From: Okeania hirsuta
GTDB taxonomy: Bacteria; Cyanobacteriota; Cyanobacteriia; Cyanobacteriales; Microcoleaceae
DNA: 54,222 nt
Direction of reading: 5' to 3'
Assembly: GCF_003838195.1 (NCBI RefSeq)
Contig: NZ_RCBY01000024.1
Coordinates: 1 to 54,222 of the forward strand
This document shows, piece by piece, positions 1 through 54,222 of this stretch. Made by a program: the position numbers and the translations under genes. The notes under the pieces were generated by a model, which was not told the DNA's origin, made no database searches, and worked only from the letters and a program-made list of their open reading frames with translations. Every line of letters begins with the position of its first letter. The first letter of the stretch is position 1.

Positions 1-118
1 TACCTTGACCTGTGAAGTATTCAGTGGCAATACCAATGACAAAGCCTAACATTGCTAGGCGACCATTCCAAGTTTCTGCAAAGTCGGTGAAGCCTACTTT
101 TTTATCTTGATTTTCCAT
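1..118 (-). CDS. High-light-inducible protein (Hlip/SCP), N-terminal part
   Basis: The 39 visible codons begin MENQDKKVGF and contain the chlorophyll-binding signature ETWNGRLAMLGF, whose Glu, Asn and Arg ligate chlorophyll in the Hlip/LHC family. Hlips are single-helix thylakoid proteins that bind chlorophyll and carotenoid and protect photosystem II assembly intermediates under light stress. The gene runs off the left edge, so the rest of the helix is not seen. I chose the ATG at 118 because a GAGG lies 9 bases upstream; an in-frame ATG at 124 would leave too little room for that site. High confidence in family, none in which paralog it is. Confidence 0.9.
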   Translation of the reverse strand, partial: MENQDKKVGFTDFAETWNGRLAMLGFVIGIATEYFTGQG

Positions 119-124
119 GACCAT

Positions 125-1270
<1,146 letters not shown>

Positions 1271-1666
1271 ATGGAAGGTTGTACAGTTACGGATCTGAAG
1301 ATTGACAGCAAAAAAAACTGTTATGTCCTTGACGCTGAAGCTATGCGACAGATACAGGAAGAAACAGCAGTTTCGACAAAATTAGAACCAGGGATATATG
1401 TAATTAGAATCCGTAGTGGTTTGTTTGGATACCGCAACGATGAAAATAATGTTGGTGAACCCATGGTTATGTTGTGGATTTATGGTGGCAAGTTCATTAA
1501 TAAAAAAACTAACTTGGAGGTTGAAGCTACTTGGTCAACTTTGAATGGTGATGACGATACATTAACTTTAGAAGTAGTGCAAACAACAAACCTTTGTGCT
1601 TTTTTCTTCGATAGTTATATTGATGATAATCAAGGAGAATTGACAATTTCTATAGTTAAAATGTGA
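1271..1666 (+). CDS. Small stand-alone copy of the C-terminal domain of the downstream 1230-aa protein
   Basis: This 131-aa protein of unknown function aligns over almost its whole length with residues 1098-1230 of the protein encoded at 1980-5672. Shared blocks are TAVS-LEPGIYV-RI-SG-FGY, GEP, LLWI-GGK, NKKTN, TWSTLNG and a C-terminal D-Y-DDN-GELT. It has no signal peptide or membrane segment. The conserved aromatic and Gly-rich pattern with alternating hydrophobics suggests a compact beta fold (inference). An AGGA lies 10 bases before the ATG. It stands 313 bp upstream of its larger relative on the same strand, so the pair probably arose by duplication or domain release. I cannot assign a named family. 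Confidence 0.85.
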   Translation: MEGCTVTDLKIDSKKNCYVLDAEAMRQIQEETAVSTKLEPGIYVIRIRSGLFGYRNDENNVGEPMVMLWIYGGKFINKKTNLEVEATWSTLNGDDDTLTLEVVQTTNLCAFFFDSYIDDNQGELTISIVKM

Positions 1667-1979
1667 ATTATTTTTTCTGAACCAAGAGTCATAAATTTCA
1701 AAAAGCACTATTGCTTTATTTTAACTTTACATATAAATAATCAATACTATATTGATCAAAATATATGTATTTAGATTGAAAAAAATCTCAGTCAAAAGCT
1801 AACTGAGGATGTAATTACAAAAATCATTCATAAGGAACTTAGCCTTCAGTTGGAAAAAAAATTAACTGTAAACTTATTAGTAAAAAACTAATAGCTGATA
1901 GGTAAATTATATTCAAGTTGAAGGCTAATTACTAAAGGTTAATTTAACCATATTTTGTCAACCTAAAAGCCAGATAAAA

Positions 1980-4900
1980 ATGTCTTCATCTAGCAAAAAA
2001 TTATTTCAAATATCAGTAGTATTGCTAACCTTAACTGCTACTCCCAAGCCCTTAGCAGCTACTAATATATCTAATATTATCCTAGCTCAATCCGTCAACT
2101 CAAATACTGTCTACTCATTACCTGAATCCCTGCCAAGTGGTACAAAAATCAGATTACATGGCTCTAATAGTATGACAGTCATTAATCGATCACTCAAACA
2201 GCGTTACGAAGAAAAATTTCCAGACGCTCAAGTTGAACTAGCAGCAGGTGATACCAGTGAAGTATTAGAAGCACTCCGAAAAGGAGAAACAGATATAGCC
2301 GCAATAGGACGTCCATTAACTGCTCAGGAAAAAGAGCAAGGATTAGTTGAAGTTCCTATTGAGCGTGGCAAAATTGCTGTGATAGTTAGTCCTGAAAATC
2401 CATTTTCAGAAAATCTCTCATTTGAGCAATTTGCCAAAATACTCCGGGGAGAAATCACAAACTGGTCAGAAATAGGTGGGTCTCAAATCCCAATTCGCTT
2501 TCTTGATCGCCCAGAGTTTAGTGATACCAGAGAAGCTCTTAAAAGTTATGAAGTGTTTAAAAAAAGTCCATTTCAGACAGGAAGTAACACTACTCAGATA
2601 TCTCAGGATGATACAGCAGCAGTCATAAAAGAACTTGGTAAAGATGGAATTAGTTATGCGATCGCCGACCAAGTCATGAATAAGGGAAATGTTCGGGTCA
2701 TTCAGATGCACAAAACCCTACCAGACGATCCTCGTTACCCATATTCTCAACCCCGTAACTATATTTATAACAAAGATGCTGCTCCTCCAGAAGTTCTAGC
2801 ATTTATGGGTTTAGTTACTTCTAAAATTGGTCAAGAAGTTGTGGCAGCATTAGCTCAAGAAGGGGAAACAGAATCTACTATTTCTCCTGGAGCAGCAACG
2901 ACAAACAATTCAGATACTCAAACTGAGACAGCAGCAAACTCACCAGAGGTGGACTCAGGGGAAACAGATGCTGCTATTTCTCCTGGAGTGGTAACGACAA
3001 ACAATTCAGATACTCAAACTGAGACAGCAGCAAACTCACCAGAGGTAGACTCAGCAGCTCCGGGGGCAGTAGTAACAGCACCCAGTCCAAATACTTCCAC
3101 AGTCAATGAAGCAAACTCTTCAGAGGCAGTAGATTCATCTAGTCCCGCTCAATCAGATAGTGCACTATTACCAAATGATATCAGCCAGGAAACAGAAACA
3201 GAAGGATTCCCCTGGTGGCTCCTTTTTCTGTTAGGAATTCCTTTACTAGGAGCCTTAATTTGGGGACTACAGAGAGGGCGTGGAGGTGATTCAGCAAAAA
3301 AAGATATAGAAACTGCCACTCCAGTTGATGGAAATGAAAATAAAGAGATATCAACACCAAAAGTAGGGGTAGATACTACAGATAAAGCAACAACTCCCGC
3401 TGATGGAAATCAAACAACTCCAACAGATGGCATACCAATAGCACCAATAGCAGGAGGATTAGGATTAGCAGGGTTATTAGCAGCATGGGCAAATCACTCC
3501 AAAAATAGTGAAATTAATCTCACAGCACAGCCAAATCAAAGTGGATTAGCAACTTGGTCAGTTCCACAAGCAGACAAAGATGCAGCTAAATCCCATGGAG
3601 GTCAAGAATATCAACTGCGGGTTTATGATGTCACAGATATAGACCTAGATTCACAACCTGCTCCAACTGTGCAGCAGTATGATTGCTCAGAATCAACTAC
3701 AGACAAGCAAATAGATTCTTTAGTACCAGAGCATGACTACCAGACAGAAATAGGTTATGTAACTGATGATGGTCAGTGGTTAAAGTTAGCTCGTTCTGAG
3801 AAAATCAGGATATCAACACCAGAAACTGTTGCTCCAATGGATGGAGGTGACAGTACGGGAATATCAATACCAGAAGTAGGGGTAGATACTACAGATAAAG
3901 CAACAACTCCCGCTGATGGAAATCAAACAACTCCAACAGATGGTATCGGAATAGGTCAAATATTAGGAGGATTAGGAGTCGCAGGATTATTAGCAGCATG
4001 GGCAAATCGAAAACGGGAACTAAATAGTGAAATAAACCTGACATCTCATCATAATAAAAGTGCATCAGTAACTTGGTCAGTTCCACAAGCAGACAAAGAT
4101 GCAGCTAAATTATATGGAGGTCAGCAATATCAACTGCGGGTTTATGATGTCACAAATATCGATCTGGACTCACAACCAGCTCACAGTACCAAGTATTATG
4201 ATTCCGAAGAGTCAAATCAGCAGTGGCAAGTAGGAAATTTACTAGATGATTGCGAATATCAAGCAGAAATAGGTTATGCTACTGATGATGGTCAGTGGCT
4301 ACCATTGGCTCGTTCTAACCGAGTTCGGATATCAGAATATCCTGTAGATGAAAATATAGATGTAACAAAAGAACCAGAATTATTAGGTAAAACACCAGTA
4401 AAATGGGTATTACCTCCCTGTAAAATTACTATTACTCCTGAGAATGAAGAGAATATGATGGTGGTTTGGGAAGTTCCTCAAACTGCGAAAAATGCAATCA
4501 AAGAACAGGGGGGAGAACAATACCAGTTGCGAATTTATGATGTTACAGGTATTGACTTGGATACACAGCCAGCATACAATGTACAAGCCTACGATTGTGA
4601 GGAATCTACTCAGCAAATGCAAGCACCTGTTTTTGTAAAAGAACGCGAATATCAAGCAGAAATAGGCTATGTCACTGATGATGGTGAGTGGTTAAAATTG
4701 GCTCGTTCTAATCGTATCTGGATACCTGTACCTAACTTTACTGTAGACAGTGATGAAGTAAAAAGTACACAATTAGACACAACTCCCACCACAGTAACTA
4801 TTCCAGAGGAAGCATTGAAATCCAGTTGGATTACTATAGTACCTAATGATAATCAGAGTGCTTGTGTTCATTTAGTAGTTTCTCAAGCTGCTAAAGATGC

Positions 4901-5672
4901 AGCAAAACAACAAGGTGGAAAGCAATACCAATTGCGGATTTATGATGTTACAGATGTTGATATAGACTCACAAAAAGCTCAAAAGATACAACAATACGAT
5001 TGTGAGGAGTCTATCCAGAAACAGAAAATACCTATCAATGTTGGTTCTCTTAGTTATGTTGATTATTTAGCAGAGATTGGTTATGTCACTGATAATTTGC
5101 AGTGGCTAAGGATTGTTTGTTCTGACCCACTGCGAATACCTGTTTTGACTCGAACTGATGATATTGAGGCAGTAGGAACAGTTCTTCCTGGCGAAACAGC
5201 TATTGATACAGATGTAATATCTCAAGTATCAGAAAGTGAAGAAGAAACAGCGATCGCAGCAAGCAATATTACTCCTGGTGACTGTGAGATTCAGCATCTT
5301 GTTGTCCATAGTCATAACAATTGCTATTCACTAAATGATGCACAAATCAAGGGACTGCAAGAAACGGCCGTCTCTAAAACCCTTGAACCAGGTATTTATG
5401 TTGCACGGATTAAAAGTGGTACATTTGGTTACGGTTCTAATATTTGTCCCTCTGGTGAACCATTTGTTTTACTTTGGATTTTTGGTGGAAAAGTCAAGAA
5501 TAAAAAGACGAATATTCCGGTTGGGCAAACCTGGTCTACTTTGAATGGGTATCACGAAACACTAACGTTAGAGGTTTTGGAGACCACTACTTTGTATGTC
5601 TTTTTTGTTGATACTTATCCTGATGACAATAACGGAGAGCTTACTGTTTCTGTAGCTAAGTTATATTCCTAA
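1980..5672 (+). CDS. PstS-like substrate-binding domain, membrane segment and four DUF4912 repeats
   Basis: This 1230-aa chimera starts with a signal-like hydrophobic stretch (residues 8-27). A phosphate-binding-protein-like (PBP/PstS) domain follows at about 55-295, with HGSNSM near its start and ETDIAAIGRPL. Residues 296-408 are Ser/Thr/Pro/Glu-rich and contain a 32-residue duplication. A transmembrane helix (FPWWLLFLLGIPLLGALIWG, about 410-430) ends in Arg/Lys. Four DUF4912-type repeats follow (about 510-612, 683-786, 812-917, 948-1055), each with YQLR-YDVT-D-D near the start and EIGYVTDD-QWL-LARS near the end; the fourth is the most diverged. Residues 1098-1230 are the domain also encoded alone at 1271-1666. 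The expected topology puts the binding domain outside the inner membrane and the repeats in the cytoplasm, unless the short hydrophobic stretches near 485-504 and 657-675 also span. Function is unknown; sensing of an anion such as phosphate is a guess. Confidence 0.88.
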   Translation: MSSSSKKLFQISVVLLTLTATPKPLAATNISNIILAQSVNSNTVYSLPESLPSGTKIRLHGSNSMTVINRSLKQRYEEKFPDAQVELAAGDTSEVLEALRKGETDIAAIGRPLTAQEKEQGLVEVPIERGKIAVIVSPENPFSENLSFEQFAKILRGEITNWSEIGGSQIPIRFLDRPEFSDTREALKSYEVFKKSPFQTGSNTTQISQDDTAAVIKELGKDGISYAIADQVMNKGNVRVIQMHKTLPDDPRYPYSQPRNYIYNKDAAPPEVLAFMGLVTSKIGQEVVAALAQEGETESTISPGAATTNNSDTQTETAANSPEVDSGETDAAISPGVVTTNNSDTQTETAANSPEVDSAAPGAVVTAPSPNTSTVNEANSSEAVDSSSPAQSDSALLPNDISQETETEGFPWWLLFLLGIPLLGALIWGLQRGRGGDSAKKDIETATPVDGNENKEISTPKVGVDTTDKATTPADGNQTTPTDGIPIAPIAGGLGLAGLLAAWANHSKNSEINLTAQPNQSGLATWSVPQADKDAAKSHGGQEYQLRVYDVTDIDLDSQPAPTVQQYDCSESTTDKQIDSLVPEHDYQTEIGYVTDDGQWLKLARSEKIRISTPETVAPMDGGDSTGISIPEVGVDTTDKATTPADGNQTTPTDGIGIGQILGGLGVAGLLAAWANRKRELNSEINLTSHHNKSASVTWSVPQADKDAAKLYGGQQYQLRVYDVTNIDLDSQPAHSTKYYDSEESNQQWQVGNLLDDCEYQAEIGYATDDGQWLPLARSNRVRISEYPVDENIDVTKEPELLGKTPVKWVLPPCKITITPENEENMMVVWEVPQTAKNAIKEQGGEQYQLRIYDVTGIDLDTQPAYNVQAYDCEESTQQMQAPVFVKEREYQAEIGYVTDDGEWLKLARSNRIWIPVPNFTVDSDEVKSTQLDTTPTTVTIPEEALKSSWITIVPNDNQSACVHLVVSQAAKDAAKQQGGKQYQLRIYDVTDVDIDSQKAQKIQQYDCEESIQKQKIPINVGSLSYVDYLAEIGYVTDNLQWLRIVCSDPLRIPVLTRTDDIEAVGTVLPGETAIDTDVISQVSESEEETAIAASNITPGDCEIQHLVVHSHNNCYSLNDAQIKGLQETAVSKTLEPGIYVARIKSGTFGYGSNICPSGEPFVLLWIFGGKVKNKKTNIPVGQTWSTLNGYHETLTLEVLETTTLYVFFVDTYPDDNNGELTVSVAKLYS
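2881..3056 (+). repeat. In-frame 96-bp tandem duplication in the linker
   Basis: Two nearly identical units begin at 2881 and 2977, adding 32 codons each to the low-complexity linker between the binding domain and the membrane helix of the 1230-aa protein. The high nucleotide identity implies a recent event. Confidence 0.85.
3363..3943 (+). repeat. Identical 68-bp direct repeats flanking DUF4912 repeat 1
   Basis: Positions 3363-3430 and 3876-3943 are identical by eye and lie 513 bp (171 codons) apart. They encode the linker VGVDTTDKATTPADGNQTT ahead of repeats 1 and 2. The spacing equals one linker-plus-DUF4912 unit, so repeat 2 probably arose by a recent in-frame duplication of that unit. 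Confidence 0.85.
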
Positions 5673-5724
5673 GTAATAGGGTGGGTAAATCTCGCAATAT
5701 TTATCCATCTACAATTATCTTATT

Positions 5725-5813
5725 AGGACTTACGCAGATACGCTATATATACTGTTCAAAACTATTGTCCAATAGTTAATTTACCCTATAAATAGTGCCT
5801 TTGCGTAAGTCCT
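5725..5813. mobile_element. MITE-like element with AGGACTTACGCA terminal inverted repeats (copy 1)
   Basis: The 89-bp segment starts with AGGACTTACGCA and ends with TGCGTAAGTCCT, exact inverted repeats of 12 bp. The interior is AT-rich and non-coding. A second copy with a different interior lies 79 bp away, and a lone TGCGTAAGTCCT end occurs near 9270. The structure fits a non-autonomous element moved by a transposase encoded elsewhere. Confidence 0.75.
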
Positions 5814-5891
5814 GATTATATTAGATCATGTCCGGATGATCGCTAACAGCGGTTTTCATTTTGGTAGACCACAGTAGGAGCGAATGACCAT

Positions 5892-5980
5892 AGGACTTAC
5901 GCATGAACGCTATTGGTAGGGTGTGTTAGCGATAGCGTAACGCACAAAACCCTAAATCTATATGTCAGTGCGTAAGTCCT
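5892..5980. mobile_element. MITE-like element with AGGACTTACGCA terminal inverted repeats (copy 2)
   Basis: This copy has the same 12-bp ends and the same 89-bp length as its neighbour at 5725, but a different interior that includes GCGATAGCGTAACGC. Equal ends with unlike interiors suggest that the ends are what is mobilised. Confidence 0.75.
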
Positions 5981-6044
5981 GGACCATTTGCTAACGTAGA
6001 AGCTCTTTGCTTTGCTCCGCGACCTGAAAAGTTAATGTACTCCC

Positions 6045-6833
6045 ATGAAATTCACCATATCCGAAAACGTAATTATCAAGAAACCTCTCCCAGCAGCAGG
6101 TATTGTTTGCTCCAATCCTCAGCGCGCTCAACGTCTAGTCAACCGTTATTTTCCTTCAGCTCAATTACATACCGACAGTTGGGGCATAGTTATCTACACA
6201 GGTAGTTACCAGGGGCACTATATGTTTGTTGCCAGTGTACCAATGGGTGCTGGTGGATCTGGCTTTGCTTTTCTGGAAATGTATGCTGCTGAAGCTAATT
6301 ATATTGTTCGCTACGGGTCTAACGATCGATATGTAACTCCAGACAATCTTAGAGACATTAATATCATTGACGAAGCTAATAACCTTTATGGGTTGATGCG
6401 CGATTCGGGTCTTTCTGCTTCACAATTGGGTCAGAGTCTTTTTGCTTCTCCCTTACTGGTAGACAGTCTTCGGCATCAGGCAGAATCACTGTTTTACCCA
6501 GTACAGTTAATGATTTGCCATCATGTTGAAGATTATCATGCTTATAATTACCCTGAGCTAATCGGAGAAAGGACTGATAATGTTAAAAGTCTGATTAATA
6601 TCTTAGAAAGCAGTACCCAGAAAAATAGTGCCTGGGATATGGAAACTGCTGCTTTGTTTTGGCGAGCGACACAGTTTAAGAAACACGCAGTAACAGTTCT
6701 ACAGTCCTTAATTAAGCATCGGGGAGAAATGACACCCTATGAAGGAGAGTATGGACGTATAGCAACAGAAATGGAACAAGTTTTTGGTCAGTTAATTTTA
6801 GATAGCTTAGTGGCCGTTTCTGTGGGTGTTTAA
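6045..6833 (+). CDS. Nucleoside phosphorylase-like protein (PNP/UDP family)
   Basis: This 262-aa protein has the layout of purine/uridine phosphorylases (DeoD/Udp). GIVCSNPQRAQRL fits the phosphate-binding start, YTGSYQGHYMFVASVPMGAGG the central strand and glycine loop, and IVRYGS the position of the conserved phosphate-binding Arg. WDMETAALF corresponds to the ribose-binding Met-Glu motif of the family (DMEtaa/EMEaa). Length is normal. These enzymes cleave nucleosides with phosphate to free base and ribose-1-phosphate in the cytoplasm. Base specificity cannot be read from sequence alone, and several loops differ from classical DeoD, so substrate remains open. It appears monocistronic between repeats; no strong ribosome-binding site is seen. 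Confidence 0.75.
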   Translation: MKFTISENVIIKKPLPAAGIVCSNPQRAQRLVNRYFPSAQLHTDSWGIVIYTGSYQGHYMFVASVPMGAGGSGFAFLEMYAAEANYIVRYGSNDRYVTPDNLRDINIIDEANNLYGLMRDSGLSASQLGQSLFASPLLVDSLRHQAESLFYPVQLMICHHVEDYHAYNYPELIGERTDNVKSLINILESSTQKNSAWDMETAALFWRATQFKKHAVTVLQSLIKHRGEMTPYEGEYGRIATEMEQVFGQLILDSLVAVSVGV

Positions 6834-6884
6834 GGCTGACAGAGACTTTAATGCTGCTGTCAACCTAGAAAACTATGTGCGTCT

Positions 6885-7062
6885 TCCTTGACATGCTCCC
6901 GACGCCCGTGCTTGAGCGACAACGCGGGATTCTTCAACCCGCAAAGGAGTTGCAGTTTATACAGAGGTGATGTCCTCCCCCTGTGTTCTTATATTATAAC
7001 ATGGTCGCTTTCCTATACGACGTTCCCTTGCACTAGAACGCGGGACTTCTCGCTATTTTTTG
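6885..7062. other. GC-rich intergenic patch with hairpins
   Basis: This short patch is richer in GC than its surroundings and contains GCGGGATTCTTCAACCCGC, a stem with GCGGG/CCCGC arms. A second GCGGGACTTCTCGC occurs near 7042, followed by a T-run (7056-7061). It might be the end of a lost IS200/IS605-type element or a terminator region. No protein is supported. Confidence 0.35.
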
Positions 7063-7866
7063 TTAAAAATTAACACTAATAAACTGTGACTCTGGCAACG
7101 CTGCTATTTCTGTCGAAGTTGTGTTCAACACATATCCTAAAAGCTGATTTGTACCACTCATTTTAATCGCAGTACCCTCTAAAACACCATCATTATTTGG
7201 ATCTAAATCCTGTACTGAAATATCTGCTTTGGTTAACAGTTCAAGTTCATCACTGACAAATGGTAAAATCAAATTTGTATTAATCCCAAACTCCTCAAAA
7301 CTATTAAAATCTTCAAATATCAAATCAGATTTTGTCATCCCTCCTGTTAATCCAATAATATCTTCAGAAGAGTTAAAATCAGTAATAATTGCATTAGGCA
7401 ATTCAACACTACTGGGAATTCCTGGAAGTAAAGAAATAACATTACTTAAATCTTGTGTTATTCCTGCTAACTCTGTTCTGAAAACATATACATCACTTCC
7501 CAAACCACCTTTATAAATATCAACACCAGCATCACCAATCAGAGTATCATTACCATCTCCACCATTTAATAGATCGGTACCTTTACCTCCATATAATATG
7601 TCATCACCAAGGCCACCGTTGAGAAAATCTGTGTCCTTGTTGCCATACAAAATATCATTACCACCCTCTCCAAATAACTCATCTTTCCCTTCACCACCAA
7701 AAATTAAGTCGTTGGCAGATGAACCAGTAATGATATCATCACCACTGAGAGCTAATACTCCCCCAGGAAAAGAAGTAGCTTGCTCTACTGTGAGAATCTC
7801 ATTATCATCACCGTTTGTTCCCAATAAACGAGGAGAAGAGTCTGAAAAATCTGGAATAAGTACCAT
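7063..7866 (-). CDS. RTX-type calcium-binding repeat protein
   Basis: This 267-aa acidic protein has a block of nonapeptide repeats of the GGxGxDxLx type at about residues 50-125 (FGGEGKDELFGEGGNDILYG, LNGGLGDDILYGGKGTDLL). Such repeats form a calcium-binding parallel beta-roll and are typical of substrates of type I secretion. There is no N-terminal signal peptide, as expected for that route. The remaining C-terminal half (about 130-267) matches no enzyme I recognise, so the protein may be structural or surface-associated. It faces the nucleoside phosphorylase gene tail to tail and diverges from the ABC gene at 7957. That ABC gene is of exporter NatA type and not a type I secretion ATPase, so the two need not work together. 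Confidence 0.85.
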   Translation of the reverse strand: MVLIPDFSDSSPRLLGTNGDDNEILTVEQATSFPGGVLALSGDDIITGSSANDLIFGGEGKDELFGEGGNDILYGNKDTDFLNGGLGDDILYGGKGTDLLNGGDGNDTLIGDAGVDIYKGGLGSDVYVFRTELAGITQDLSNVISLLPGIPSSVELPNAIITDFNSSEDIIGLTGGMTKSDLIFEDFNSFEEFGINTNLILPFVSDELELLTKADISVQDLDPNNDGVLEGTAIKMSGTNQLLGYVLNTTSTEIAALPESQFISVNF

Positions 7867-7956
7867 AACTTAGTATGCCTCCTAAAATATGCTAAATTTC
7901 TTGCTGTTCTATTTATGGCCAATGTTGCCTGTAACTCAAATTAATATTCAAAAGTT

Positions 7957-8955
7957 ATGTCTATTATACTCGCTAAAAATCTGAGCAAAATCTACCCAGT
8001 AGCCATCAAAGAACCAGGAATTAAGGGAACATTAATTCATTTTATACGTCGCACCTACCAATATGTTAAGGCAGTTGAAGATATTACATTTGAAATAGAC
8101 CCGGGGGAAGTAGTGGGATTTCTCGGACCCAACGGTGCTGGCAAAACTACTACTCTGAAAATGCTCACAGGTTTAATTCATCCGTCTAACGGTATAGTTA
8201 AAGTCGGAGATTATGTCCCCTTTGAACGCAAGAGAAAATTTTTAGAGCAAATTACCTTAGTCATGGGGCAAAAACAACAGTTAATCTGGGATTTACCAGT
8301 GTTAGACTCTCTAAAAATTAATGCTGCTGTTTATGGTCTTTCTGACAAAGAATATTACAGACGGTTGATGGAATTAACAGAGATGTTGTCCCTGGAGGGA
8401 AAGTTGAAGCAACCAGTCAGAAAATTATCTTTGGGGGAGCGGATGAAGGCAGAGTTGATGGCGGCGTTATTACATCAACCGAAAGTTTTGTTTTTGGATG
8501 AACCAACTTTAGGTTTAGATATAAATGCACAAGTGGCAGTGCGGGAGTTTTTGCAAGAATATAATCAACGTTATCAGGCAACTGTGTTATTGACGAGTCA
8601 TTATATGGCTGATATTACGGCTTTATGTAAGCGCGTGTTATTGATATATCAAGGTCAGTTAATTTATGATGGCAGTTTAGATGGTTTGCTTGATCGTTTT
8701 GCTCCTTATCGAGAGGTACAAATAGAATTACTTAATCCTGTGCCTACGGATGTAGATAATTTTGAGCAACATTTATCTAATTATGGGGAGGTGGAAATGC
8801 TGGAAGGTCAGTCAGTACATTTATTGGTACGCCGGGAAAATTTAACGGCAACTGTAGCTCAGATTTTGGCAGAATTAGAAGTGCAAGATTTAACGGTGAC
8901 TGACCCACCTATTGAGGAGGTCATTGGTAGAGTTTTTCGTGCAGGAAAAGTTTAA
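7957..8955 (+). CDS. ABC-2 type exporter, ATP-binding protein
   Basis: This 332-aa ATPase has Walker A GPNGAGKTT (about residues 57-65), the ABC signature LSLGE (157-161), Walker B VLFLDEP (177-183), and the H-loop His in TSHYMAD. The pre-Walker region with RRTYQYVKAVEDITFE and the C-terminal extension are typical of the NatA-like ATPases that pair with DUF990/ABC-2 permeases in cyanobacteria. It would energise efflux of an unknown substrate across the inner membrane. Its likely permease is at 10437, but about 1.5 kb of repeats and a broken DUF1963 gene now lie between them. The ancestral operon has probably been split or stretched. Confidence 0.9.
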   Translation: MSIILAKNLSKIYPVAIKEPGIKGTLIHFIRRTYQYVKAVEDITFEIDPGEVVGFLGPNGAGKTTTLKMLTGLIHPSNGIVKVGDYVPFERKRKFLEQITLVMGQKQQLIWDLPVLDSLKINAAVYGLSDKEYYRRLMELTEMLSLEGKLKQPVRKLSLGERMKAELMAALLHQPKVLFLDEPTLGLDINAQVAVREFLQEYNQRYQATVLLTSHYMADITALCKRVLLIYQGQLIYDGSLDGLLDRFAPYREVQIELLNPVPTDVDNFEQHLSNYGEVEMLEGQSVHLLVRRENLTATVAQILAELEVQDLTVTDPPIEEVIGRVFRAGKV

Positions 8956-9120
8956 TTTAAGTCAAAAGTCAAAAGTCAAAAGTTTGAAAGGTTTCAATTT
9001 TTTAAATTAATTACTAAATATCAATTAGTATTTTCTTGGTTTAGCTTGTGAGGCGATCGCTAAACTACTAATTGATCAGCTAATGTAATAAATAATCTGA
9101 ATCCTTACATTTTTTAAATT

Positions 9121-9250
9121 AATTAGGGTTTTCTGAAAAAGTCTTTTAGTAGGAGGAGACAGGAGACAGGAGACAGGAGAAATGGGAATTAAGAGGAGGT
9201 AGAAGTAAGAATTGTCAATTTGGGATTTTTCTGCCCAACTCTTACGTATG
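9121..9250 (+). mobile_element. AATTAGGG element, copy A (3'-truncated)
   Basis: It begins AATTAGGGTTTTCTGAAAAAGT, continues with GGAGACA heptamers, a GAGGAGGTAG block and TTTTTCTGCCCAACTCTTA, then breaks off. The following bases run into a TGCGTAAGTCCT end of a different element, so this copy lacks the usual right terminus. Confidence 0.7.
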
Positions 9251-9290
9251 GTGCTTTCAAGGTGATTCTGCGTAAGTCCTGTTACTTATT

Positions 9291-9526
9291 AATTAGGGTT
9301 TGCGTATGGAAAGTATTTTGGTAGGGGTAGGAGACAGGAGACAGGAGAAATGGAAATTATAGAGGAGGTAGTCGTAAAAATTGTCCCAAGATTTTTCTGC
9401 CATAATCATCCCAAAATACTAGCTTTATGCAGCTGTTTAGACCGAAACAGGCGCACTTTTTTAGACAAAAAAAAGCTGAAACCCATATCTGTCAGTGCTT
9501 TGATATTTAATCAGCAAGCCCTAATT
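9291..9526 (+). mobile_element. AATTAGGG element, copy B
   Basis: This 236-bp copy runs from AATTAGGGTTTGCG to AATCAGCAAGCCCTAATT, so its ends form an imperfect inverted repeat (AATTAGGGyTTGCtga). GGAGACA heptamers lie near the left end. The interior is similar to copies C and D but has drifted. Confidence 0.75.
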
Positions 9527-9572
9527 ACTATCCTCCAAATAGTTTATTTAATTTTTTCTACAAATAAATATT

Positions 9573-10395
9573 ATGACTAATATTCCGCTAGAAATTCAAC
9601 CCTATAAACGTGAAGCTTGGAAACCAATAACTATCGATGGAGATGGTGCTTTAACTGCTTCTAAATTTGCTGGTAAACCAAGGTTTACCAAAAGATGAAC
9701 AATGGCCGAAATGTCCTCATTGCCAAAATCCTCTACAATTCTTTCTTCAGCTAAACCTTAATACCTTACCAGAAGCATTAAAAAATGAATTTGGCAGTGG
9801 TATTTTACAGATGTTTTATTGCACTAATGAAGAACTACTTTGTGATTGCGATAATGAAGGATGGGAACCATTTTCCGACATTCATTTAATTAGAATTTTT
9901 CAGCCAGAAACAGAAGCACAAGATGTAAAAATTCCTGAAAATCAAAAAGTTTTTCCTCCTAAATTAATCGTCGATTGGCAACAACTAGAAGATTATCCTA
10001 ACTATGCTGAAGCAGCATAATTTGGTATAGAATTAGATGATGAATTATATGAAGATAATTTCTTAACTGAAGAGGATAGTTTCCCAATTGAAGGAGATAA
10101 ATTATCCGGCTGGCCTTTCTGGATTCAGGGAATAGAATATCCTAATTGTCCGATTTGTGGTGAAAGAATGAGATTAGTTTTTCAGGTTGATTCTGACGAT
10201 AATTTATCTTTTATGTTTGGGGATTCTGGTTGTGGTCATATTACTCAGTGCCAACATCATAAAAATCAAGTAGCATTTGCTTGGACTTGTTTATTATATA
10301 GCACTCAGCAGTTACTTTTTTGGTTTTTAAGTTATTATTTTACCTTACTCATCTACCGCCTTTTGATAATATTATTTTTCTTGAAATACACTTAA
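9573..10395 (+). pseudogene. DUF1963 (YwqG-like) protein, broken
   Basis: Translation from the ATG at 9573 gives MTNIPLEIQPYKREAWKP and then hits a stop because one extra T sits in the TTT at 9684-9686. Removing it restores LPKDEQWPKCPHC. That frame runs on to an in-frame TAA at 10018-10020, after which it continues with GDKLSGWPFWIQ, YPNCPICGERM, FMFGDSGCG and QCQHHKNQ. These are the conserved blocks of DUF1963, a family of small proteins of unknown function that carries CxxC pairs in bacteria. The normal C-terminus after WTC is not recognisable. Two lesions make sequencing error an unlikely full explanation. The gene lies between the ATPase and permease of an ABC exporter, and whether it belonged to that operon is unknown. 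Confidence 0.85.
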
Positions 10396-10436
10396 TCAAA
10401 GCTCCTGTTTAAATTAATAGTAAATAATTAAAAACA

Positions 10437-11225
10437 ATGAAAAAAATTATCAAAATTGCTAAAGTTTTTCTATCTACTTACTACGCCTATATGTTAGAAT
10501 ATAGAGCTGAACTATTCTTATGGGTATTGTCATCTTCTTTGCCTTTTATTATGATGGGAGTCTGGATAAAAGCTTCAGTAGCAGGAGAATTTGCATTAGA
10601 TAAATCACAGTTTTCTCATTATTTCTTAGCTGTATTTATTGCCCGTGCAATCACACCTGTTTGGGTGATTTGGGATTTTGAAAAAGAAGTAGTTCAGGGG
10701 AAATTATCTCCTAAATTATTACAACCGATAGATCCTGTTTGGCATCATTTCTTTGGTCATATTGGAGAAAGGCTTGCTAGAGGACCTTTTATTTTAGGTT
10801 TAATATTATTATTGTTGATTCTATATCCCCGGATATTTTGGTTGCCAAGTTTGGGTGATTTTTTGTTATTTTTAATTGTAGCAGTAATGGCATTTGCATT
10901 ACGATTTTTAATTCAATATACAATGGCTTTGTTTGCCTTTTGGATAGAAAGAGCTAGCGCGCTTGAGCAGCTTTGGTTTTTACCTAATATGTTTTTATCG
11001 GGAATAACTGCTCCATTAGAAGTGTTTCCAGAATCAGTATATCAAATAGCATTATGGACTCCGTTTCCTTATATAATTTATTTTCCTGCTTCTATTTTAG
11101 TAGGGTTGCCTGTGGATATTGGACGCGGGTTATTGATGATGTTTGCTTGGGGTGCGATATTTTTGGGATTAAATCGTTGGTTGTGGCGAAAGGGGTTAAA
11201 GCAATATTCGGGGATGGGTGCTTAA
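10437..11225 (+). CDS. ABC-2 type exporter permease (DUF990 family)
   Basis: This 262-aa integral membrane protein has about six hydrophobic helices. It begins with a short cytoplasmic amphipathic part (KIAKVFLSTYYAYMLEYRAELFL), as in the DUF990/ABC2_membrane_6 permeases. Conserved-looking stretches include WVIWDFEKEVVQGKLSPKLL in the first cytoplasmic loop and the SGITAPLEVFPE segment before the last pair of helices. It would form the channel for the ATPase at 7957. This family commonly works as two different permease subunits. No second permease follows here, because the downstream 760 bp is repeats and a broken Uma2 gene. The partner may be lost, lie elsewhere, or the protein may act as a homodimer. 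Confidence 0.88.
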   Translation: MKKIIKIAKVFLSTYYAYMLEYRAELFLWVLSSSLPFIMMGVWIKASVAGEFALDKSQFSHYFLAVFIARAITPVWVIWDFEKEVVQGKLSPKLLQPIDPVWHHFFGHIGERLARGPFILGLILLLLILYPRIFWLPSLGDFLLFLIVAVMAFALRFLIQYTMALFAFWIERASALEQLWFLPNMFLSGITAPLEVFPESVYQIALWTPFPYIIYFPASILVGLPVDIGRGLLMMFAWGAIFLGLNRWLWRKGLKQYSGMGA

Positions 11226-11232
11226 TAATTAA

Positions 11233-11490
<258 letters not shown>

Positions 11491-11506
11491 ATAATTAGTT
11501 ATTAAT

Positions 11507-11757
<251 letters not shown>

Positions 11758-11806
11758 ATAATTAATAATTAATCATTACCTCTCCTTGAAAAGAAGATGA
11801 TTGACG

Positions 11807-11915
11807 CTTATAGCGGTTTTCATTAACATAGAATACAACTATTTCTGTAGCTTATTAAACTTTAGGTATATCTATAATTTTTACTGTAGTCAACATGAGT
11901 GAAAACCGCTATAAG
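11807..11915. mobile_element. MITE-like element with CTTATAGCGGTTTTCA ends
   Basis: The 109-bp segment begins CTTATAGCGGTTTTCA and ends TGAAAACCGCTATAAG, an exact 16-bp terminal inverted repeat. Single ends of the same type (AGCGGTTTTCAT, AAAACCGCTGT) occur near 5850 and 45445. It is non-coding. Confidence 0.8.
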
Positions 11916-11985
11916 GAAAATGTTTTCTTCTCTTGGTTTTAACCAGAGGTAATTATCCATTATCAATTAATGAATCCTTCCTTCT

Positions 11986-12553
11986 TCAACCATCAAAAAC
12001 TGTAGAAACTTTCAAATTAAGCCTTCTAAATCCAGGAGATAATACTAAATCATTACCAGAAAAACTACCTACTTCTGTATAACTTGTGCCGATTAATTTT
12101 AATATTAAAATAGTTTTAGTTTCAGGGTCAACAATCCAATATTCAGGAATACCACAATCTTGATATTGAATTCTCTTCGCAATATAGTTTCTTTCTCTTT
12201 GTATCTCTCCAGGATTAACGACTTCAACAACTAACAAAGGAGGATACATAGAAAGGCGAATTATTCTGCTTTAATAATTTTTGAATATGTTCTTCTCCGA
12301 TGATAGTCAAATCGGGATAGCGGTTTTTCGGCTCTCCTCTAACCTCTAATTCTAATCCTTGACTCCGTACTCGACGATGACCTAAAAGTAAGGCAAATCT
12401 CAGCAACAAGAAAGTAGCAATTTCAACATTTAAACGTGATTCTGGAGGCATTTAAATTAATTCACAATTAAATAATTCACAGAGTTTTTCTGAATTTTTA
12501 CTGTATGATAAATATTCTTCAAAACTTTGAAATTTATGTTTAACTTGTACCAT
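11986..12553 (-). pseudogene. Uma2-family (DUF820) putative nuclease, broken
   Basis: The reading frame from the ATG at 12553 starts MVQVKHKFQSFEEYLSY and meets TAA at 12452-12454 exactly where related proteins continue with MPPESRLNVEIATFLLLRF. The frame then runs through RSQGLELEVRGEPKNRYPDL and shifts by one base near 12266-12275. After the shift it reads RLSMYPPLLVVEVVNPGE, YQDCGIPEYWIVDPE and LVLSPGFRRLNL. The PD, EVV and WIVDPE blocks are the PD-(D/E)XK core of the Uma2 family, which is much expanded in cyanobacteria with unknown physiological role. A stop and a frameshift both interrupt it, so it is probably not expressed as a full protein. Confidence 0.85.
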
Positions 12554-13065
12554 CAGATTCACTTCTGTTGTCAAGATTGTGTGTATGCGAGGAATCAGGA
12601 AAAAAAATAGGAAAATATATATTTTGTCGCTTGATTCAGATAAATAAGTTTATCTAAAATAGTAAGTAATAGAAAATCCGGAGGGAGATTTTTTATCAGC
12701 AAGAAGCTATGTTTTTTGATATAGCAGTTGAAGTAAAGGGCGCAGACATCTCAAAAACTTAAAACTAAAACAACACCAGATTTTTCCTTCTTCCTTCTTT
12801 CTTCTGATATAACTGATTATGCAAATATAATATTATTGACCGAAAATTTTTAGTCCCAAGCCTCCCCTTTTAAGGGGATAAAAAAAGATAATATTCCATA
12901 TTTCAAGCCTCCTTATTGCAGAGGTACTGTTAACGCAGTTCCTCCGTTAGGAGGCTAACTGATAACTGAAATGACCTACACCAATTTTTAACTTGATGAG
13001 ATACATATTTTTAGAGCTTCATTGAACAAATAAATAAAATACTATAGGAATTAATTACATTATTT
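12554..13065. other. Intergenic gap with repeat
   Basis: It holds one copy of the ATATAGCAG element (12719-12811) and a fragment rich in CCTCC/GGAGG inverted pieces (about 12905-12955) that recalls a stretch near 48430. No gene is seen. Confidence 0.6.
12719..12811. repeat. ATATAGCAG element (copy 1)
   Basis: It begins ATATAGCAGTTGAAG, includes GACATCTCAAAAACTTAAAAC and ends in a CTTCTTCC-rich tract. Related copies lie at 15918-16005, 25858-25941 and 31921-32020, where the two ends read TATAGCAG and CTGCTATA. Confidence 0.65.
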
Positions 13066-13500
13066 TTAATCTTCCTCAATATACTCTGCTATACTTGGTA
13101 AATTTGCAACTCTAGTAGTAAGTAACTGAGGACCAGCAACAATAATTTTTATTGCATCTTGCTCTACAAGCTCAAACAGATATTCTTCTAAACTAGGTCT
13201 TTCTATTACTTCTTGAATATCTAATTCTACTTCTTTTTCTTTAGCTTTACGCTTTACCCGCTTCAAAACATCACTAGCTAGAGCGCGATAACCCTCTAAC
13301 ATAGAGTCTTGAAGTTTATGCAAAGGATTAGACCCTAACCAACCAGTCTGACCCAGTTCACCAATAACATCATTAATAGAGTTATTATTAATAAAAAACA
13401 CAACTCTCAATTTAGCTTGATTTTGTTGAGCTTCTGAGATTCCTTTCCACATTGCTTTATCGTAAGCATAGGGATTTGCAACCACCAACCAAATATTCAT
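13066..13500 (-). CDS. Usp-like small cytoplasmic protein paired with SLC13 transporter
   Basis: This 144-aa protein has the alternating strand-helix pattern of universal-stress (UspA/Rossmann-like) domains. It has a first strand IWLVVANP, a second strand LRVVFFINN, a long basic helix, and a fourth strand KIIVAGP. The GxxGxxG ATP-binding motif of classical UspA is not present. Its start codon lies 3 bp after the stop of the SLC13 transporter, so the two are surely co-transcribed. A regulatory partner for that transporter is a reasonable inference. The fold assignment rests on pattern only. Confidence 0.6.
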   Translation of the reverse strand: MNIWLVVANPYAYDKAMWKGISEAQQNQAKLRVVFFINNNSINDVIGELGQTGWLGSNPLHKLQDSMLEGYRALASDVLKRVKRKAKEKEVELDIQEVIERPSLEEYLFELVEQDAIKIIVAGPQLLTTRVANLPSIAEYIEED

Positions 13501-13503
13501 ATC

Positions 13504-14931
13504 TTACACCCCTAGCCCAAATAAAGGCCAATAAAATTTCGCCATTGCCAAGAATATCAAAGTCCCCACTAATTTTAGCAATAAGCCACGCTTAAAAGCT
13601 TCAGCAGGCGACACATAACCACTACCAATGATAATGGCCATTACCGGGGTACTTACTGGCAACAGAAAAGCCAGACCTGATGGCAGAGTAATACCCAATG
13701 TCATTGCTCTAGGGTCTATGCCATATTTAGCTGCTAAAGCAAGTCCAACTGGCATCAAAACTGCCACAGCAGCAGCATTACTCATTCCTTCTGTCAAAAT
13801 AGTAATAATCAAAACCATTGCCACAAAACAAATGAAACCAGAATTAATCCACGATCCCAATAAAATTTCTGCTAATGCTTGTGCTGCCCCTGTATCTCGT
13901 AACACTGCACTTAGAGCAATAGCACTACCATACATTAAAAAAATACCCCAGTTAACATCTTCTTCTACTTCTTGCCAACTTGCCAACCCAAAAATGAAGC
14001 TACACATCACCCCAAAGAAAGCTATTGTATCTAGTCCCCAAGCTGTTCCTCGAAAAATCCACAATAAAACTATCCCTGCCACTAATACTAATGTACCAAT
14101 TTCTCTTGGTGAAATTCCTCCCAGACTTTTTGACCTAATTTTGAGAAATTTTAGGGCATTTGGTAAAGACACAACTGTACCTTTTCCTATTTGGAGTAAG
14201 ATAAAATAAGCTACTGTTAACAGTAATACGACTAAAGGAATAGACCAAATAAACCATTCCACAAAACTGACATCGTATTCTCCGTTAGTGGTGCTGCGAA
14301 GAACTCCTAATGCTAGTGGTGCTCTGGCACCTCCAAGTAAAGTTGCGATACCACCAATACCACAACCCCACCCTAAAGCTAAGAATGCTGCTAGTCCAAA
14401 ACGTCCACCGGGTCTAGCTCCTGCTGCTTGTATAACTTCTATCACTACTGGAAATAACATTGCCGTAACAGCGTAGGAACTAATCACAAAAGACATTACG
14501 GCTGAAAGAATTAAAATAGAGGCAATTAAAGTATTCTGGGTATTGCCAAAACGGGAAACTACTGTTAATGCTAGACGGGTACTCAGTCCTGAGCGTTGAA
14601 TAGGACTAGCTAAAATAAATGCTCCTAATACAAAAAATACTGCTTTGTTGCCGAAATAGGCATAAGTTTCTGTGGCAGACATACTACCACTGAGGGGAAT
14701 TAAAAATAAGACCATTAAGCCTGTGACTGCTACTGGTAAGGTATTTGTTGCCCACAGGAAAGCTGTTACCCCAAATACTGCTAAAGCTCCTTTTGCTTCT
14801 TTTTCTATTCCTGCTATTGGAAACAGGAGAATACTTACATAGATTAGTGCTGCAGCTACAAACCAAAACCAACGATACTGAGGTTGACGAGATATGCGTA
14901 ACCAACTACGAAGATGTCTAATATTTTCCAT
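13504..14931 (-). CDS. SLC13/DASS family anion:sodium symporter
   Basis: This 475-aa protein has about 11-12 hydrophobic helices. Its two internal halves each carry the family's substrate/sodium loops. The first is around SYAVTAMLFPVVIEV and the second around EGMSNAAAVAVLMPVGLALA, followed by GITLPSGLAFLLPVSTPVMA. DASS proteins take up sulfate, dicarboxylates or related anions with sodium. The Ser-Asn-Thr motif of dicarboxylate carriers appears here in altered form (SSYAVTA, SNAAA). Divergent placement beside an APS kinase-like gene favours sulfate, but this is inference from context. A Usp-like gene follows 3 bp downstream. Confidence 0.88.
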   Translation of the reverse strand: MENIRHLRSWLRISRQPQYRWFWFVAAALIYVSILLFPIAGIEKEAKGALAVFGVTAFLWATNTLPVAVTGLMVLFLIPLSGSMSATETYAYFGNKAVFFVLGAFILASPIQRSGLSTRLALTVVSRFGNTQNTLIASILILSAVMSFVISSYAVTAMLFPVVIEVIQAAGARPGGRFGLAAFLALGWGCGIGGIATLLGGARAPLALGVLRSTTNGEYDVSFVEWFIWSIPLVVLLLTVAYFILLQIGKGTVVSLPNALKFLKIRSKSLGGISPREIGTLVLVAGIVLLWIFRGTAWGLDTIAFFGVMCSFIFGLASWQEVEEDVNWGIFLMYGSAIALSAVLRDTGAAQALAEILLGSWINSGFICFVAMVLIITILTEGMSNAAAVAVLMPVGLALAAKYGIDPRAMTLGITLPSGLAFLLPVSTPVMAIIIGSGYVSPAEAFKRGLLLKLVGTLIFLAMAKFYWPLFGLGV

Positions 14932-15178
14932 TTATATGAGTTAAGTTGTGGAGATTTAATTGGCAATGCTATGAGGAATTTAAAATAGTTTTTACTGTTT
15001 CAATTATAGTTATAACTGATTGGGCTGTTATACTTTACGCTATATTTGACTTATAGCAAGTTAAACAATTATGTTATCATAGTAGATATCTTAAGTCAAG
15101 AAAATGATGAAACTTTAAATTCCTAAAATTCCTATTTTTATTCGGGATTTAAACTTTGTTTTTTATAGGATGTTGTGA

Positions 15179-15760
15179 ATGGAAAAAATTAATCAAACTG
15201 CTGTAACAGTGTGGTTTACTGGTTTAAGCTGTGCTGGTAAAACTACTCTGAGTCTAGCTGTGGCAGAAGAGTTGCGATCGCTTGGTTATACGGTAGAAGT
15301 TCTTGATAGTACTATAGTTCGTCAAGATATTGGTAAAAGTTTGGGTTTTAGTAAAGTTGACCGAGATGAAAATATCCGCAGAATTGGTTTTTTAGCTCAT
15401 CTTTTAACTCGTAATGGTGTGATTGTTTTAGTGTCTGCTATTTCTCCTTATAATCAAGTTCGAGCTGAGGTTAGAAAAAGAATTGGCAATTTTATGGAAG
15501 TATATGTTAATGCACCTTTAGAAGTTTGCGAAGCACGAGACAAAAAAGGACTTTATCAACTTGCCAGAGCTGGAGGAATTAAAGAATTTACTGGTATTGA
15601 TTCACCTTATGAAGCACCTCCTCATCCTGAAGTTGAATGTCTAACTGACTTAGAAACAGTTACTGAAAGTAAGGAGAAAATTATACTGAAGATGAAGAAT
15701 TTAGGTTATTTAGAACCGAGCGATCGCTCCCATATTAACGGTAGTTTTGTGCGAATTTAG
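15179..15760 (+). CDS. cysC: Adenylylsulfate kinase-like protein (CysC)
   Basis: APS kinase phosphorylates adenosine-5'-phosphosulfate to PAPS with ATP in the cytoplasm. This 193-aa protein has P-loop GLSCAGKTT (about residues 16-24), DRDENIRRIGFLAHLL, ISPYNQVRAEVR, KGLYQLARAG and FTGIDSPYEAP, all diagnostic of CysC. Two positions are unusual. The loop Gly is Cys (usual GLSGAGK), and the normally invariant LDGD-x-VR reads LDSTIVRQDI, so the second acidic residue of that motif is missing. The protein may therefore be a divergent paralog with reduced or changed activity, or a sequence variant; a second canonical copy elsewhere in the genome would be expected. A terminator follows at 15772. It diverges from the SLC13 transporter with 247 bp between starts. 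Confidence 0.88.
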   Translation: MEKINQTAVTVWFTGLSCAGKTTLSLAVAEELRSLGYTVEVLDSTIVRQDIGKSLGFSKVDRDENIRRIGFLAHLLTRNGVIVLVSAISPYNQVRAEVRKRIGNFMEVYVNAPLEVCEARDKKGLYQLARAGGIKEFTGIDSPYEAPPHPEVECLTDLETVTESKEKIILKMKNLGYLEPSDRSHINGSFVRI

Positions 15761-15771
15761 GAGATTTATTT

Positions 15772-15827
15772 AACCCAGTTTTATGATCCTAAAGTTGATT
15801 TATTTGAATCATAAAACTGAGTTTTTT
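15772..15827 (+). terminator. Intrinsic terminator after cysC
   Basis: CCCAGTTTTATGAT and ATCATAAAACTGAG form a long near-perfect stem followed by TTTTTT. It begins 12 bp after the cysC stop codon. Confidence 0.9.
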
Positions 15828-15917
15828 GACCAGACAATATTATTTACAGCAGATTCGATATATTCCATCATGGGTGAGGTATACCTATAGGGGGCAAGTC
15901 CCGCATTGGGAACATAA

Positions 15918-16005
15918 TATATAGCAGAAGAAAGAAGGAAAAGTATTACGTTGTCTGAGTTTTAAGTTTTTGATCTATCCTAACCTTTGCTTCAACTGCT
16001 ATATA
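15918..16005. mobile_element. ATATAGCAG element (copy 2)
   Basis: The 88-bp segment runs from ATATAGCAG to CTGCTATAT, a 9-bp terminal inverted repeat. It contains TTACGTTGTCTGAGTTTTAAG, shared nearly exactly with the copy at 25858. Confidence 0.7.
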
Positions 16006-16328
16006 CCAAGACTTACCCAAAAGATGAAGTTATATCATGTCCGGTTGAATAATTAGACTTTGATGGAAGGAAGGCAGAAGGCAGCTATGCTGGAGGCAGA
16101 AGGTTTTCTCCTATTATTACCTTAATTTTAGGGGTTGGTGATTAGGTAATGCCATTAAATATTTATGAACGGTACAATTATAGTTTTTTCATAGATATTT
16201 GAGACAAAAGCATTACGCATTCACCAATGCCTAATTTTATACACGCTCCGATGCTACCGAACATGATATTATAAACCATTTGTAGGGGTTAACGGTCGTT
16301 AACCCCTACCATAATTGGTGGTTATGTG

Positions 16329-16504
16329 TAATACCAAGCGTGAAAAAAGAATGTTACAAATAAGTTTAGCTCCTTTAGATGTGAAATAATTTCCTGAAAT
16401 TACTGTAGTGTCAAAGTTTTGAGTCCTAAAAATATTACTTTTAACTTTTAACTTTTAACTTTTAACTTTTAACTTTTGACTTTTGACTTCCGTGAAACGG
16501 TATA
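16329..16504. mobile_element. TATACCATTTCAC-family element (copy 1)
   Basis: It starts TAATACCAAGCGTGAAA and ends CCGTGAAACGGTATA. The middle contains GTGAAATAATTTCCTGAAAT and a run of TTTTAAC/TTTTGAC heptamers. Sister copies are at 21383-21584 and 35003-35160. Confidence 0.7.
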
Positions 16505-16555
16505 AGTCCTATTGATAACTGATAACTGATAGCTTATAGCTTATAGCTGAATTTA

Positions 16556-17731
16556 CTATAATTCAGATTGATATAACTGAGTTCTTAGTCTTTTTAATTC
16601 TGTCTCAATTGACTGATTTTGAGCTTCTGATAATTGAAATTTTGTTTGATAATCATATAACTGAATACGTAACTTTTCTAGTTCTGACTCAACTGTTTGA
16701 AGTTGAGGTTTTAATATAGTCAGTTCATCCTGAAATTGCATTGCCATAGGTCTTAATTTTTCTAATTCCTCCTGAAATTGTAACAGTTGATATTTTAATC
16801 TTTCTACTTCATACTGTTCGGGATTAACTTCAATTTTCTCACCATTATAAATATGATCGACTACTTTTCCTGTCATAATATTTCTCACTTCTTTAAGATG
16901 AATTCTATGTAAAAATGGATCTGAAAGTAAAGGAATATAATACATACAATCAGAGAAATAATAATGTGTTACTTGACTATATCTGGTGCGGTTTTTATCT
17001 AAAACTGGACTACCCCCATGTAGTAAATTTGCAGCCCAAATTAAAGCTTGCCCTTTCTTGACATAAAGTTCTACTTTTTTTAAACCATTATGTTCAATTA
17101 ATGACTGTAAAAACTCTTCATATATGGGATAAACATCATAAGGTTTATTTTGATAACTACCTGTAATTCCTAAGTCATTTAAATCAAATATTGGTAATTT
17201 ATGACTGCCAGGATAATAATGTAGCGGACCGTTATTTGCGTCTACATCTTCAAGAGCTACCCAAACTCCACACATAAACCTAGCTGGCATTGAACTAAAA
17301 TGTATACTGTCACTATGAGTAGATTGTTGAGTACCAAACTTAAAATTTAAGGTTTGAAATGGGATTGGTTCTCGCTGATAAAGTATTTTTAATAGGTTAA
17401 TAATTTTGGAAGAAGTGGCAATTTTTTTTACATCTTGATTGAATGTCCAAGCATCCTGAATTCGATCGTGATGAATCCAAGCTGATTCTACTTTGCCTTT
17501 TTCTCCATATATGGGAGTTAAGTCTTTAACTATTCTGTCTGTAGTTTCTGCAATATTTTCTATACCTAAGTCGTCTATGATTACATATCCTTGTTCGGCA
17601 AATTGTTTGACAAGTTTTTTTGTATCTTTGTCTAAAGTTAACTGGCTAAAAATTTGTTCAAAAAATGGCGAATCTACCAAAGGTAAATTCATCACAGGAG
17701 GAGTAAACTTTTTATCTGTTGTTTTGCTCAT
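16556..17731 (-). CDS. Phytanoyl-CoA dioxygenase (PhyH) family protein with C-terminal coiled coil
   Basis: This 391-aa protein has a PhyH-type Fe(II)/2-oxoglutarate dioxygenase core. The facial triad is visible as HSD (His139, Asp141) and a distal His238 in NLLHGGSP, with Arg248/Arg250 in NRTRY as the 2-oxoglutarate anchor. VWVALEDVDANNGPLHYYPGSH is the typical core between them. From about residue 306 the chain becomes a heptad-rich coiled coil (EELEKLRPMAMQFQDEL and repeats), not part of usual PhyH enzymes. The coiled coil probably mediates oligomerisation or docking (inference). Such enzymes hydroxylate lipids or secondary metabolites; the substrate is unknown. The gene stands alone among repeats. 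Confidence 0.87.
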   Translation of the reverse strand: MSKTTDKKFTPPVMNLPLVDSPFFEQIFSQLTLDKDTKKLVKQFAEQGYVIIDDLGIENIAETTDRIVKDLTPIYGEKGKVESAWIHHDRIQDAWTFNQDVKKIATSSKIINLLKILYQREPIPFQTLNFKFGTQQSTHSDSIHFSSMPARFMCGVWVALEDVDANNGPLHYYPGSHKLPIFDLNDLGITGSYQNKPYDVYPIYEEFLQSLIEHNGLKKVELYVKKGQALIWAANLLHGGSPVLDKNRTRYSQVTHYYFSDCMYYIPLLSDPFLHRIHLKEVRNIMTGKVVDHIYNGEKIEVNPEQYEVERLKYQLLQFQEELEKLRPMAMQFQDELTILKPQLQTVESELEKLRIQLYDYQTKFQLSEAQNQSIETELKRLRTQLYQSEL

Positions 17732-18033
17732 AATTTGTGAATAAAGAAATAACTAAGGAGGAGCAAAATATTATAGCAATTTTCATTAGATATCTCCAGA
17801 AAAGAGAGAGTAGGGAGTAGGGGAAAATAATTGATAATTTTTGTGCGATAATTGATTTTATTTTTGATTCTTGGAGATGTCTATTTATAGCAGGAAACAG
17901 AGAATAGGGAATAGCGGGAAAAACATTTCCCCTGATTCAGATCATCATCCACATAAGTCCTAAAATGCCTGTCTATTGCAATAGATAGTACCAAATTCAC
18001 GCCAAGGTCGTTACATTTTAATCTGTATTTTCT

Positions 18034-18038
18034 GCCTT
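18034..18038. other. Target-site duplication (left), GCCTT
   Basis: GCCTT directly precedes the left inverted repeat of the insertion sequence and is repeated at 19588-19592. Confidence 0.8.
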
Positions 18039-19587
18039 ACTGGACAGTAAAAAGTTTTTGTATTCATAAAACAGTTGGTTTCATGTGAAAAAATGCTCCA
18101 GATTTGATTGTCTGGTGAATAGCGTTCGAGTATTTAAGAATTTTGTCAAAAGTAGCCCTGACCTACTTTTGGCTAAAATCTGCTTTCTTTGCTCGGCGAG
18201 TGTCAGTAGAACTATCTGTTCACTTGGATAACCATTGGAGGGTAGGGTACGAAACCAACGAGGCAAGTCCTTCGAGATCATCATGGGCATCTCTAAACTA
18301 AGCAGTTGTAAAATAGCTAGAGCTATAGCGTTGCTCAGTACAAACCGTTCCATAGCTTCGACTTTTCTGTGAAATTGTTGCTGCTGTTTGTTCGGATATC
18401 GATTGAGAATTAAGTAGTCTTTCGGCCACCCCTGAGTTGGGAGCAGAGCTTTGATCCAAAACCGATAGCTAAAACCAGATAATAGTTGAATCAAGTTGCG
18501 GAAAGTGACTTCAATCTGAAAACGCCAACTATCAGCCGTTAAAATTTCTGCTGCGGATAGAGTCAGATCAGTTGATAGCAGAATTATTTGTTTGCCCTCC
18601 GGCCATACAGCTAGTACAAAGCGTACCCTTTGAGCAGGACAATCCCAATGCCAATCTATGCACCGATATCTGAGTGTTACCATCTTACCGTAAAGTACTA
18701 GAGTTTCTGTACTCAAGGAGCTTTTGTGAGCAAACAAGCTGCGTAGTTTGACTGATTCACCCCAGATGCGAGGTCTGCCACGACTGCATTTGAGCGGTGG
18801 TGGTGGTAAAGGATGTTTACCTACTGCATTGATTCGTACTCTTGTAATTAAATGTAGCTTATGCTTTCTCAACTCTTCAATCAAATTTTGAGAAGCAAAC
18901 TCAGCATCCAGAATGATATAGCTACCAGCATGGAGCAGTTCTACGCACAAAACAGACATTCGCTCTACTATTGTAGTTTGATCATCCTCAGCTACCTTGA
19001 TACCATCTGGCAATCCCAAAGTCACAGGAACTACTTTCAAACAACAACCTGCTTTTAAAAGTATGGTAATGACTCCAAAGTAATGACCTCATATCCATTC
19101 TGGCTTCGTTACATTTTCTGATTCATTATCTAGTTTTTTCACCGCAGGCATTTTTTTTCTTCCTTACCGACTTTTATACCATCACCTACATAAACTGGTT
19201 GACCTCTAAGACAGTGAACTTTTGGGTGAGTGATTAACCATTCATGCCACCCCATGGATAATTTTTGAGCACTAATTGCCTGGGAATGAAACCAGTGTAA
19301 AGCTTGGGTGTAGTAATTTTGTGTTAGTCCCACAGCGTTGAGATCGCTGGTAACTGCCCGATGTTGGTTGCATAAAAGAATGCCCTAAATCAGGCTCACA
19401 AACCATTCATCAGTGGCATGACGACTAAATACTGGACGTAAGTTGGTCAAGATTTGCTCTATCGTACCGATTATGTGGATAATAGAGATTAGCTGGTCAA
19501 ATTTAAGAATCATTAACCAGTATGCACCATTCCCCGACTTTTAGTGGGGAATGTTTTTTTTCCACTCAGAACTTTGTACTGTCCAGT
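18039..19587 (-). mobile_element. Insertion sequence with DDE transposase remnant
   Basis: The 1549-bp element is bounded by ACTGGACAGTAAAAAGTT (18039-18056) and the inverted ACTGGACAGTACAAAGTT (complement of 19570-19587), with one mismatch. A 5-bp GCCTT target duplication flanks both ends. It carries one transposase gene, now broken, on the minus strand, and a hairpin CCCCGACTTTTAGTGGGG near its transposase-start end. Intact ends and duplication with a decayed gene suggest it can still be moved in trans. The family (IS4-like, IS701-like or other) was not resolved. Confidence 0.9.
18081..19513 (-). pseudogene. DDE transposase, inactivated
   Basis: From the ATG at 19513 the frame reads MILKFDQLISIIHIIGTIEQ, then TAG at 19385-19387. 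It continues through GLTQNYYTQALHWFHSQA and YVGDGIKVGKEEKK to a run of eight A (19151-19158). There the reading shifts to MPAVKKLDNESENVTKPEWI and meets TGA at 19089-19091, with GHYFGVI following. The rest is open to 18081 and contains the second and third catalytic residues, Asp in YIILDAEFAS and Glu in RFQIEVTFRN; the first is the Asp in YVGDGI. With two stops and one shift it cannot make a complete transposase. Codon continuity around each lesion shows that it was recently functional. Confidence 0.9.
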
Positions 19588-20057
19588 GCCTTAAGTAGAG
19601 TAGAATAAAAAAAATTTTCGCGCGCAGATATTTTAAATATCGGGACTTTAGTCAAAAACATCTGAAAAATACTGTCAAAAGCTTACTTATGAAGATTTTC
19701 ACGTCAAATCAGCTTGTTTTTGATAGGTGTAGTTTTTAGCTATTTTACCCTTTTGATGTATTTTCCTTGCTCTGTATGATTTTCAGTTATTTTTGGGGAC
19801 AAAAATATCAAAGTCCCGATATTTATCTTCTATAGGACTCTTATGGTATCTTTGCACGCGGTATGTGCTTTTAGCATTGAAGTATGGGCGAATGGCCGTT
19901 CGCCCCCTACAGAAGTCAGGAAATTCAGAAATAGAATAGGGGAAAAAGCGGATAAGACCCCGCGACGACGTTAGTCGCATCTGGTAGCGCACCAAGCAGG
20001 TAGACAAATACTCCCTACTCCCCCACCCCCCACTCCCTGCTCCCTTTCAGTGAATTA
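19588..20057. other. Gap with inverted-repeat element
   Basis: After the right target duplication (GCCTT, 19588-19592) the gap holds the GGGACTTT element (19635-19824), a palindromic GGGCGAATGGCCGTTCGCCC hairpin near 19886, and repeated CTCCC tracts before the raf1 stop. No gene is seen. Confidence 0.65.
19635..19824. mobile_element. MITE-like GGGACTTT element (copy 1)
   Basis: The ends AAATATCGGGACTTT and AAAGTCCCGATATTT are inverted repeats of 15 bp, about 190 bp apart. The minus strand contains GCAAGGAAAATACATCAA, also found in the copy at 52318-52519. It is non-coding. Confidence 0.75.
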
Positions 20058-21176
20058 TTATTCCTCAAATTGCAAAAGGTCTTTCACAAATTCTTGATCG
20101 AGAATCTTTTTGGGTCTTAATACTAGCAAAACCCGTCCAAGTAGAGGTATATTAGGTAATTCATCAAAGCACTGCATCTCTATTTTCCCAGCTTGGTCTA
20201 CGATAAAATAACCATCCTCATCCCATTCACGTTGAGACCTATCAATAATTAACAAAACTTCCTCAGTTGCTCCTGGTATTGGAGTAGGCAAGCGATCGCT
20301 ATTTTCAATCACTGCTACAGGATCTTCTGCTTGCATGACAACTCGCCATCCAGGTATCCCTACCCAAGCACCTGTTCCACCAGAAAACTTTACTATTCCA
20401 TGAGACCCCACCTCCTCAACTATAGGGACAGCTTTTAAATCTTCCGTGTTCAGGGGGAATTTTCCCACTACTGGTAAAATACGGGGCAATTCTTCTTCTG
20501 ACTCCATTCGATAAATTGGCAGACGGGGTGCTGGTCTCTGAGAAACAATAGTAAAATCAGTTAGTAACTTTTCAAGTTGTTTTCTAGCTGTTTGAGAATT
20601 AGCTAATTTAAGACCTTTAGCAATGAGACGAGATCTTTGTTGTAAGTCGTTTTGTTGCCTAGCTAGTTTCCAACATTGATAAGCTACTATATCTCCAGGG
20701 CGATCGGAAAATCCTTCTGGTATTGTTTTCATCCGAGCAAAATCCTTAATGGCCTTTGCTAACTCTTTCGCATCATCAACATCAAGATTATGCTCAACTA
20801 TAAACTCAGTTGCTATAATTCTTTGCTCTTGAGTTAAAATTCTCAATTCGTAAAGAATATCACTTCCCGATCTCTCAAAGCGCGATAAAAAATCTGTTCC
20901 ACTTTGCGACTGTACATTTTTTGCGGTTTTGGCATTGACAATACTTGTATATACTTGAGATCCTACTATCACCTGATTTTGCTGTACAGGTTCAAATCCT
21001 GTTGCTTCAAATATTTGCTGAGAAGTATATCCAGCTTTTTGTAGTTTTGCACAAGCTTGTCCCCACTCTACCCAGTTACTTTCTTTGCGACGTAGCAAAC
21101 CAATTAAGTTTTCTATCTCTACTGGGTTTGTTGATTTTTCTTGAGAGTTGGGGGAATTTTCTGGTGTTTCGATCAT
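20058..21176 (-). CDS. raf1: RuBisCO accumulation factor 1 (Raf1)
   Basis: Raf1 is a dimeric chaperone that brackets RbcL dimers and helps assemble the RbcL8 core before RbcS binds. This 372-aa protein has the helical alpha domain with LLRRKESNWVEWGQACAKLQ, AGYTSQQIFEATGFEPVQQN and DFARMKTIPEGFSDRPGDIV. A flexible linker follows at about residues 210-225. The beta domain includes LPRILPVVGKFPL, VKFSGGTGAWVGIPGWRVV and EWDEDGYFIVD. Length matches cyanobacterial Raf1 (about 360-370). It ends in an acidic QFEE tail. Flanks are repeats, so it is likely monocistronic. Confidence 0.95.
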   Translation of the reverse strand: MIETPENSPNSQEKSTNPVEIENLIGLLRRKESNWVEWGQACAKLQKAGYTSQQIFEATGFEPVQQNQVIVGSQVYTSIVNAKTAKNVQSQSGTDFLSRFERSGSDILYELRILTQEQRIIATEFIVEHNLDVDDAKELAKAIKDFARMKTIPEGFSDRPGDIVAYQCWKLARQQNDLQQRSRLIAKGLKLANSQTARKQLEKLLTDFTIVSQRPAPRLPIYRMESEEELPRILPVVGKFPLNTEDLKAVPIVEEVGSHGIVKFSGGTGAWVGIPGWRVVMQAEDPVAVIENSDRLPTPIPGATEEVLLIIDRSQREWDEDGYFIVDQAGKIEMQCFDELPNIPLLGRVLLVLRPKKILDQEFVKDLLQFEE

Positions 21177-21882
21177 AATTGATGGTGCACTTTTTTTGTT
21201 TTAATTTTAAATGAATGAATAAGCCTTTGACCATCCTACCTAAAAATATATCAGCTACGGATATAAGGCCATAAGTTAATTTATTTCTGAGATATAACAC
21301 CAAAAATCAAGTGGAATAATTTTTGGCGATACAAGGTTTCGGTTGAATATTGACAACTTCTAAGATAGATGGTTGTTAGATGATACCAATTCACTTTTAA
21401 AGATGTCACAAATAGTTTCAAACTTTAAATGTGAAATAATTTCCTGAAATTACTGTAAACTCAAACTTCTGAGCCGATAAAATCTTACTTTTGACTTTTG
21501 ACTTTTGACTGTCTTGAGTGCGTCTTACATTCTGAGGGGGCCTCAGAATTACGCACTCGCTTTTTACTTGCGTGAAATGGTATAAAGTAGTATTTCATAA
21601 ATAATGCCTATTCCCAAAACAACACCACAATCTGTTAATATTATGGCACTTGGTGGACATTAAACAAATTGCTTCTAATGAGAGTTGGGCTTTTCTTATG
21701 CCTGGCCTAGTTAAGACTGGATAAGATAATAAAATTAACAGGAAACTCTTAAGCATCCAATCACATCAGCTTTCCGTTTAACCTATCCTTGGCATCAATA
21801 AGTATTAACAGTTTGGGGAAGATGTCGAAAATTGAATTAGTATTATGTTATTTTCGGGTTACAATTGCGGAGGTTTGTTTTA
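21177..21882. other. Gap between raf1 and REC-GAF gene
   Basis: It carries the TATACC-family element at 21383-21584 and otherwise AT-rich DNA. A short open sequence around 21635-21725 has no recognisable homolog by eye. Promoters of the two divergent genes should lie here but cannot be pinned down. Confidence 0.55.
21383..21584. mobile_element. TATACCATTTCAC-family element (copy 2)
   Basis: It begins ATACCAATTCACTTTTAAAG, has AATGTGAAATAATTTCCTGA and TTTTGAC heptamers, and ends GCGTGAAATGGTATA. An extra GTGCGTCTTACATTCTGAGG hairpin block (about 21520-21558) sits near the right end, which the other copies lack. Confidence 0.7.
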
Positions 21883-22821
21883 ATGGAAGCAATTCCTCAA
21901 CAGTTAGATAGCATAAAAAGCCAACTGATGAGCTTAACTAGAAGAAAAAAGCCTAAAATGCTAGTGGTAGATGATGAACCAGATAACTTGGACTTGCTCT
22001 ACCGCACCTTCAGACGAGATTTTAGCGTACTAAAAGCTGAAAGTGGTATTCAGGCTTTGGAAATTTTGGCATCAGAGGGAGAGGTGGCTGTCATTATCTC
22101 CGATCAACGAATGCCAGAAATGAAGGGTACGGAATTTTTAAGTAAAACATTGCCCCAATTTCCTAATACTATCAGAATTATTCTCACAGGATTTACTGAT
22201 ATTGAAGATTTGGTGGAAGCGATTAATTCTGGACAAGTACATAAGTATATTACTAAGCCTTGGGACCCTAATGAACTAAAAGGAGTTGTACAAAAGGCGG
22301 CAAATACTTATGAAAGGTTGAATCAACGTACTGAAGAATTGCTAAAAACTCAAACTCAATTGCAATTGTTGAGCAATGTGGTTAATATATCTCAAAATTC
22401 TGAGACAGTAGAGCAAGCTTTAGAGGAAATTGCATCTGTCTATAGAGAGGCTTTTTCTTGTGATGTATGTATTTTGCAATTGATTGAGGATAATGGTCTA
22501 ACTTCAATTCAAGGGGTTAGTAGTAATTTGGGTAAGGTGGACAATTGGTTGGTTAATGACCCTCTGGCAATTGAAGCGATCGCTTCTCAAAAGTTACAAG
22601 TTGTGATGGATGTATCAGAAGATATTGATCTTTCTAATGTGGCAAATTATCAAATTTCAGGAATAAAGACTCATATTGTCATTCCAATTTCCTATCGGCA
22701 AAAACTTGTGGCCTTGATATCCTTACAATGGCAACAACCAAGCAAAATACGTCCAGAAGAACTTGATACGATTAATATCTGTACTCAACTACTGTCATTG
22801 GCTTTGAATAGTTTTGCATAG
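21883..22821 (+). CDS. Response regulator with REC and GAF domains
   Basis: From the ATG at 21883, which has GGAGG 9 bases upstream, the protein is 312 aa. Residues about 25-140 form a REC domain with acidic pair Asp30/Asp31, phospho-acceptor Asp74 in IISDQRMPEMKG, Thr in ILTGFTD and Lys125 in YITKPWD; the QRMP and KPW forms are typical of RpfG/RpfC-type receivers. Residues about 155-310 resemble a GAF domain (VEQALEEIASVYREAF, HIVIPISYRQKLVALISLQW). There is no output kinase, cyclase or DNA-binding domain. It would thus receive a phosphoryl signal and bind a small ligand or partner. No cognate histidine kinase is adjacent. An in-frame TTG further upstream was rejected because it overlaps the ribosome-binding site. 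Confidence 0.9.
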   Translation: MEAIPQQLDSIKSQLMSLTRRKKPKMLVVDDEPDNLDLLYRTFRRDFSVLKAESGIQALEILASEGEVAVIISDQRMPEMKGTEFLSKTLPQFPNTIRIILTGFTDIEDLVEAINSGQVHKYITKPWDPNELKGVVQKAANTYERLNQRTEELLKTQTQLQLLSNVVNISQNSETVEQALEEIASVYREAFSCDVCILQLIEDNGLTSIQGVSSNLGKVDNWLVNDPLAIEAIASQKLQVVMDVSEDIDLSNVANYQISGIKTHIVIPISYRQKLVALISLQWQQPSKIRPEELDTINICTQLLSLALNSFA

Positions 22822-23011
22822 CTTCAGGCATACTATAAGCTTTACTTATAAATAATTAGGTAGGCCAAATATTTGTATTCCAATAAATTTATGTTCCTAG
22901 CTCCGCTTCTCTCTAACGACTCTACTAAAGTGGAACACATAATCTCTATACTTAGCATAGCTGCCTGCTGTCATTAACCAAAAGTCTCCATAACTTAAAC
23001 TTACTATAAAA

Positions 23012-23728
23012 ATGAAAACTACTACTTATGATTATAATTCCACAGAAGTTCAGGCCATATTTAACAGAATTGCCCCAGTTTATGACCAACTTAATGATGC
23101 ACTAAGTCTGGGACTACATAAAATCTGGAAGCAAATGGCTGTAATGTGGAGTGAAGCTAATGATGGCAATACCTGCTTGGATTTATGTTGTGGTAGTGGA
23201 GATTTGGCTTGGATGCTGGCCAAATATGCGGGTAGTCAAGGTATAGTGTATGGAGTAGACTTTTCTGTACAACAATTGGCGATCGCTCGTAACCGCAAAT
23301 CAACTTTATTTGGTCAGGTTAGTCCTATTAATTGGGTAGAAGCAGATGCCTTGAATTTACCCTTTGCAGATAATTATTTCGATTGTGCTACAATGGGATA
23401 TGGTTTGCGTAATGTCTTGGATATTCCTCATTGTTTACAAGAGTTATATCGAGTCCTCAAGCCCAATTCTAAGGCAGCCATTCTCGATATGCACCGTCCT
23501 AGTGCTTCTTTAGTCAGAAGTTTTCAACAGTGGTATCTGGATAAAGTAGTAGTTCCTGTGGCTGGTAATTTGGAGCTAACTCAGGAATACGCCTATATTA
23601 GTCCAAGTCTGACAAAATTTCCCACTGGGGTAGAGCAAGTACTAATAGCACATCAAGCCGGATTTGTCAATGCAAAACATTACCCTATTGCTGGGGGTAT
23701 GATGGGAATATTAGTAATTACAAAATAA
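23012..23728 (+). CDS. menG: 2-phytyl-1,4-naphthoquinone methyltransferase (UbiE/MenG)
   Basis: This 238-aa SAM-dependent methyltransferase has the class I motif LDLCCGSGDLAWML, followed by YGVDFSVQQLAIAR, ADALNLPFADNYFD and GYGLRNVLDIPHCLQELYRV. The last is the UbiE signature. In cyanobacteria this enzyme performs the last methylation of phylloquinone, the A1 cofactor of photosystem I. The N-terminal IFNRIAPVYDQLND is also typical. It stands upstream of a DUF445 gene in the same orientation (68-bp gap), so they may be co-transcribed. Confidence 0.94.
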   Translation: MKTTTYDYNSTEVQAIFNRIAPVYDQLNDALSLGLHKIWKQMAVMWSEANDGNTCLDLCCGSGDLAWMLAKYAGSQGIVYGVDFSVQQLAIARNRKSTLFGQVSPINWVEADALNLPFADNYFDCATMGYGLRNVLDIPHCLQELYRVLKPNSKAAILDMHRPSASLVRSFQQWYLDKVVVPVAGNLELTQEYAYISPSLTKFPTGVEQVLIAHQAGFVNAKHYPIAGGMMGILVITK

Positions 23729-23796
23729 TTTTTCAACTGATAATCTTATAATTGTTATTAGTCTTGTCAAAAGTAGATAGTCTGAAATAATTAAAG

Positions 23797-25023
23797 TTGT
23801 CTAATATCTGGCTTTATTTTGTACCACCAATCGCAGGTGGAATTATTGGGTATTTCACTAATGATATAGCGATTAAAATGCTATTTCGCCCTTATCGTCC
23901 TTACTATGCTTTTGGGCAAAAGCTACCCTTTACTCCTGGATTAATTCCTGCGAACCAAGAACGTTTAGCAAAGCGAGTTGCTGATACTATAATGGGTTCT
24001 TTGTTAACTCCTTCAGAGTTGCAGAATTTAGCACGTCGTTTGTTGCAAACGGAGCGAATGGAGGCAGCTATTCTTTGGCTGTTACAAATGTCCTTAGAAC
24101 AATTTAAAATCGATACAAGTAAGAAAACTGCTAAAATTCTAGCAAATATTCTACGGGATCTATTAGGTCAATCTTTGCCAAGACTTCTCAAAGTTTGGGC
24201 AAAAAAAGAAGATTTTTTGGAAGCTCAACTCAACCAAATTTTTGACCAAGTCTTGCTAGAGTTTCAACTAACAGAAATGCAGGCAACTCAACTATCAGAT
24301 TGGTTGCTTAAAATTGTACTACCACCAGATATATTAAGGCAGACTTTAATTGATTTTCTCACAGATCAAAATATTTCAATTATTGATGAAGATTTTCGCG
24401 AAAAAGCTAGTGGTACTTATTGGGTAGTAGCTAATTTGTTTGGGTTGCGTAATACTTTGATTAGATTAAGAACTTTCTGTTTAGATGATAAAGAATTAAC
24501 TAATCAGCGTTTAAAAGAATTAATCAGAGCATTAGGTGTTAGAGAAAGAATTCAGGAATGGTTACAAAATCTTTCCATGCAAAATTTACCTGTTTCTACG
24601 GTACGCCAGTTAAGAAATACAATGGGTGATAGTGTACGTCTATACTTGCAAGAACGTGGTGCTGATTTAATTCAAGGTTTAAGTTTATCTATAGATTGGG
24701 AGCATATTGCCGATTTAATTATTAATCGCTTACAAGCTTCATCAATAATGAATAGTTCTCTAGAGTTGGTGAGTCAAGAATTAGCTTTGGTTTTAGAACG
24801 CTATTTAGAACGGGATTTAGAAAATATTGTGGCTCAAGCAATTCCAATTTTAAACATTGACCAAGTAATTATTGACCGCGTTAAGGGTACTTCTCCTGAA
24901 GAATTGGAAGTTGCTGTTAATGTAATTGTCAAAAATGAGTTGCAAGCTATTGTTAATTTGGGGGGTGTTTTAGGTGTTGTGGTTGGTTTATTTCAGACAA
25001 TATTGTTGTTGCTACAAAGGTAA
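23797..25023 (+). CDS. DUF445 family membrane-associated protein
   Basis: This 408-aa protein has an N-terminal hydrophobic segment ([20 protein letters not shown]) and the family signature [12 protein letters not shown] followed by [22 protein letters not shown] long amphipathic helical body follows, and a C-terminal hydrophobic helix ([19 protein letters not shown]). This is the DUF445 (YheB-like) architecture, with both ends in the membrane and a helical middle. Function is not established. The start is TTG; no in-frame ATG precedes the conserved N-terminus. Confidence 0.9.
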
Positions 25024-25283
25024 GTTCAAAATTATTGTTAATGTTTTTAATATATAGGTTTTTATTCATTGAATAAGTTGTAAATATTTGGCTGGAATTG
25101 ATTAGTTTTTGTAAATATTAACTACTAATTATTAACTAATAAGTAGTTAGGCACGAAAAAACCAAAGTATGTAATGAACAGTAAAGTTGCTCAAAAACTT
25201 CTGATATTTCGCCCCCTGCCTGATCGTCACTATAATTTTTAATACTGACCTACTTACTTCTTCAAGTTTGTATCTAAAATACT

Positions 25284-25580
25284 ATGTCAACTCCAAAGTC
25301 AAATAATAATTCCTCTCAAACTAAACTTAGCCCAGAAAAATATGCTCGCCTCAAAGGTGAACTGGATGCACCTTATCGAGGACTACGGCAATTTATATAT
25401 ATAGCTTTCGGAGCTTCTGGTTTCACCGGAGCTTTTATTTTTTTAGCAAAAATTATTGCAGGCCAAAATATTGCTTCTACTTTACCTAATTTTGCTTTAC
25501 AAGTCGGAATTGTCATCCTGATGATTTTCCTATTTCGTTTGGAGCAAAAGGCCAGTAATCGATCCTCTTCGTCTAAGTAA
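25284..25580 (+). CDS. DUF3493 small membrane protein
   Basis: This 98-aa protein has a charged start, the conserved YARLKGELDAPYRGLRQFIY segment, and two transmembrane helices (AFGASGFTGAFIFLAKI and FALQVGIVILMIFLF) with a polar tail. This is the pattern of DUF3493, found in cyanobacteria and plastids and linked in plants to photosystem II accumulation (recalled, not checked). It probably resides in the thylakoid membrane. The gene has its own short upstream gap of 260 bp and a terminator about 210 bp downstream. Confidence 0.85.
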   Translation: MSTPKSNNNSSQTKLSPEKYARLKGELDAPYRGLRQFIYIAFGASGFTGAFIFLAKIIAGQNIASTLPNFALQVGIVILMIFLFRLEQKASNRSSSSK

Positions 25581-25705
25581 CAAAAGTTTAAACTTTGTAA
25601 TGTGGATATATATTTGGCCATAAAAATACAAAAAAATAAAGAAAATATTACGAAATCCTTGATCCCTGTCAAGTTGTTGTTAAATAGTAAATGACTATAA
25701 ATTGA

Positions 25706-25768
25706 GGTCAGCTAAAAATAAAGACCTTAAATATTTAAGTTGGGTCAGCTAAGATAAAGACCCTAAAT
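25706..25768. repeat. Two direct GGTCAGCTAArATAAAGACC units
   Basis: Each unit has GGTC and GACC arms that can form a small hairpin, and both are followed by TAAATAT. They lie about 36 bp apart, just before the terminator. Confidence 0.65.
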
Positions 25769-25789
25769 ATAAAAAACCCTTTTTAAAAG

Positions 25790-25830
25790 CAAAACGCCTA
25801 CTTCTAAATATATTAGGATTAGGCGTTTTG
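25790..25830 (+). terminator. Intrinsic terminator, possibly bidirectional
   Basis: CAAAACGCCTA and TAGGCGTTTTG form a perfect 11-bp stem with A-rich and T-rich flanks. It would end transcripts from the DUF3493 gene and perhaps the opposing gene at 26090. Confidence 0.85.
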
Positions 25831-25857
25831 TAATTTGAGTTGTTTTCAGAATTATGG

Positions 25858-25941
25858 TATAGCAGAAGGAAGAAGGAAAAATCTTACGTTGTCTGAATTT
25901 TAAGCTTTTAATTTTTCCTAGCCTTTCCTTAGACTGCTATA
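25858..25941. mobile_element. ATATAGCAG element (copy 3)
   Basis: The 84-bp segment with TATAGCAG and CTGCTATA ends has an interior TTACGTTGTCTGAATTTTAAG nearly identical to the copy at 15918. Confidence 0.7.
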
Positions 25942-26089
25942 GAACTAGAATACTTTTTGTGATGGTATAAGATCAAGTTAAATCTTACTATCTGTTTCCT
26001 GTCTGTAAGAGTAATGAAACCTTGTCTCTTATCAAGTAGAAAACTACTGTAAAAAATGAACAAGAAGATTTGTAATATAGACTACTGTT

Positions 26090-26320
26090 TTAATAAGCTA
26101 GTGTTTCTAAAGTTTCCCGTAAATATATACTAACTTGCCGATCTAAGGATATATTTTGCTGCTGACCTTCATTAATCTTACGCTCTAATTGCCATCTCTG
26201 AAAACCTGAACTTACAGCGATCGCTTGCTTCAAACTATCCCACATTCTAGATTCTGATTCATTTTTTGTAATTACTTTGGCTGAATTATTATTCCAAGAG
26301 GTAACATTAAATTTATTCAT
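26090..26320 (-). CDS. Small hypothetical protein
   Basis: This 76-aa protein reads MNKFNVTSWNNNSAKVITKN, then WDSLKQAIAVSSGFQRWQLE and SIYLRETLETLAY. It is soluble, mixed charge, and probably helical. An AGGT precedes the ATG at a workable distance, codon use is like its neighbours, and the C-terminal SLDRQVSIYLRETLETLAY has a plausible amphipathic pattern. I do not recognise a family. It lies alone between repeats. Confidence 0.6.
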   Translation of the reverse strand: MNKFNVTSWNNNSAKVITKNESESRMWDSLKQAIAVSSGFQRWQLERKINEGQQQNISLDRQVSIYLRETLETLAY

Positions 26321-27136
26321 AATACTTACCTGAGTTAGTGATAAAGTTACTGAGATTTACAGCTTCTACTTCTTTAAAGATAGCTCACTATTCATAAACC
26401 AGGTATTAGTATGACTATATATGTCATCAAATCTTGACTTGTAGATATCATCTTTGGCATTGCTGAATCAAGTTATGAAAATAAAAACTGAAGAATCTCA
26501 AATATTTATCATTCAATAGTTTAGCAATCGCAAAAAAATACAAATATCAAATCCGGTTAAACAGTTATAGATTGGTTAAGTAAGGAGGAGTCAGGAGTCA
26601 GGAGTCAGGAGGAGAGAGAATCACTTTGATGAGCGTAGTTATGACGATTGAAGAATTTTTTTATGTCCAATTAAACGGATTTGATATCATACCCACGCAT
26701 CAGCAACGTCCCATCTTTAATTTATTCAAACATTAAGATAGGTAGGTATTAAACCTACCTATTTCTCAAATTATTTGCTAGTAATATCATGTCTCATGAA
26801 ACAACTGTAATAAACATTGCTTCTCCTAACCCGTAGAGATATTGCATAAAAAGTCCCTATATGTGAGTTAATTAATGTGACTTGATATAACTCTCTTTTG
26901 TAACTCTCCTAAAACTATTGTAATTTCTAAACTCTAGAGCTTTTGTATATCAGATGATCGCCAGCTTTTTTCTTCCTAGAAATTCCAGATAGCTGTTAAA
27001 TAGCTGTTAAATTGCCAAAATTAGATCGTCAAACTTTGTATTTCTTGTTATAGCTCCTTTCGGTGGAAGTTCAAATCATAGAAAAAACCGGAGAGTAACA
27101 AAAGAGGGATATTACTTCTGCCTGATAATGAGTATT
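26321..27136. other. Gap upstream of the small hypothetical gene
   Basis: It holds one ATATCAAATCCGG element (26543-26690). The remainder, including the stretch after the infB stop, has short inverted pieces such as AGGTAGGTATTAAACCTACC near 26740 but no gene. Confidence 0.6.
26543..26690. mobile_element. ATATCAAATCCGG element with GGAGTCA heptamers (copy 1)
   Basis: The 148-bp segment runs from ATATCAAATCCGGTTAAAC to CAATTAAACGGATTTGATAT, an imperfect inverted repeat. Inside lie three GGAGTCA heptamers (about 26585-26611). A second copy is at 38669-38810. Confidence 0.75.
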
Positions 27137-30100
27137 TTAAATAGACAGTTTCCGGCGCTTAGTTACCATTTGGTAGCCTTCAACTATATCACCTTCAGCC
27201 CAATCACTAAAGTTGTCTAAGCTAATGCCACATTCATAACCTGCGTTGACTTCTTTTACATCATCCTTGATACGCCTTAGCGAGTCCAGTACACCTTGGT
27301 GAATAACTTCTCCTTTGCGACGTATTCGCACCTTACAATTACGGATAACTTTGCCAGAAAGCACATAGCAACCTGCAACAGCACCACGATTAATCGTAAA
27401 CACAGCACGTACTTCTACTTCACCTAACGGTTCCTCTACTAGCTCAGGGTCTAATAGACCTTCCATTGCCCCTTGAACATCATCCAACAGTTTGTATATG
27501 ACGTTGTACTCCCGCACATCTACTCCTGCCGCATCCGCTGCTTGACGTGCTCCTGATGCCATCGTTGTATTAAAGCCAATAATCACAGCTTCACTAGCAG
27601 CTGCTAAGTCAATATCTGTTTCTGTCACTTCTCCAGCTCCAGAGAATAATAGCCTTAGTTGGACTTCTTTTTGAGGTAGTTGTCGCAGAGCTGCAACAAT
27701 AGCCTCAACAGAACCTTGAACATCTGCTTTTAGTATCAAGTTTAGTTCTTTGAGGTCTCCTGCTTGGGCACGAGCTGAAACAGCACCAAGAGTTGTCCTA
27801 CGCATAATCCGAGATTCTCTTTTAGCATCTGCTCTATCTGTAGCAATTGATGAAGCATCTTTTTCATTTTCAAATACATCAAACTCATCACCAGCTTGAG
27901 GCACGTCTCTGAGACCAAGAACTTCTACTGCAAAAGATGGACTTGCTTTTTCCACCCGGTCGCCTCGGTCATCAATCATTGCCCGCACTTTTCCGTAGAC
28001 GGAGCCAGCAACTACAATATCTCCCACTTTCAAAGTCCCATTTTGTACTAACAAACTAGCTACTGGTCCTCTAGCTTTATCTAAGTGAGCTTCAATTATG
28101 GTGCCTTTGGCCAAACGTTCTGGGTTGGCTTGCAAGTCTTCTACCTCGGACACTAAAAGAATCATTTCTAGTAAGCTATCCAGATTCTGTTTCTTGATCG
28201 CACTAACTGGAACCATAATAGCGTCACCACCCCATTCTTCAGGAACTAAGCCATGTTCCATCAATTCTTGCTTAACACGATCTGGGTTAGCTTCTTCCTT
28301 ATCAACCTTGTTAATTGCTACTATAAGTGGTACTCCTGCAGCTTTCGCATGGCTGATAGCTTCTATGGTTTGTGGTTGTACCCCATCATCTGCTGCCACA
28401 ACTAGCACTGCGACATCTGTAACTCTTGTTCCTCTAGCTCGCATTGCAGTGAAAGCTTCGTGACCAGGAGTATCTAAGAATACTACTTGTTGCATCTTAC
28501 CTTCATGTTCGACATCAACATGATAAGCTCCAATATGTTGAGTAATACCGCCTGCTTCTCCTGCTGCTACTTTAGTTGCACGGATTGAGTCTAGAAGACT
28601 GGTTTTTCCATGATCGACGTGTCCCATAATTGTTACTACTGGTGGACGACGTTCCAGTTTTTCTAGATCGGCATCTTCTAGCATTTCAGTGGTTTTCTTC
28701 GCTGCTGATTCTTCTTCTAGGGCTTCTACAGGAATTCCTTCTTCTTCTGCTACCATTTCTATGGTGGCAATATCTAAGCTTTCTGTAATGTTGACTGCTA
28801 TACCTTTCATAAACAGTCTTTTAATAATCTCTGTTTCTGATACTGCCAAAGCTGTTGCTAATTCTTGAACTGTCATGCTCGAATTAATTACTAGCTTTTC
28901 TAAAGGTTGAGCTTCAACAGATTGATTTTGTTCAGCAATTTCAGACTTGACAGGTTGCTGTGATTTACTAGATTTCTTTTTGATGCTGGGAGCGTTGTTA
29001 CCAGAATTGGATTTAGTTTTGCCAGGACTACTGTTTGGTTTTGGTGGGCGAGCTAAAGATAAGCTCATTGTTACTGGTTCTGGCTTATTTAAAAGTTCTT
29101 CTAAATCTTCATCATCATCTTCTAGGAGTGGTTTTGGACGAAGACGTTTAGCTTTTGCACTAGCTTTAGCATTTTTCTGAGCAATTTCGCTTGAATCTTC
29201 TTCTTCTTCTTCCCAAGTTGGACCTTTCTTTAATTTTGCAGATGGAGGCTTACTTGGAGATATTATTTTTCTTCTTGGTTTTTCTACCTCATTATTATAA
29301 TCTAATTCTATTACTTTTTCTTCTGGCTCTTTTTCTTCTGTTATATCTAAATCAATATCTGTATCTTTTGGAGAATCAACTGATATTTTTAGTCTCGGTT
29401 TTGGTGCAAGTTGAGGTTTTTGTAATTCTTGAACTTGCTTTGGTTTAACCGTAGGTCTATCTCGATGTTTTTGCTTTGACTGACTTGAGGTTTCAGGGCT
29501 GAGAATAGGTGGTCTTACACTTTCTTTTTGAGAAGTATCTTTGTTTTCCTTTTTATTAACAATTGCAGGCTTTTGAGAAGGTTTTTCTTCTCTATCTTTT
29601 CTTTTTTTACCTTCCTGCTTTGTTTTTTTATTTTTTTGATTAGGCTTTGTTATGGAGGGACTTTGTAGATTTCGATTTATGCTAGGAGGTGCTGGTCTTA
29701 CAGGTGGTCTTACTAACTGGGGAACTTCTGTGACAGTTTTTTCTAATGATCTGTCTGGAGCTATATCTGTAGACTTTTTATCTACTGCTGATACAGATTT
29801 ACCTTTTTCTCCCTCTAGCTTTAGGGACAGGTTTGGCCTTGGTTTACTGAGAGGTTGAATTTGCCGATCTAATGCTTCCGGTGCTGGAGGTTTTGGAGGA
29901 GTTGCCACTAATTGAACGTTATTATTATGGGTTTGGGTTTGATTTTTGAGTTTAGCTCTTTCTTCTAATGGTTTTGGTCTTGGTTTGCGTATTTCTAATA
30001 TCTGCTGTTTTTTACCCTCGTTATGATTGAAAGTTGACTCTTGATTTTGAGAGTTACTTTTTTCTGGAACAGCAGACCTACTGGGAGAGTGGGGTAAGCT

Positions 30101-30259
30101 TTCTGCTGTTTTGCGGATTAGTTCTGCTTCTGGTTCTGTAATAGTACTGCTGTGACTCTTCACAGATATGTTGAGCTGTTCACAAACTGCTAGTATATCT
30201 TTGTTATCCAAATTCAATTCCTTTGATAATTCGTAAATTCTTACTTTTCCGTTGTTCAT
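27137..30259 (-). CDS. infB: Translation initiation factor IF-2
   Basis: IF-2 is the GTPase that brings initiator tRNA to the ribosome. This 1040-aa form has an N-terminal IF2_N-like segment ([19 protein letters not shown]), then a long Pro/Lys/Glu-rich linker (about residues 50-450). A second IF2_N follows ([20 protein letters not shown]). The GTPase domain has G1 GHVDHGKT (546-553), [18 protein letters not shown] and SAIKKQNL. Domains II-IV end with [25 protein letters not shown]. The long linker is normal for cyanobacteria. It is the last gene of rimP-nusA-ylxR-infB but is separated from ylxR by 840 bp that includes a 131-bp tandem duplication. Confidence 0.97.
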
Positions 30260-31099
30260 CCACTCTACCCTCTCTTTTACAAATCTATAATTTTACATTG
30301 TTATAATGTTTATTTAACGACTACACTACAATCATACTAGCATTAGGCTCAGTTTAGCTACTTAAAAGCTTTTTTTTTATTTTCACTGCTTTCAGTTTAT
30401 GAATTGTTTAGCTACTGTCTCGATTAAGTTTATATTTTACTTAAAACCCATCACTATTTAGATTGGAGAAATGAGTATTTCAGAGTAGTTCCCTGAAAGT
30501 CTACTTGCTCCATTTATTAACTAGACTTGATTTTTTGGGATAGGTTAAAAATTATACATATAAGTTAAATTTTTAAGCAATTTTATTAATTGCAATTTCA
30601 CAATTTCAGTTTGTGATTTTTTATACATATAATCTTTATGGTACTTGAGTCAAGGGTTTGACTTTTATAGATATATAGATATATTGATTTCAATCATAGT
30701 TGAAGTTTACTATTTATTAATTGCAATTTCACAATTTCAGTTTGTGATTTTTTATACATATAATCTTTGTGGTACTTGAGTCAAGGGTTTGACTTTTATA
30801 GATATATTGATTTCAATCATAGTTTAAGTTTCCTAAGACATTTATTGCCCTCGGAATATCTATCTTAGCAGGATTTATAATTTTTCTGTGGTCTCAATGC
30901 TGTCTTAAGCTGTTCAGCTATCTAAAATTAAAATGCACCATAGCTCAGTAACTTATAGGTATATATTAATTTAGAAATGAAATATCTAACTGCTAGAGAA
31001 GATACACAAAATTAGTTGTGGTATTCGATTTATTTAGTAATTCAGAGTTAATTTGTGGATAATGCAAATATTATTCTGTTGTACAACTATTTTCAGCGA
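30260..31099. other. Expanded spacer between ylxR and infB
   Basis: No gene is present. The spacer is AT-rich with the tandem duplication at 30584-30837. In most bacteria ylxR and infB are separated by a few bases, so this spacer is an expansion. Confidence 0.7.
30584..30837. repeat. 131-bp tandem duplication upstream of infB
   Basis: Units starting at 30584 and 30715 are almost identical (TATTAATTGCAATTTCACAA through TTTCAATCATAGTT); the second lacks about 8 bp in the GATATATA run. Each unit holds a TCACAA/TTGTGA stem-loop. Confidence 0.9.
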
Positions 31100-31363
31100 T
31101 CATTTTTTGGATGAAGAATTTTTCAATCTTTGCCATAATGCTTGATATATTTCTGGTGATACATGGGTTTTAAGTGAACGGCTTAATTTATTCTTTTTAC
31201 GAGCAATTTGAAAACATTCTGTTTGTGGACAAATGTAAGCTGAGCGTCCTTCTCCTTCATCTAATCTAATGGTAGAAGATTTTTTAATACGAATAACTCG
31301 CCAAAAATCTTCTTTAGGAGCAAGTTTTTTACAGCTAACACACCGACGGTAATTTGGCTTCAT
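31100..31363 (-). CDS. ylxR: YlxR-family nucleic acid-binding protein
   Basis: This 88-aa protein, taken from the ATG at 31363, begins MKPNYRRCVSCKKLAPKEDFW and contains GRSAYICPQTECFQIARKKN. These are the DUF448/YlxR signatures RRCxxC and GRGAYxC. A TTG start at 31396 would add 11 residues that look unconserved. YlxR has been described as a regulator of RNase P in some bacteria, and its genes lie between nusA and infB almost universally, as here. It is basic and likely binds RNA. Confidence 0.93.
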   Translation of the reverse strand: MKPNYRRCVSCKKLAPKEDFWRVIRIKKSSTIRLDEGEGRSAYICPQTECFQIARKKNKLSRSLKTHVSPEIYQALWQRLKNSSSKK

Positions 31364-31610
31364 TTTTACTTTTTCGTTGATTAAAACTTTACTCAATTAC
31401 TTTTTGTTTTTTTCAAAATAAATTGGCAAATATTAACCAATATATTTATAGATATTTTCCCTAATGTTTTTACTGAAAATTTTGATTTTCTCATACTTCA
31501 AAATTCCAATTAAAGTTATAAAAATCATTCACTTTACTCTTCATTAAATCCCATTGATTAATTAAAAATAATGACATTGTGCTGAAAACCTCTAATTTTG
31601 ATATCTGCCA

Positions 31611-31737
<127 letters not shown>

Positions 31738-31920
31738 AATTATTGCACAAATTAATACTAAGAGTAGCTACTTTTATCAATCTAAAGTCAACAGTTTATC
31801 TGAATAAAAGCTTTTAATTATTTAATTCTATGATAGTAGATTAAATGAATTGTAATCATAGCGGTTTGCGGATAAATTAATTATGAAAATTGGTATTGTA
31901 CCAATTTTCATTATGAATGC

Positions 31921-32020
31921 TATAGCAGTCGAAGGAAAGGGGGCGGACATATCAAAAGTTTAAAACTCAGATAACGAAGATTTTTCGGCCTTTAGGTCTT
32001 TTCTTCTTCCTTCTGCTATA
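31921..32020. mobile_element. ATATAGCAG element (copy 4)
   Basis: It runs from TATAGCAGTCGAAGG to CTTCTGCTATA and shares GGCGGACATATCAAAAGTTT with the copy at 12719. It lies inside the nusA-ylxR spacer. Confidence 0.65.
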
Positions 32021-32505
32021 CAAACAATCAAAGTGAAGTAAGAACTTTACCCATAATGTATTAAAGAGCTAAAAATCAAGCCTCATTCCAAGAAATGCTT
32101 AAGACCTAACCTCGGTAACTACTGATTACTATCAACACCCTAAGTATTTGTAACAAACAAACATTGATCGCGCCTGGTATAGCAAAATCCAGATAACTTC
32201 TTAATTAGCAATAGTTAAAAACTTACACCAATTTTATGTTATGTTGCACAAAATGAGGTTTTAGGTTTTATACCAATTTTATGTTATGTTGCACAGAATT
32301 ATGAAATTTATTAATTCGTCTGTCTTAATCTATAGTCAACTCTGATTAAAATATTATTCTATGCAACTTCATATTAATTTTGTTTACAGTTTTATTTTTT
32401 TAATGCCATACAACTCTATGAATACTTGCTTTTTTTAAGTTGCAAACCGATATGATTTTGATTGTAAATAATTAACTCTATCTCTGAAATTATAATCTTT
32501 AATAT

Positions 32506-33834
32506 TTAAGTTAATTCCACAGGATATTCAGTTTCATCAACTTCTGAATAATTATCTGGATCGTCAAAATCTGTATTTTCTAACTCTAATTCCTCAGTAT
32601 TGTTTTCTTCTTGTTCAGCTTCTTCTTGTTCAGCTTCTTCTTGTTCAGCTAATGCTTGCCGATGAGAAACTTCAACTGCAATTTTGCTATCTTCTTCAGC
32701 ATGATCGTATTTATCAGTGTCCTTAATATCAATTTTCCAGCCAGTGAGGCGAGCGGCCAGACGCACATTTTGTCCTTCCTTACCTATAGCCAAACTAAGT
32801 TGATCCTCAGATACCAAAATATGCGCTCTCCTTTCCTCTGGATCGATTAAACGAACTTCGTCTACTCTAGCTGGACTAAGGGAATTGGAAATATAAGTTG
32901 CAGGATCTGGAGACCAGCGAATCACATCTATTTTTTCTCCCCTCAGTTCATTCACAACTACCTGAATTCTCGATCCCCTCGCACCAATGCACGCTCCGAC
33001 AGGATCTACATCTCTTTCTAGAGTATCAACTGCAATTTTAGTCCTCGGGCCAACATATCGGGATGGCGGATTTGCTTCCCTGGCTACTGCTACAATTCTC
33101 ACTATCTCATCTTCAATTTCTGGGACTTCATTGGCAAATAAATAAACTACTAAACCAGCATCAGCTCTGGATACAAGTAACTGAGGCCCACGAGTTGAGC
33201 CTTCACATACTCGCTTGAGATAAACTTTGAATGTGGCATTAGCACGGTAGTTATCGTTGGGTAATTGTTCTCTCTTAGGTAGTTCAGCTTCTACTTCTGG
33301 TCTACCAAAACCACTACTTGCAGATAAGATAATTGATTGTCTTTCAAATCTTAGGACTTTTGCTTGAAGAACTTCGCCTTCTAAATCTTGAAATTCTTCT
33401 TGAATCATCTTGCGCTGCTGATCCCGTAGTTTTTGAGCTAATACTTGTTTGGTCTGGATAGCGGCCATACGACCAAATTCATTTTGTTCTGGTGTGACAT
33501 CTAAGAATACGGTATCATTTAACTGGGCTTCTGGAGCTACTTCTATAACTTCTTTCAGAGCTATGTGGTGGTCTTGATTGGTTACTTCTTCAACAATGGT
33601 TTTAGTGGCCAATACTCGAAATCCTTCTTCTTCTACATCCAACTCTACTTCAAAGTTGTCAAAGTAATCATCTGTGAAATGAATTCCATCTAGACGTTGA
33701 GTGCGTCGGTAGCGTTCATATCCTTTTAGTAGAGCTTCACGTAAAGCAGCTTGAACTGCTTGTTTTGGTAAATTGCGCTCTTTACTAATACCTTCGATCA
33801 TATCTTTAAGTCCAGGCAAATTAACCATTGACAT
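32506..33834 (-). CDS. nusA: Transcription termination/antitermination factor NusA
   Basis: NusA binds RNA polymerase and modulates pausing, termination and antitermination. This 442-aa protein starts MSMVNLPGLKDMIEGISKER, the cyanobacterial NusA N-terminal domain. It continues with an S1 domain (EGEVLQAKVLRFERQSIILS), KH1 (RTKIAVDTLERDVDPVGACI, GARGSRIQVVVNELRGEKID) and KH2 (VSEDQLSLAIGKEGQNVRLA). The C-terminal acidic repeat domains of E. coli NusA are absent. A short Glu-rich tail with AEQEE tandem units takes their place. It lies 381 bp downstream of rimP, with an AATTAGGG element in that gap. Confidence 0.97.
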   Translation of the reverse strand: MSMVNLPGLKDMIEGISKERNLPKQAVQAALREALLKGYERYRRTQRLDGIHFTDDYFDNFEVELDVEEEGFRVLATKTIVEEVTNQDHHIALKEVIEVAPEAQLNDTVFLDVTPEQNEFGRMAAIQTKQVLAQKLRDQQRKMIQEEFQDLEGEVLQAKVLRFERQSIILSASSGFGRPEVEAELPKREQLPNDNYRANATFKVYLKRVCEGSTRGPQLLVSRADAGLVVYLFANEVPEIEDEIVRIVAVAREANPPSRYVGPRTKIAVDTLERDVDPVGACIGARGSRIQVVVNELRGEKIDVIRWSPDPATYISNSLSPARVDEVRLIDPEERRAHILVSEDQLSLAIGKEGQNVRLAARLTGWKIDIKDTDKYDHAEEDSKIAVEVSHRQALAEQEEAEQEEAEQEENNTEELELENTDFDDPDNYSEVDETEYPVELT

Positions 33835-34215
33835 AATTTTTATCCTCTATTATTTTTCTAAGTTTTTGTACTATGAGGCGAGTTTTTTTTTCATCCTTGT
33901 GAGATTAGGATATTAATAATTTAGGTATTCAAGTGAAGTATTTTTTGTTTTTTCGAGAGCTTAAACTTTGAGAATTGAAAAAACAAGAAAAGAAGAACAA
34001 GTACAGATAAAAGCTTCAGCCTTTTTATACTGAAAAAAAGTGCAACTTTTTAAGCTTGAGCTACCAAAAAGTTAGGATTTTGGGCAGACAAGGGTAGAAA
34101 AATCAAGGGAAAATTATTCCGACTACCTCCTCTATAATTCCCATTTATTCTGACTCCTGAGGACTGACTCCTGACTCCTACCCTTAACAAAAGACTAGTG
34201 AAGCGCAAACCCTAA
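33835..34215. other. rimP-nusA spacer occupied by an element
   Basis: Most of this spacer is a reverse-oriented AATTAGGG element (about 34000-34218). The rest is AT-rich. Transcripts from rimP into nusA must read through it if the genes still form an operon. Confidence 0.7.
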
Positions 34216-34218
34216 TTA
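34000..34218 (-). mobile_element. AATTAGGG element, copy E (reverse)
   Basis: On the minus strand it starts AATTAGGGTTTGCGCTTCAC and carries GGAGTCA heptamers instead of GGAGACA. It has GGGAATTATAGAGGAGGTAG and TTTTTCTACCCTTGTCTGCC, and the CACTTTTTTTCAG interior. The CAGCAAGCCCTAATT terminus is not present. Its left terminus overlaps the rimP stop codon (34216-34218). Confidence 0.8.
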
Positions 34219-34677
34219 CCTTCCTTCCTGTAATTCAACAGTCATAATTAGAGAGCGTGGAATAGTTACTTGTCGTCCTTTTTGGTTAATGTAAATTGCT
34301 GTTTGATCGCGACCAACCAGTTGCCCTATCCACTGATTTTTACCTTTATAGGGTTCGGAAGTATTTACCGTAACGCTAAACCCTTTAAAGGCAATGAAAT
34401 CTCGGTCATTATCCAAAAATTTAGAAATACCAGGACTGGATATTTCTAGTAAATATGGTTCAGAAATAATATTTGCTGCGTCTAGTGATTCTTCTATGGC
34501 ATAGCTCATACGTTCACAATCATCTAAACCTGTGTCTTGATGAAAGTTCCGAATGTCCAAACGCAGCACTGGAGGATGCTGATTTGTATGAAATACTGCT
34601 CCTACTAATTCCAATCCTAGGGACTCGGCAATAGGGGTAGCAAAATTGATGATTTGTGGTATTAATGGATGACTCAT
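34216..34677 (-). CDS. rimP: Ribosome maturation factor RimP
   Basis: RimP assists 30S subunit assembly. From the ATG at 34677 the 153-aa protein begins [20 protein letters not shown]. It has the family's [31 protein letters not shown] and [14 protein letters not shown], the last being the RimP signature. An upstream start at 34713 would place codons inside a terminator-like hairpin and is unlikely. The stop codon TAA overlaps the end of an AATTAGGG element. It is the first gene of the rimP-nusA-ylxR-infB cluster. Confidence 0.95.
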
Positions 34678-34691
34678 AGGACAAATGCAAC

Positions 34692-34713
34692 AAAAAAAGT
34701 GGGCTTCACCCAC
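34692..34713 (-). terminator. Terminator/attenuator hairpin ahead of rimP
   Basis: On the minus strand GTGGGTGAAGCCCAC is followed by seven T. It lies only 14-36 bp upstream of the rimP start codon and points into the operon, so it would stop transcripts before rimP unless it is bypassed. It may be an attenuator or the end of an upstream transcript. Confidence 0.75.
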
Positions 34714-34718
34714 TCCCC

Positions 34719-34734
34719 GTTAACAATTGTTAAC
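34719..34734. promoter_or_regulatory. Perfect 16-bp palindrome upstream of rimP
   Basis: GTTAACAATTGTTAAC is an exact palindrome adjacent to the terminator-like hairpin. It could be an operator for a dimeric regulator or part of a larger RNA fold. Its function is unproven. Confidence 0.5.
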
Positions 34735-35158
34735 ATTAACTTAAATCCTTTACAGATTATACAAATTTCGCTTAGACGAGGCTTTCTTGATTTTGCCTTG
34801 TCGAATAGCAACAACTGCTTTGTTAACTTTAAATTCTACTTCCTGTAAGAGTTATGATACTTTTTCATTACTCATTTTACAAGTTGAGAATTGGGATAGG
34901 TTTTCCCTACTAAATTAGCTCTATTAAACTATTAATTCATTAGTATATCATATTTTTTGTTGAGAAGCAAGTTAATTTTTTCTCCGATTGCAATTAACTT
35001 TTTATACCATTTCACTTTAAGGATGTCACAAATAGTTTCAAAGTTATCATGTCAAATAATACGTTTCAATACTTTAAACGTCAAAGTTTTCTGTCTATTA
35101 AATCTTACTTTTAACTTTTAACTTTTGACTTTTGACTTTTGACTTCCGTGAAACGGTA
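34735..35158. other. Gap upstream of rimP with element
   Basis: The promoter of the rimP cluster should lie here; none is clear by eye. The left part holds the TATACC-family element at 35003-35160. Confidence 0.55.
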
Positions 35159-35160
35159 TT
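35003..35160. mobile_element. TATACCATTTCAC-family element (copy 3)
   Basis: It starts TATACCATTTCACTTTAAGG and ends CCGTGAAACGGTATT; the 13-bp termini are near-exact inverted repeats. The interior has GATGTCACAAATAGTTTCAAA in common with copy 2 and the TTTTGAC/TTTTAAC heptamers. Its last bases provide part of the stop codon of the 35159 gene. Confidence 0.8.
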
Positions 35161-36607
35161 AGCTTATATTATTTTGGGGTTGATTAGCTTTAAGCTGTAG
35201 TTGTCTGGTTTGTTCTAGAATTTTTTCGACATCTTCCTCGCTCATTCGCATCACATAGTTAATTTTTACTTCTTCAAGAAAGGCTGATACTAAGGATTGA
35301 AGTTCTTCTAATGTGTGTTCTTGTTGTAATTCTGTACTTAGTGCTTTACCGAAGTTTTGAACTAGCTGGTTAGATAATTTTGTTCCTACTGGATCTGCCA
35401 TTGCTATTTTAATTGTTTCATAAGCATTTTGGGGTCCTTCGGTAGCAATATTGGATAATTCTTTAATTAATCTTTCTGATAGTTGGTTTGCTAAATTTTC
35501 TGCTCCTGGTATTTGCTGAAATCTCTGAAAAACTGGTAATTCTTCTACTATTTTCTCTACACTGTAACGGATTAGAGCTTCTATATCTGGTTGTAATTGA
35601 GGTATTACTTTGCAGACAGTTACTTGTACTAATCTAGTAGCGATCGCTTCGATTTCATTAATGTTATTTAGATCGATATAAGTTTTTTGTTGAGAGGAAA
35701 ATATTTGCTTTGCTAATTCTCCTGTTTTGACATCTTTTTGCACTTGATTAATTACTTGCATTATTACTACTTCTGTTAGTTCTTGAGCAATAGAAGCAAG
35801 AAAACCTCGACTAGCTTGTGCCCTAATTGTTTCTAGGTCTATAATTTGAGCATCATTGAGGCGAATTGTTAGAGGAATTATCCGTAAAAACTGTAGAAAT
35901 GGTAATAGTAGAAAAATATCGTACCAACGCCAGAGCATCGCTTCTGGCCAATTTACGCTAGGATAACGACGACTAATTAAAAATGTTCTGCCTAAAAATT
36001 CTAAACCAAATATAATTATAAATGGTAGGTCGATTATGCCAAAATAATCAGCTAGTCCTCCACTTTCACCGATGCCACGATAATAGTTTTTAGCAATTAA
36101 TGGTTTGATTTCTGTTTCAAACCATTCCAGTTCTTCAATCCATCCATTTTTTGTTAAGTATTCTTGACTCCAGAAGGTTTTAAATGATTCTTTTGCAGAA
36201 TCTTCTGAATTAGGAATTCTATCCCTTATTCTATTTTTTATTTTTTCTAAAGAGCCGCTTTTGTTGGCAACTGCGAAAGGATTTTGAACGATCATTTCTA
36301 TGCTAAGTTCTCGTAATTCTGCCAACTCTTCTTGTACTATTAAAGAATCAGCACCTTGAGGTATTTTCGTTTCCAGTTGTTCCAAATGATCTAAGTATTT
36401 TTCTGTATCTCTATTAGATTCAATTCCCTTTATTGGGTCGTATCTTTTTGTGAGCATTGGGATTTGCTCAAAATAAAAATCACGAAAGGTAATATAGCTG
36501 ATGTTAAATAGCACTAGAATAAAATTTACTAGGGCTAAAAATGCCATCATTCTTTCAAATATTGGAACTTTACGAGTTTTCCGACGAATCTTTTTTGTAG
36601 TTACCAT
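35159..36607 (-). CDS. Cyanobacterial membrane protein of unknown function
   Basis: This 482-aa protein has a basic N-terminus, one helix at about 18-42 (MMAFLALVNFILVLFNISYI), a charged extracytoplasmic or helical stretch to about 185, and a helix FGIIDLPFIIIFGLEFLGRT. A WRWYDIFLLLPFLQFLRIIP helix comes next, and then a long amphipathic C-terminal half without membrane segments. The middle recalls the S3-S4 region of voltage-sensor proteins (RTFLISRRYP, FLRIIPLTIRL), but no pore or selectivity motif follows. I do not recognise a named family and make no functional claim. Its TAA stop is formed where the TATACC element joins. Its 3' neighbour is the rimP leader. Confidence 0.75.
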   Translation of the reverse strand: MVTTKKIRRKTRKVPIFERMMAFLALVNFILVLFNISYITFRDFYFEQIPMLTKRYDPIKGIESNRDTEKYLDHLEQLETKIPQGADSLIVQEELAELRELSIEMIVQNPFAVANKSGSLEKIKNRIRDRIPNSEDSAKESFKTFWSQEYLTKNGWIEELEWFETEIKPLIAKNYYRGIGESGGLADYFGIIDLPFIIIFGLEFLGRTFLISRRYPSVNWPEAMLWRWYDIFLLLPFLQFLRIIPLTIRLNDAQIIDLETIRAQASRGFLASIAQELTEVVIMQVINQVQKDVKTGELAKQIFSSQQKTYIDLNNINEIEAIATRLVQVTVCKVIPQLQPDIEALIRYSVEKIVEELPVFQRFQQIPGAENLANQLSERLIKELSNIATEGPQNAYETIKIAMADPVGTKLSNQLVQNFGKALSTELQQEHTLEELQSLVSAFLEEVKINYVMRMSEEDVEKILEQTRQLQLKANQPQNNIS

Positions 36608-37151
36608 TGATGATTTGATTTATTTATTTTGATATATAGCAAGCAATAAACAGGTAGGTTAGGACATAGAGTGATGATGAGATGAATCGAAATAAGGGGA
36701 AATGTTTTTCCCACTGTTCCCTGTTATATTTTATATTTTTTCAGATTGGGATAGGTTTGAAACTGCTCTACAATATTTAATTTTTTGATAAATCACACTT
36801 TATATCAAGGGTGGAAAAAGAATGTTATGAATAATCAGAGCAGTTAAAAGACTTGACAGGAGATGTCCTTTGGAATACAAAGATAAATTCTGACCTAGTA
36901 AATGGTATCAAAGCTATTCATTCTGTACGTCGCCAATCCGACGGTTCCCCTACCACTGATTCCTAAAAAATAACCTAGTTATTTGCAGCAAATATTGATC
37001 AAATTGTTACTATTGGTAACTTTCTGAAAAGAAATAATCAAAAAAAATTCAAGAAAAAATGAGACCCTGGGGTCTCACTACTCACTATTTGGTACAGATA
37101 GCGATATGTTTACTTCTTAAAGATATTTATATTTTAAAAATCTAAAAGCTT
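36608..37151. other. Gap with malic enzyme terminator
   Basis: Apart from the terminator at 37060-37077, it holds a GGGGAAATGTTTTTCCCACT block near 36698 that recurs in altered form near 17910 and 43640. No gene is seen; a short open stretch around 36895-36965 is unsupported. Confidence 0.6.
37060..37077 (-). terminator. Intrinsic terminator of the malic enzyme gene
   Basis: TGAGACCCTGGGGTCTCA forms a compact stem-loop. On the minus strand it is followed by TTTTTTC and a further T-rich tract, about 75 bp after the stop codon of the gene at 37152. Confidence 0.9.
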
Positions 37152-38540
37152 TTAAATGGTTACTCCTTCTTGGCGAGCAGCATGGGCCACTGCTCCTGCC
37201 ACAGCAGTAGCGACCCTAGTATCAAAGACCGAAGGAATAATATGTTCTTTGTCTAGATCTGAAGCTTTGACTAATGAGGCGATCGCTCTAGCAGCTTCTA
37301 AATACATTGTAGATGTCAGGGTAGTGGCCCGACAATCTAAGGCACCGCGAAATATACCGGGAAATGCCAAAACATTATTAATTTGATTTGGGTAATCACT
37401 GCGACCTGTGGCCATGACTGCCACATCTCCTGTAATTAACTCTGGTTGTATTTCTGGAATAGGATTAGCCATAGCAAATACTATAGGGTCTTTAGCCATA
37501 GAACGGACCATTTCTGGGGTAACAACCCCTGGAGCACTGACACCTAAAAATACATCAGCGTCTACCAAAGCATCTGCTAGAGTACCTGAAGATTCAACAG
37601 CAAATTCTTGTTTTTCTGGGTTTAAACCTGTACGACCTTTTGATACTATACCTTTAGAGTCACATAAATAAATTTTATTGGCCCCTGCTTTGCGTAACAA
37701 ACGAGCGATCGCTATTCCTGCAGCACCAGCTCCATTAATTACAATACGAATATCTTCTATAGATTTTTTGACCAACTTTAAAGCATTAATCAATGCAGCT
37801 AAACTAACTATTGCAGTACCGTGTTGGTCATCATGAAATACTGGAATGTCTAATATTTGGCGTAGTTTGGCTTCTATTTCAAAACAACGGGGGGCAGCAA
37901 TATCTTCTAAGTTTACTCCTCCAAATACAGGAGCAATATTTTTAACTGTTTCGATAATAGCATCAGTGTCTTGAGTAGCGAGACAGACCGGAAAGGCATC
38001 TACTCCAGCAAATTCTTTAAATAGCATTGCCTTACCTTCCATTACTGGTAAAGCTCCTCCTGGGCCTAAATTACCTAATCCTAAAACTGCACTACCATCT
38101 GTAACAATGGCAACTGTATTTTGTTTAATGGTAAGTTGATAGATTTGTTCGGGGTCTTCTGCAATTGCTTTAGATATTCTGCCTACTCCTGGGGTATAGG
38201 CCATTGATAGGTCAGATTGAGACTTTAGTGGTATTTTACCTTGGACTGTTATTTTACCACCACGATGTAAATTGAAGGTGCGGTCGTAGACATCAACTAC
38301 TTTTATTTCTGTTAATGCTTTAACCGCTTGGACGATTTTCTCCGAATGTTCGGTACTATAGGCATCGACTGTAATTTCTCTAAGTGTAATTCGGCGACTT
38401 TGCTCTAGTAAGTTAATGTGGCCTATATTGCCTCCTTCTGATGCGATAGCTTGGGTAACGCTGGCCAACATTCCGGTGCGGTTAGGAGTTTCGAGGCGAA
38501 TTGTTAGACTAAATGAAGGATTAGGTGTTAGTTCTACCAT
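37152..38540 (-). CDS. NAD(P)-dependent malic enzyme with N-terminal ACT domain
   Basis: Malic enzyme decarboxylates malate to pyruvate, yielding NAD(P)H and CO2. This 462-aa protein has an ACT regulatory domain at residues 1-85 (LETPNRTGMLASVTQAIASE), then the malic enzyme core. The core has DLSMAYTPGVGRISKAIAED, VTDGSAVLGLGNLGPGGALP, EGKAMLFKEFAGVDAFPVCL, EDIAAPRCFEIE, FHDDQHGTAIVSLAAL, and Rossmann motif VINGAGAAGIAIARLLRKAG. The ACT fusion implies control by an amino acid or similar small ligand (inference). A terminator follows. The coenzyme preference cannot be stated from sequence with certainty. Confidence 0.93.
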   Translation of the reverse strand: MVELTPNPSFSLTIRLETPNRTGMLASVTQAIASEGGNIGHINLLEQSRRITLREITVDAYSTEHSEKIVQAVKALTEIKVVDVYDRTFNLHRGGKITVQGKIPLKSQSDLSMAYTPGVGRISKAIAEDPEQIYQLTIKQNTVAIVTDGSAVLGLGNLGPGGALPVMEGKAMLFKEFAGVDAFPVCLATQDTDAIIETVKNIAPVFGGVNLEDIAAPRCFEIEAKLRQILDIPVFHDDQHGTAIVSLAALINALKLVKKSIEDIRIVINGAGAAGIAIARLLRKAGANKIYLCDSKGIVSKGRTGLNPEKQEFAVESSGTLADALVDADVFLGVSAPGVVTPEMVRSMAKDPIVFAMANPIPEIQPELITGDVAVMATGRSDYPNQINNVLAFPGIFRGALDCRATTLTSTMYLEAARAIASLVKASDLDKEHIIPSVFDTRVATAVAGAVAHAARQEGVTI

Positions 38541-38668
38541 GTTAGGTTTGTTCTAGGTTTTGAGTTCTAGATTTTAGTGTCATCGTAGTTAATATTAAGT
38601 TGCGATTTAGCATTTCTTCGGTTTAGTCAGGATTTTCTTCATTTCTTCATTTCTGGTTTTTTCTATTA

Positions 38669-38810
<142 letters not shown>

Positions 38811-39048
38811 CCACAAAAAAATCGTCTAACAAAGTTGACTAAAATATAGTTATTCTCCAAGAGTAGGGAACAGGGAACAGGGAAGAAGAAAAAAACGAAT
38901 ATAGAAGATTTTTTCTATTAGTTATGAATATAAATTCATCTGATCGCCTGGGAGTCAGATTAATATTTCCTGACTGATATATTCTACTAAGTCACACTTA
39001 AAAAAATCACTAAATTCTCTAGAGTTGGAAGCTGAATATTAGTAAGCA

Positions 39049-39171
39049 TTTCCTGCGGAATGCTGCGCAAACAGCTATTAGCAGTCAGCTATCAGCTTTT
39101 ATTTGAATCAAGCAAAGACTAAGGTTAGCTGACATAAATATTTCATTTCCTGCGGAATACTGCGCAAACAT
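39049..39171. repeat. TTTCCTGCGGAATGCTGCGCAAA repeats (two copies)
   Basis: Near-identical 27-28 bp units occur at 39049-39076 and 39145-39171. Inverted copies occur at 43865-43892 and 52401-52427. Each contains partly self-complementary TGCGGAATGCTGCGCA. Confidence 0.7.
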
Positions 39172-39483
39172 ATTTCAGTCCTTGACTACTAATTCCTTCT
39201 TCCAAGATAATGAGTTAATAACTCATAGCTGATAGCTGATAGCTGATGGCTAAATGCTTACTAATATTAGTTTCTATCTTTGTAGTTTTTCCCTGTTCTC
39301 TAATATCCGAAACTCGTGTATCTTTAATTTGAAAATTCCTATATTTATTTACCGAATAATTAAGGTTTAAAGCCTCTCTTTTAAAGGAGAAAAAATAAAA
39401 AATTTTCCTTTGATTCAATCCTCTTTCTTTGAGGGAGAGGTAATTATCAATTATCCATTATCCATTATCCATTATTGAATGTT

Positions 39484-40701
39484 ATGTTTTTAAAACTAAG
39501 GCTAAAAAAAATCATCAAATTATCTATAGTAGGAAGCTTAATATTAGTTTCTATGTCTATAGATGTCAAAAAAGTTAGAAGTTTTTGTGGCTTTTTTGTG
39601 GCAAAAGTTGATGCTGAAATGTTTAATAACCGCTCACAAGTGGCGATCGCTCATCAAGACAATCAAACAACTTACAGTTTAGCTTTTGATTATAAGGGGG
39701 AACCTGAAGAGTTTGCTCTGATTTTACCAGTACCAGTTGTACTCAAAAAGCAAGATGTAAAAGTTATTTCACCAAAACTTTTTCAACGCTTAGATGATTT
39801 TACTGCTCCTAGGTTAGTTGAATATCATTCTTATAAGGGTTATGACGAAGACGGTGCTTATAGAGGTAGATATGAGGCAGATATAGGTAGATATCCCCGT
39901 CAAAATGTAAGAGTTATAGAAAGCTTCACGGCGGGAGAATATGATATTGTTATTTTAAGTGCAACAGAGTCTAATTCTTTGGAAAGTTGGTTAAGGGAAA
40001 ATCAGTATAAAATTCCTAGAGGTGCTGCTAAATATCTGAAACCTTATATTAATAAGAAACTTTTCTTTTTTGTGGTAAGGGTTAACTTAGAAGCACAAGA
40101 AAAACTAGGTTTTCAAAATTTAAGACCTCTTCAGTTTACTGTTAAGAATTATCCTCAGATTATGTTACCTTTTCAATTGGGAAAAATTAACTCAGAGGAT
40201 ACTCTGAATATCGTCGTTTATTTTTTGAGTAAAACTGGTCGTGCTGAAGTTAATAATTATGAAAATGTGGTGATTCCTAGTAACTTTGATGTGCCACTAA
40301 ATATAGAGTCAAAATTTGGCGAATTTTATCGAGAATTGTTGACTTCAACTATTCAAGCTACAAGAAAAGAAATTGTAGTTATAGAATATGCTTGGGATAC
40401 AGGTTTTTGTGACCCGTGTAATACAATACCGTTAGATTCTCAAGAGTTGAATGAGTTGGGTATGAATCACGAACAAGCATTTATCACTAGATTACATTTA
40501 CAGTATGCAAAGAACACTTATAATCAAGATTTAGAATTTACGATTACCTCCGATAAAACTCTCTATCAAGGAAGATATGTATTGTTACCAATTAAATACA
40601 ATGAAGGTAGCGATGATTTTAACGACAAAGTTAAAATTAAAAATCCTTCCGGCAAAGTTATTTCGGAGGTTGAACTAAAAAAAATATTTGAAAAGTTTTA
40701 G
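39484..40701 (+). CDS. DUF2330 exported protein
   Basis: From the ATG at 39484 the protein has a signal-like hydrophobic segment (IIKLSIVGSLILVSMS). The conserved DUF2330 start CGFFVAKVDAEMFNNRSQVA follows, and the blocks EFALILPVPVVLKKQDV, TAPRLVEYHSY, VRVIESFTAGEYDIVILSA and ESWLRENQYKIPRGA. DUF2330 proteins are widespread secreted proteins without known function. The N-terminal Cys after the signal is a possible lipid or disulfide site. A TTG three codons upstream is the alternative start. No partner gene is obvious. Confidence 0.88.
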   Translation: MFLKLRLKKIIKLSIVGSLILVSMSIDVKKVRSFCGFFVAKVDAEMFNNRSQVAIAHQDNQTTYSLAFDYKGEPEEFALILPVPVVLKKQDVKVISPKLFQRLDDFTAPRLVEYHSYKGYDEDGAYRGRYEADIGRYPRQNVRVIESFTAGEYDIVILSATESNSLESWLRENQYKIPRGAAKYLKPYINKKLFFFVVRVNLEAQEKLGFQNLRPLQFTVKNYPQIMLPFQLGKINSEDTLNIVVYFLSKTGRAEVNNYENVVIPSNFDVPLNIESKFGEFYRELLTSTIQATRKEIVVIEYAWDTGFCDPCNTIPLDSQELNELGMNHEQAFITRLHLQYAKNTYNQDLEFTITSDKTLYQGRYVLLPIKYNEGSDDFNDKVKIKNPSGKVISEVELKKIFEKF

Positions 40702-40731
40702 ATATCAAAAGTATCTAACTGGATGGAAAAA

Positions 40732-41154
40732 TTAATCTAGATTTTGATTGGATAAGTCTATAGGAAAAATTTTACACATCATATACTGTGGTAAAAATTC
40801 TTGGGTTTGATCAAGACAGTCTCCAAATGTTTCCTCTTCGTGATTCTGAGAATTAATCTCCTCTGTTTCTTTCAATGGATTGACACAAATAGCAAGTTTG
40901 CCTACTCCTCCCATTAAAGACATTACTCGATTTTTGAGACTGTCAATATCTTGAATTAGTCGATCTGCATCTAATATAGAAGGAGCGATAATAAAAAAAG
41001 TTTTGACTCCAAGGGAGTCGGGAGCAAAGCCAAAACTACATTCACCTAATAAGGATTGAGTGGAAAGACTTAAAGATTCATAGAAAAGATTAATGAGTGT
41101 TTGATAAAAAGATTCACTTAGGGAATGATCGTCAAAAGTCGGCTTAGATAACAT
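40732..41154 (-). CDS. Hypothetical cyanobacterial protein
   Basis: This 140-aa protein, taken from the ATG at 41154 (GAGG 9 bases upstream), starts MLSKPTFDDHSLSESFYQTL. It continues with helical and mixed segments (SFGFAPDSLGVKTFFIIAPS, VMSLMGGVGKLAICVNPLKE) and an acidic stretch before PQYMMCKIFPIDLSNQNLD. It has no signal or membrane segment. Codon usage and a good ribosome-binding site support expression. I do not recognise the family. It converges with the DUF2330 gene (30 bp between stops). Confidence 0.65.
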   Translation of the reverse strand: MLSKPTFDDHSLSESFYQTLINLFYESLSLSTQSLLGECSFGFAPDSLGVKTFFIIAPSILDADRLIQDIDSLKNRVMSLMGGVGKLAICVNPLKETEEINSQNHEEETFGDCLDQTQEFLPQYMMCKIFPIDLSNQNLD

Positions 41155-41672
41155 AATTAATGTCCTCAAGTATTATTACCTACCATCTTAACATTTCTTA
41201 AAATGGTACGCTTATATTTTTTTTATATTCATTATTAAAATTACAAAACTATAAGATAATTATTGCTAATCTAAATATCTCAAGTCAAATTGGAGATTCT
41301 ACATCCAGAATCCATATAAATTCAAAAACTACACTTATACTACACTTGAAATACTAGCAGCCAAGAAAAATTAATTGGATTAGATAAGTATCTGTGCCAA
41401 ATTAATTTAACATTTAATCGAGGTATAAAATACTAAATCTGGGAACAGAAAATATATCTGAATACTAAATCTATTTATTATCCCCTAATTACCTAAATTT
41501 CAATTTTTTTGAAAATCACCCTAGTCTGGCATATTTTGTATGAGTAGTAAATCTACAAATGATTTTACCTACCTACTTAAATATTCAGAATTAGTCTATC
41601 AGATATCAGTACTTTTTTCCACAGCAGAAAGTTATTATCTATAAAAGTTTAAAATCTTCAACATTAAACATA
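41155..41672. other. Gap upstream of argS
   Basis: It holds a weak element-like stretch (41385-41580) related to 52723-53032. Promoters for the two divergent genes are presumed here but not identified. Confidence 0.55.
41385..41580. repeat. TAAGTA...TACCTACCTACTTAA repeat (copy 1)
   Basis: It starts TAAGTATCTGTGCCAAATTAA and ends GATTTTACCTACCTACTTAA. The same two end sequences flank 52723-53032. The ends are only partly inverted, so an element is suspected but not shown. Confidence 0.5.
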
Positions 41673-43433
41673 ATGATTAACTCTACTCTTGAACAACTCA
41701 AAAGTAAATTCGACAAAGCTATAGTTGCTGCTTTTGGTCAAGATTTAGCCAATACAGATCCAATGGTCGTTCCAGCTAGTAATCCCAAATTTGGAGATTA
41801 TCAATGTAACGTAGCAATGTCTTTAGCTAAGAAATTAAAGGATAAACCAAGGGCGATCGCTACTCAAATTATTGAAAAGCTGGATATTACGGATATATGT
41901 AAGCCTCCAGAAATTGCTGGACCAGGATTTATCAATATTACCCTCAAACCAGAATATATAGAAGTTAATTTACAACAGATTATCAAAAATGAACGACTTA
42001 ATATTCCCCCGACAAAAAATCCACAGCGAGTTGTCATTGATTTTTCTAGTCCCAATATTGCGAAAGAAATGCACGTTGGACATTTACGTTCAACAATTAT
42101 TGGAGATTCTTTGGCAAGGGTTCTAGAATTTCAGGGACATGATGTACTTAGGTTAAATCATGTGGGAGACTGGGGTACTCAGTTTGGAATGTTAATTACT
42201 TATTTACGAGAAGCTTTTCCAGAAGCTTTAAAAACTGCTGATGTTTTAGATATAGGAGATTTAGTTGCTTTTTATCGGAAGGCAAAAAAAAGGTTTGATG
42301 AGGATGAAATTTTTAAGGAAAAATCGAGGGAAGAAGTAGTAAATTTGCAAGCTGGTGCAGAGGATAGTCGTTATGCTTGGCAACTTTTATGTAATCAATC
42401 TCGCCGGGAATTTCAAGTTATTTATGACTTACTTGATATTGAGTTAAATGAGCGGGGAGAATCTTTTTATAATTCTATGTTGCCTGGGGTTGTGGAAGAA
42501 TTAAATAAGTTAAGTTTATTGGAGGAAAATAATGGTGCTCAATGTGTATTTTTGGAGGGATTTACTAATAAGGAAGGCGAGCGTTTACCATTAATTGTAC
42601 AAAAATCTGATGGTGGTTATAATTATGCAACTACTGATTTAGCTGCTTTATGTCATCGGATTGAAAAAGAGGGTGCAAAGCGATTAATTTACGTTACGGA
42701 TGCTGGTCAAGCTAATCATTTTGCTCAAGTTTGGCAAGTGGCAAAACGTGCTGGTTGGATTCCAGAAAATGTGGAAGTTGTTCATGTTTCTTTTGGTTTG
42801 GTATTAGGAGAAGATGGGAAGAAGTTAAAGACTCGTTCTGGGGAAACTGTCAGGTTAAAAGAGTTATTAGATGAGGCTATAAATCGGGCGCGGAATGATT
42901 TGAAAAAGAGGCTGGAAGAGGAGAATCGTTCGGAGAGTGATGAGTTTATTGAAAATATAGCTAAAGTTGTTGGTTTGAGTGCGGTTAAGTATGCAGATTT
43001 GAGTCAAAATCGGAATAGTAATTATGTGTTTAGTTTTGATAAAATGTTGGCTTTGAATGGAAATACTGCTCCTTATTTATTATATGCTTATGTGCGGGTT
43101 CAAGGAATTGCTCGGAAGGGAGAAATTGAGTTTGAAAATTTGAGAGAGAATGGCAAAATCATCTTGAAAGATGAGCAAGAGTTGGTGTTAGGAAAACATC
43201 TATTGTTGTTGAATGAAGTGTTAAATATGGTAGCTGTTGAACTGTTGCCTAATCGTCTTTGTGAATATTTATATGAATTGAGTGGAAAGTTTAATCAATT
43301 TTTTGAGAATTGCCCAGTGTTAACTTCAGAAGAACCTTTGCGTACTTCTAGATTATTGTTGTGTTACTTGACAGCTATAACTCTAAAGTTGGGATTATCT
43401 TTGCTGGGAATTTCTGTTTTAGAAAGAATGTGA
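41673..43433 (+). CDS. argS: Arginyl-tRNA synthetase
   Basis: ArgRS charges tRNA-Arg. This 586-aa class I synthetase has the N-terminal Add-1 domain ([20 protein letters not shown]), the HIGH-type motif in [20 protein letters not shown], and [33 protein letters not shown] and [19 protein letters not shown] (KMSKS-equivalent loop) follow. The C-terminal DALR anticodon-binding domain ends in [14 protein letters not shown]. All elements are intact and length is normal. Its last 24 bases and the stop are copied in a 47-bp tandem repeat that continues past the gene. Confidence 0.97.
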
Positions 43434-43503
43434 TTTATCAGTATTCAGCTATCATTATTTCTGTTTTAGAAAGAATGTAATTTATCGGTATTTAGCTATC
43501 ATT
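43410..43503 (+). repeat. 47-bp tandem duplication at the argS 3' end
   Basis: Units starting at 43410 and 43457 share ATTTCTGTTTTAGAAAGAAT and GCTATCATT. The first contains the final ISVLERM codons and stop of argS; the second repeats them outside the gene. Confidence 0.85.
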
Positions 43504-44246
43504 TATTAACTCTTAACTGATGATAGCTTTTGGCGAAATTAAGTTTAAATCAGTATTCAGAGACTGAATGATAATTGAAAGTCTGGATAAAAATACATCA
43601 AACTATAACAGGGAACAGGGAAAACCGGATCTGAGAACAGTGGGAAAAACATTGCCTAGTTTAAGATTCATCAGTCTATGTCTTAACCGCTCTGGCTATT
43701 GCTATAAATACTACCTATAGGACTACCTCTATATTTTTTCACCAAGAATTATATTGACTAATGTGCCAAATTCGTCTTTCATTTTTATGGCTGACTTCTA
43801 ATAACTGAATGCTGAATGCTTACTGTACTTCACAAACTTCGGTAAGACCTGATTTATTAACTGAGCTGTTTGCGCAGCATTCCGCAGGAAAACTCTTATG
43901 CTATCTAGGTCTCATAAATTTCTACTTTACTGGCCTACAATCAGAAATTCAGCCTCTTAATATTTACTTTATAAATCAGTTCTAAAACTTCTGATTTTCT
44001 ATCTAAAAGGTGTATTATAATTACAGGTAGATACGATTGTATGCTCTACCAAAAAATCATGAAACTAGGTTAATAATATTAATATTCTCTTAGTTAAAAA
44101 TTTCATTATTAACTGAATCGATTAATTTAACATTCTGCAATTGGGAAAACAGTCAGGAGTGCAAGTATTAAATCACCCAATTCATGGGTGCTAAATCTAC
44201 ACCTCAATCAAGTTTGGTAACTATACATTAGCTTCACTATATAATC
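43504..44246. other. Gap between argS and CheY-like gene
   Basis: It contains the GGGAACAGTGGGAAAAACATT block near 43640 (related to 36700), a TTTGCGCAGCATTCCGCAGG unit at 43865-43892, and a CACCCAATTCATGGGTG hairpin near 44174. No gene is seen. Confidence 0.6.
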
Positions 44247-44729
44247 ATGGTAAAAAAAACAGTCTTAATCGTAGATGACTGCGAAATTGTCAGAAAACTC
44301 GGTTCACACTTTCTTACTAAGATGGGATTAAATATTATACTGGCAAGTGATGGTTTAGAAGCACTAGAAAAAATCAAACTAGAACATCCTGATTTAGTGC
44401 TTTTAGACATTATTATGCCAAAAATGAATGGCTATTCAGTTTGTCGTCAAATTAAATCAGAACCTAAAATTATGAATATACCTGTAGTTTTTTTCTCTAG
44501 TAAAAACAAAGAAGTTGATGTATATTGGGCGATGAAACAAGGGGCTAATGGCTATATAAGCAAACCTATAAAAAAATCTGAGTTAATGGCAATAATGGCA
44601 AGGTTTAATATCATTGCCAATGTGAATCCTAAATATAGTGACCAGTTTCTTTATAAACAGGGTTGTATCAGAATTTTATCCCCAGAAATAGAATCTAAGT
44701 CTAATTGTTATGAATTTTGTACAACTTAA
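44247..44729 (+). CDS. CheY-like response regulator
   Basis: This 160-aa single-domain receiver has the acidic pair Asp10/Asp11 (VLIVDDCE), phospho-acceptor Asp54 in LVLLDIIMPKMNGYSVCRQI, Ser in FFSSKNKEVD and Lys106 in GYISKPIKKSE. The pattern is close to PilH/CheY-type regulators of twitching and phototaxis systems. A 45-residue C-terminal tail without recognised domain follows, rich in Ser/Asn with three Cys. No histidine kinase is nearby, so the partner is unknown. Confidence 0.9.
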   Translation: MVKKTVLIVDDCEIVRKLGSHFLTKMGLNIILASDGLEALEKIKLEHPDLVLLDIIMPKMNGYSVCRQIKSEPKIMNIPVVFFSSKNKEVDVYWAMKQGANGYISKPIKKSELMAIMARFNIIANVNPKYSDQFLYKQGCIRILSPEIESKSNCYEFCTT

Positions 44730-45874
44730 TTTGCCAATAAGTTGCTCGAAAAATTGACAGCTAATCAATTAAGCAAAGATTTATTCAGGATTTAGATTTA
44801 AAATATTAACAGTGAATTAAATCCTTGAGGACATAAGAAACAAAGTAAGATAATTGGAGAGTTTTTATTGTTGAAAAATGATTTGATTACAGGGAGCGTC
44901 TCAAGATGAATATTCAAACTCTAAATTAATTGATATACAGCAATTAGCACTTTAACTATAAGCTTTTTCGCTTTTCTAGACCGGGCTTGTTGGAGTGAGT
45001 TGGTTGATATACAGCAATCTTATTTGAGTTGTGAGATATTGTAGACTTTAGGGAATGAGAAACACCGAAGCAATAAAATTATTTTTTTTCTTTTGGGTTT
45101 AATACCCTGCCTTCTACACAGTGTTTATAATAGAGTTGTTGGGAATTAAGCTAAAAAAATGGCTAAAACCCTTATTAGTCAAAGTTTATAGCGTTTTTCA
45201 GTCCTAAGATACTGAAAACCTTATAGAATAAGCCTTTGAGCATTGTTCAATTTTTATTTCCCAACAACTCTAATTGCTTGGAGTTTGAGTCCCCATCTAC
45301 TTTTTCCTTTTTCCTTCTTGCTTCTTGCCTCTTCAACAAGAATGATTTACAGCGCTTTTCATATTGATGAACCACATCGTCATAATCACGCCCCCTGTAG
45401 GGATGTTCCATGGAACGTCTCTACTGTGGTCTACCGAAATGAAAACCGCTGTAGGATTGCTATATATAGTCTTTTTCAGTTCAATGAGAGACAAAACTTA
45501 GAGTTTTAGGTAATAAAAATTTACTCCTCTACCTGCATGATATATTTCGATGAAACTTACTGTCAAAAAATGTACTGAGATTTTAGTCGAAAAAAGCTTA
45601 TAGAATAAAGCTTTAAGATTGAATATAATTTGGTCTTTTATCTATATATTGAAATTAGATAACAGCCAAATTATACTAGATTAATAAGGTACTCGGTCAT
45701 AAATAGATTCATTTTTTTATTTACGAAAAACTAATTAACCTGAATTCAGGATAAATTAAAAGCCTGATTCTATAGTTGCTAATTCTACCATCCGCTCAAC
45801 ATGATTATATAGTTTCAGATTATTCCAGGTTAAATAACTGCTCTTAATCCGAACTGACGTTAATTACACTTTTA
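44730..45874. other. 1.1-kb gap with decayed repeats
   Basis: It holds a GGGTTTAATACCCTGCC motif near 45098 (related to 203-326). A palindromic TGTTCCATGGAACG inside GTAGGGA...TCTCTAC near 45395-45422 and a GTGGTCTACCGAAATGAAAACCGCTGT end at 45428-45454 follow. The open frame over 45243-45509 is made of these repeats. No gene is supported. Confidence 0.65.
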
Positions 45875-46780
45875 TTAGTAAAAGACACTTAAATGTAAAT
45901 TTTGAGAAATTAGCTCTAAGAGAAATAAACCTACTACAGAATTTCCTTGTTTATCTAGAGGAGGACTATAGCAAACAATTATTCCTGTACTAGGAACTAC
46001 TCCCAAAACAATTCCACTTACACCAGACTTAATTGGAATTCCTATTTTTACAGCATAACAACTTGATGCTTCATACAAACCACAGGTAGTCATTAGCGCT
46101 TTAACTGCACAACAGTGTTTTTTCCACTTAGAGTAAGGATATTTTACTAACAACATTCCTAGATTAGCAAAATCAAAAATTGTGCCAGATAAACAACAGA
46201 TTTGATTATAAGTATCTAGAGCAATTTTCGAGTCTTGAATATAACCAGCTTCTACCAATTTTGCAGCTATAACTTGATTATTATGATTAGGTAAAGACCC
46301 AACAGAAGCTAATATATTTGTATCTAAAAATAATTGACATTTTCCATACTTGTTAAGCCAAGAACAAAAATTTTCACAGCGCTCTTGAGCAGTATTTCCT
46401 GGTAGTAAAGATGATAAAGTGATCGCTCCACTATTAATCATTGGATTTCTTGGCCATCCACCATCAACTTCCAGTTGTTCTAAAGAATTGAAAGGCTTTT
46501 CTGAAGATTCTATTCCTACTCTTTTAAATACAAAATCACTGCCAAATTCACATAATAAGTACAAGAGTAAAAAAGGTTTAATTGCACTCATTAGAGGCAA
46601 CTTTATGTCTACATGACCTAATGAGATAATCTGATTTTCAATACTTTGTAAAACTATGGCAAAATTCTTGGGGTTAACTTCAGCAAGTGAAGGAATATAA
46701 GTAGGTAAATTACCTAGTTTGGTTTTAGTTAATCCTGTTTCTACCCAAGCTGCTAATTGTTGTTTGTCAATGGCTAACAT
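45875..46780 (-). CDS. glsA: Glutaminase
   Basis: Glutaminase hydrolyses glutamine to glutamate and ammonium. This 301-aa protein matches the serine-dependent glutaminase family. It has the catalytic SxxK in LPLMSAIKPFLLL (Ser65, Lys68), WPRNPMINSGAITL with the substrate Asn, YNQICCLSG and GIPIKSGVSGIVLGVVPSTG near the end. The residues around SxxK differ from the common QSISK, but the catalytic Ser and Lys are kept. The Cys content is high. It is convergent with nothing close and lies upstream of repeats; the SDR gene at 46977 diverges from it. Confidence 0.9.
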   Translation of the reverse strand: MLAIDKQQLAAWVETGLTKTKLGNLPTYIPSLAEVNPKNFAIVLQSIENQIISLGHVDIKLPLMSAIKPFLLLYLLCEFGSDFVFKRVGIESSEKPFNSLEQLEVDGGWPRNPMINSGAITLSSLLPGNTAQERCENFCSWLNKYGKCQLFLDTNILASVGSLPNHNNQVIAAKLVEAGYIQDSKIALDTYNQICCLSGTIFDFANLGMLLVKYPYSKWKKHCCAVKALMTTCGLYEASSCYAVKIGIPIKSGVSGIVLGVVPSTGIIVCYSPPLDKQGNSVVGLFLLELISQNLHLSVFY

Positions 46781-46800
46781 TATTAAATTATGATCGGGTT

Positions 46801-46920
46801 TTATTATCTTTTTATTTATGGGTTTAATTCCCCACCGTCTACAGGGTGTCTACAATTAGTTGAGGGTTGAGGTTTGAGTCCCCATCCACTTTTTCCTTCT
46901 TCCTTCTTCCTTCTTCAATG
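46801..46920. repeat. GGGTTTAATTCCCCACCGTC repeat
   Basis: The region between the divergent glsA and SDR genes contains GGGTTTAATTCCCCACCGTCT, ACAGGGTGTCTAC and a CTTCTTCC tract, a variant of the dispersed repeat at 203-326. Confidence 0.6.
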
Positions 46921-46976
46921 TGATTTATAACAGATTTTAATTATAATAATAGCTAAGTAAAAAATATATATAACTG

Positions 46977-47666
46977 ATGAAAAAGGTCATTGTTATTACA
47001 GGTATCAGCCGTGGTTTAGGTAAAGCTATGACTGATGAATTTATTAGGTTAGGTCATACTATTATCGGTTGTGCTCGTTCTGCATCTGCTGTTGAAAAAT
47101 TAACTACTAAATATGGTAATCCACATCAGTTTACTTCTGTGAATGTAGCAGATGAAAATTCTGTGCGAGAGTGGGTAACTAAAACATTAAGTCATTATTC
47201 ACCGCCAGATTTATTAATAAATAATGCCGCTATAATTAATCAACCAGGGTCTGTTTGGGAAGTTGATAGTGAGGAATTTTCCCAATTAATTGATATTAAT
47301 ATTAAGGGTGTGGCAAATGTGATGCGTCATTTTCTCCCCGCTATGATTTCTAGAAAGAGCGGAATAATTGTTAATTTTAGTTCTGGGTGGGGACGTTCCA
47401 CTTCTCCACAAGTTGGACCTTATTGTGCTTCAAAATGGGCAATTGAGGGTTTGACTCGTACTTTAGCCCAAGAATTACCATCAGGAATGGCCGCTATTCC
47501 TCTCAACCCTGGAGTTATTCATACTGATATGTTAGATATTTGTTTTGGGGAGGCAGCAAAGTCTTGTACTCCTGTGCAGTCTTGGGTAAAGAAAGCTGTT
47601 CCTTTTTTGTTGAAGTTGAAACCTAGTGATAATGGAATGCCTTTAACTGTTGCTTGCCAGAGCTGA
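46977..47666 (+). CDS. Short-chain dehydrogenase/reductase (SDR)
   Basis: This 229-aa classical SDR has the cofactor motif TGISRGLGKAM (TGxxxGxG), LLINNAAI (NNAG-type), active-site Ser in FSSGWGR, and catalytic YCASK, followed by NPGVIHTDM. The Arg in CARSA just after strand 2 suggests NADPH use (inference). It has no signal or membrane segment. The substrate is not indicated by context; the gene stands alone, divergent from glutaminase. Confidence 0.9.
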   Translation: MKKVIVITGISRGLGKAMTDEFIRLGHTIIGCARSASAVEKLTTKYGNPHQFTSVNVADENSVREWVTKTLSHYSPPDLLINNAAIINQPGSVWEVDSEEFSQLIDINIKGVANVMRHFLPAMISRKSGIIVNFSSGWGRSTSPQVGPYCASKWAIEGLTRTLAQELPSGMAAIPLNPGVIHTDMLDICFGEAAKSCTPVQSWVKKAVPFLLKLKPSDNGMPLTVACQS

Positions 47667-47742
47667 AAAACATAGACTACCCTAGACAAATATCTACGAA
47701 ATGTCTATATTTTTGCGCCATTAATTTGTGTTATTATTACTT

Positions 47743-47935
47743 ATGTCTGCTAAGACCAGAGGATTTTAGCAACTATTATGGAGTGTTTTGCACTCGACTT
47801 TTCACGTCTGACAAAAACCCCAGAGGGAATCCTATACTCAATGTAATCTGTTTGAGCGGAACATTAACCTTCTTTGCCAGTAGACTTGTGGACAGGTGAG
47901 CCGTAAAATCGCTCTTAGTCACTGATGAAGGGCGT
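47743..47935 (+). pseudogene. Possible degraded transposase fragment
   Basis: From ATG at 47743 the frame reads MSAKTRGF, then QLLWSVLHSTFHV, then QKPQRESYTQCNLFERNINL and TCGQVSRKIALSH, each broken by a TAG or TGA. The continuity across several stops and the R/K/C-rich style suggest a decayed coding sequence, perhaps a transposase N-terminus. No catalytic motifs remain, so this is uncertain. Confidence 0.35.
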
Positions 47936-48219
47936 GTCTAGGATTGTCTAGATTTTTAGAAGGTGTGTCTTGAGTCTGATATTTCTAGAAAGTTACAAAT
48001 TATTTGTGTACCTAGAATTGTCTTTACTTAGCAGCTTAGTTTTTTTTAAATTGGATTAAACATTTTTAACAGGTCAGGATCTGAATATTCTTTCTCTAAA
48101 GTACTATTTAATCTGACCCTTATTTACTATAGCGAAAATATCTAGGGGAAATTTAAGTTTTTTTCAGACTTTGAAGTCTTCTCCCTTCTTCCTTCTTTCC
48201 TCTTCCTTCTTAAATTAAA
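47936..48219. other. Gap before tRNA
   Basis: AT-rich sequence with short repeats (GTGTCTAGGATTGTCTAGAT, CTTCTTCC tract). Nothing further is seen. Confidence 0.5.
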
Positions 48220-48301
48220 TGCGGATGAAGGGACTTGAACCCCCACTTCCGAAGAAACTAGAACCTAAATCTAGCGCGTCTACCAATTCCGCCACATCCG
48301 C
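48220..48301 (-). tRNA. trnL-UAG: tRNA-Leu (anticodon UAG)
   Basis: The minus strand gives an 82-nt class II tRNA. Acceptor GCGGATG pairs with CATCCGC, the D-arm is GCGGAATTGGTAGACGC, and the anticodon arm CTAGATTTAGGTTCTAG has UAG in the loop. A long variable arm TTTCTTCGGAAG and the T-arm GGGGGTTCAAGTCCC follow. The 3' CCA is not encoded. It reads CUA codons (and probably other CUN). Confidence 0.95.
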
Positions 48302-48505
48302 ATAATTTCAATATAGCACACAAATCAGAAATTTTCACAATGACTGACAATTTTTTATCTTTATCTTTTGCAAGTTTAATACCCCACCGTCATTTCAATT
48401 ATCAGTTATCAGTTATCAGTTATCAGTACCTCTTGCAATAAGGAGGTTTGACTTTAATTCTGACTTTTGACTTTTGACTTTAATTCTGACTTTTGACTTT
48501 TGACT
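48302..48505. other. Short-repeat tract after the cyclase gene
   Basis: It contains a TTTAATACCCCACCGTC motif near 48373, CAGTTATCAGTTATCAGTTA tandem units (48404-48427) and repeated CTGACTTTTGACTTTTGAC tracts (48460-48525). The last tract reaches into the gene's stop region. Confidence 0.7.
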
Positions 48506-51500
48506 TTAATTCTGACTTTTGACTTCCTCAATATAACTTTTTTTCCCCTGCAAAATATAAGCCTTCATGTAACCCTTACCCTTAATATCAATCAAACCCC
48601 GTTCTGCAAATAAAAATTTGTGCTGTAAAATCTCATAGGTCTGTTCTGTCACTTGGATAACACCTGGTATACCGTGAGACTCCATACGACTAGCAATATT
48701 CACAGTATCACCCCATAAATCGTATATAAATTTTTTACGTCCAATTACACCAGCAACGACTGGGCCAGTATTTATACCAATACGAATATTAAAGTCTTGT
48801 TTCTGTTCATCAGCAAAATAGGATACTTCCTCAAGCATATCTATAGCCATCAGAGCGATCGCCTCAGCATGATTTTCCATTGGGTTTGGCAACCCACCCA
48901 CGACCATATAAGCATCTCCAATAGTTTTAATTTTCTCCAAACCATATTTTTCTGCCAATAAATCAAACCTGGAAAAAATCTCATTCAACCAATAAACTAA
49001 TCTTTGAGGAGTGGCACGACCTGCTAATTCAGTAAACCCTACTAAATCTGCAAATAAAACTGTAACTTCTGCGAATCCTTCTGCAATTGTACTATCACCT
49101 TCTTTCAATCTATCAGCAATAGGTTTCGGCAGAATATTTAACAACAATTTTTCTGACTTTTCCTGTTCTAGGAGCAAAGCTGCTTCTGCTTTTTTACGCT
49201 CAGTTATATCACGACAAAGAGCCAATATTAATTTACCATTCCCTGCTTTTAATAAACCCAAACGTATCTCTACTGGAAAAGTTGTACCATTTTTGCGACG
49301 ATGAATTCCCTCTATAGTCATTGGTGTACCAGGAATTAAATTTTGCCACTTTTCATACATCTTTTCTGATAAAAAATTTACCTCAATATCTTCTATATAT
49401 AAATTCAATAATTCTTCACGTTTATATCCCAAACTTTTACAGGTACTTTGATTAACATCAACAATTTTGCCATTCATTTCATAGATAATAAAAGCATCTG
49501 CAGCTTGTTCCATTACAGATCTAAATCTTTCCTCACTTTCCCGCAATGCTGCCTCTGCTAGTTTCCTTTCAGTAATATCTCTTAAGGCCGCTACTCTATT
49601 TTTATTACCACGATAAAAAAATATTTTAGCCTCTATTTCTAAAGGAAAAGTAGACTCATCCTTTCTTACTCCAACTACTTCATAAGGTTTTTCATATCCA
49701 GAAGCAATTTTTTCTAATACGAAATCCTGATATTCTGGGGTTATTAAATCAAAGGTATTCATTCCAATCATTTCTGATAATTCATATCTAAACATTTGGG
49801 CAGCAGCGATATTTATTTCTACAATTTTTCCTTGTTCATGAATCATAATCCCTTCAAAGGTAGCTCTAGATAAACTCCGAAATCTTTGCTCATTTTCCTT
49901 GAGCTTTATTTCTGATTCCTTTCTATCTGTAATATCTCTAAAAGTTCCTGTGTAGAAAGTTTTTTGATTAAATTTTACTTCTCTGAGTGCAATTTCCATG
50001 GGAAATAGGGAACCATCTGCACGGATACCAACTAATTCGTAAAGGTTTCCACTGTCAGCAATTTTAGATATCAGTTGTTCTATATAATAATGTTGTTGAT
50101 CGCTTTTTTTTTGTAGCTCCGACTCTGTTTGAATATCTACTAAATTTTCCTCTAGTAAATGCAAAAAGCTAGGGAAAAAAGATTGCCAATTTTCCGGTTG
50201 AATATCTTGCAAATCAAACACATAACAATAATTTTTAATTTCTAAACTTTGATAAAATATCAAATCTGGATTAATCCATAGTTTTAATGTTTCTACAGTT
50301 AATTCTTCTACTTCAGTTAATAAATGTTTGGTATCCATTTTTTCCATAGTCAATGGATTAATAGTAAAGTCAAATATTTGATAAATAGACCTCCCTATTA
50401 AGTCTTGATTTTCATAGCCAAAAATTTCCGAGGCACTAGGATTTATACTAATAATCTCAAGCTCTGGGTTAGTAAAAGTAATAATTGCATCTGTTGCTAC
50501 TTTGATAATGGCATCATTTCTCGCAGTAACTTCCTCCAAAATATCCATTACCTGATTGTAACGATTTGCAATTTGACCTACTTCTGTAAAAGGTTCTACA
50601 GGCACTCGCAAACTTAAATCTTGTGTACGAGCTTGAGAATCCATTACTCTAAATAAATCTAATATTTCTGTTTTAGCCCGATGCTCCGAAACATTTAAAC
50701 CGATATGTTCATCTGCTTGTGAAACTCGGAAAAAATAAAGTTTATTTGTAATGAATAAAATTGGATATACCAAACAAAATCCTAATAGAAAAGCCGCAAA
50801 AATTCCTAATAACTGAACAGTCAATTGTTGGCTAAAACTAAGACCAGTATCTAAAACCTCCGCCTTCCCAAAAAAAGCTACTGCTAATGTTCCCCAAATA
50901 CCTCCACCAAGGTGAACTGGAATAGCTCCAACAGCATCATCGACTCGAATTTTTTCTAAAGCTTGCTCTACCAACATAGTGACTATGGCAGCAATAATAC
51001 CAATCAAAATAGCAGAAAAAGCTGTAACAGCATGACAAGCTGCTGTAATGCCAACTAAACCAGAAAGAGTACCATTAATTAGTCCCTCAACACTGGGTAT
51101 TCCTCTGATATACCAAGTAATACCAAGAGTAGTAATCATTCCTGCTGCACTAGCAAGAATAGTATTAACAATAATGCCTGCCACTTGTTCGTTTAATTCC
51201 AAGGTACTTCCACCATTAAACCCAAACCAACCAAACCAAATCAGCATTGCCCCCAAAACTGATAGGGGTAAATTAGAACCATGAATTTTTTCTGGTGGAC
51301 GACCAGGAGGAAATCTACCTGTTCGAGGACCAATAACTAATAAAGTTGCCAGAGATACCCACCCACCAATACTATGGACAACACTTGAACCTGCGAAGTC
51401 AACAAAACCATTATCTCCAAGCCAACCTGTTAATATACCAATATCAGCTCCATTCCAAACCCAATGACCAAATATGGGATAGACCAAACCTGAAACTAGA

Positions 51501-52156
51501 GAGGCGACAAATAGATAGGAGGAATATTTCATACGTTCAGCTACTGCACCAGAAACGATCGTCGTAGCTGTACCACAGAACATTAATTGAAATAAAAAGA
51601 AGGCCGCATCAAAAGCTTGTAGATCGGTTGCCAGGAAAAATTTACTATGGCCAATTATTCCAGAAGATGAAGACCCAAACATGAAGGCAAATCCAAAACT
51701 CCAAAAGCAGGCAACTGAAATACCAAAATCAGTGAAGTTTTTAATAGCAACATTAATGCTATTTTTTGACCTGGTGAGTCCTGACTCTAAACACATAAAT
51801 CCAGGTTGCATGATAAATACTAACCCAGAACAAAGTAATATCCACAAAATATCAATTGCTTCGTAGGTAGGTTGAGATGGGGAAGTTGATATATTTTTCA
51901 GTCTGGATTGATTTTTTCTAGGAATAACAGTTTGAGTATTATGAAAATTTTGGGGTTCTATAAACTGTAATTCTGGGGATTGATAAAAGTAAGAATTTTC
52001 TAAGTCTAAATTAGAAATTTGCTGTATTGTACCTTTTTTTATCTGATTTGATAATTGATGATTTTGTATATATTTATCTGTTAGTGACCCATGTAAAATA
52101 GTTAATGCCAGGGTCAGCAAGAATAAAATAATCCCTAAAATGGATTTTCCATGCAT
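48506..52156 (-). CDS. Ammonium transporter-PAS-adenylate cyclase fusion
   Basis: This 1216-aa protein has an N-terminal anchor (residues 5-25) and an Amt ammonium channel domain at about 99-478. It keeps WVWNGADIGIL, Asp253 and pore His261 in DFAGSSVVHSIGG, and the second pore His415 in AIPVHLGGGIWGTLA. A HAMP-like linker follows (LSLRVPVEPFTEVGQIANRY, about 513-532). Three PAS units come next (545-742 with a long insert, 753-864, 874-990), ending in GTFRDITDRK, ALRDITERK and LCRDITERK. The class III cyclase (1028-1200) has metal Asp1037 (FADLVGFT) and Asp1081 (TIGDAYM). Lys1077 and Asp1146 are adenine-type residues, and Asn1153 and Arg1157 (NIASRM) are the transition-state pair. All catalytic positions seem intact. 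The design implies that ammonium binding or flux controls cAMP synthesis (inference). Confidence 0.93.
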   Translation of the reverse strand: MHGKSILGIILFLLTLALTILHGSLTDKYIQNHQLSNQIKKGTIQQISNLDLENSYFYQSPELQFIEPQNFHNTQTVIPRKNQSRLKNISTSPSQPTYEAIDILWILLCSGLVFIMQPGFMCLESGLTRSKNSINVAIKNFTDFGISVACFWSFGFAFMFGSSSSGIIGHSKFFLATDLQAFDAAFFLFQLMFCGTATTIVSGAVAERMKYSSYLFVASLVSGLVYPIFGHWVWNGADIGILTGWLGDNGFVDFAGSSVVHSIGGWVSLATLLVIGPRTGRFPPGRPPEKIHGSNLPLSVLGAMLIWFGWFGFNGGSTLELNEQVAGIIVNTILASAAGMITTLGITWYIRGIPSVEGLINGTLSGLVGITAACHAVTAFSAILIGIIAAIVTMLVEQALEKIRVDDAVGAIPVHLGGGIWGTLAVAFFGKAEVLDTGLSFSQQLTVQLLGIFAAFLLGFCLVYPILFITNKLYFFRVSQADEHIGLNVSEHRAKTEILDLFRVMDSQARTQDLSLRVPVEPFTEVGQIANRYNQVMDILEEVTARNDAIIKVATDAIITFTNPELEIISINPSASEIFGYENQDLIGRSIYQIFDFTINPLTMEKMDTKHLLTEVEELTVETLKLWINPDLIFYQSLEIKNYCYVFDLQDIQPENWQSFFPSFLHLLEENLVDIQTESELQKKSDQQHYYIEQLISKIADSGNLYELVGIRADGSLFPMEIALREVKFNQKTFYTGTFRDITDRKESEIKLKENEQRFRSLSRATFEGIMIHEQGKIVEINIAAAQMFRYELSEMIGMNTFDLITPEYQDFVLEKIASGYEKPYEVVGVRKDESTFPLEIEAKIFFYRGNKNRVAALRDITERKLAEAALRESEERFRSVMEQAADAFIIYEMNGKIVDVNQSTCKSLGYKREELLNLYIEDIEVNFLSEKMYEKWQNLIPGTPMTIEGIHRRKNGTTFPVEIRLGLLKAGNGKLILALCRDITERKKAEAALLLEQEKSEKLLLNILPKPIADRLKEGDSTIAEGFAEVTVLFADLVGFTELAGRATPQRLVYWLNEIFSRFDLLAEKYGLEKIKTIGDAYMVVGGLPNPMENHAEAIALMAIDMLEEVSYFADEQKQDFNIRIGINTGPVVAGVIGRKKFIYDLWGDTVNIASRMESHGIPGVIQVTEQTYEILQHKFLFAERGLIDIKGKGYMKAYILQGKKSYIEEVKSQN

Positions 52157-52317
52157 GGCTTCGGATCTTAGAGCTGATTTATCAAGTAAATATTAAGAGG
52201 CTGAATTTATGGCAATACAAAGGTTTTTGGAGTTATAGCCCAATCATACCTAAATCCCTGAGAGTTAGATGAAATAAGGGTTTTAGCTAAGTTTACAAAT
52301 CAGCTCTTACAGAGTAG

Positions 52318-52519
52318 CGGGACTTTGATATTTTTGACGGTGAAAATGGCTTCAAATTCAACATTAGCAAGGAAAATACATCAACAGGTTCAAAATGGCT
52401 CTTTGCGTAGCATTCCGCAGGAAAACTTAGATATATCAATAAATAGGCTATTTTGACGTTAAAGAATTACACAGTAAGGATTCAAGGCTATTTTTAATTG
52501 ATTTTTTGCTAAAGTCCCA
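52318..52519. mobile_element. MITE-like GGGACTTT element (copy 2)
   Basis: It starts CGGGACTTTGATATTTTTG and ends TTTTTTGCTAAAGTCCCAG, imperfect inverted repeats. It shares GCAAGGAAAATACATCAA with copy 1. A foreign TTTGCGTAGCATTCCGCAGG unit interrupts its middle. Confidence 0.7.
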
Positions 52520-52722
52520 GTAGCTAAAGCGATCGCCGACATATTTGGCTAGCATGACCTAGGAAAAAGCGGAGCTGCTCTACACTCTTCGGGTCTCCTC
52601 GCCATATCCAATCGACTAAGAGAACAGAAAAAAATCATTTTATTCAATTCTATAGTTTTCATGTAAGGTAATTGTTAATTGCGAATTATTAATTGTTTAC
52701 CACTAATTTAGAACAGAAAAAG

Positions 52723-53032
52723 TAAGTACCTGTGCAAAATTCATTTAATATTTGTAAGTAGGGAACAGAAAATCAAATACAGTACTTTTCAAGTAAGTAA
52801 TGTCTAACGGTAGAATAATAATATTCATTTATTAAAATCATAATTGGATAATCTGTACATCATAAACCTGCAATATATTGTATTTTTGATGTAAAATTCA
52901 GTTATTAGCTACTAATTATTTCAATACTCAAATCCTCTCTAGGCAAAGACCTTAATTTTTTAAAATGTTGCTTTAGTAAATACGATTTGGTATTAGTTGT
53001 AAATAGAAAAATCATTTTACCTACCTACTTAA
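52723..53032. repeat. TAAGTA...TACCTACCTACTTAA repeat (copy 2)
   Basis: It starts TAAGTACCTGTGCAAAATTCA and ends TCATTTTACCTACCTACTTAA, like 41385-41580 but longer (310 bp). The interiors share a GGGAACAGAAAAT block. Confidence 0.5.
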
Positions 53033-53049
53033 TAAATTCATACATAAAA

Positions 53050-53090
53050 CAAAGCAATCAGCAATTTTTAGTTTTTCGCTGATTGCTTTA
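53050..53090 (-). terminator. Intrinsic terminator after the peptidoglycan-binding gene
   Basis: AAAGCAATCAGC and GCTGATTGCTTT form a 12-bp perfect stem with A/T-rich flanks. It lies about 77 bp beyond the stop codon of the gene at 53167. Confidence 0.88.
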
Positions 53091-53166
53091 TATAAAGTGG
53101 GCATATTTTTGATAAAATTATGGTTAGATAAGCAGTCTATTGCAAGACAGTAAAAGTTTGAGTATT

Positions 53167-53964
53167 TTACTTCTCGCTGAAAGCTTCCCAAGTCTTTCGA
53201 TCCACTATACCACTAACCTTAATTCCTTTATATTTTTGAAATTTTTTAACTGCCCCTGTGGTTTTTCTTCCAAAAAAACCATCAATTGGACCCGGATTAA
53301 AACCCATTGTTTCTAAACGAATTTGTAAGGTTTTAACTTTAGACCCCTTGTCTCCTTTTGCTAATATCTTTTCTATTTGGATGGGTGGGTTTTGCCTTGA
53401 AATTGATGGTTTTTCTCTTTGAGTTTGTGGACGAGAGGCAAATGAAGGTTTAGCCAGAGCTGTCCAAGTAGCTTCATTAACTATACCTGTTACACTTAAG
53501 CCTACAGACTTTTGAAAAGCTTTTACTGCTTCTTTGGTGCGAGTACCAAACACACTATCTACAGCTCCAGGGTCGAAACCTCTAGCTTGCAAACGTCTTT
53601 GTACTGCCCAGACTTCTGCGCCTCGAGAACCCTGTGATATATTCTTTTGATTATTCTGTTTTTTAGGTGCACCTGAATAGAATGGTTTAGAGAATAATTC
53701 AGGTTGAGCAGGTTTACCTAAAAATCTGATATTTCCACCAATAAAGGGTATCCGAAAGTTGTGATTTTTCTGTCTTTGCCACAGTTTATTTTTGTTAGTA
53801 TTTTTTTCACCAGAAGTGGAAGTCTCTAAATTAGACTTGCTAGTTAAATCTTCTTCTTTTTCTGTTACTAAAGATTCTGTTTTCTTGGAAGCAACAGCTT
53901 TGCCTTGAGTAAAAGTAAACAGAGCTACTAAACTTAATAGAGCAGTAATAGTAGGGATACGCAT
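53167..53964 (-). CDS. Exported protein with two peptidoglycan-binding domains
   Basis: This 265-aa protein has a signal peptide (ITALLSLVALFTFTQGKAVA) and a basic, low-complexity segment (about 30-105). Two PG_binding_1 domains follow at about 108-170 (GAEVWAVQRRLQARGFDPGA, FGTRTKEAVKAFQKSVGL) and 203-263 (GSKVKTLQIRLETMGFNPGP, FGRKTTGAVKKFQKYKGI). There is no catalytic domain, so it probably anchors to or organises the cell wall. The two domains look like an internal duplication. It is alone, with a terminator downstream and an AATTAGGG element upstream. Confidence 0.9.
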   Translation of the reverse strand: MRIPTITALLSLVALFTFTQGKAVASKKTESLVTEKEEDLTSKSNLETSTSGEKNTNKNKLWQRQKNHNFRIPFIGGNIRFLGKPAQPELFSKPFYSGAPKKQNNQKNISQGSRGAEVWAVQRRLQARGFDPGAVDSVFGTRTKEAVKAFQKSVGLSVTGIVNEATWTALAKPSFASRPQTQREKPSISRQNPPIQIEKILAKGDKGSKVKTLQIRLETMGFNPGPIDGFFGRKTTGAVKKFQKYKGIKVSGIVDRKTWEAFSEK

Positions 53965-54094
53965 AATAATATTATTGTGATGATTACTTAGTTTTGGTTT
54001 GAAAATCCTGGTCTCTCTTCAATAACTTTGCTGATGTTTGCGGTTCTAGTTTTAGCTGAAATTGAGCGGGACTAAAAATTTAATCATAACTCTA

Positions 54095-54222
54095 TAATTA
54101 GGGTTTGCTGAATAAAGTCTTTTTGGTGGGGTAGGAGACAGGAGACAGGAGAAATGGGAATTTAGAAGAAGTAGGAGCTAAGTTTTGTCCCTTGATTTTT
54201 CTGCCCAACTATGCGCCTAAAA
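54095..54222 (+). mobile_element. AATTAGGG element, copy F (cut by window edge)
   Basis: It starts TAATTAGGGTTTGCTGAATA, has GGAGACA heptamers and TTTTTCTGCCCAACTATGCG, and matches copy C through GCGCCTAAAA up to the last base of the window. Confidence 0.8.

Follow-up and report, generated by a model that had tools for sequence, protein, structure and literature searches.

Ammonium receptors in which an ammonium channel (Amt) domain is fused to a kinase are already published. The nearest described points of comparison for the locus considered here are Sd-Amt1 of Shewanella denitrificans (PDB 8qj3, OFF state; 8qj4, ON state) and Ks-Amt5, the ammonium sensor histidine kinase of Kuenenia stuttgartiensis (PDB 6eu6). 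Sd-Amt1, which has a GGDEF (diguanylate cyclase) domain as its output, was reportedly described in Sci Adv in 2024. No paper on an Amt-cyclase fusion was found in a limited literature search. In Ks-Amt5, the fused kinase changes its activity in response to ammonium, which is not itself translocated, although both pore histidines are kept (PMC5764959). Consequently, the pore histidines cannot tell sensing from transport. The authors describe Ks-Amt5 as having neither PAS nor HAMP domains (PMC5764959).

The window, that is, the whole stretch of Okeania hirsuta DNA that was analysed (54,222 nucleotides, contig NZ_RCBY01000024.1), carries a gene in which an Amt head precedes a class III cyclase. 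Its Amt domain is 46% identical to that of Sd-Amt1 and has the same fold, and the linker is related up to residue 541, but the output is a cyclase in place of GGDEF. With Ks-Amt5 it shares an Amt head followed by a C-terminal signalling domain (39% identity), whereas Ks-Amt5 has a kinase output and lies in a separate subclade.

We read the protein, with a probability of roughly 0.6, as an adenylate cyclase of the receptor type that uses a repurposed ammonium channel as its sensor. The computed basis of this reading is the domain order, the catalytic residues, the placement in a receptor clade, and conservation; from it we infer the ammonium ligand, the coupling, the cAMP product, and a trimer-to-dimer arrangement. 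External ammonium would enter the Amt vestibule and induce a conformational change in the Amt trimer. The linker and PAS chain would relay this change to the cyclase, and the PAS chain may contribute a second, cytoplasmic signal. Two cyclase domains would then pair and convert ATP to cAMP, which would act via the cell's cyclic-nucleotide-binding regulators. If this is true, outside ammonium could become a cell-wide signal directly, through one membrane protein, and the control of a dimeric enzyme by a trimeric channel would be posed as a structural problem.

Domain architecture of the gene

The gene begins with ATG and is a single open frame encoding 1216 residues: first a complete Amt domain, then a HAMP-like linker followed by three PAS units, and finally a class III cyclase (Table 1). 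The first-pass annotation, made from the letters alone, had already joined Amt, PAS, and cyclase in one frame. Pfam bears this out, with matches to Ammonium_transp (E 4.5e-119, profile positions 1-397 of 399), PAS_9 in three stretches, and Guanylate_cyc (E 3.6e-64, profile positions 4-183 of 183). A predicted structure was used for the Amt domain and linker.

Table 1. Features of the Amt-PAS-cyclase gene, with positions in the window
Feature	Residues	Positions	Strand	Basis
Whole gene, Amt - HAMP-like linker - PAS x3 - class III cyclase	1216 aa	48506..52156	(-)	
N-terminal hydrophobic stretch, probably a signal peptide or an additional membrane helix	~5-24	52085..52144	(-)	By eye
Amt domain (W234, D253, H261, H415)	104-495	50672..51847	(-)	Pfam, alignment; model mostly pLDDT >90
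HAMP-like linker, helix-loop-helix	496-545	50522..50671	(-)	Alignment; model pLDDT ~74-85
PAS-A, split by an insert	546-750	49907..50521	(-)	Pfam; limits by eye
Fast-changing insert within PAS-A	~611-700	50057..50326	(-)	Alignment; limits by eye
PAS-B	751-868	49553..49906	(-)	Pfam; limits by eye
PAS-C	869-994	49175..49552	(-)	Pfam
Helical transducer preceding the cyclase	995-1025	49082..49174	(-)	Alignment
Class III adenylate cyclase (D1037, K1077, D1081, D1146, N1153, R1157)	1026-1204	48545..49081	(-)	Pfam, alignment

No Pfam family covers residues 485-560 of the window's protein, and hence no HAMP match is found there. The linker is called only HAMP-like, because the name rests on the helix-loop-helix seen in the model. 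In one relative (L032), a HAMP match below the cut-off lies at the corresponding place, while the other three of the four HAMP-bearing relatives (L124, L130, L133) carry theirs some 65-110 residues past the Amt domain, well beyond the window's linker; assignment as HAMP by Pfam was therefore dropped. The linker is 80-100% identical across the copies in the ten relatives and is recognisable in other cyanobacterial Amt receptors. The helical transducer matches, by alignment, the stretch that precedes the second catalytic domain of adenylate cyclase 9.

The Amt head: receptor or transporter

The top PDB sequence match is Sd-Amt1 (8qj3/8qj4, E 5.1e-119), over residues 104-541 and so reaching into the linker. 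Foldseek with the predicted model also places the receptor Sd-Amt1, in its OFF and ON states, first (TM-score 0.95 by target length, at the 46% identity given above), ahead of Ks-Amt5 and the transporters Af-Amt1 and AmtB. A tree of 72 Amt domains unites all ten Amt-PAS-cyclase rows, nine of them full-length and one from a broken copy, in a single clade (support 100/97). They lie within a 51-row clade (99/98) that also holds Sd-Amt1 and Ks-Amt5 and includes 0 of the 18 stand-alone Amt rows, a chosen subset. Fusion alone does not define this receptor clade, since it leaves out two proteins in which Amt is joined to a chemoreceptor output (L044, L063).

In related proteins the Amt head is joined to a kinase, SpoIIE, GGDEF/EAL, or chemoreceptor output. 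The first-pass annotation was right to draw parallels with kinases and GGDEF domains, and the set is wider, taking in SpoIIE, chemoreceptors, and a second cyclase architecture. The known Amt-kinase case is thereby extended to one Amt head before kinases, cyclases, phosphatases, diguanylate cyclases, and chemoreceptor domains. Among the best 80 of 594 matches in genome contigs, 24 Amt frames have long C-terminal extensions; no cyclase was found in the 15 of these scanned with Pfam, the scan leaving out nine from Pelagibacteraceae with lengths like that of a SpoIIE-bearing frame (L026).

Alignment to Ks-Amt5 agrees with the pore residues picked out earlier from the sequence (H261, H415, and D253), and W234 and F193 are also in place. 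Since every pore residue examined is present, the protein could instead be a transceptor, in which the Amt domain still conducts ammonium and the cyclase responds to this flux instead of to binding alone; we regard this as unlikely, though it is the alternative to be taken most seriously. The seven-residue ammonium site of Ks-Amt5 has five identical counterparts (Q117, E124, N140, D143, T199) and one conservative one (S202, S for T), while F144 replaces T51, a phenylalanine common to Sd-Amt1. The Q, E, N, and D of this site also occur together in 9 of the 18 stand-alone Amts, and the site was rejected as proof of sensing on that ground. The pore-blocking residues of Ks-Amt5, F27, Y30, and F34, correspond to F120, L123, and L127 (one of three kept), and to F, F, and N in Sd-Amt1. 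Two of the three bulky residues described as closing the Ks-Amt5 pore are thus leucines here (PMC5764959). Transport by the Amt head is compatible with these findings, because the site residues are non-specific and two of the three pore-blockers differ. Against a transceptor, the Amt head clusters with receptors, apart from the 18 stand-alone rows, and an intact Amt of 485 residues is encoded separately in the genome, with a PII gene on the same contig.

Constraint along the PAS chain and cyclase

Whole-frame dN/dS against five relatives is 0.25-0.29, indicating purifying selection. By part, the same number of pairs gives 0.11-0.23 for the Amt domain, 0.10-0.27 for the cyclase, and 0.30-0.60 for the PAS stretch, with the Amt value below that of the cyclase in two pairs and above it in three. 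The PAS value is the highest in four of five pairs, the exception being the G002 pair, where the short linker exceeds it. Within PAS-A, the insert is 53-96% identical among same-family copies and 18% in G030. Three PAS units evolving in this way, as adapting sensors do, would fit a protein that does its real sensing (of redox, oxygen, light, or a metabolite) through them and keeps the Amt domain as a membrane anchor or a vestige. We consider this improbable: the Amt domain is nearly as constrained as the cyclase, a complete pore is needless for a mere anchor, and related Amt heads with their linker sit directly on kinases with no PAS match (e.g. L016, L119, L121, L122).

Class III adenylate cyclases have two metal-binding aspartates, a Lys/Asp pair of purine selectors, which selects adenine, and an Asn/Arg pair. 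The metal aspartates (D1037, D1081) and the selectors (K1077, D1146) are as the first reading had them; together with N1153 and R1157, they are kept in all nine full-length copies and in a tenth, G440. The domain is predicted from these residues to make cAMP. A cGMP-producing cyclase is known from cyanobacteria, namely Cya2 of Synechocystis (review, PMC10117731), but with the adenine pair in 10 of 10 copies a cGMP product is very improbable here.

The Amt-PAS-cyclase order occurs in ten genomes including the window's, one of them from another family (three were scanned with Pfam and the rest aligned to the window's protein). The worry, raised at the outset, that the fusion might be a joining artefact is settled by this shared order and by the purifying selection on the whole frame. 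Despite damaged or cut copies (the first in G001, and those in G008 and G437) and ends at contig edges (G005, G021), a non-functional gene has a negligible chance, and an assembly artefact is refuted, as ten genomes keep the frame open across the architecture with low dN/dS.

A second Amt-cyclase architecture and the genomic setting

Other cyanobacteria encode an Amt-HisKA-HATPase-REC-cyclase protein (L144, L146, L206, L207, L209, L210, L213, L220), here termed type B, the window's architecture being type A. We take its kinase-receiver-cyclase part to be CyaC-like. As in the window, one frame holds both the Amt receptor head and the class III cyclase, but in type B the signal would pass by phosphotransfer, and the cyclase has Lys/Thr selectors and does not share a clade with the window's. 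Lys/Thr is the rule for CyaC-type (class IIIb) cyclases; by its selectors the window's cyclase is not of this type, having D1146 where 9 of 9 type-B rows have Thr. Selectors alone cannot separate the lineages, because four Lys/Asp cyclases of the same genome (L165, L167, L168, L169) sit on the type-B side of the cyclase tree.

The cyclase-domain tree, in which some own-genome rows have long branches, supports type A (91/91), does not unite type B, and rejects one clade for both (AU p 2e-5). Four further cyclases of the genome (L153, L154, L156, L157) belong to the window's cyclase lineage (100/100), and L153 also has PAS units, but their contigs lack an Amt match. A first Amt tree with three type-B rows did not reject a joint clade (AU p 0.169). 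A second tree, with the linker included, nine rows of each type, and 50 rows kept after removal of near-copies and far clades, did so (AU p 4e-37); its type-B rows are interspersed with rows of kinases (among them L218, which ends at a contig edge), so this value rejects strict monophyly and not one origin followed by losses. Within that limit, one shared clade for both architectures is rejected on the cyclase tree and the larger Amt tree. As the type-B cyclase is of a different lineage, the cyclase output was acquired at least twice, and cyanobacteria appear, by sequence comparison, to have built an Amt-cyclase protein at least twice.

A wider proposal is held tentatively, at somewhat less than even odds. 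A direct ammonium-to-cAMP receptor may have been invented at least twice in cyanobacteria, by joining an Amt receptor head and linker once to PAS domains and a Lys/Asp cyclase and once to a CyaC-like kinase-receiver-cyclase. Through either protein, nitrogen supply, or ammonium leaked from the cell's own nitrogen fixation, would enter the same cAMP pool, which already reports inorganic carbon. In the first of the two, a channel of three-fold symmetry would have to control a cyclase of two-fold symmetry.

No consensus NtcA site (GTAN8TAC) was found in the gap upstream of the gene, which counts against the reading favoured here. Over the window as a whole the motif was counted 12 times, with 10.04 expected, CRP-like sites number 21 against 25.69 expected, and a promoter scan of 52100-53200 gave 3 sites against 5.2 in shuffles. 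Control by NtcA was dropped as a candidate, and nothing is claimed about regulation of the gene. Cyclic-nucleotide-binding matches in the genome number 15, in favour of the proposed cAMP route. There are also 24 class III cyclase matches, fragments included, and these would dilute a global effect of this one protein. It also holds nifB-S-U-H-D-K, and the finding of nifB, nifU, nifH, nifD, and nifK in a row strengthens the earlier suggestion that the organism may fix nitrogen.

The Amt-PAS-cyclase protein and its range

An ammonium channel (Amt) domain, a chain of PAS units and a class III cyclase are joined in one protein (see table), in which NCBIfam places TIGR00836 'ammonium transporter' above cut-off and recognises four PAS S-box stretches. 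Alignment to the ammonium sensor histidine kinase of Kuenenia stuttgartiensis (Ks-Amt5) and to the family bears out the positions that the first-pass annotation gave for D253, H261 and H415 of the Amt domain, with W234 and F193 likewise in place. The metal aspartates and Lys/Asp adenine selectors that it described also hold up on alignment: D1037, K1077, D1081, D1146, N1153 and R1157 are present, and we take these to be the metal, adenine and transition-state residues of class III cyclases.

Features of the Amt-cyclase gene, its product and its surroundings
Feature	Position	Strand	Basis
Amt-cyclase gene	48506-52156	-	single open frame, ATG to stop, 1216 aa
Ammonium_transp	residues 104-495	-	Pfam, far over cut-off
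PAS_9, three stretches	between Amt and cyclase domains	-	Pfam, each far over cut-off
Guanylate_cyc	residues 1026-1204	-	Pfam, far over cut-off
Short direct repeats	48380-48530		by eye
Glutaminase gene	45875-46780
Short-chain dehydrogenase gene	46977-47666

The range of this domain order, which the first-pass annotation had proposed mapping, was traced through a search of 39 genomes (the window's included), a family survey of 61 genomes and stretches fetched from these. An open frame over the architecture occurs in ten genomes, which rules out a joining or assembly artefact. Nine belong to the family of the window's genome (G000, the window's own, and G001, G002, G003, G004, G010, G011, G016 and G440). 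The tenth, G030, comes from another family, and its frame of 1197 aa runs to the contig end. The open frame of G001 is a second copy of 1151 aa; its first copy is split between two frames and contains a stretch of undetermined bases. Further copies are broken (G008), contain frame changes (G437) or are cut by contig ends (G005, G021). The second copy in G001 (L141, on G001:C118) shares 79% identity with the window's and adjoins the interrupted first copy. Among 386 genomes sampled evenly across the phylum, receptor-type Amts were matched at E 1e-100 or better in 30, three of which (G000, G010 and G030) have the Amt-PAS-cyclase architecture.

A simple counting method, applied to the window frame against five relatives, gives a whole-frame dN/dS of 0.25-0.29. 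By part, values are 0.11-0.23 for Amt, 0.10-0.27 for the cyclase, 0-0.33 for the linker and 0.30-0.60 for PAS, where the 0.60 stems from a comparison in which changes are very few. The protein is real and conserved, and is predicted to be of receptor type.

Receptor head, linker and probable ligand

A phylogeny of 72 Amt domains, chosen from the sequences fetched and excluding the truncated L035, places all ten Amt-PAS-cyclase rows in one clade (100/97); nine of them are full-length copies and the tenth is the fragment L141. The enclosing clade of 51 rows (99/98) contains Ks-Amt5 and the Shewanella denitrificans protein Sd-Amt1, a solved receptor according to its PDB titles; all 18 stand-alone rows lie outside it. 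The Amt head of the window protein is of the receptor type. Two Amt-chemoreceptor proteins (L044 and L063) fall outside the 51-row clade, and therefore not every Amt fusion belongs to it. A structure model of residues 96-620, built from 29 sequences (mean pLDDT 87.7), matches Sd-Amt1 first, in its OFF and ON states, followed by Ks-Amt5 and then the transporters Af-Amt1 and AmtB.

Past the Amt fold, the model comprises two helices joined by a loop, the first at 497-511 and the second, a long one, at 525-571; pLDDT is about 74-85 over this region and drops towards the end. As modelled, the linker (residues 496-545) is a HAMP-like arrangement. Pfam makes no HAMP call in the linker of the window protein, and a relative (L032) has a sub-cut-off HAMP match at this position. 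The stretch '...DLSLRVPVEPFTEVGQIA.RYNQVM..' is strongly similar across cyanobacterial receptors of differing outputs and is lost from the HisKA_3 kinases. Six cyanobacterial receptor-type Amts of 523-593 aa (L124, L128, L129, L130, L132 and L133) keep the linker, Pfam recognises no output domain in them, and they may signal via a partner. Weak HAMP matches in L124, L130 and L133 sit beyond the linker position.

Ks-Amt5 is a published Amt-kinase receptor whose kinase responds to ammonium; two ammonium ions occupy a pocket of Q24, E31, N47, D50, T51, T109 and T112, and the pore is closed with the help of F27, Y30 and F34 (PMC5764959). The equivalents in the window protein are Q117, E124, N140, D143, F144, T199 and S202 in the pocket, and F120, L123 and L127 in the pore, which may be less closed. 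The site residues are thus mostly retained, but they are common to stand-alone relatives too. Ammonium is the likely ligand because of family membership, and the Amt domain may still transport it.

Ammonium from outside would bind in the Amt vestibule and change the shape of the Amt trimer; the linker and PAS chain would pass this change on to the cyclase, and cAMP would go up or down. Either a dimer of trimers or one cyclase pair per trimer might resolve the three-to-two symmetry mismatch. The protein raises the question of whether cyanobacteria convert ammonium straight into a cAMP signal. Head and enzyme are each known, and their pairing is new within the literature searched. Among freely accessible full texts, searches for Amt heads joined to cyclase or other output domains found no recognisable paper on an Amt-cyclase protein. 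Passages of two articles on ammonium transport and sensing mention no natural fusion other than Ks-Amt5 (PMC10433425, PMC12918730).

Output domains and the origin of two architectures

Amt heads are joined to a range of outputs in the 51 Amt-headed frames scanned with Pfam, a non-random sample that includes the window's frame but not L101 and L103, two stand-alone Amts from the window's genome. Histidine-kinase domains occur in 22 (L035 having an ATPase without a HisKA match), class III cyclases in 11, SpoIIE phosphatases in six, chemoreceptor (MCP) signalling domains in three and GGDEF or GGDEF-EAL in two; in seven, Pfam recognises no output domain. The Amt-GGDEF frames are L021 and L023, and GGDEF is reportedly the output of Sd-Amt1. 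The MCP fusions (L032:5905-8169, L044:5896-8142 and L063:955-3192), from Vibrio, Orenia and Halonatronum, are possible ammonium chemoreceptors. SpoIIE-type phosphatases carry Amt receptor heads in cyanobacteria (L112, L115, L010) and Pelagibacteraceae (L026, L027, L071), and another Amt-headed frame adjoins that of L071. Of three still larger Amt-headed proteins (L214:640-4710, L217:704-5434 and L219:978-5972), one combines kinase-receiver and AAA-like domains, one has GAF/PAS/kinase and two receivers, and one has two kinase units.

The 11 Amt-cyclase frames comprise two architectures: Amt-PAS-cyclase (type A, three scanned) and Amt-HisKA-HATPase-REC-cyclase (type B, eight scanned). L145 and L208, outside the scanned set, resemble type B by sequence. 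Extra type-B cases came from a class survey, in which L146 was matched at E 1e-150 or better in 66 of 388 genomes.

In cyanobacteria, Amt heads and cyclases appear to have been paired on two separate occasions. In a tree of ten type-A and nine type-B cyclase domains, to which 17 paralogues from the window's genome were added, type A (91/91) groups with four of the paralogues (100/100) and type B with the other thirteen; a single clade of both types is rejected (AU test, p 2e-5). Type B is not one group in this tree, and may therefore itself have more than one origin. The purine selectors are Lys/Asp in all ten type-A domains and Lys/Thr in all nine of type B, though the selector alone is no proof of lineage, since four Lys/Asp paralogues of the window's genome fall on the type-B side. 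Uniting both types by the Amt part gave p 0.169 with three type-B rows, and p 4e-37 with the linker added and nine type-B rows, which intermix with kinase rows. The Amt-part result is sampling-dependent, and that of the cyclase tree is firmer.

Genomic setting

The window's genome (8.8 Mb, 716 contigs) carries consecutive nifB, nifS-like, nifU, nifH, nifD and nifK genes, all named by NCBIfam except nifS, which was assigned by eye. Class III cyclase matches number 24, fragments counted, and cyclic-nucleotide-binding matches 15, one of which may be the cAMP receptor. The other Amts are an intact protein of 485 aa, an intact divergent one of 600 aa, one broken copy and one weak sub-cut-off match. 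Of three PII matches, one shares its contig with the 485-aa Amt. Another, a fragment on G000:C361 (L104, L105, L201, L204), adjoins the broken Amt copy, and the two resemble a decayed pair. The divergent Amt (G000:C1; L103:1477-3276, L187) has a branch length of 4.3 in the Amt tree and conserved pore residues; Pfam finds no match in its C-terminal stretch, and its gene directly precedes one resembling a GTPase by eye.

Seven larger stretches from the window's family (L136-L142) were compared for neighbouring genes. The glutaminase and short-chain dehydrogenase genes lie on the same side of the Amt-cyclase gene in six; in five, a receiver gene is next, with a peptidoglycan-binding gene on the opposite side. 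The peptidoglycan-binding gene is unmatched within the 1.7 kb of contig on that side in L137, and the glutaminase side of L139 stops at a contig edge. Glutaminase releases ammonium. The direct repeats, TTATCAG-like and GACTTTTGACTTT-like, reach up to and across the stop codon of the Amt-cyclase gene, and the final few residues of the protein are encoded by the repeat.
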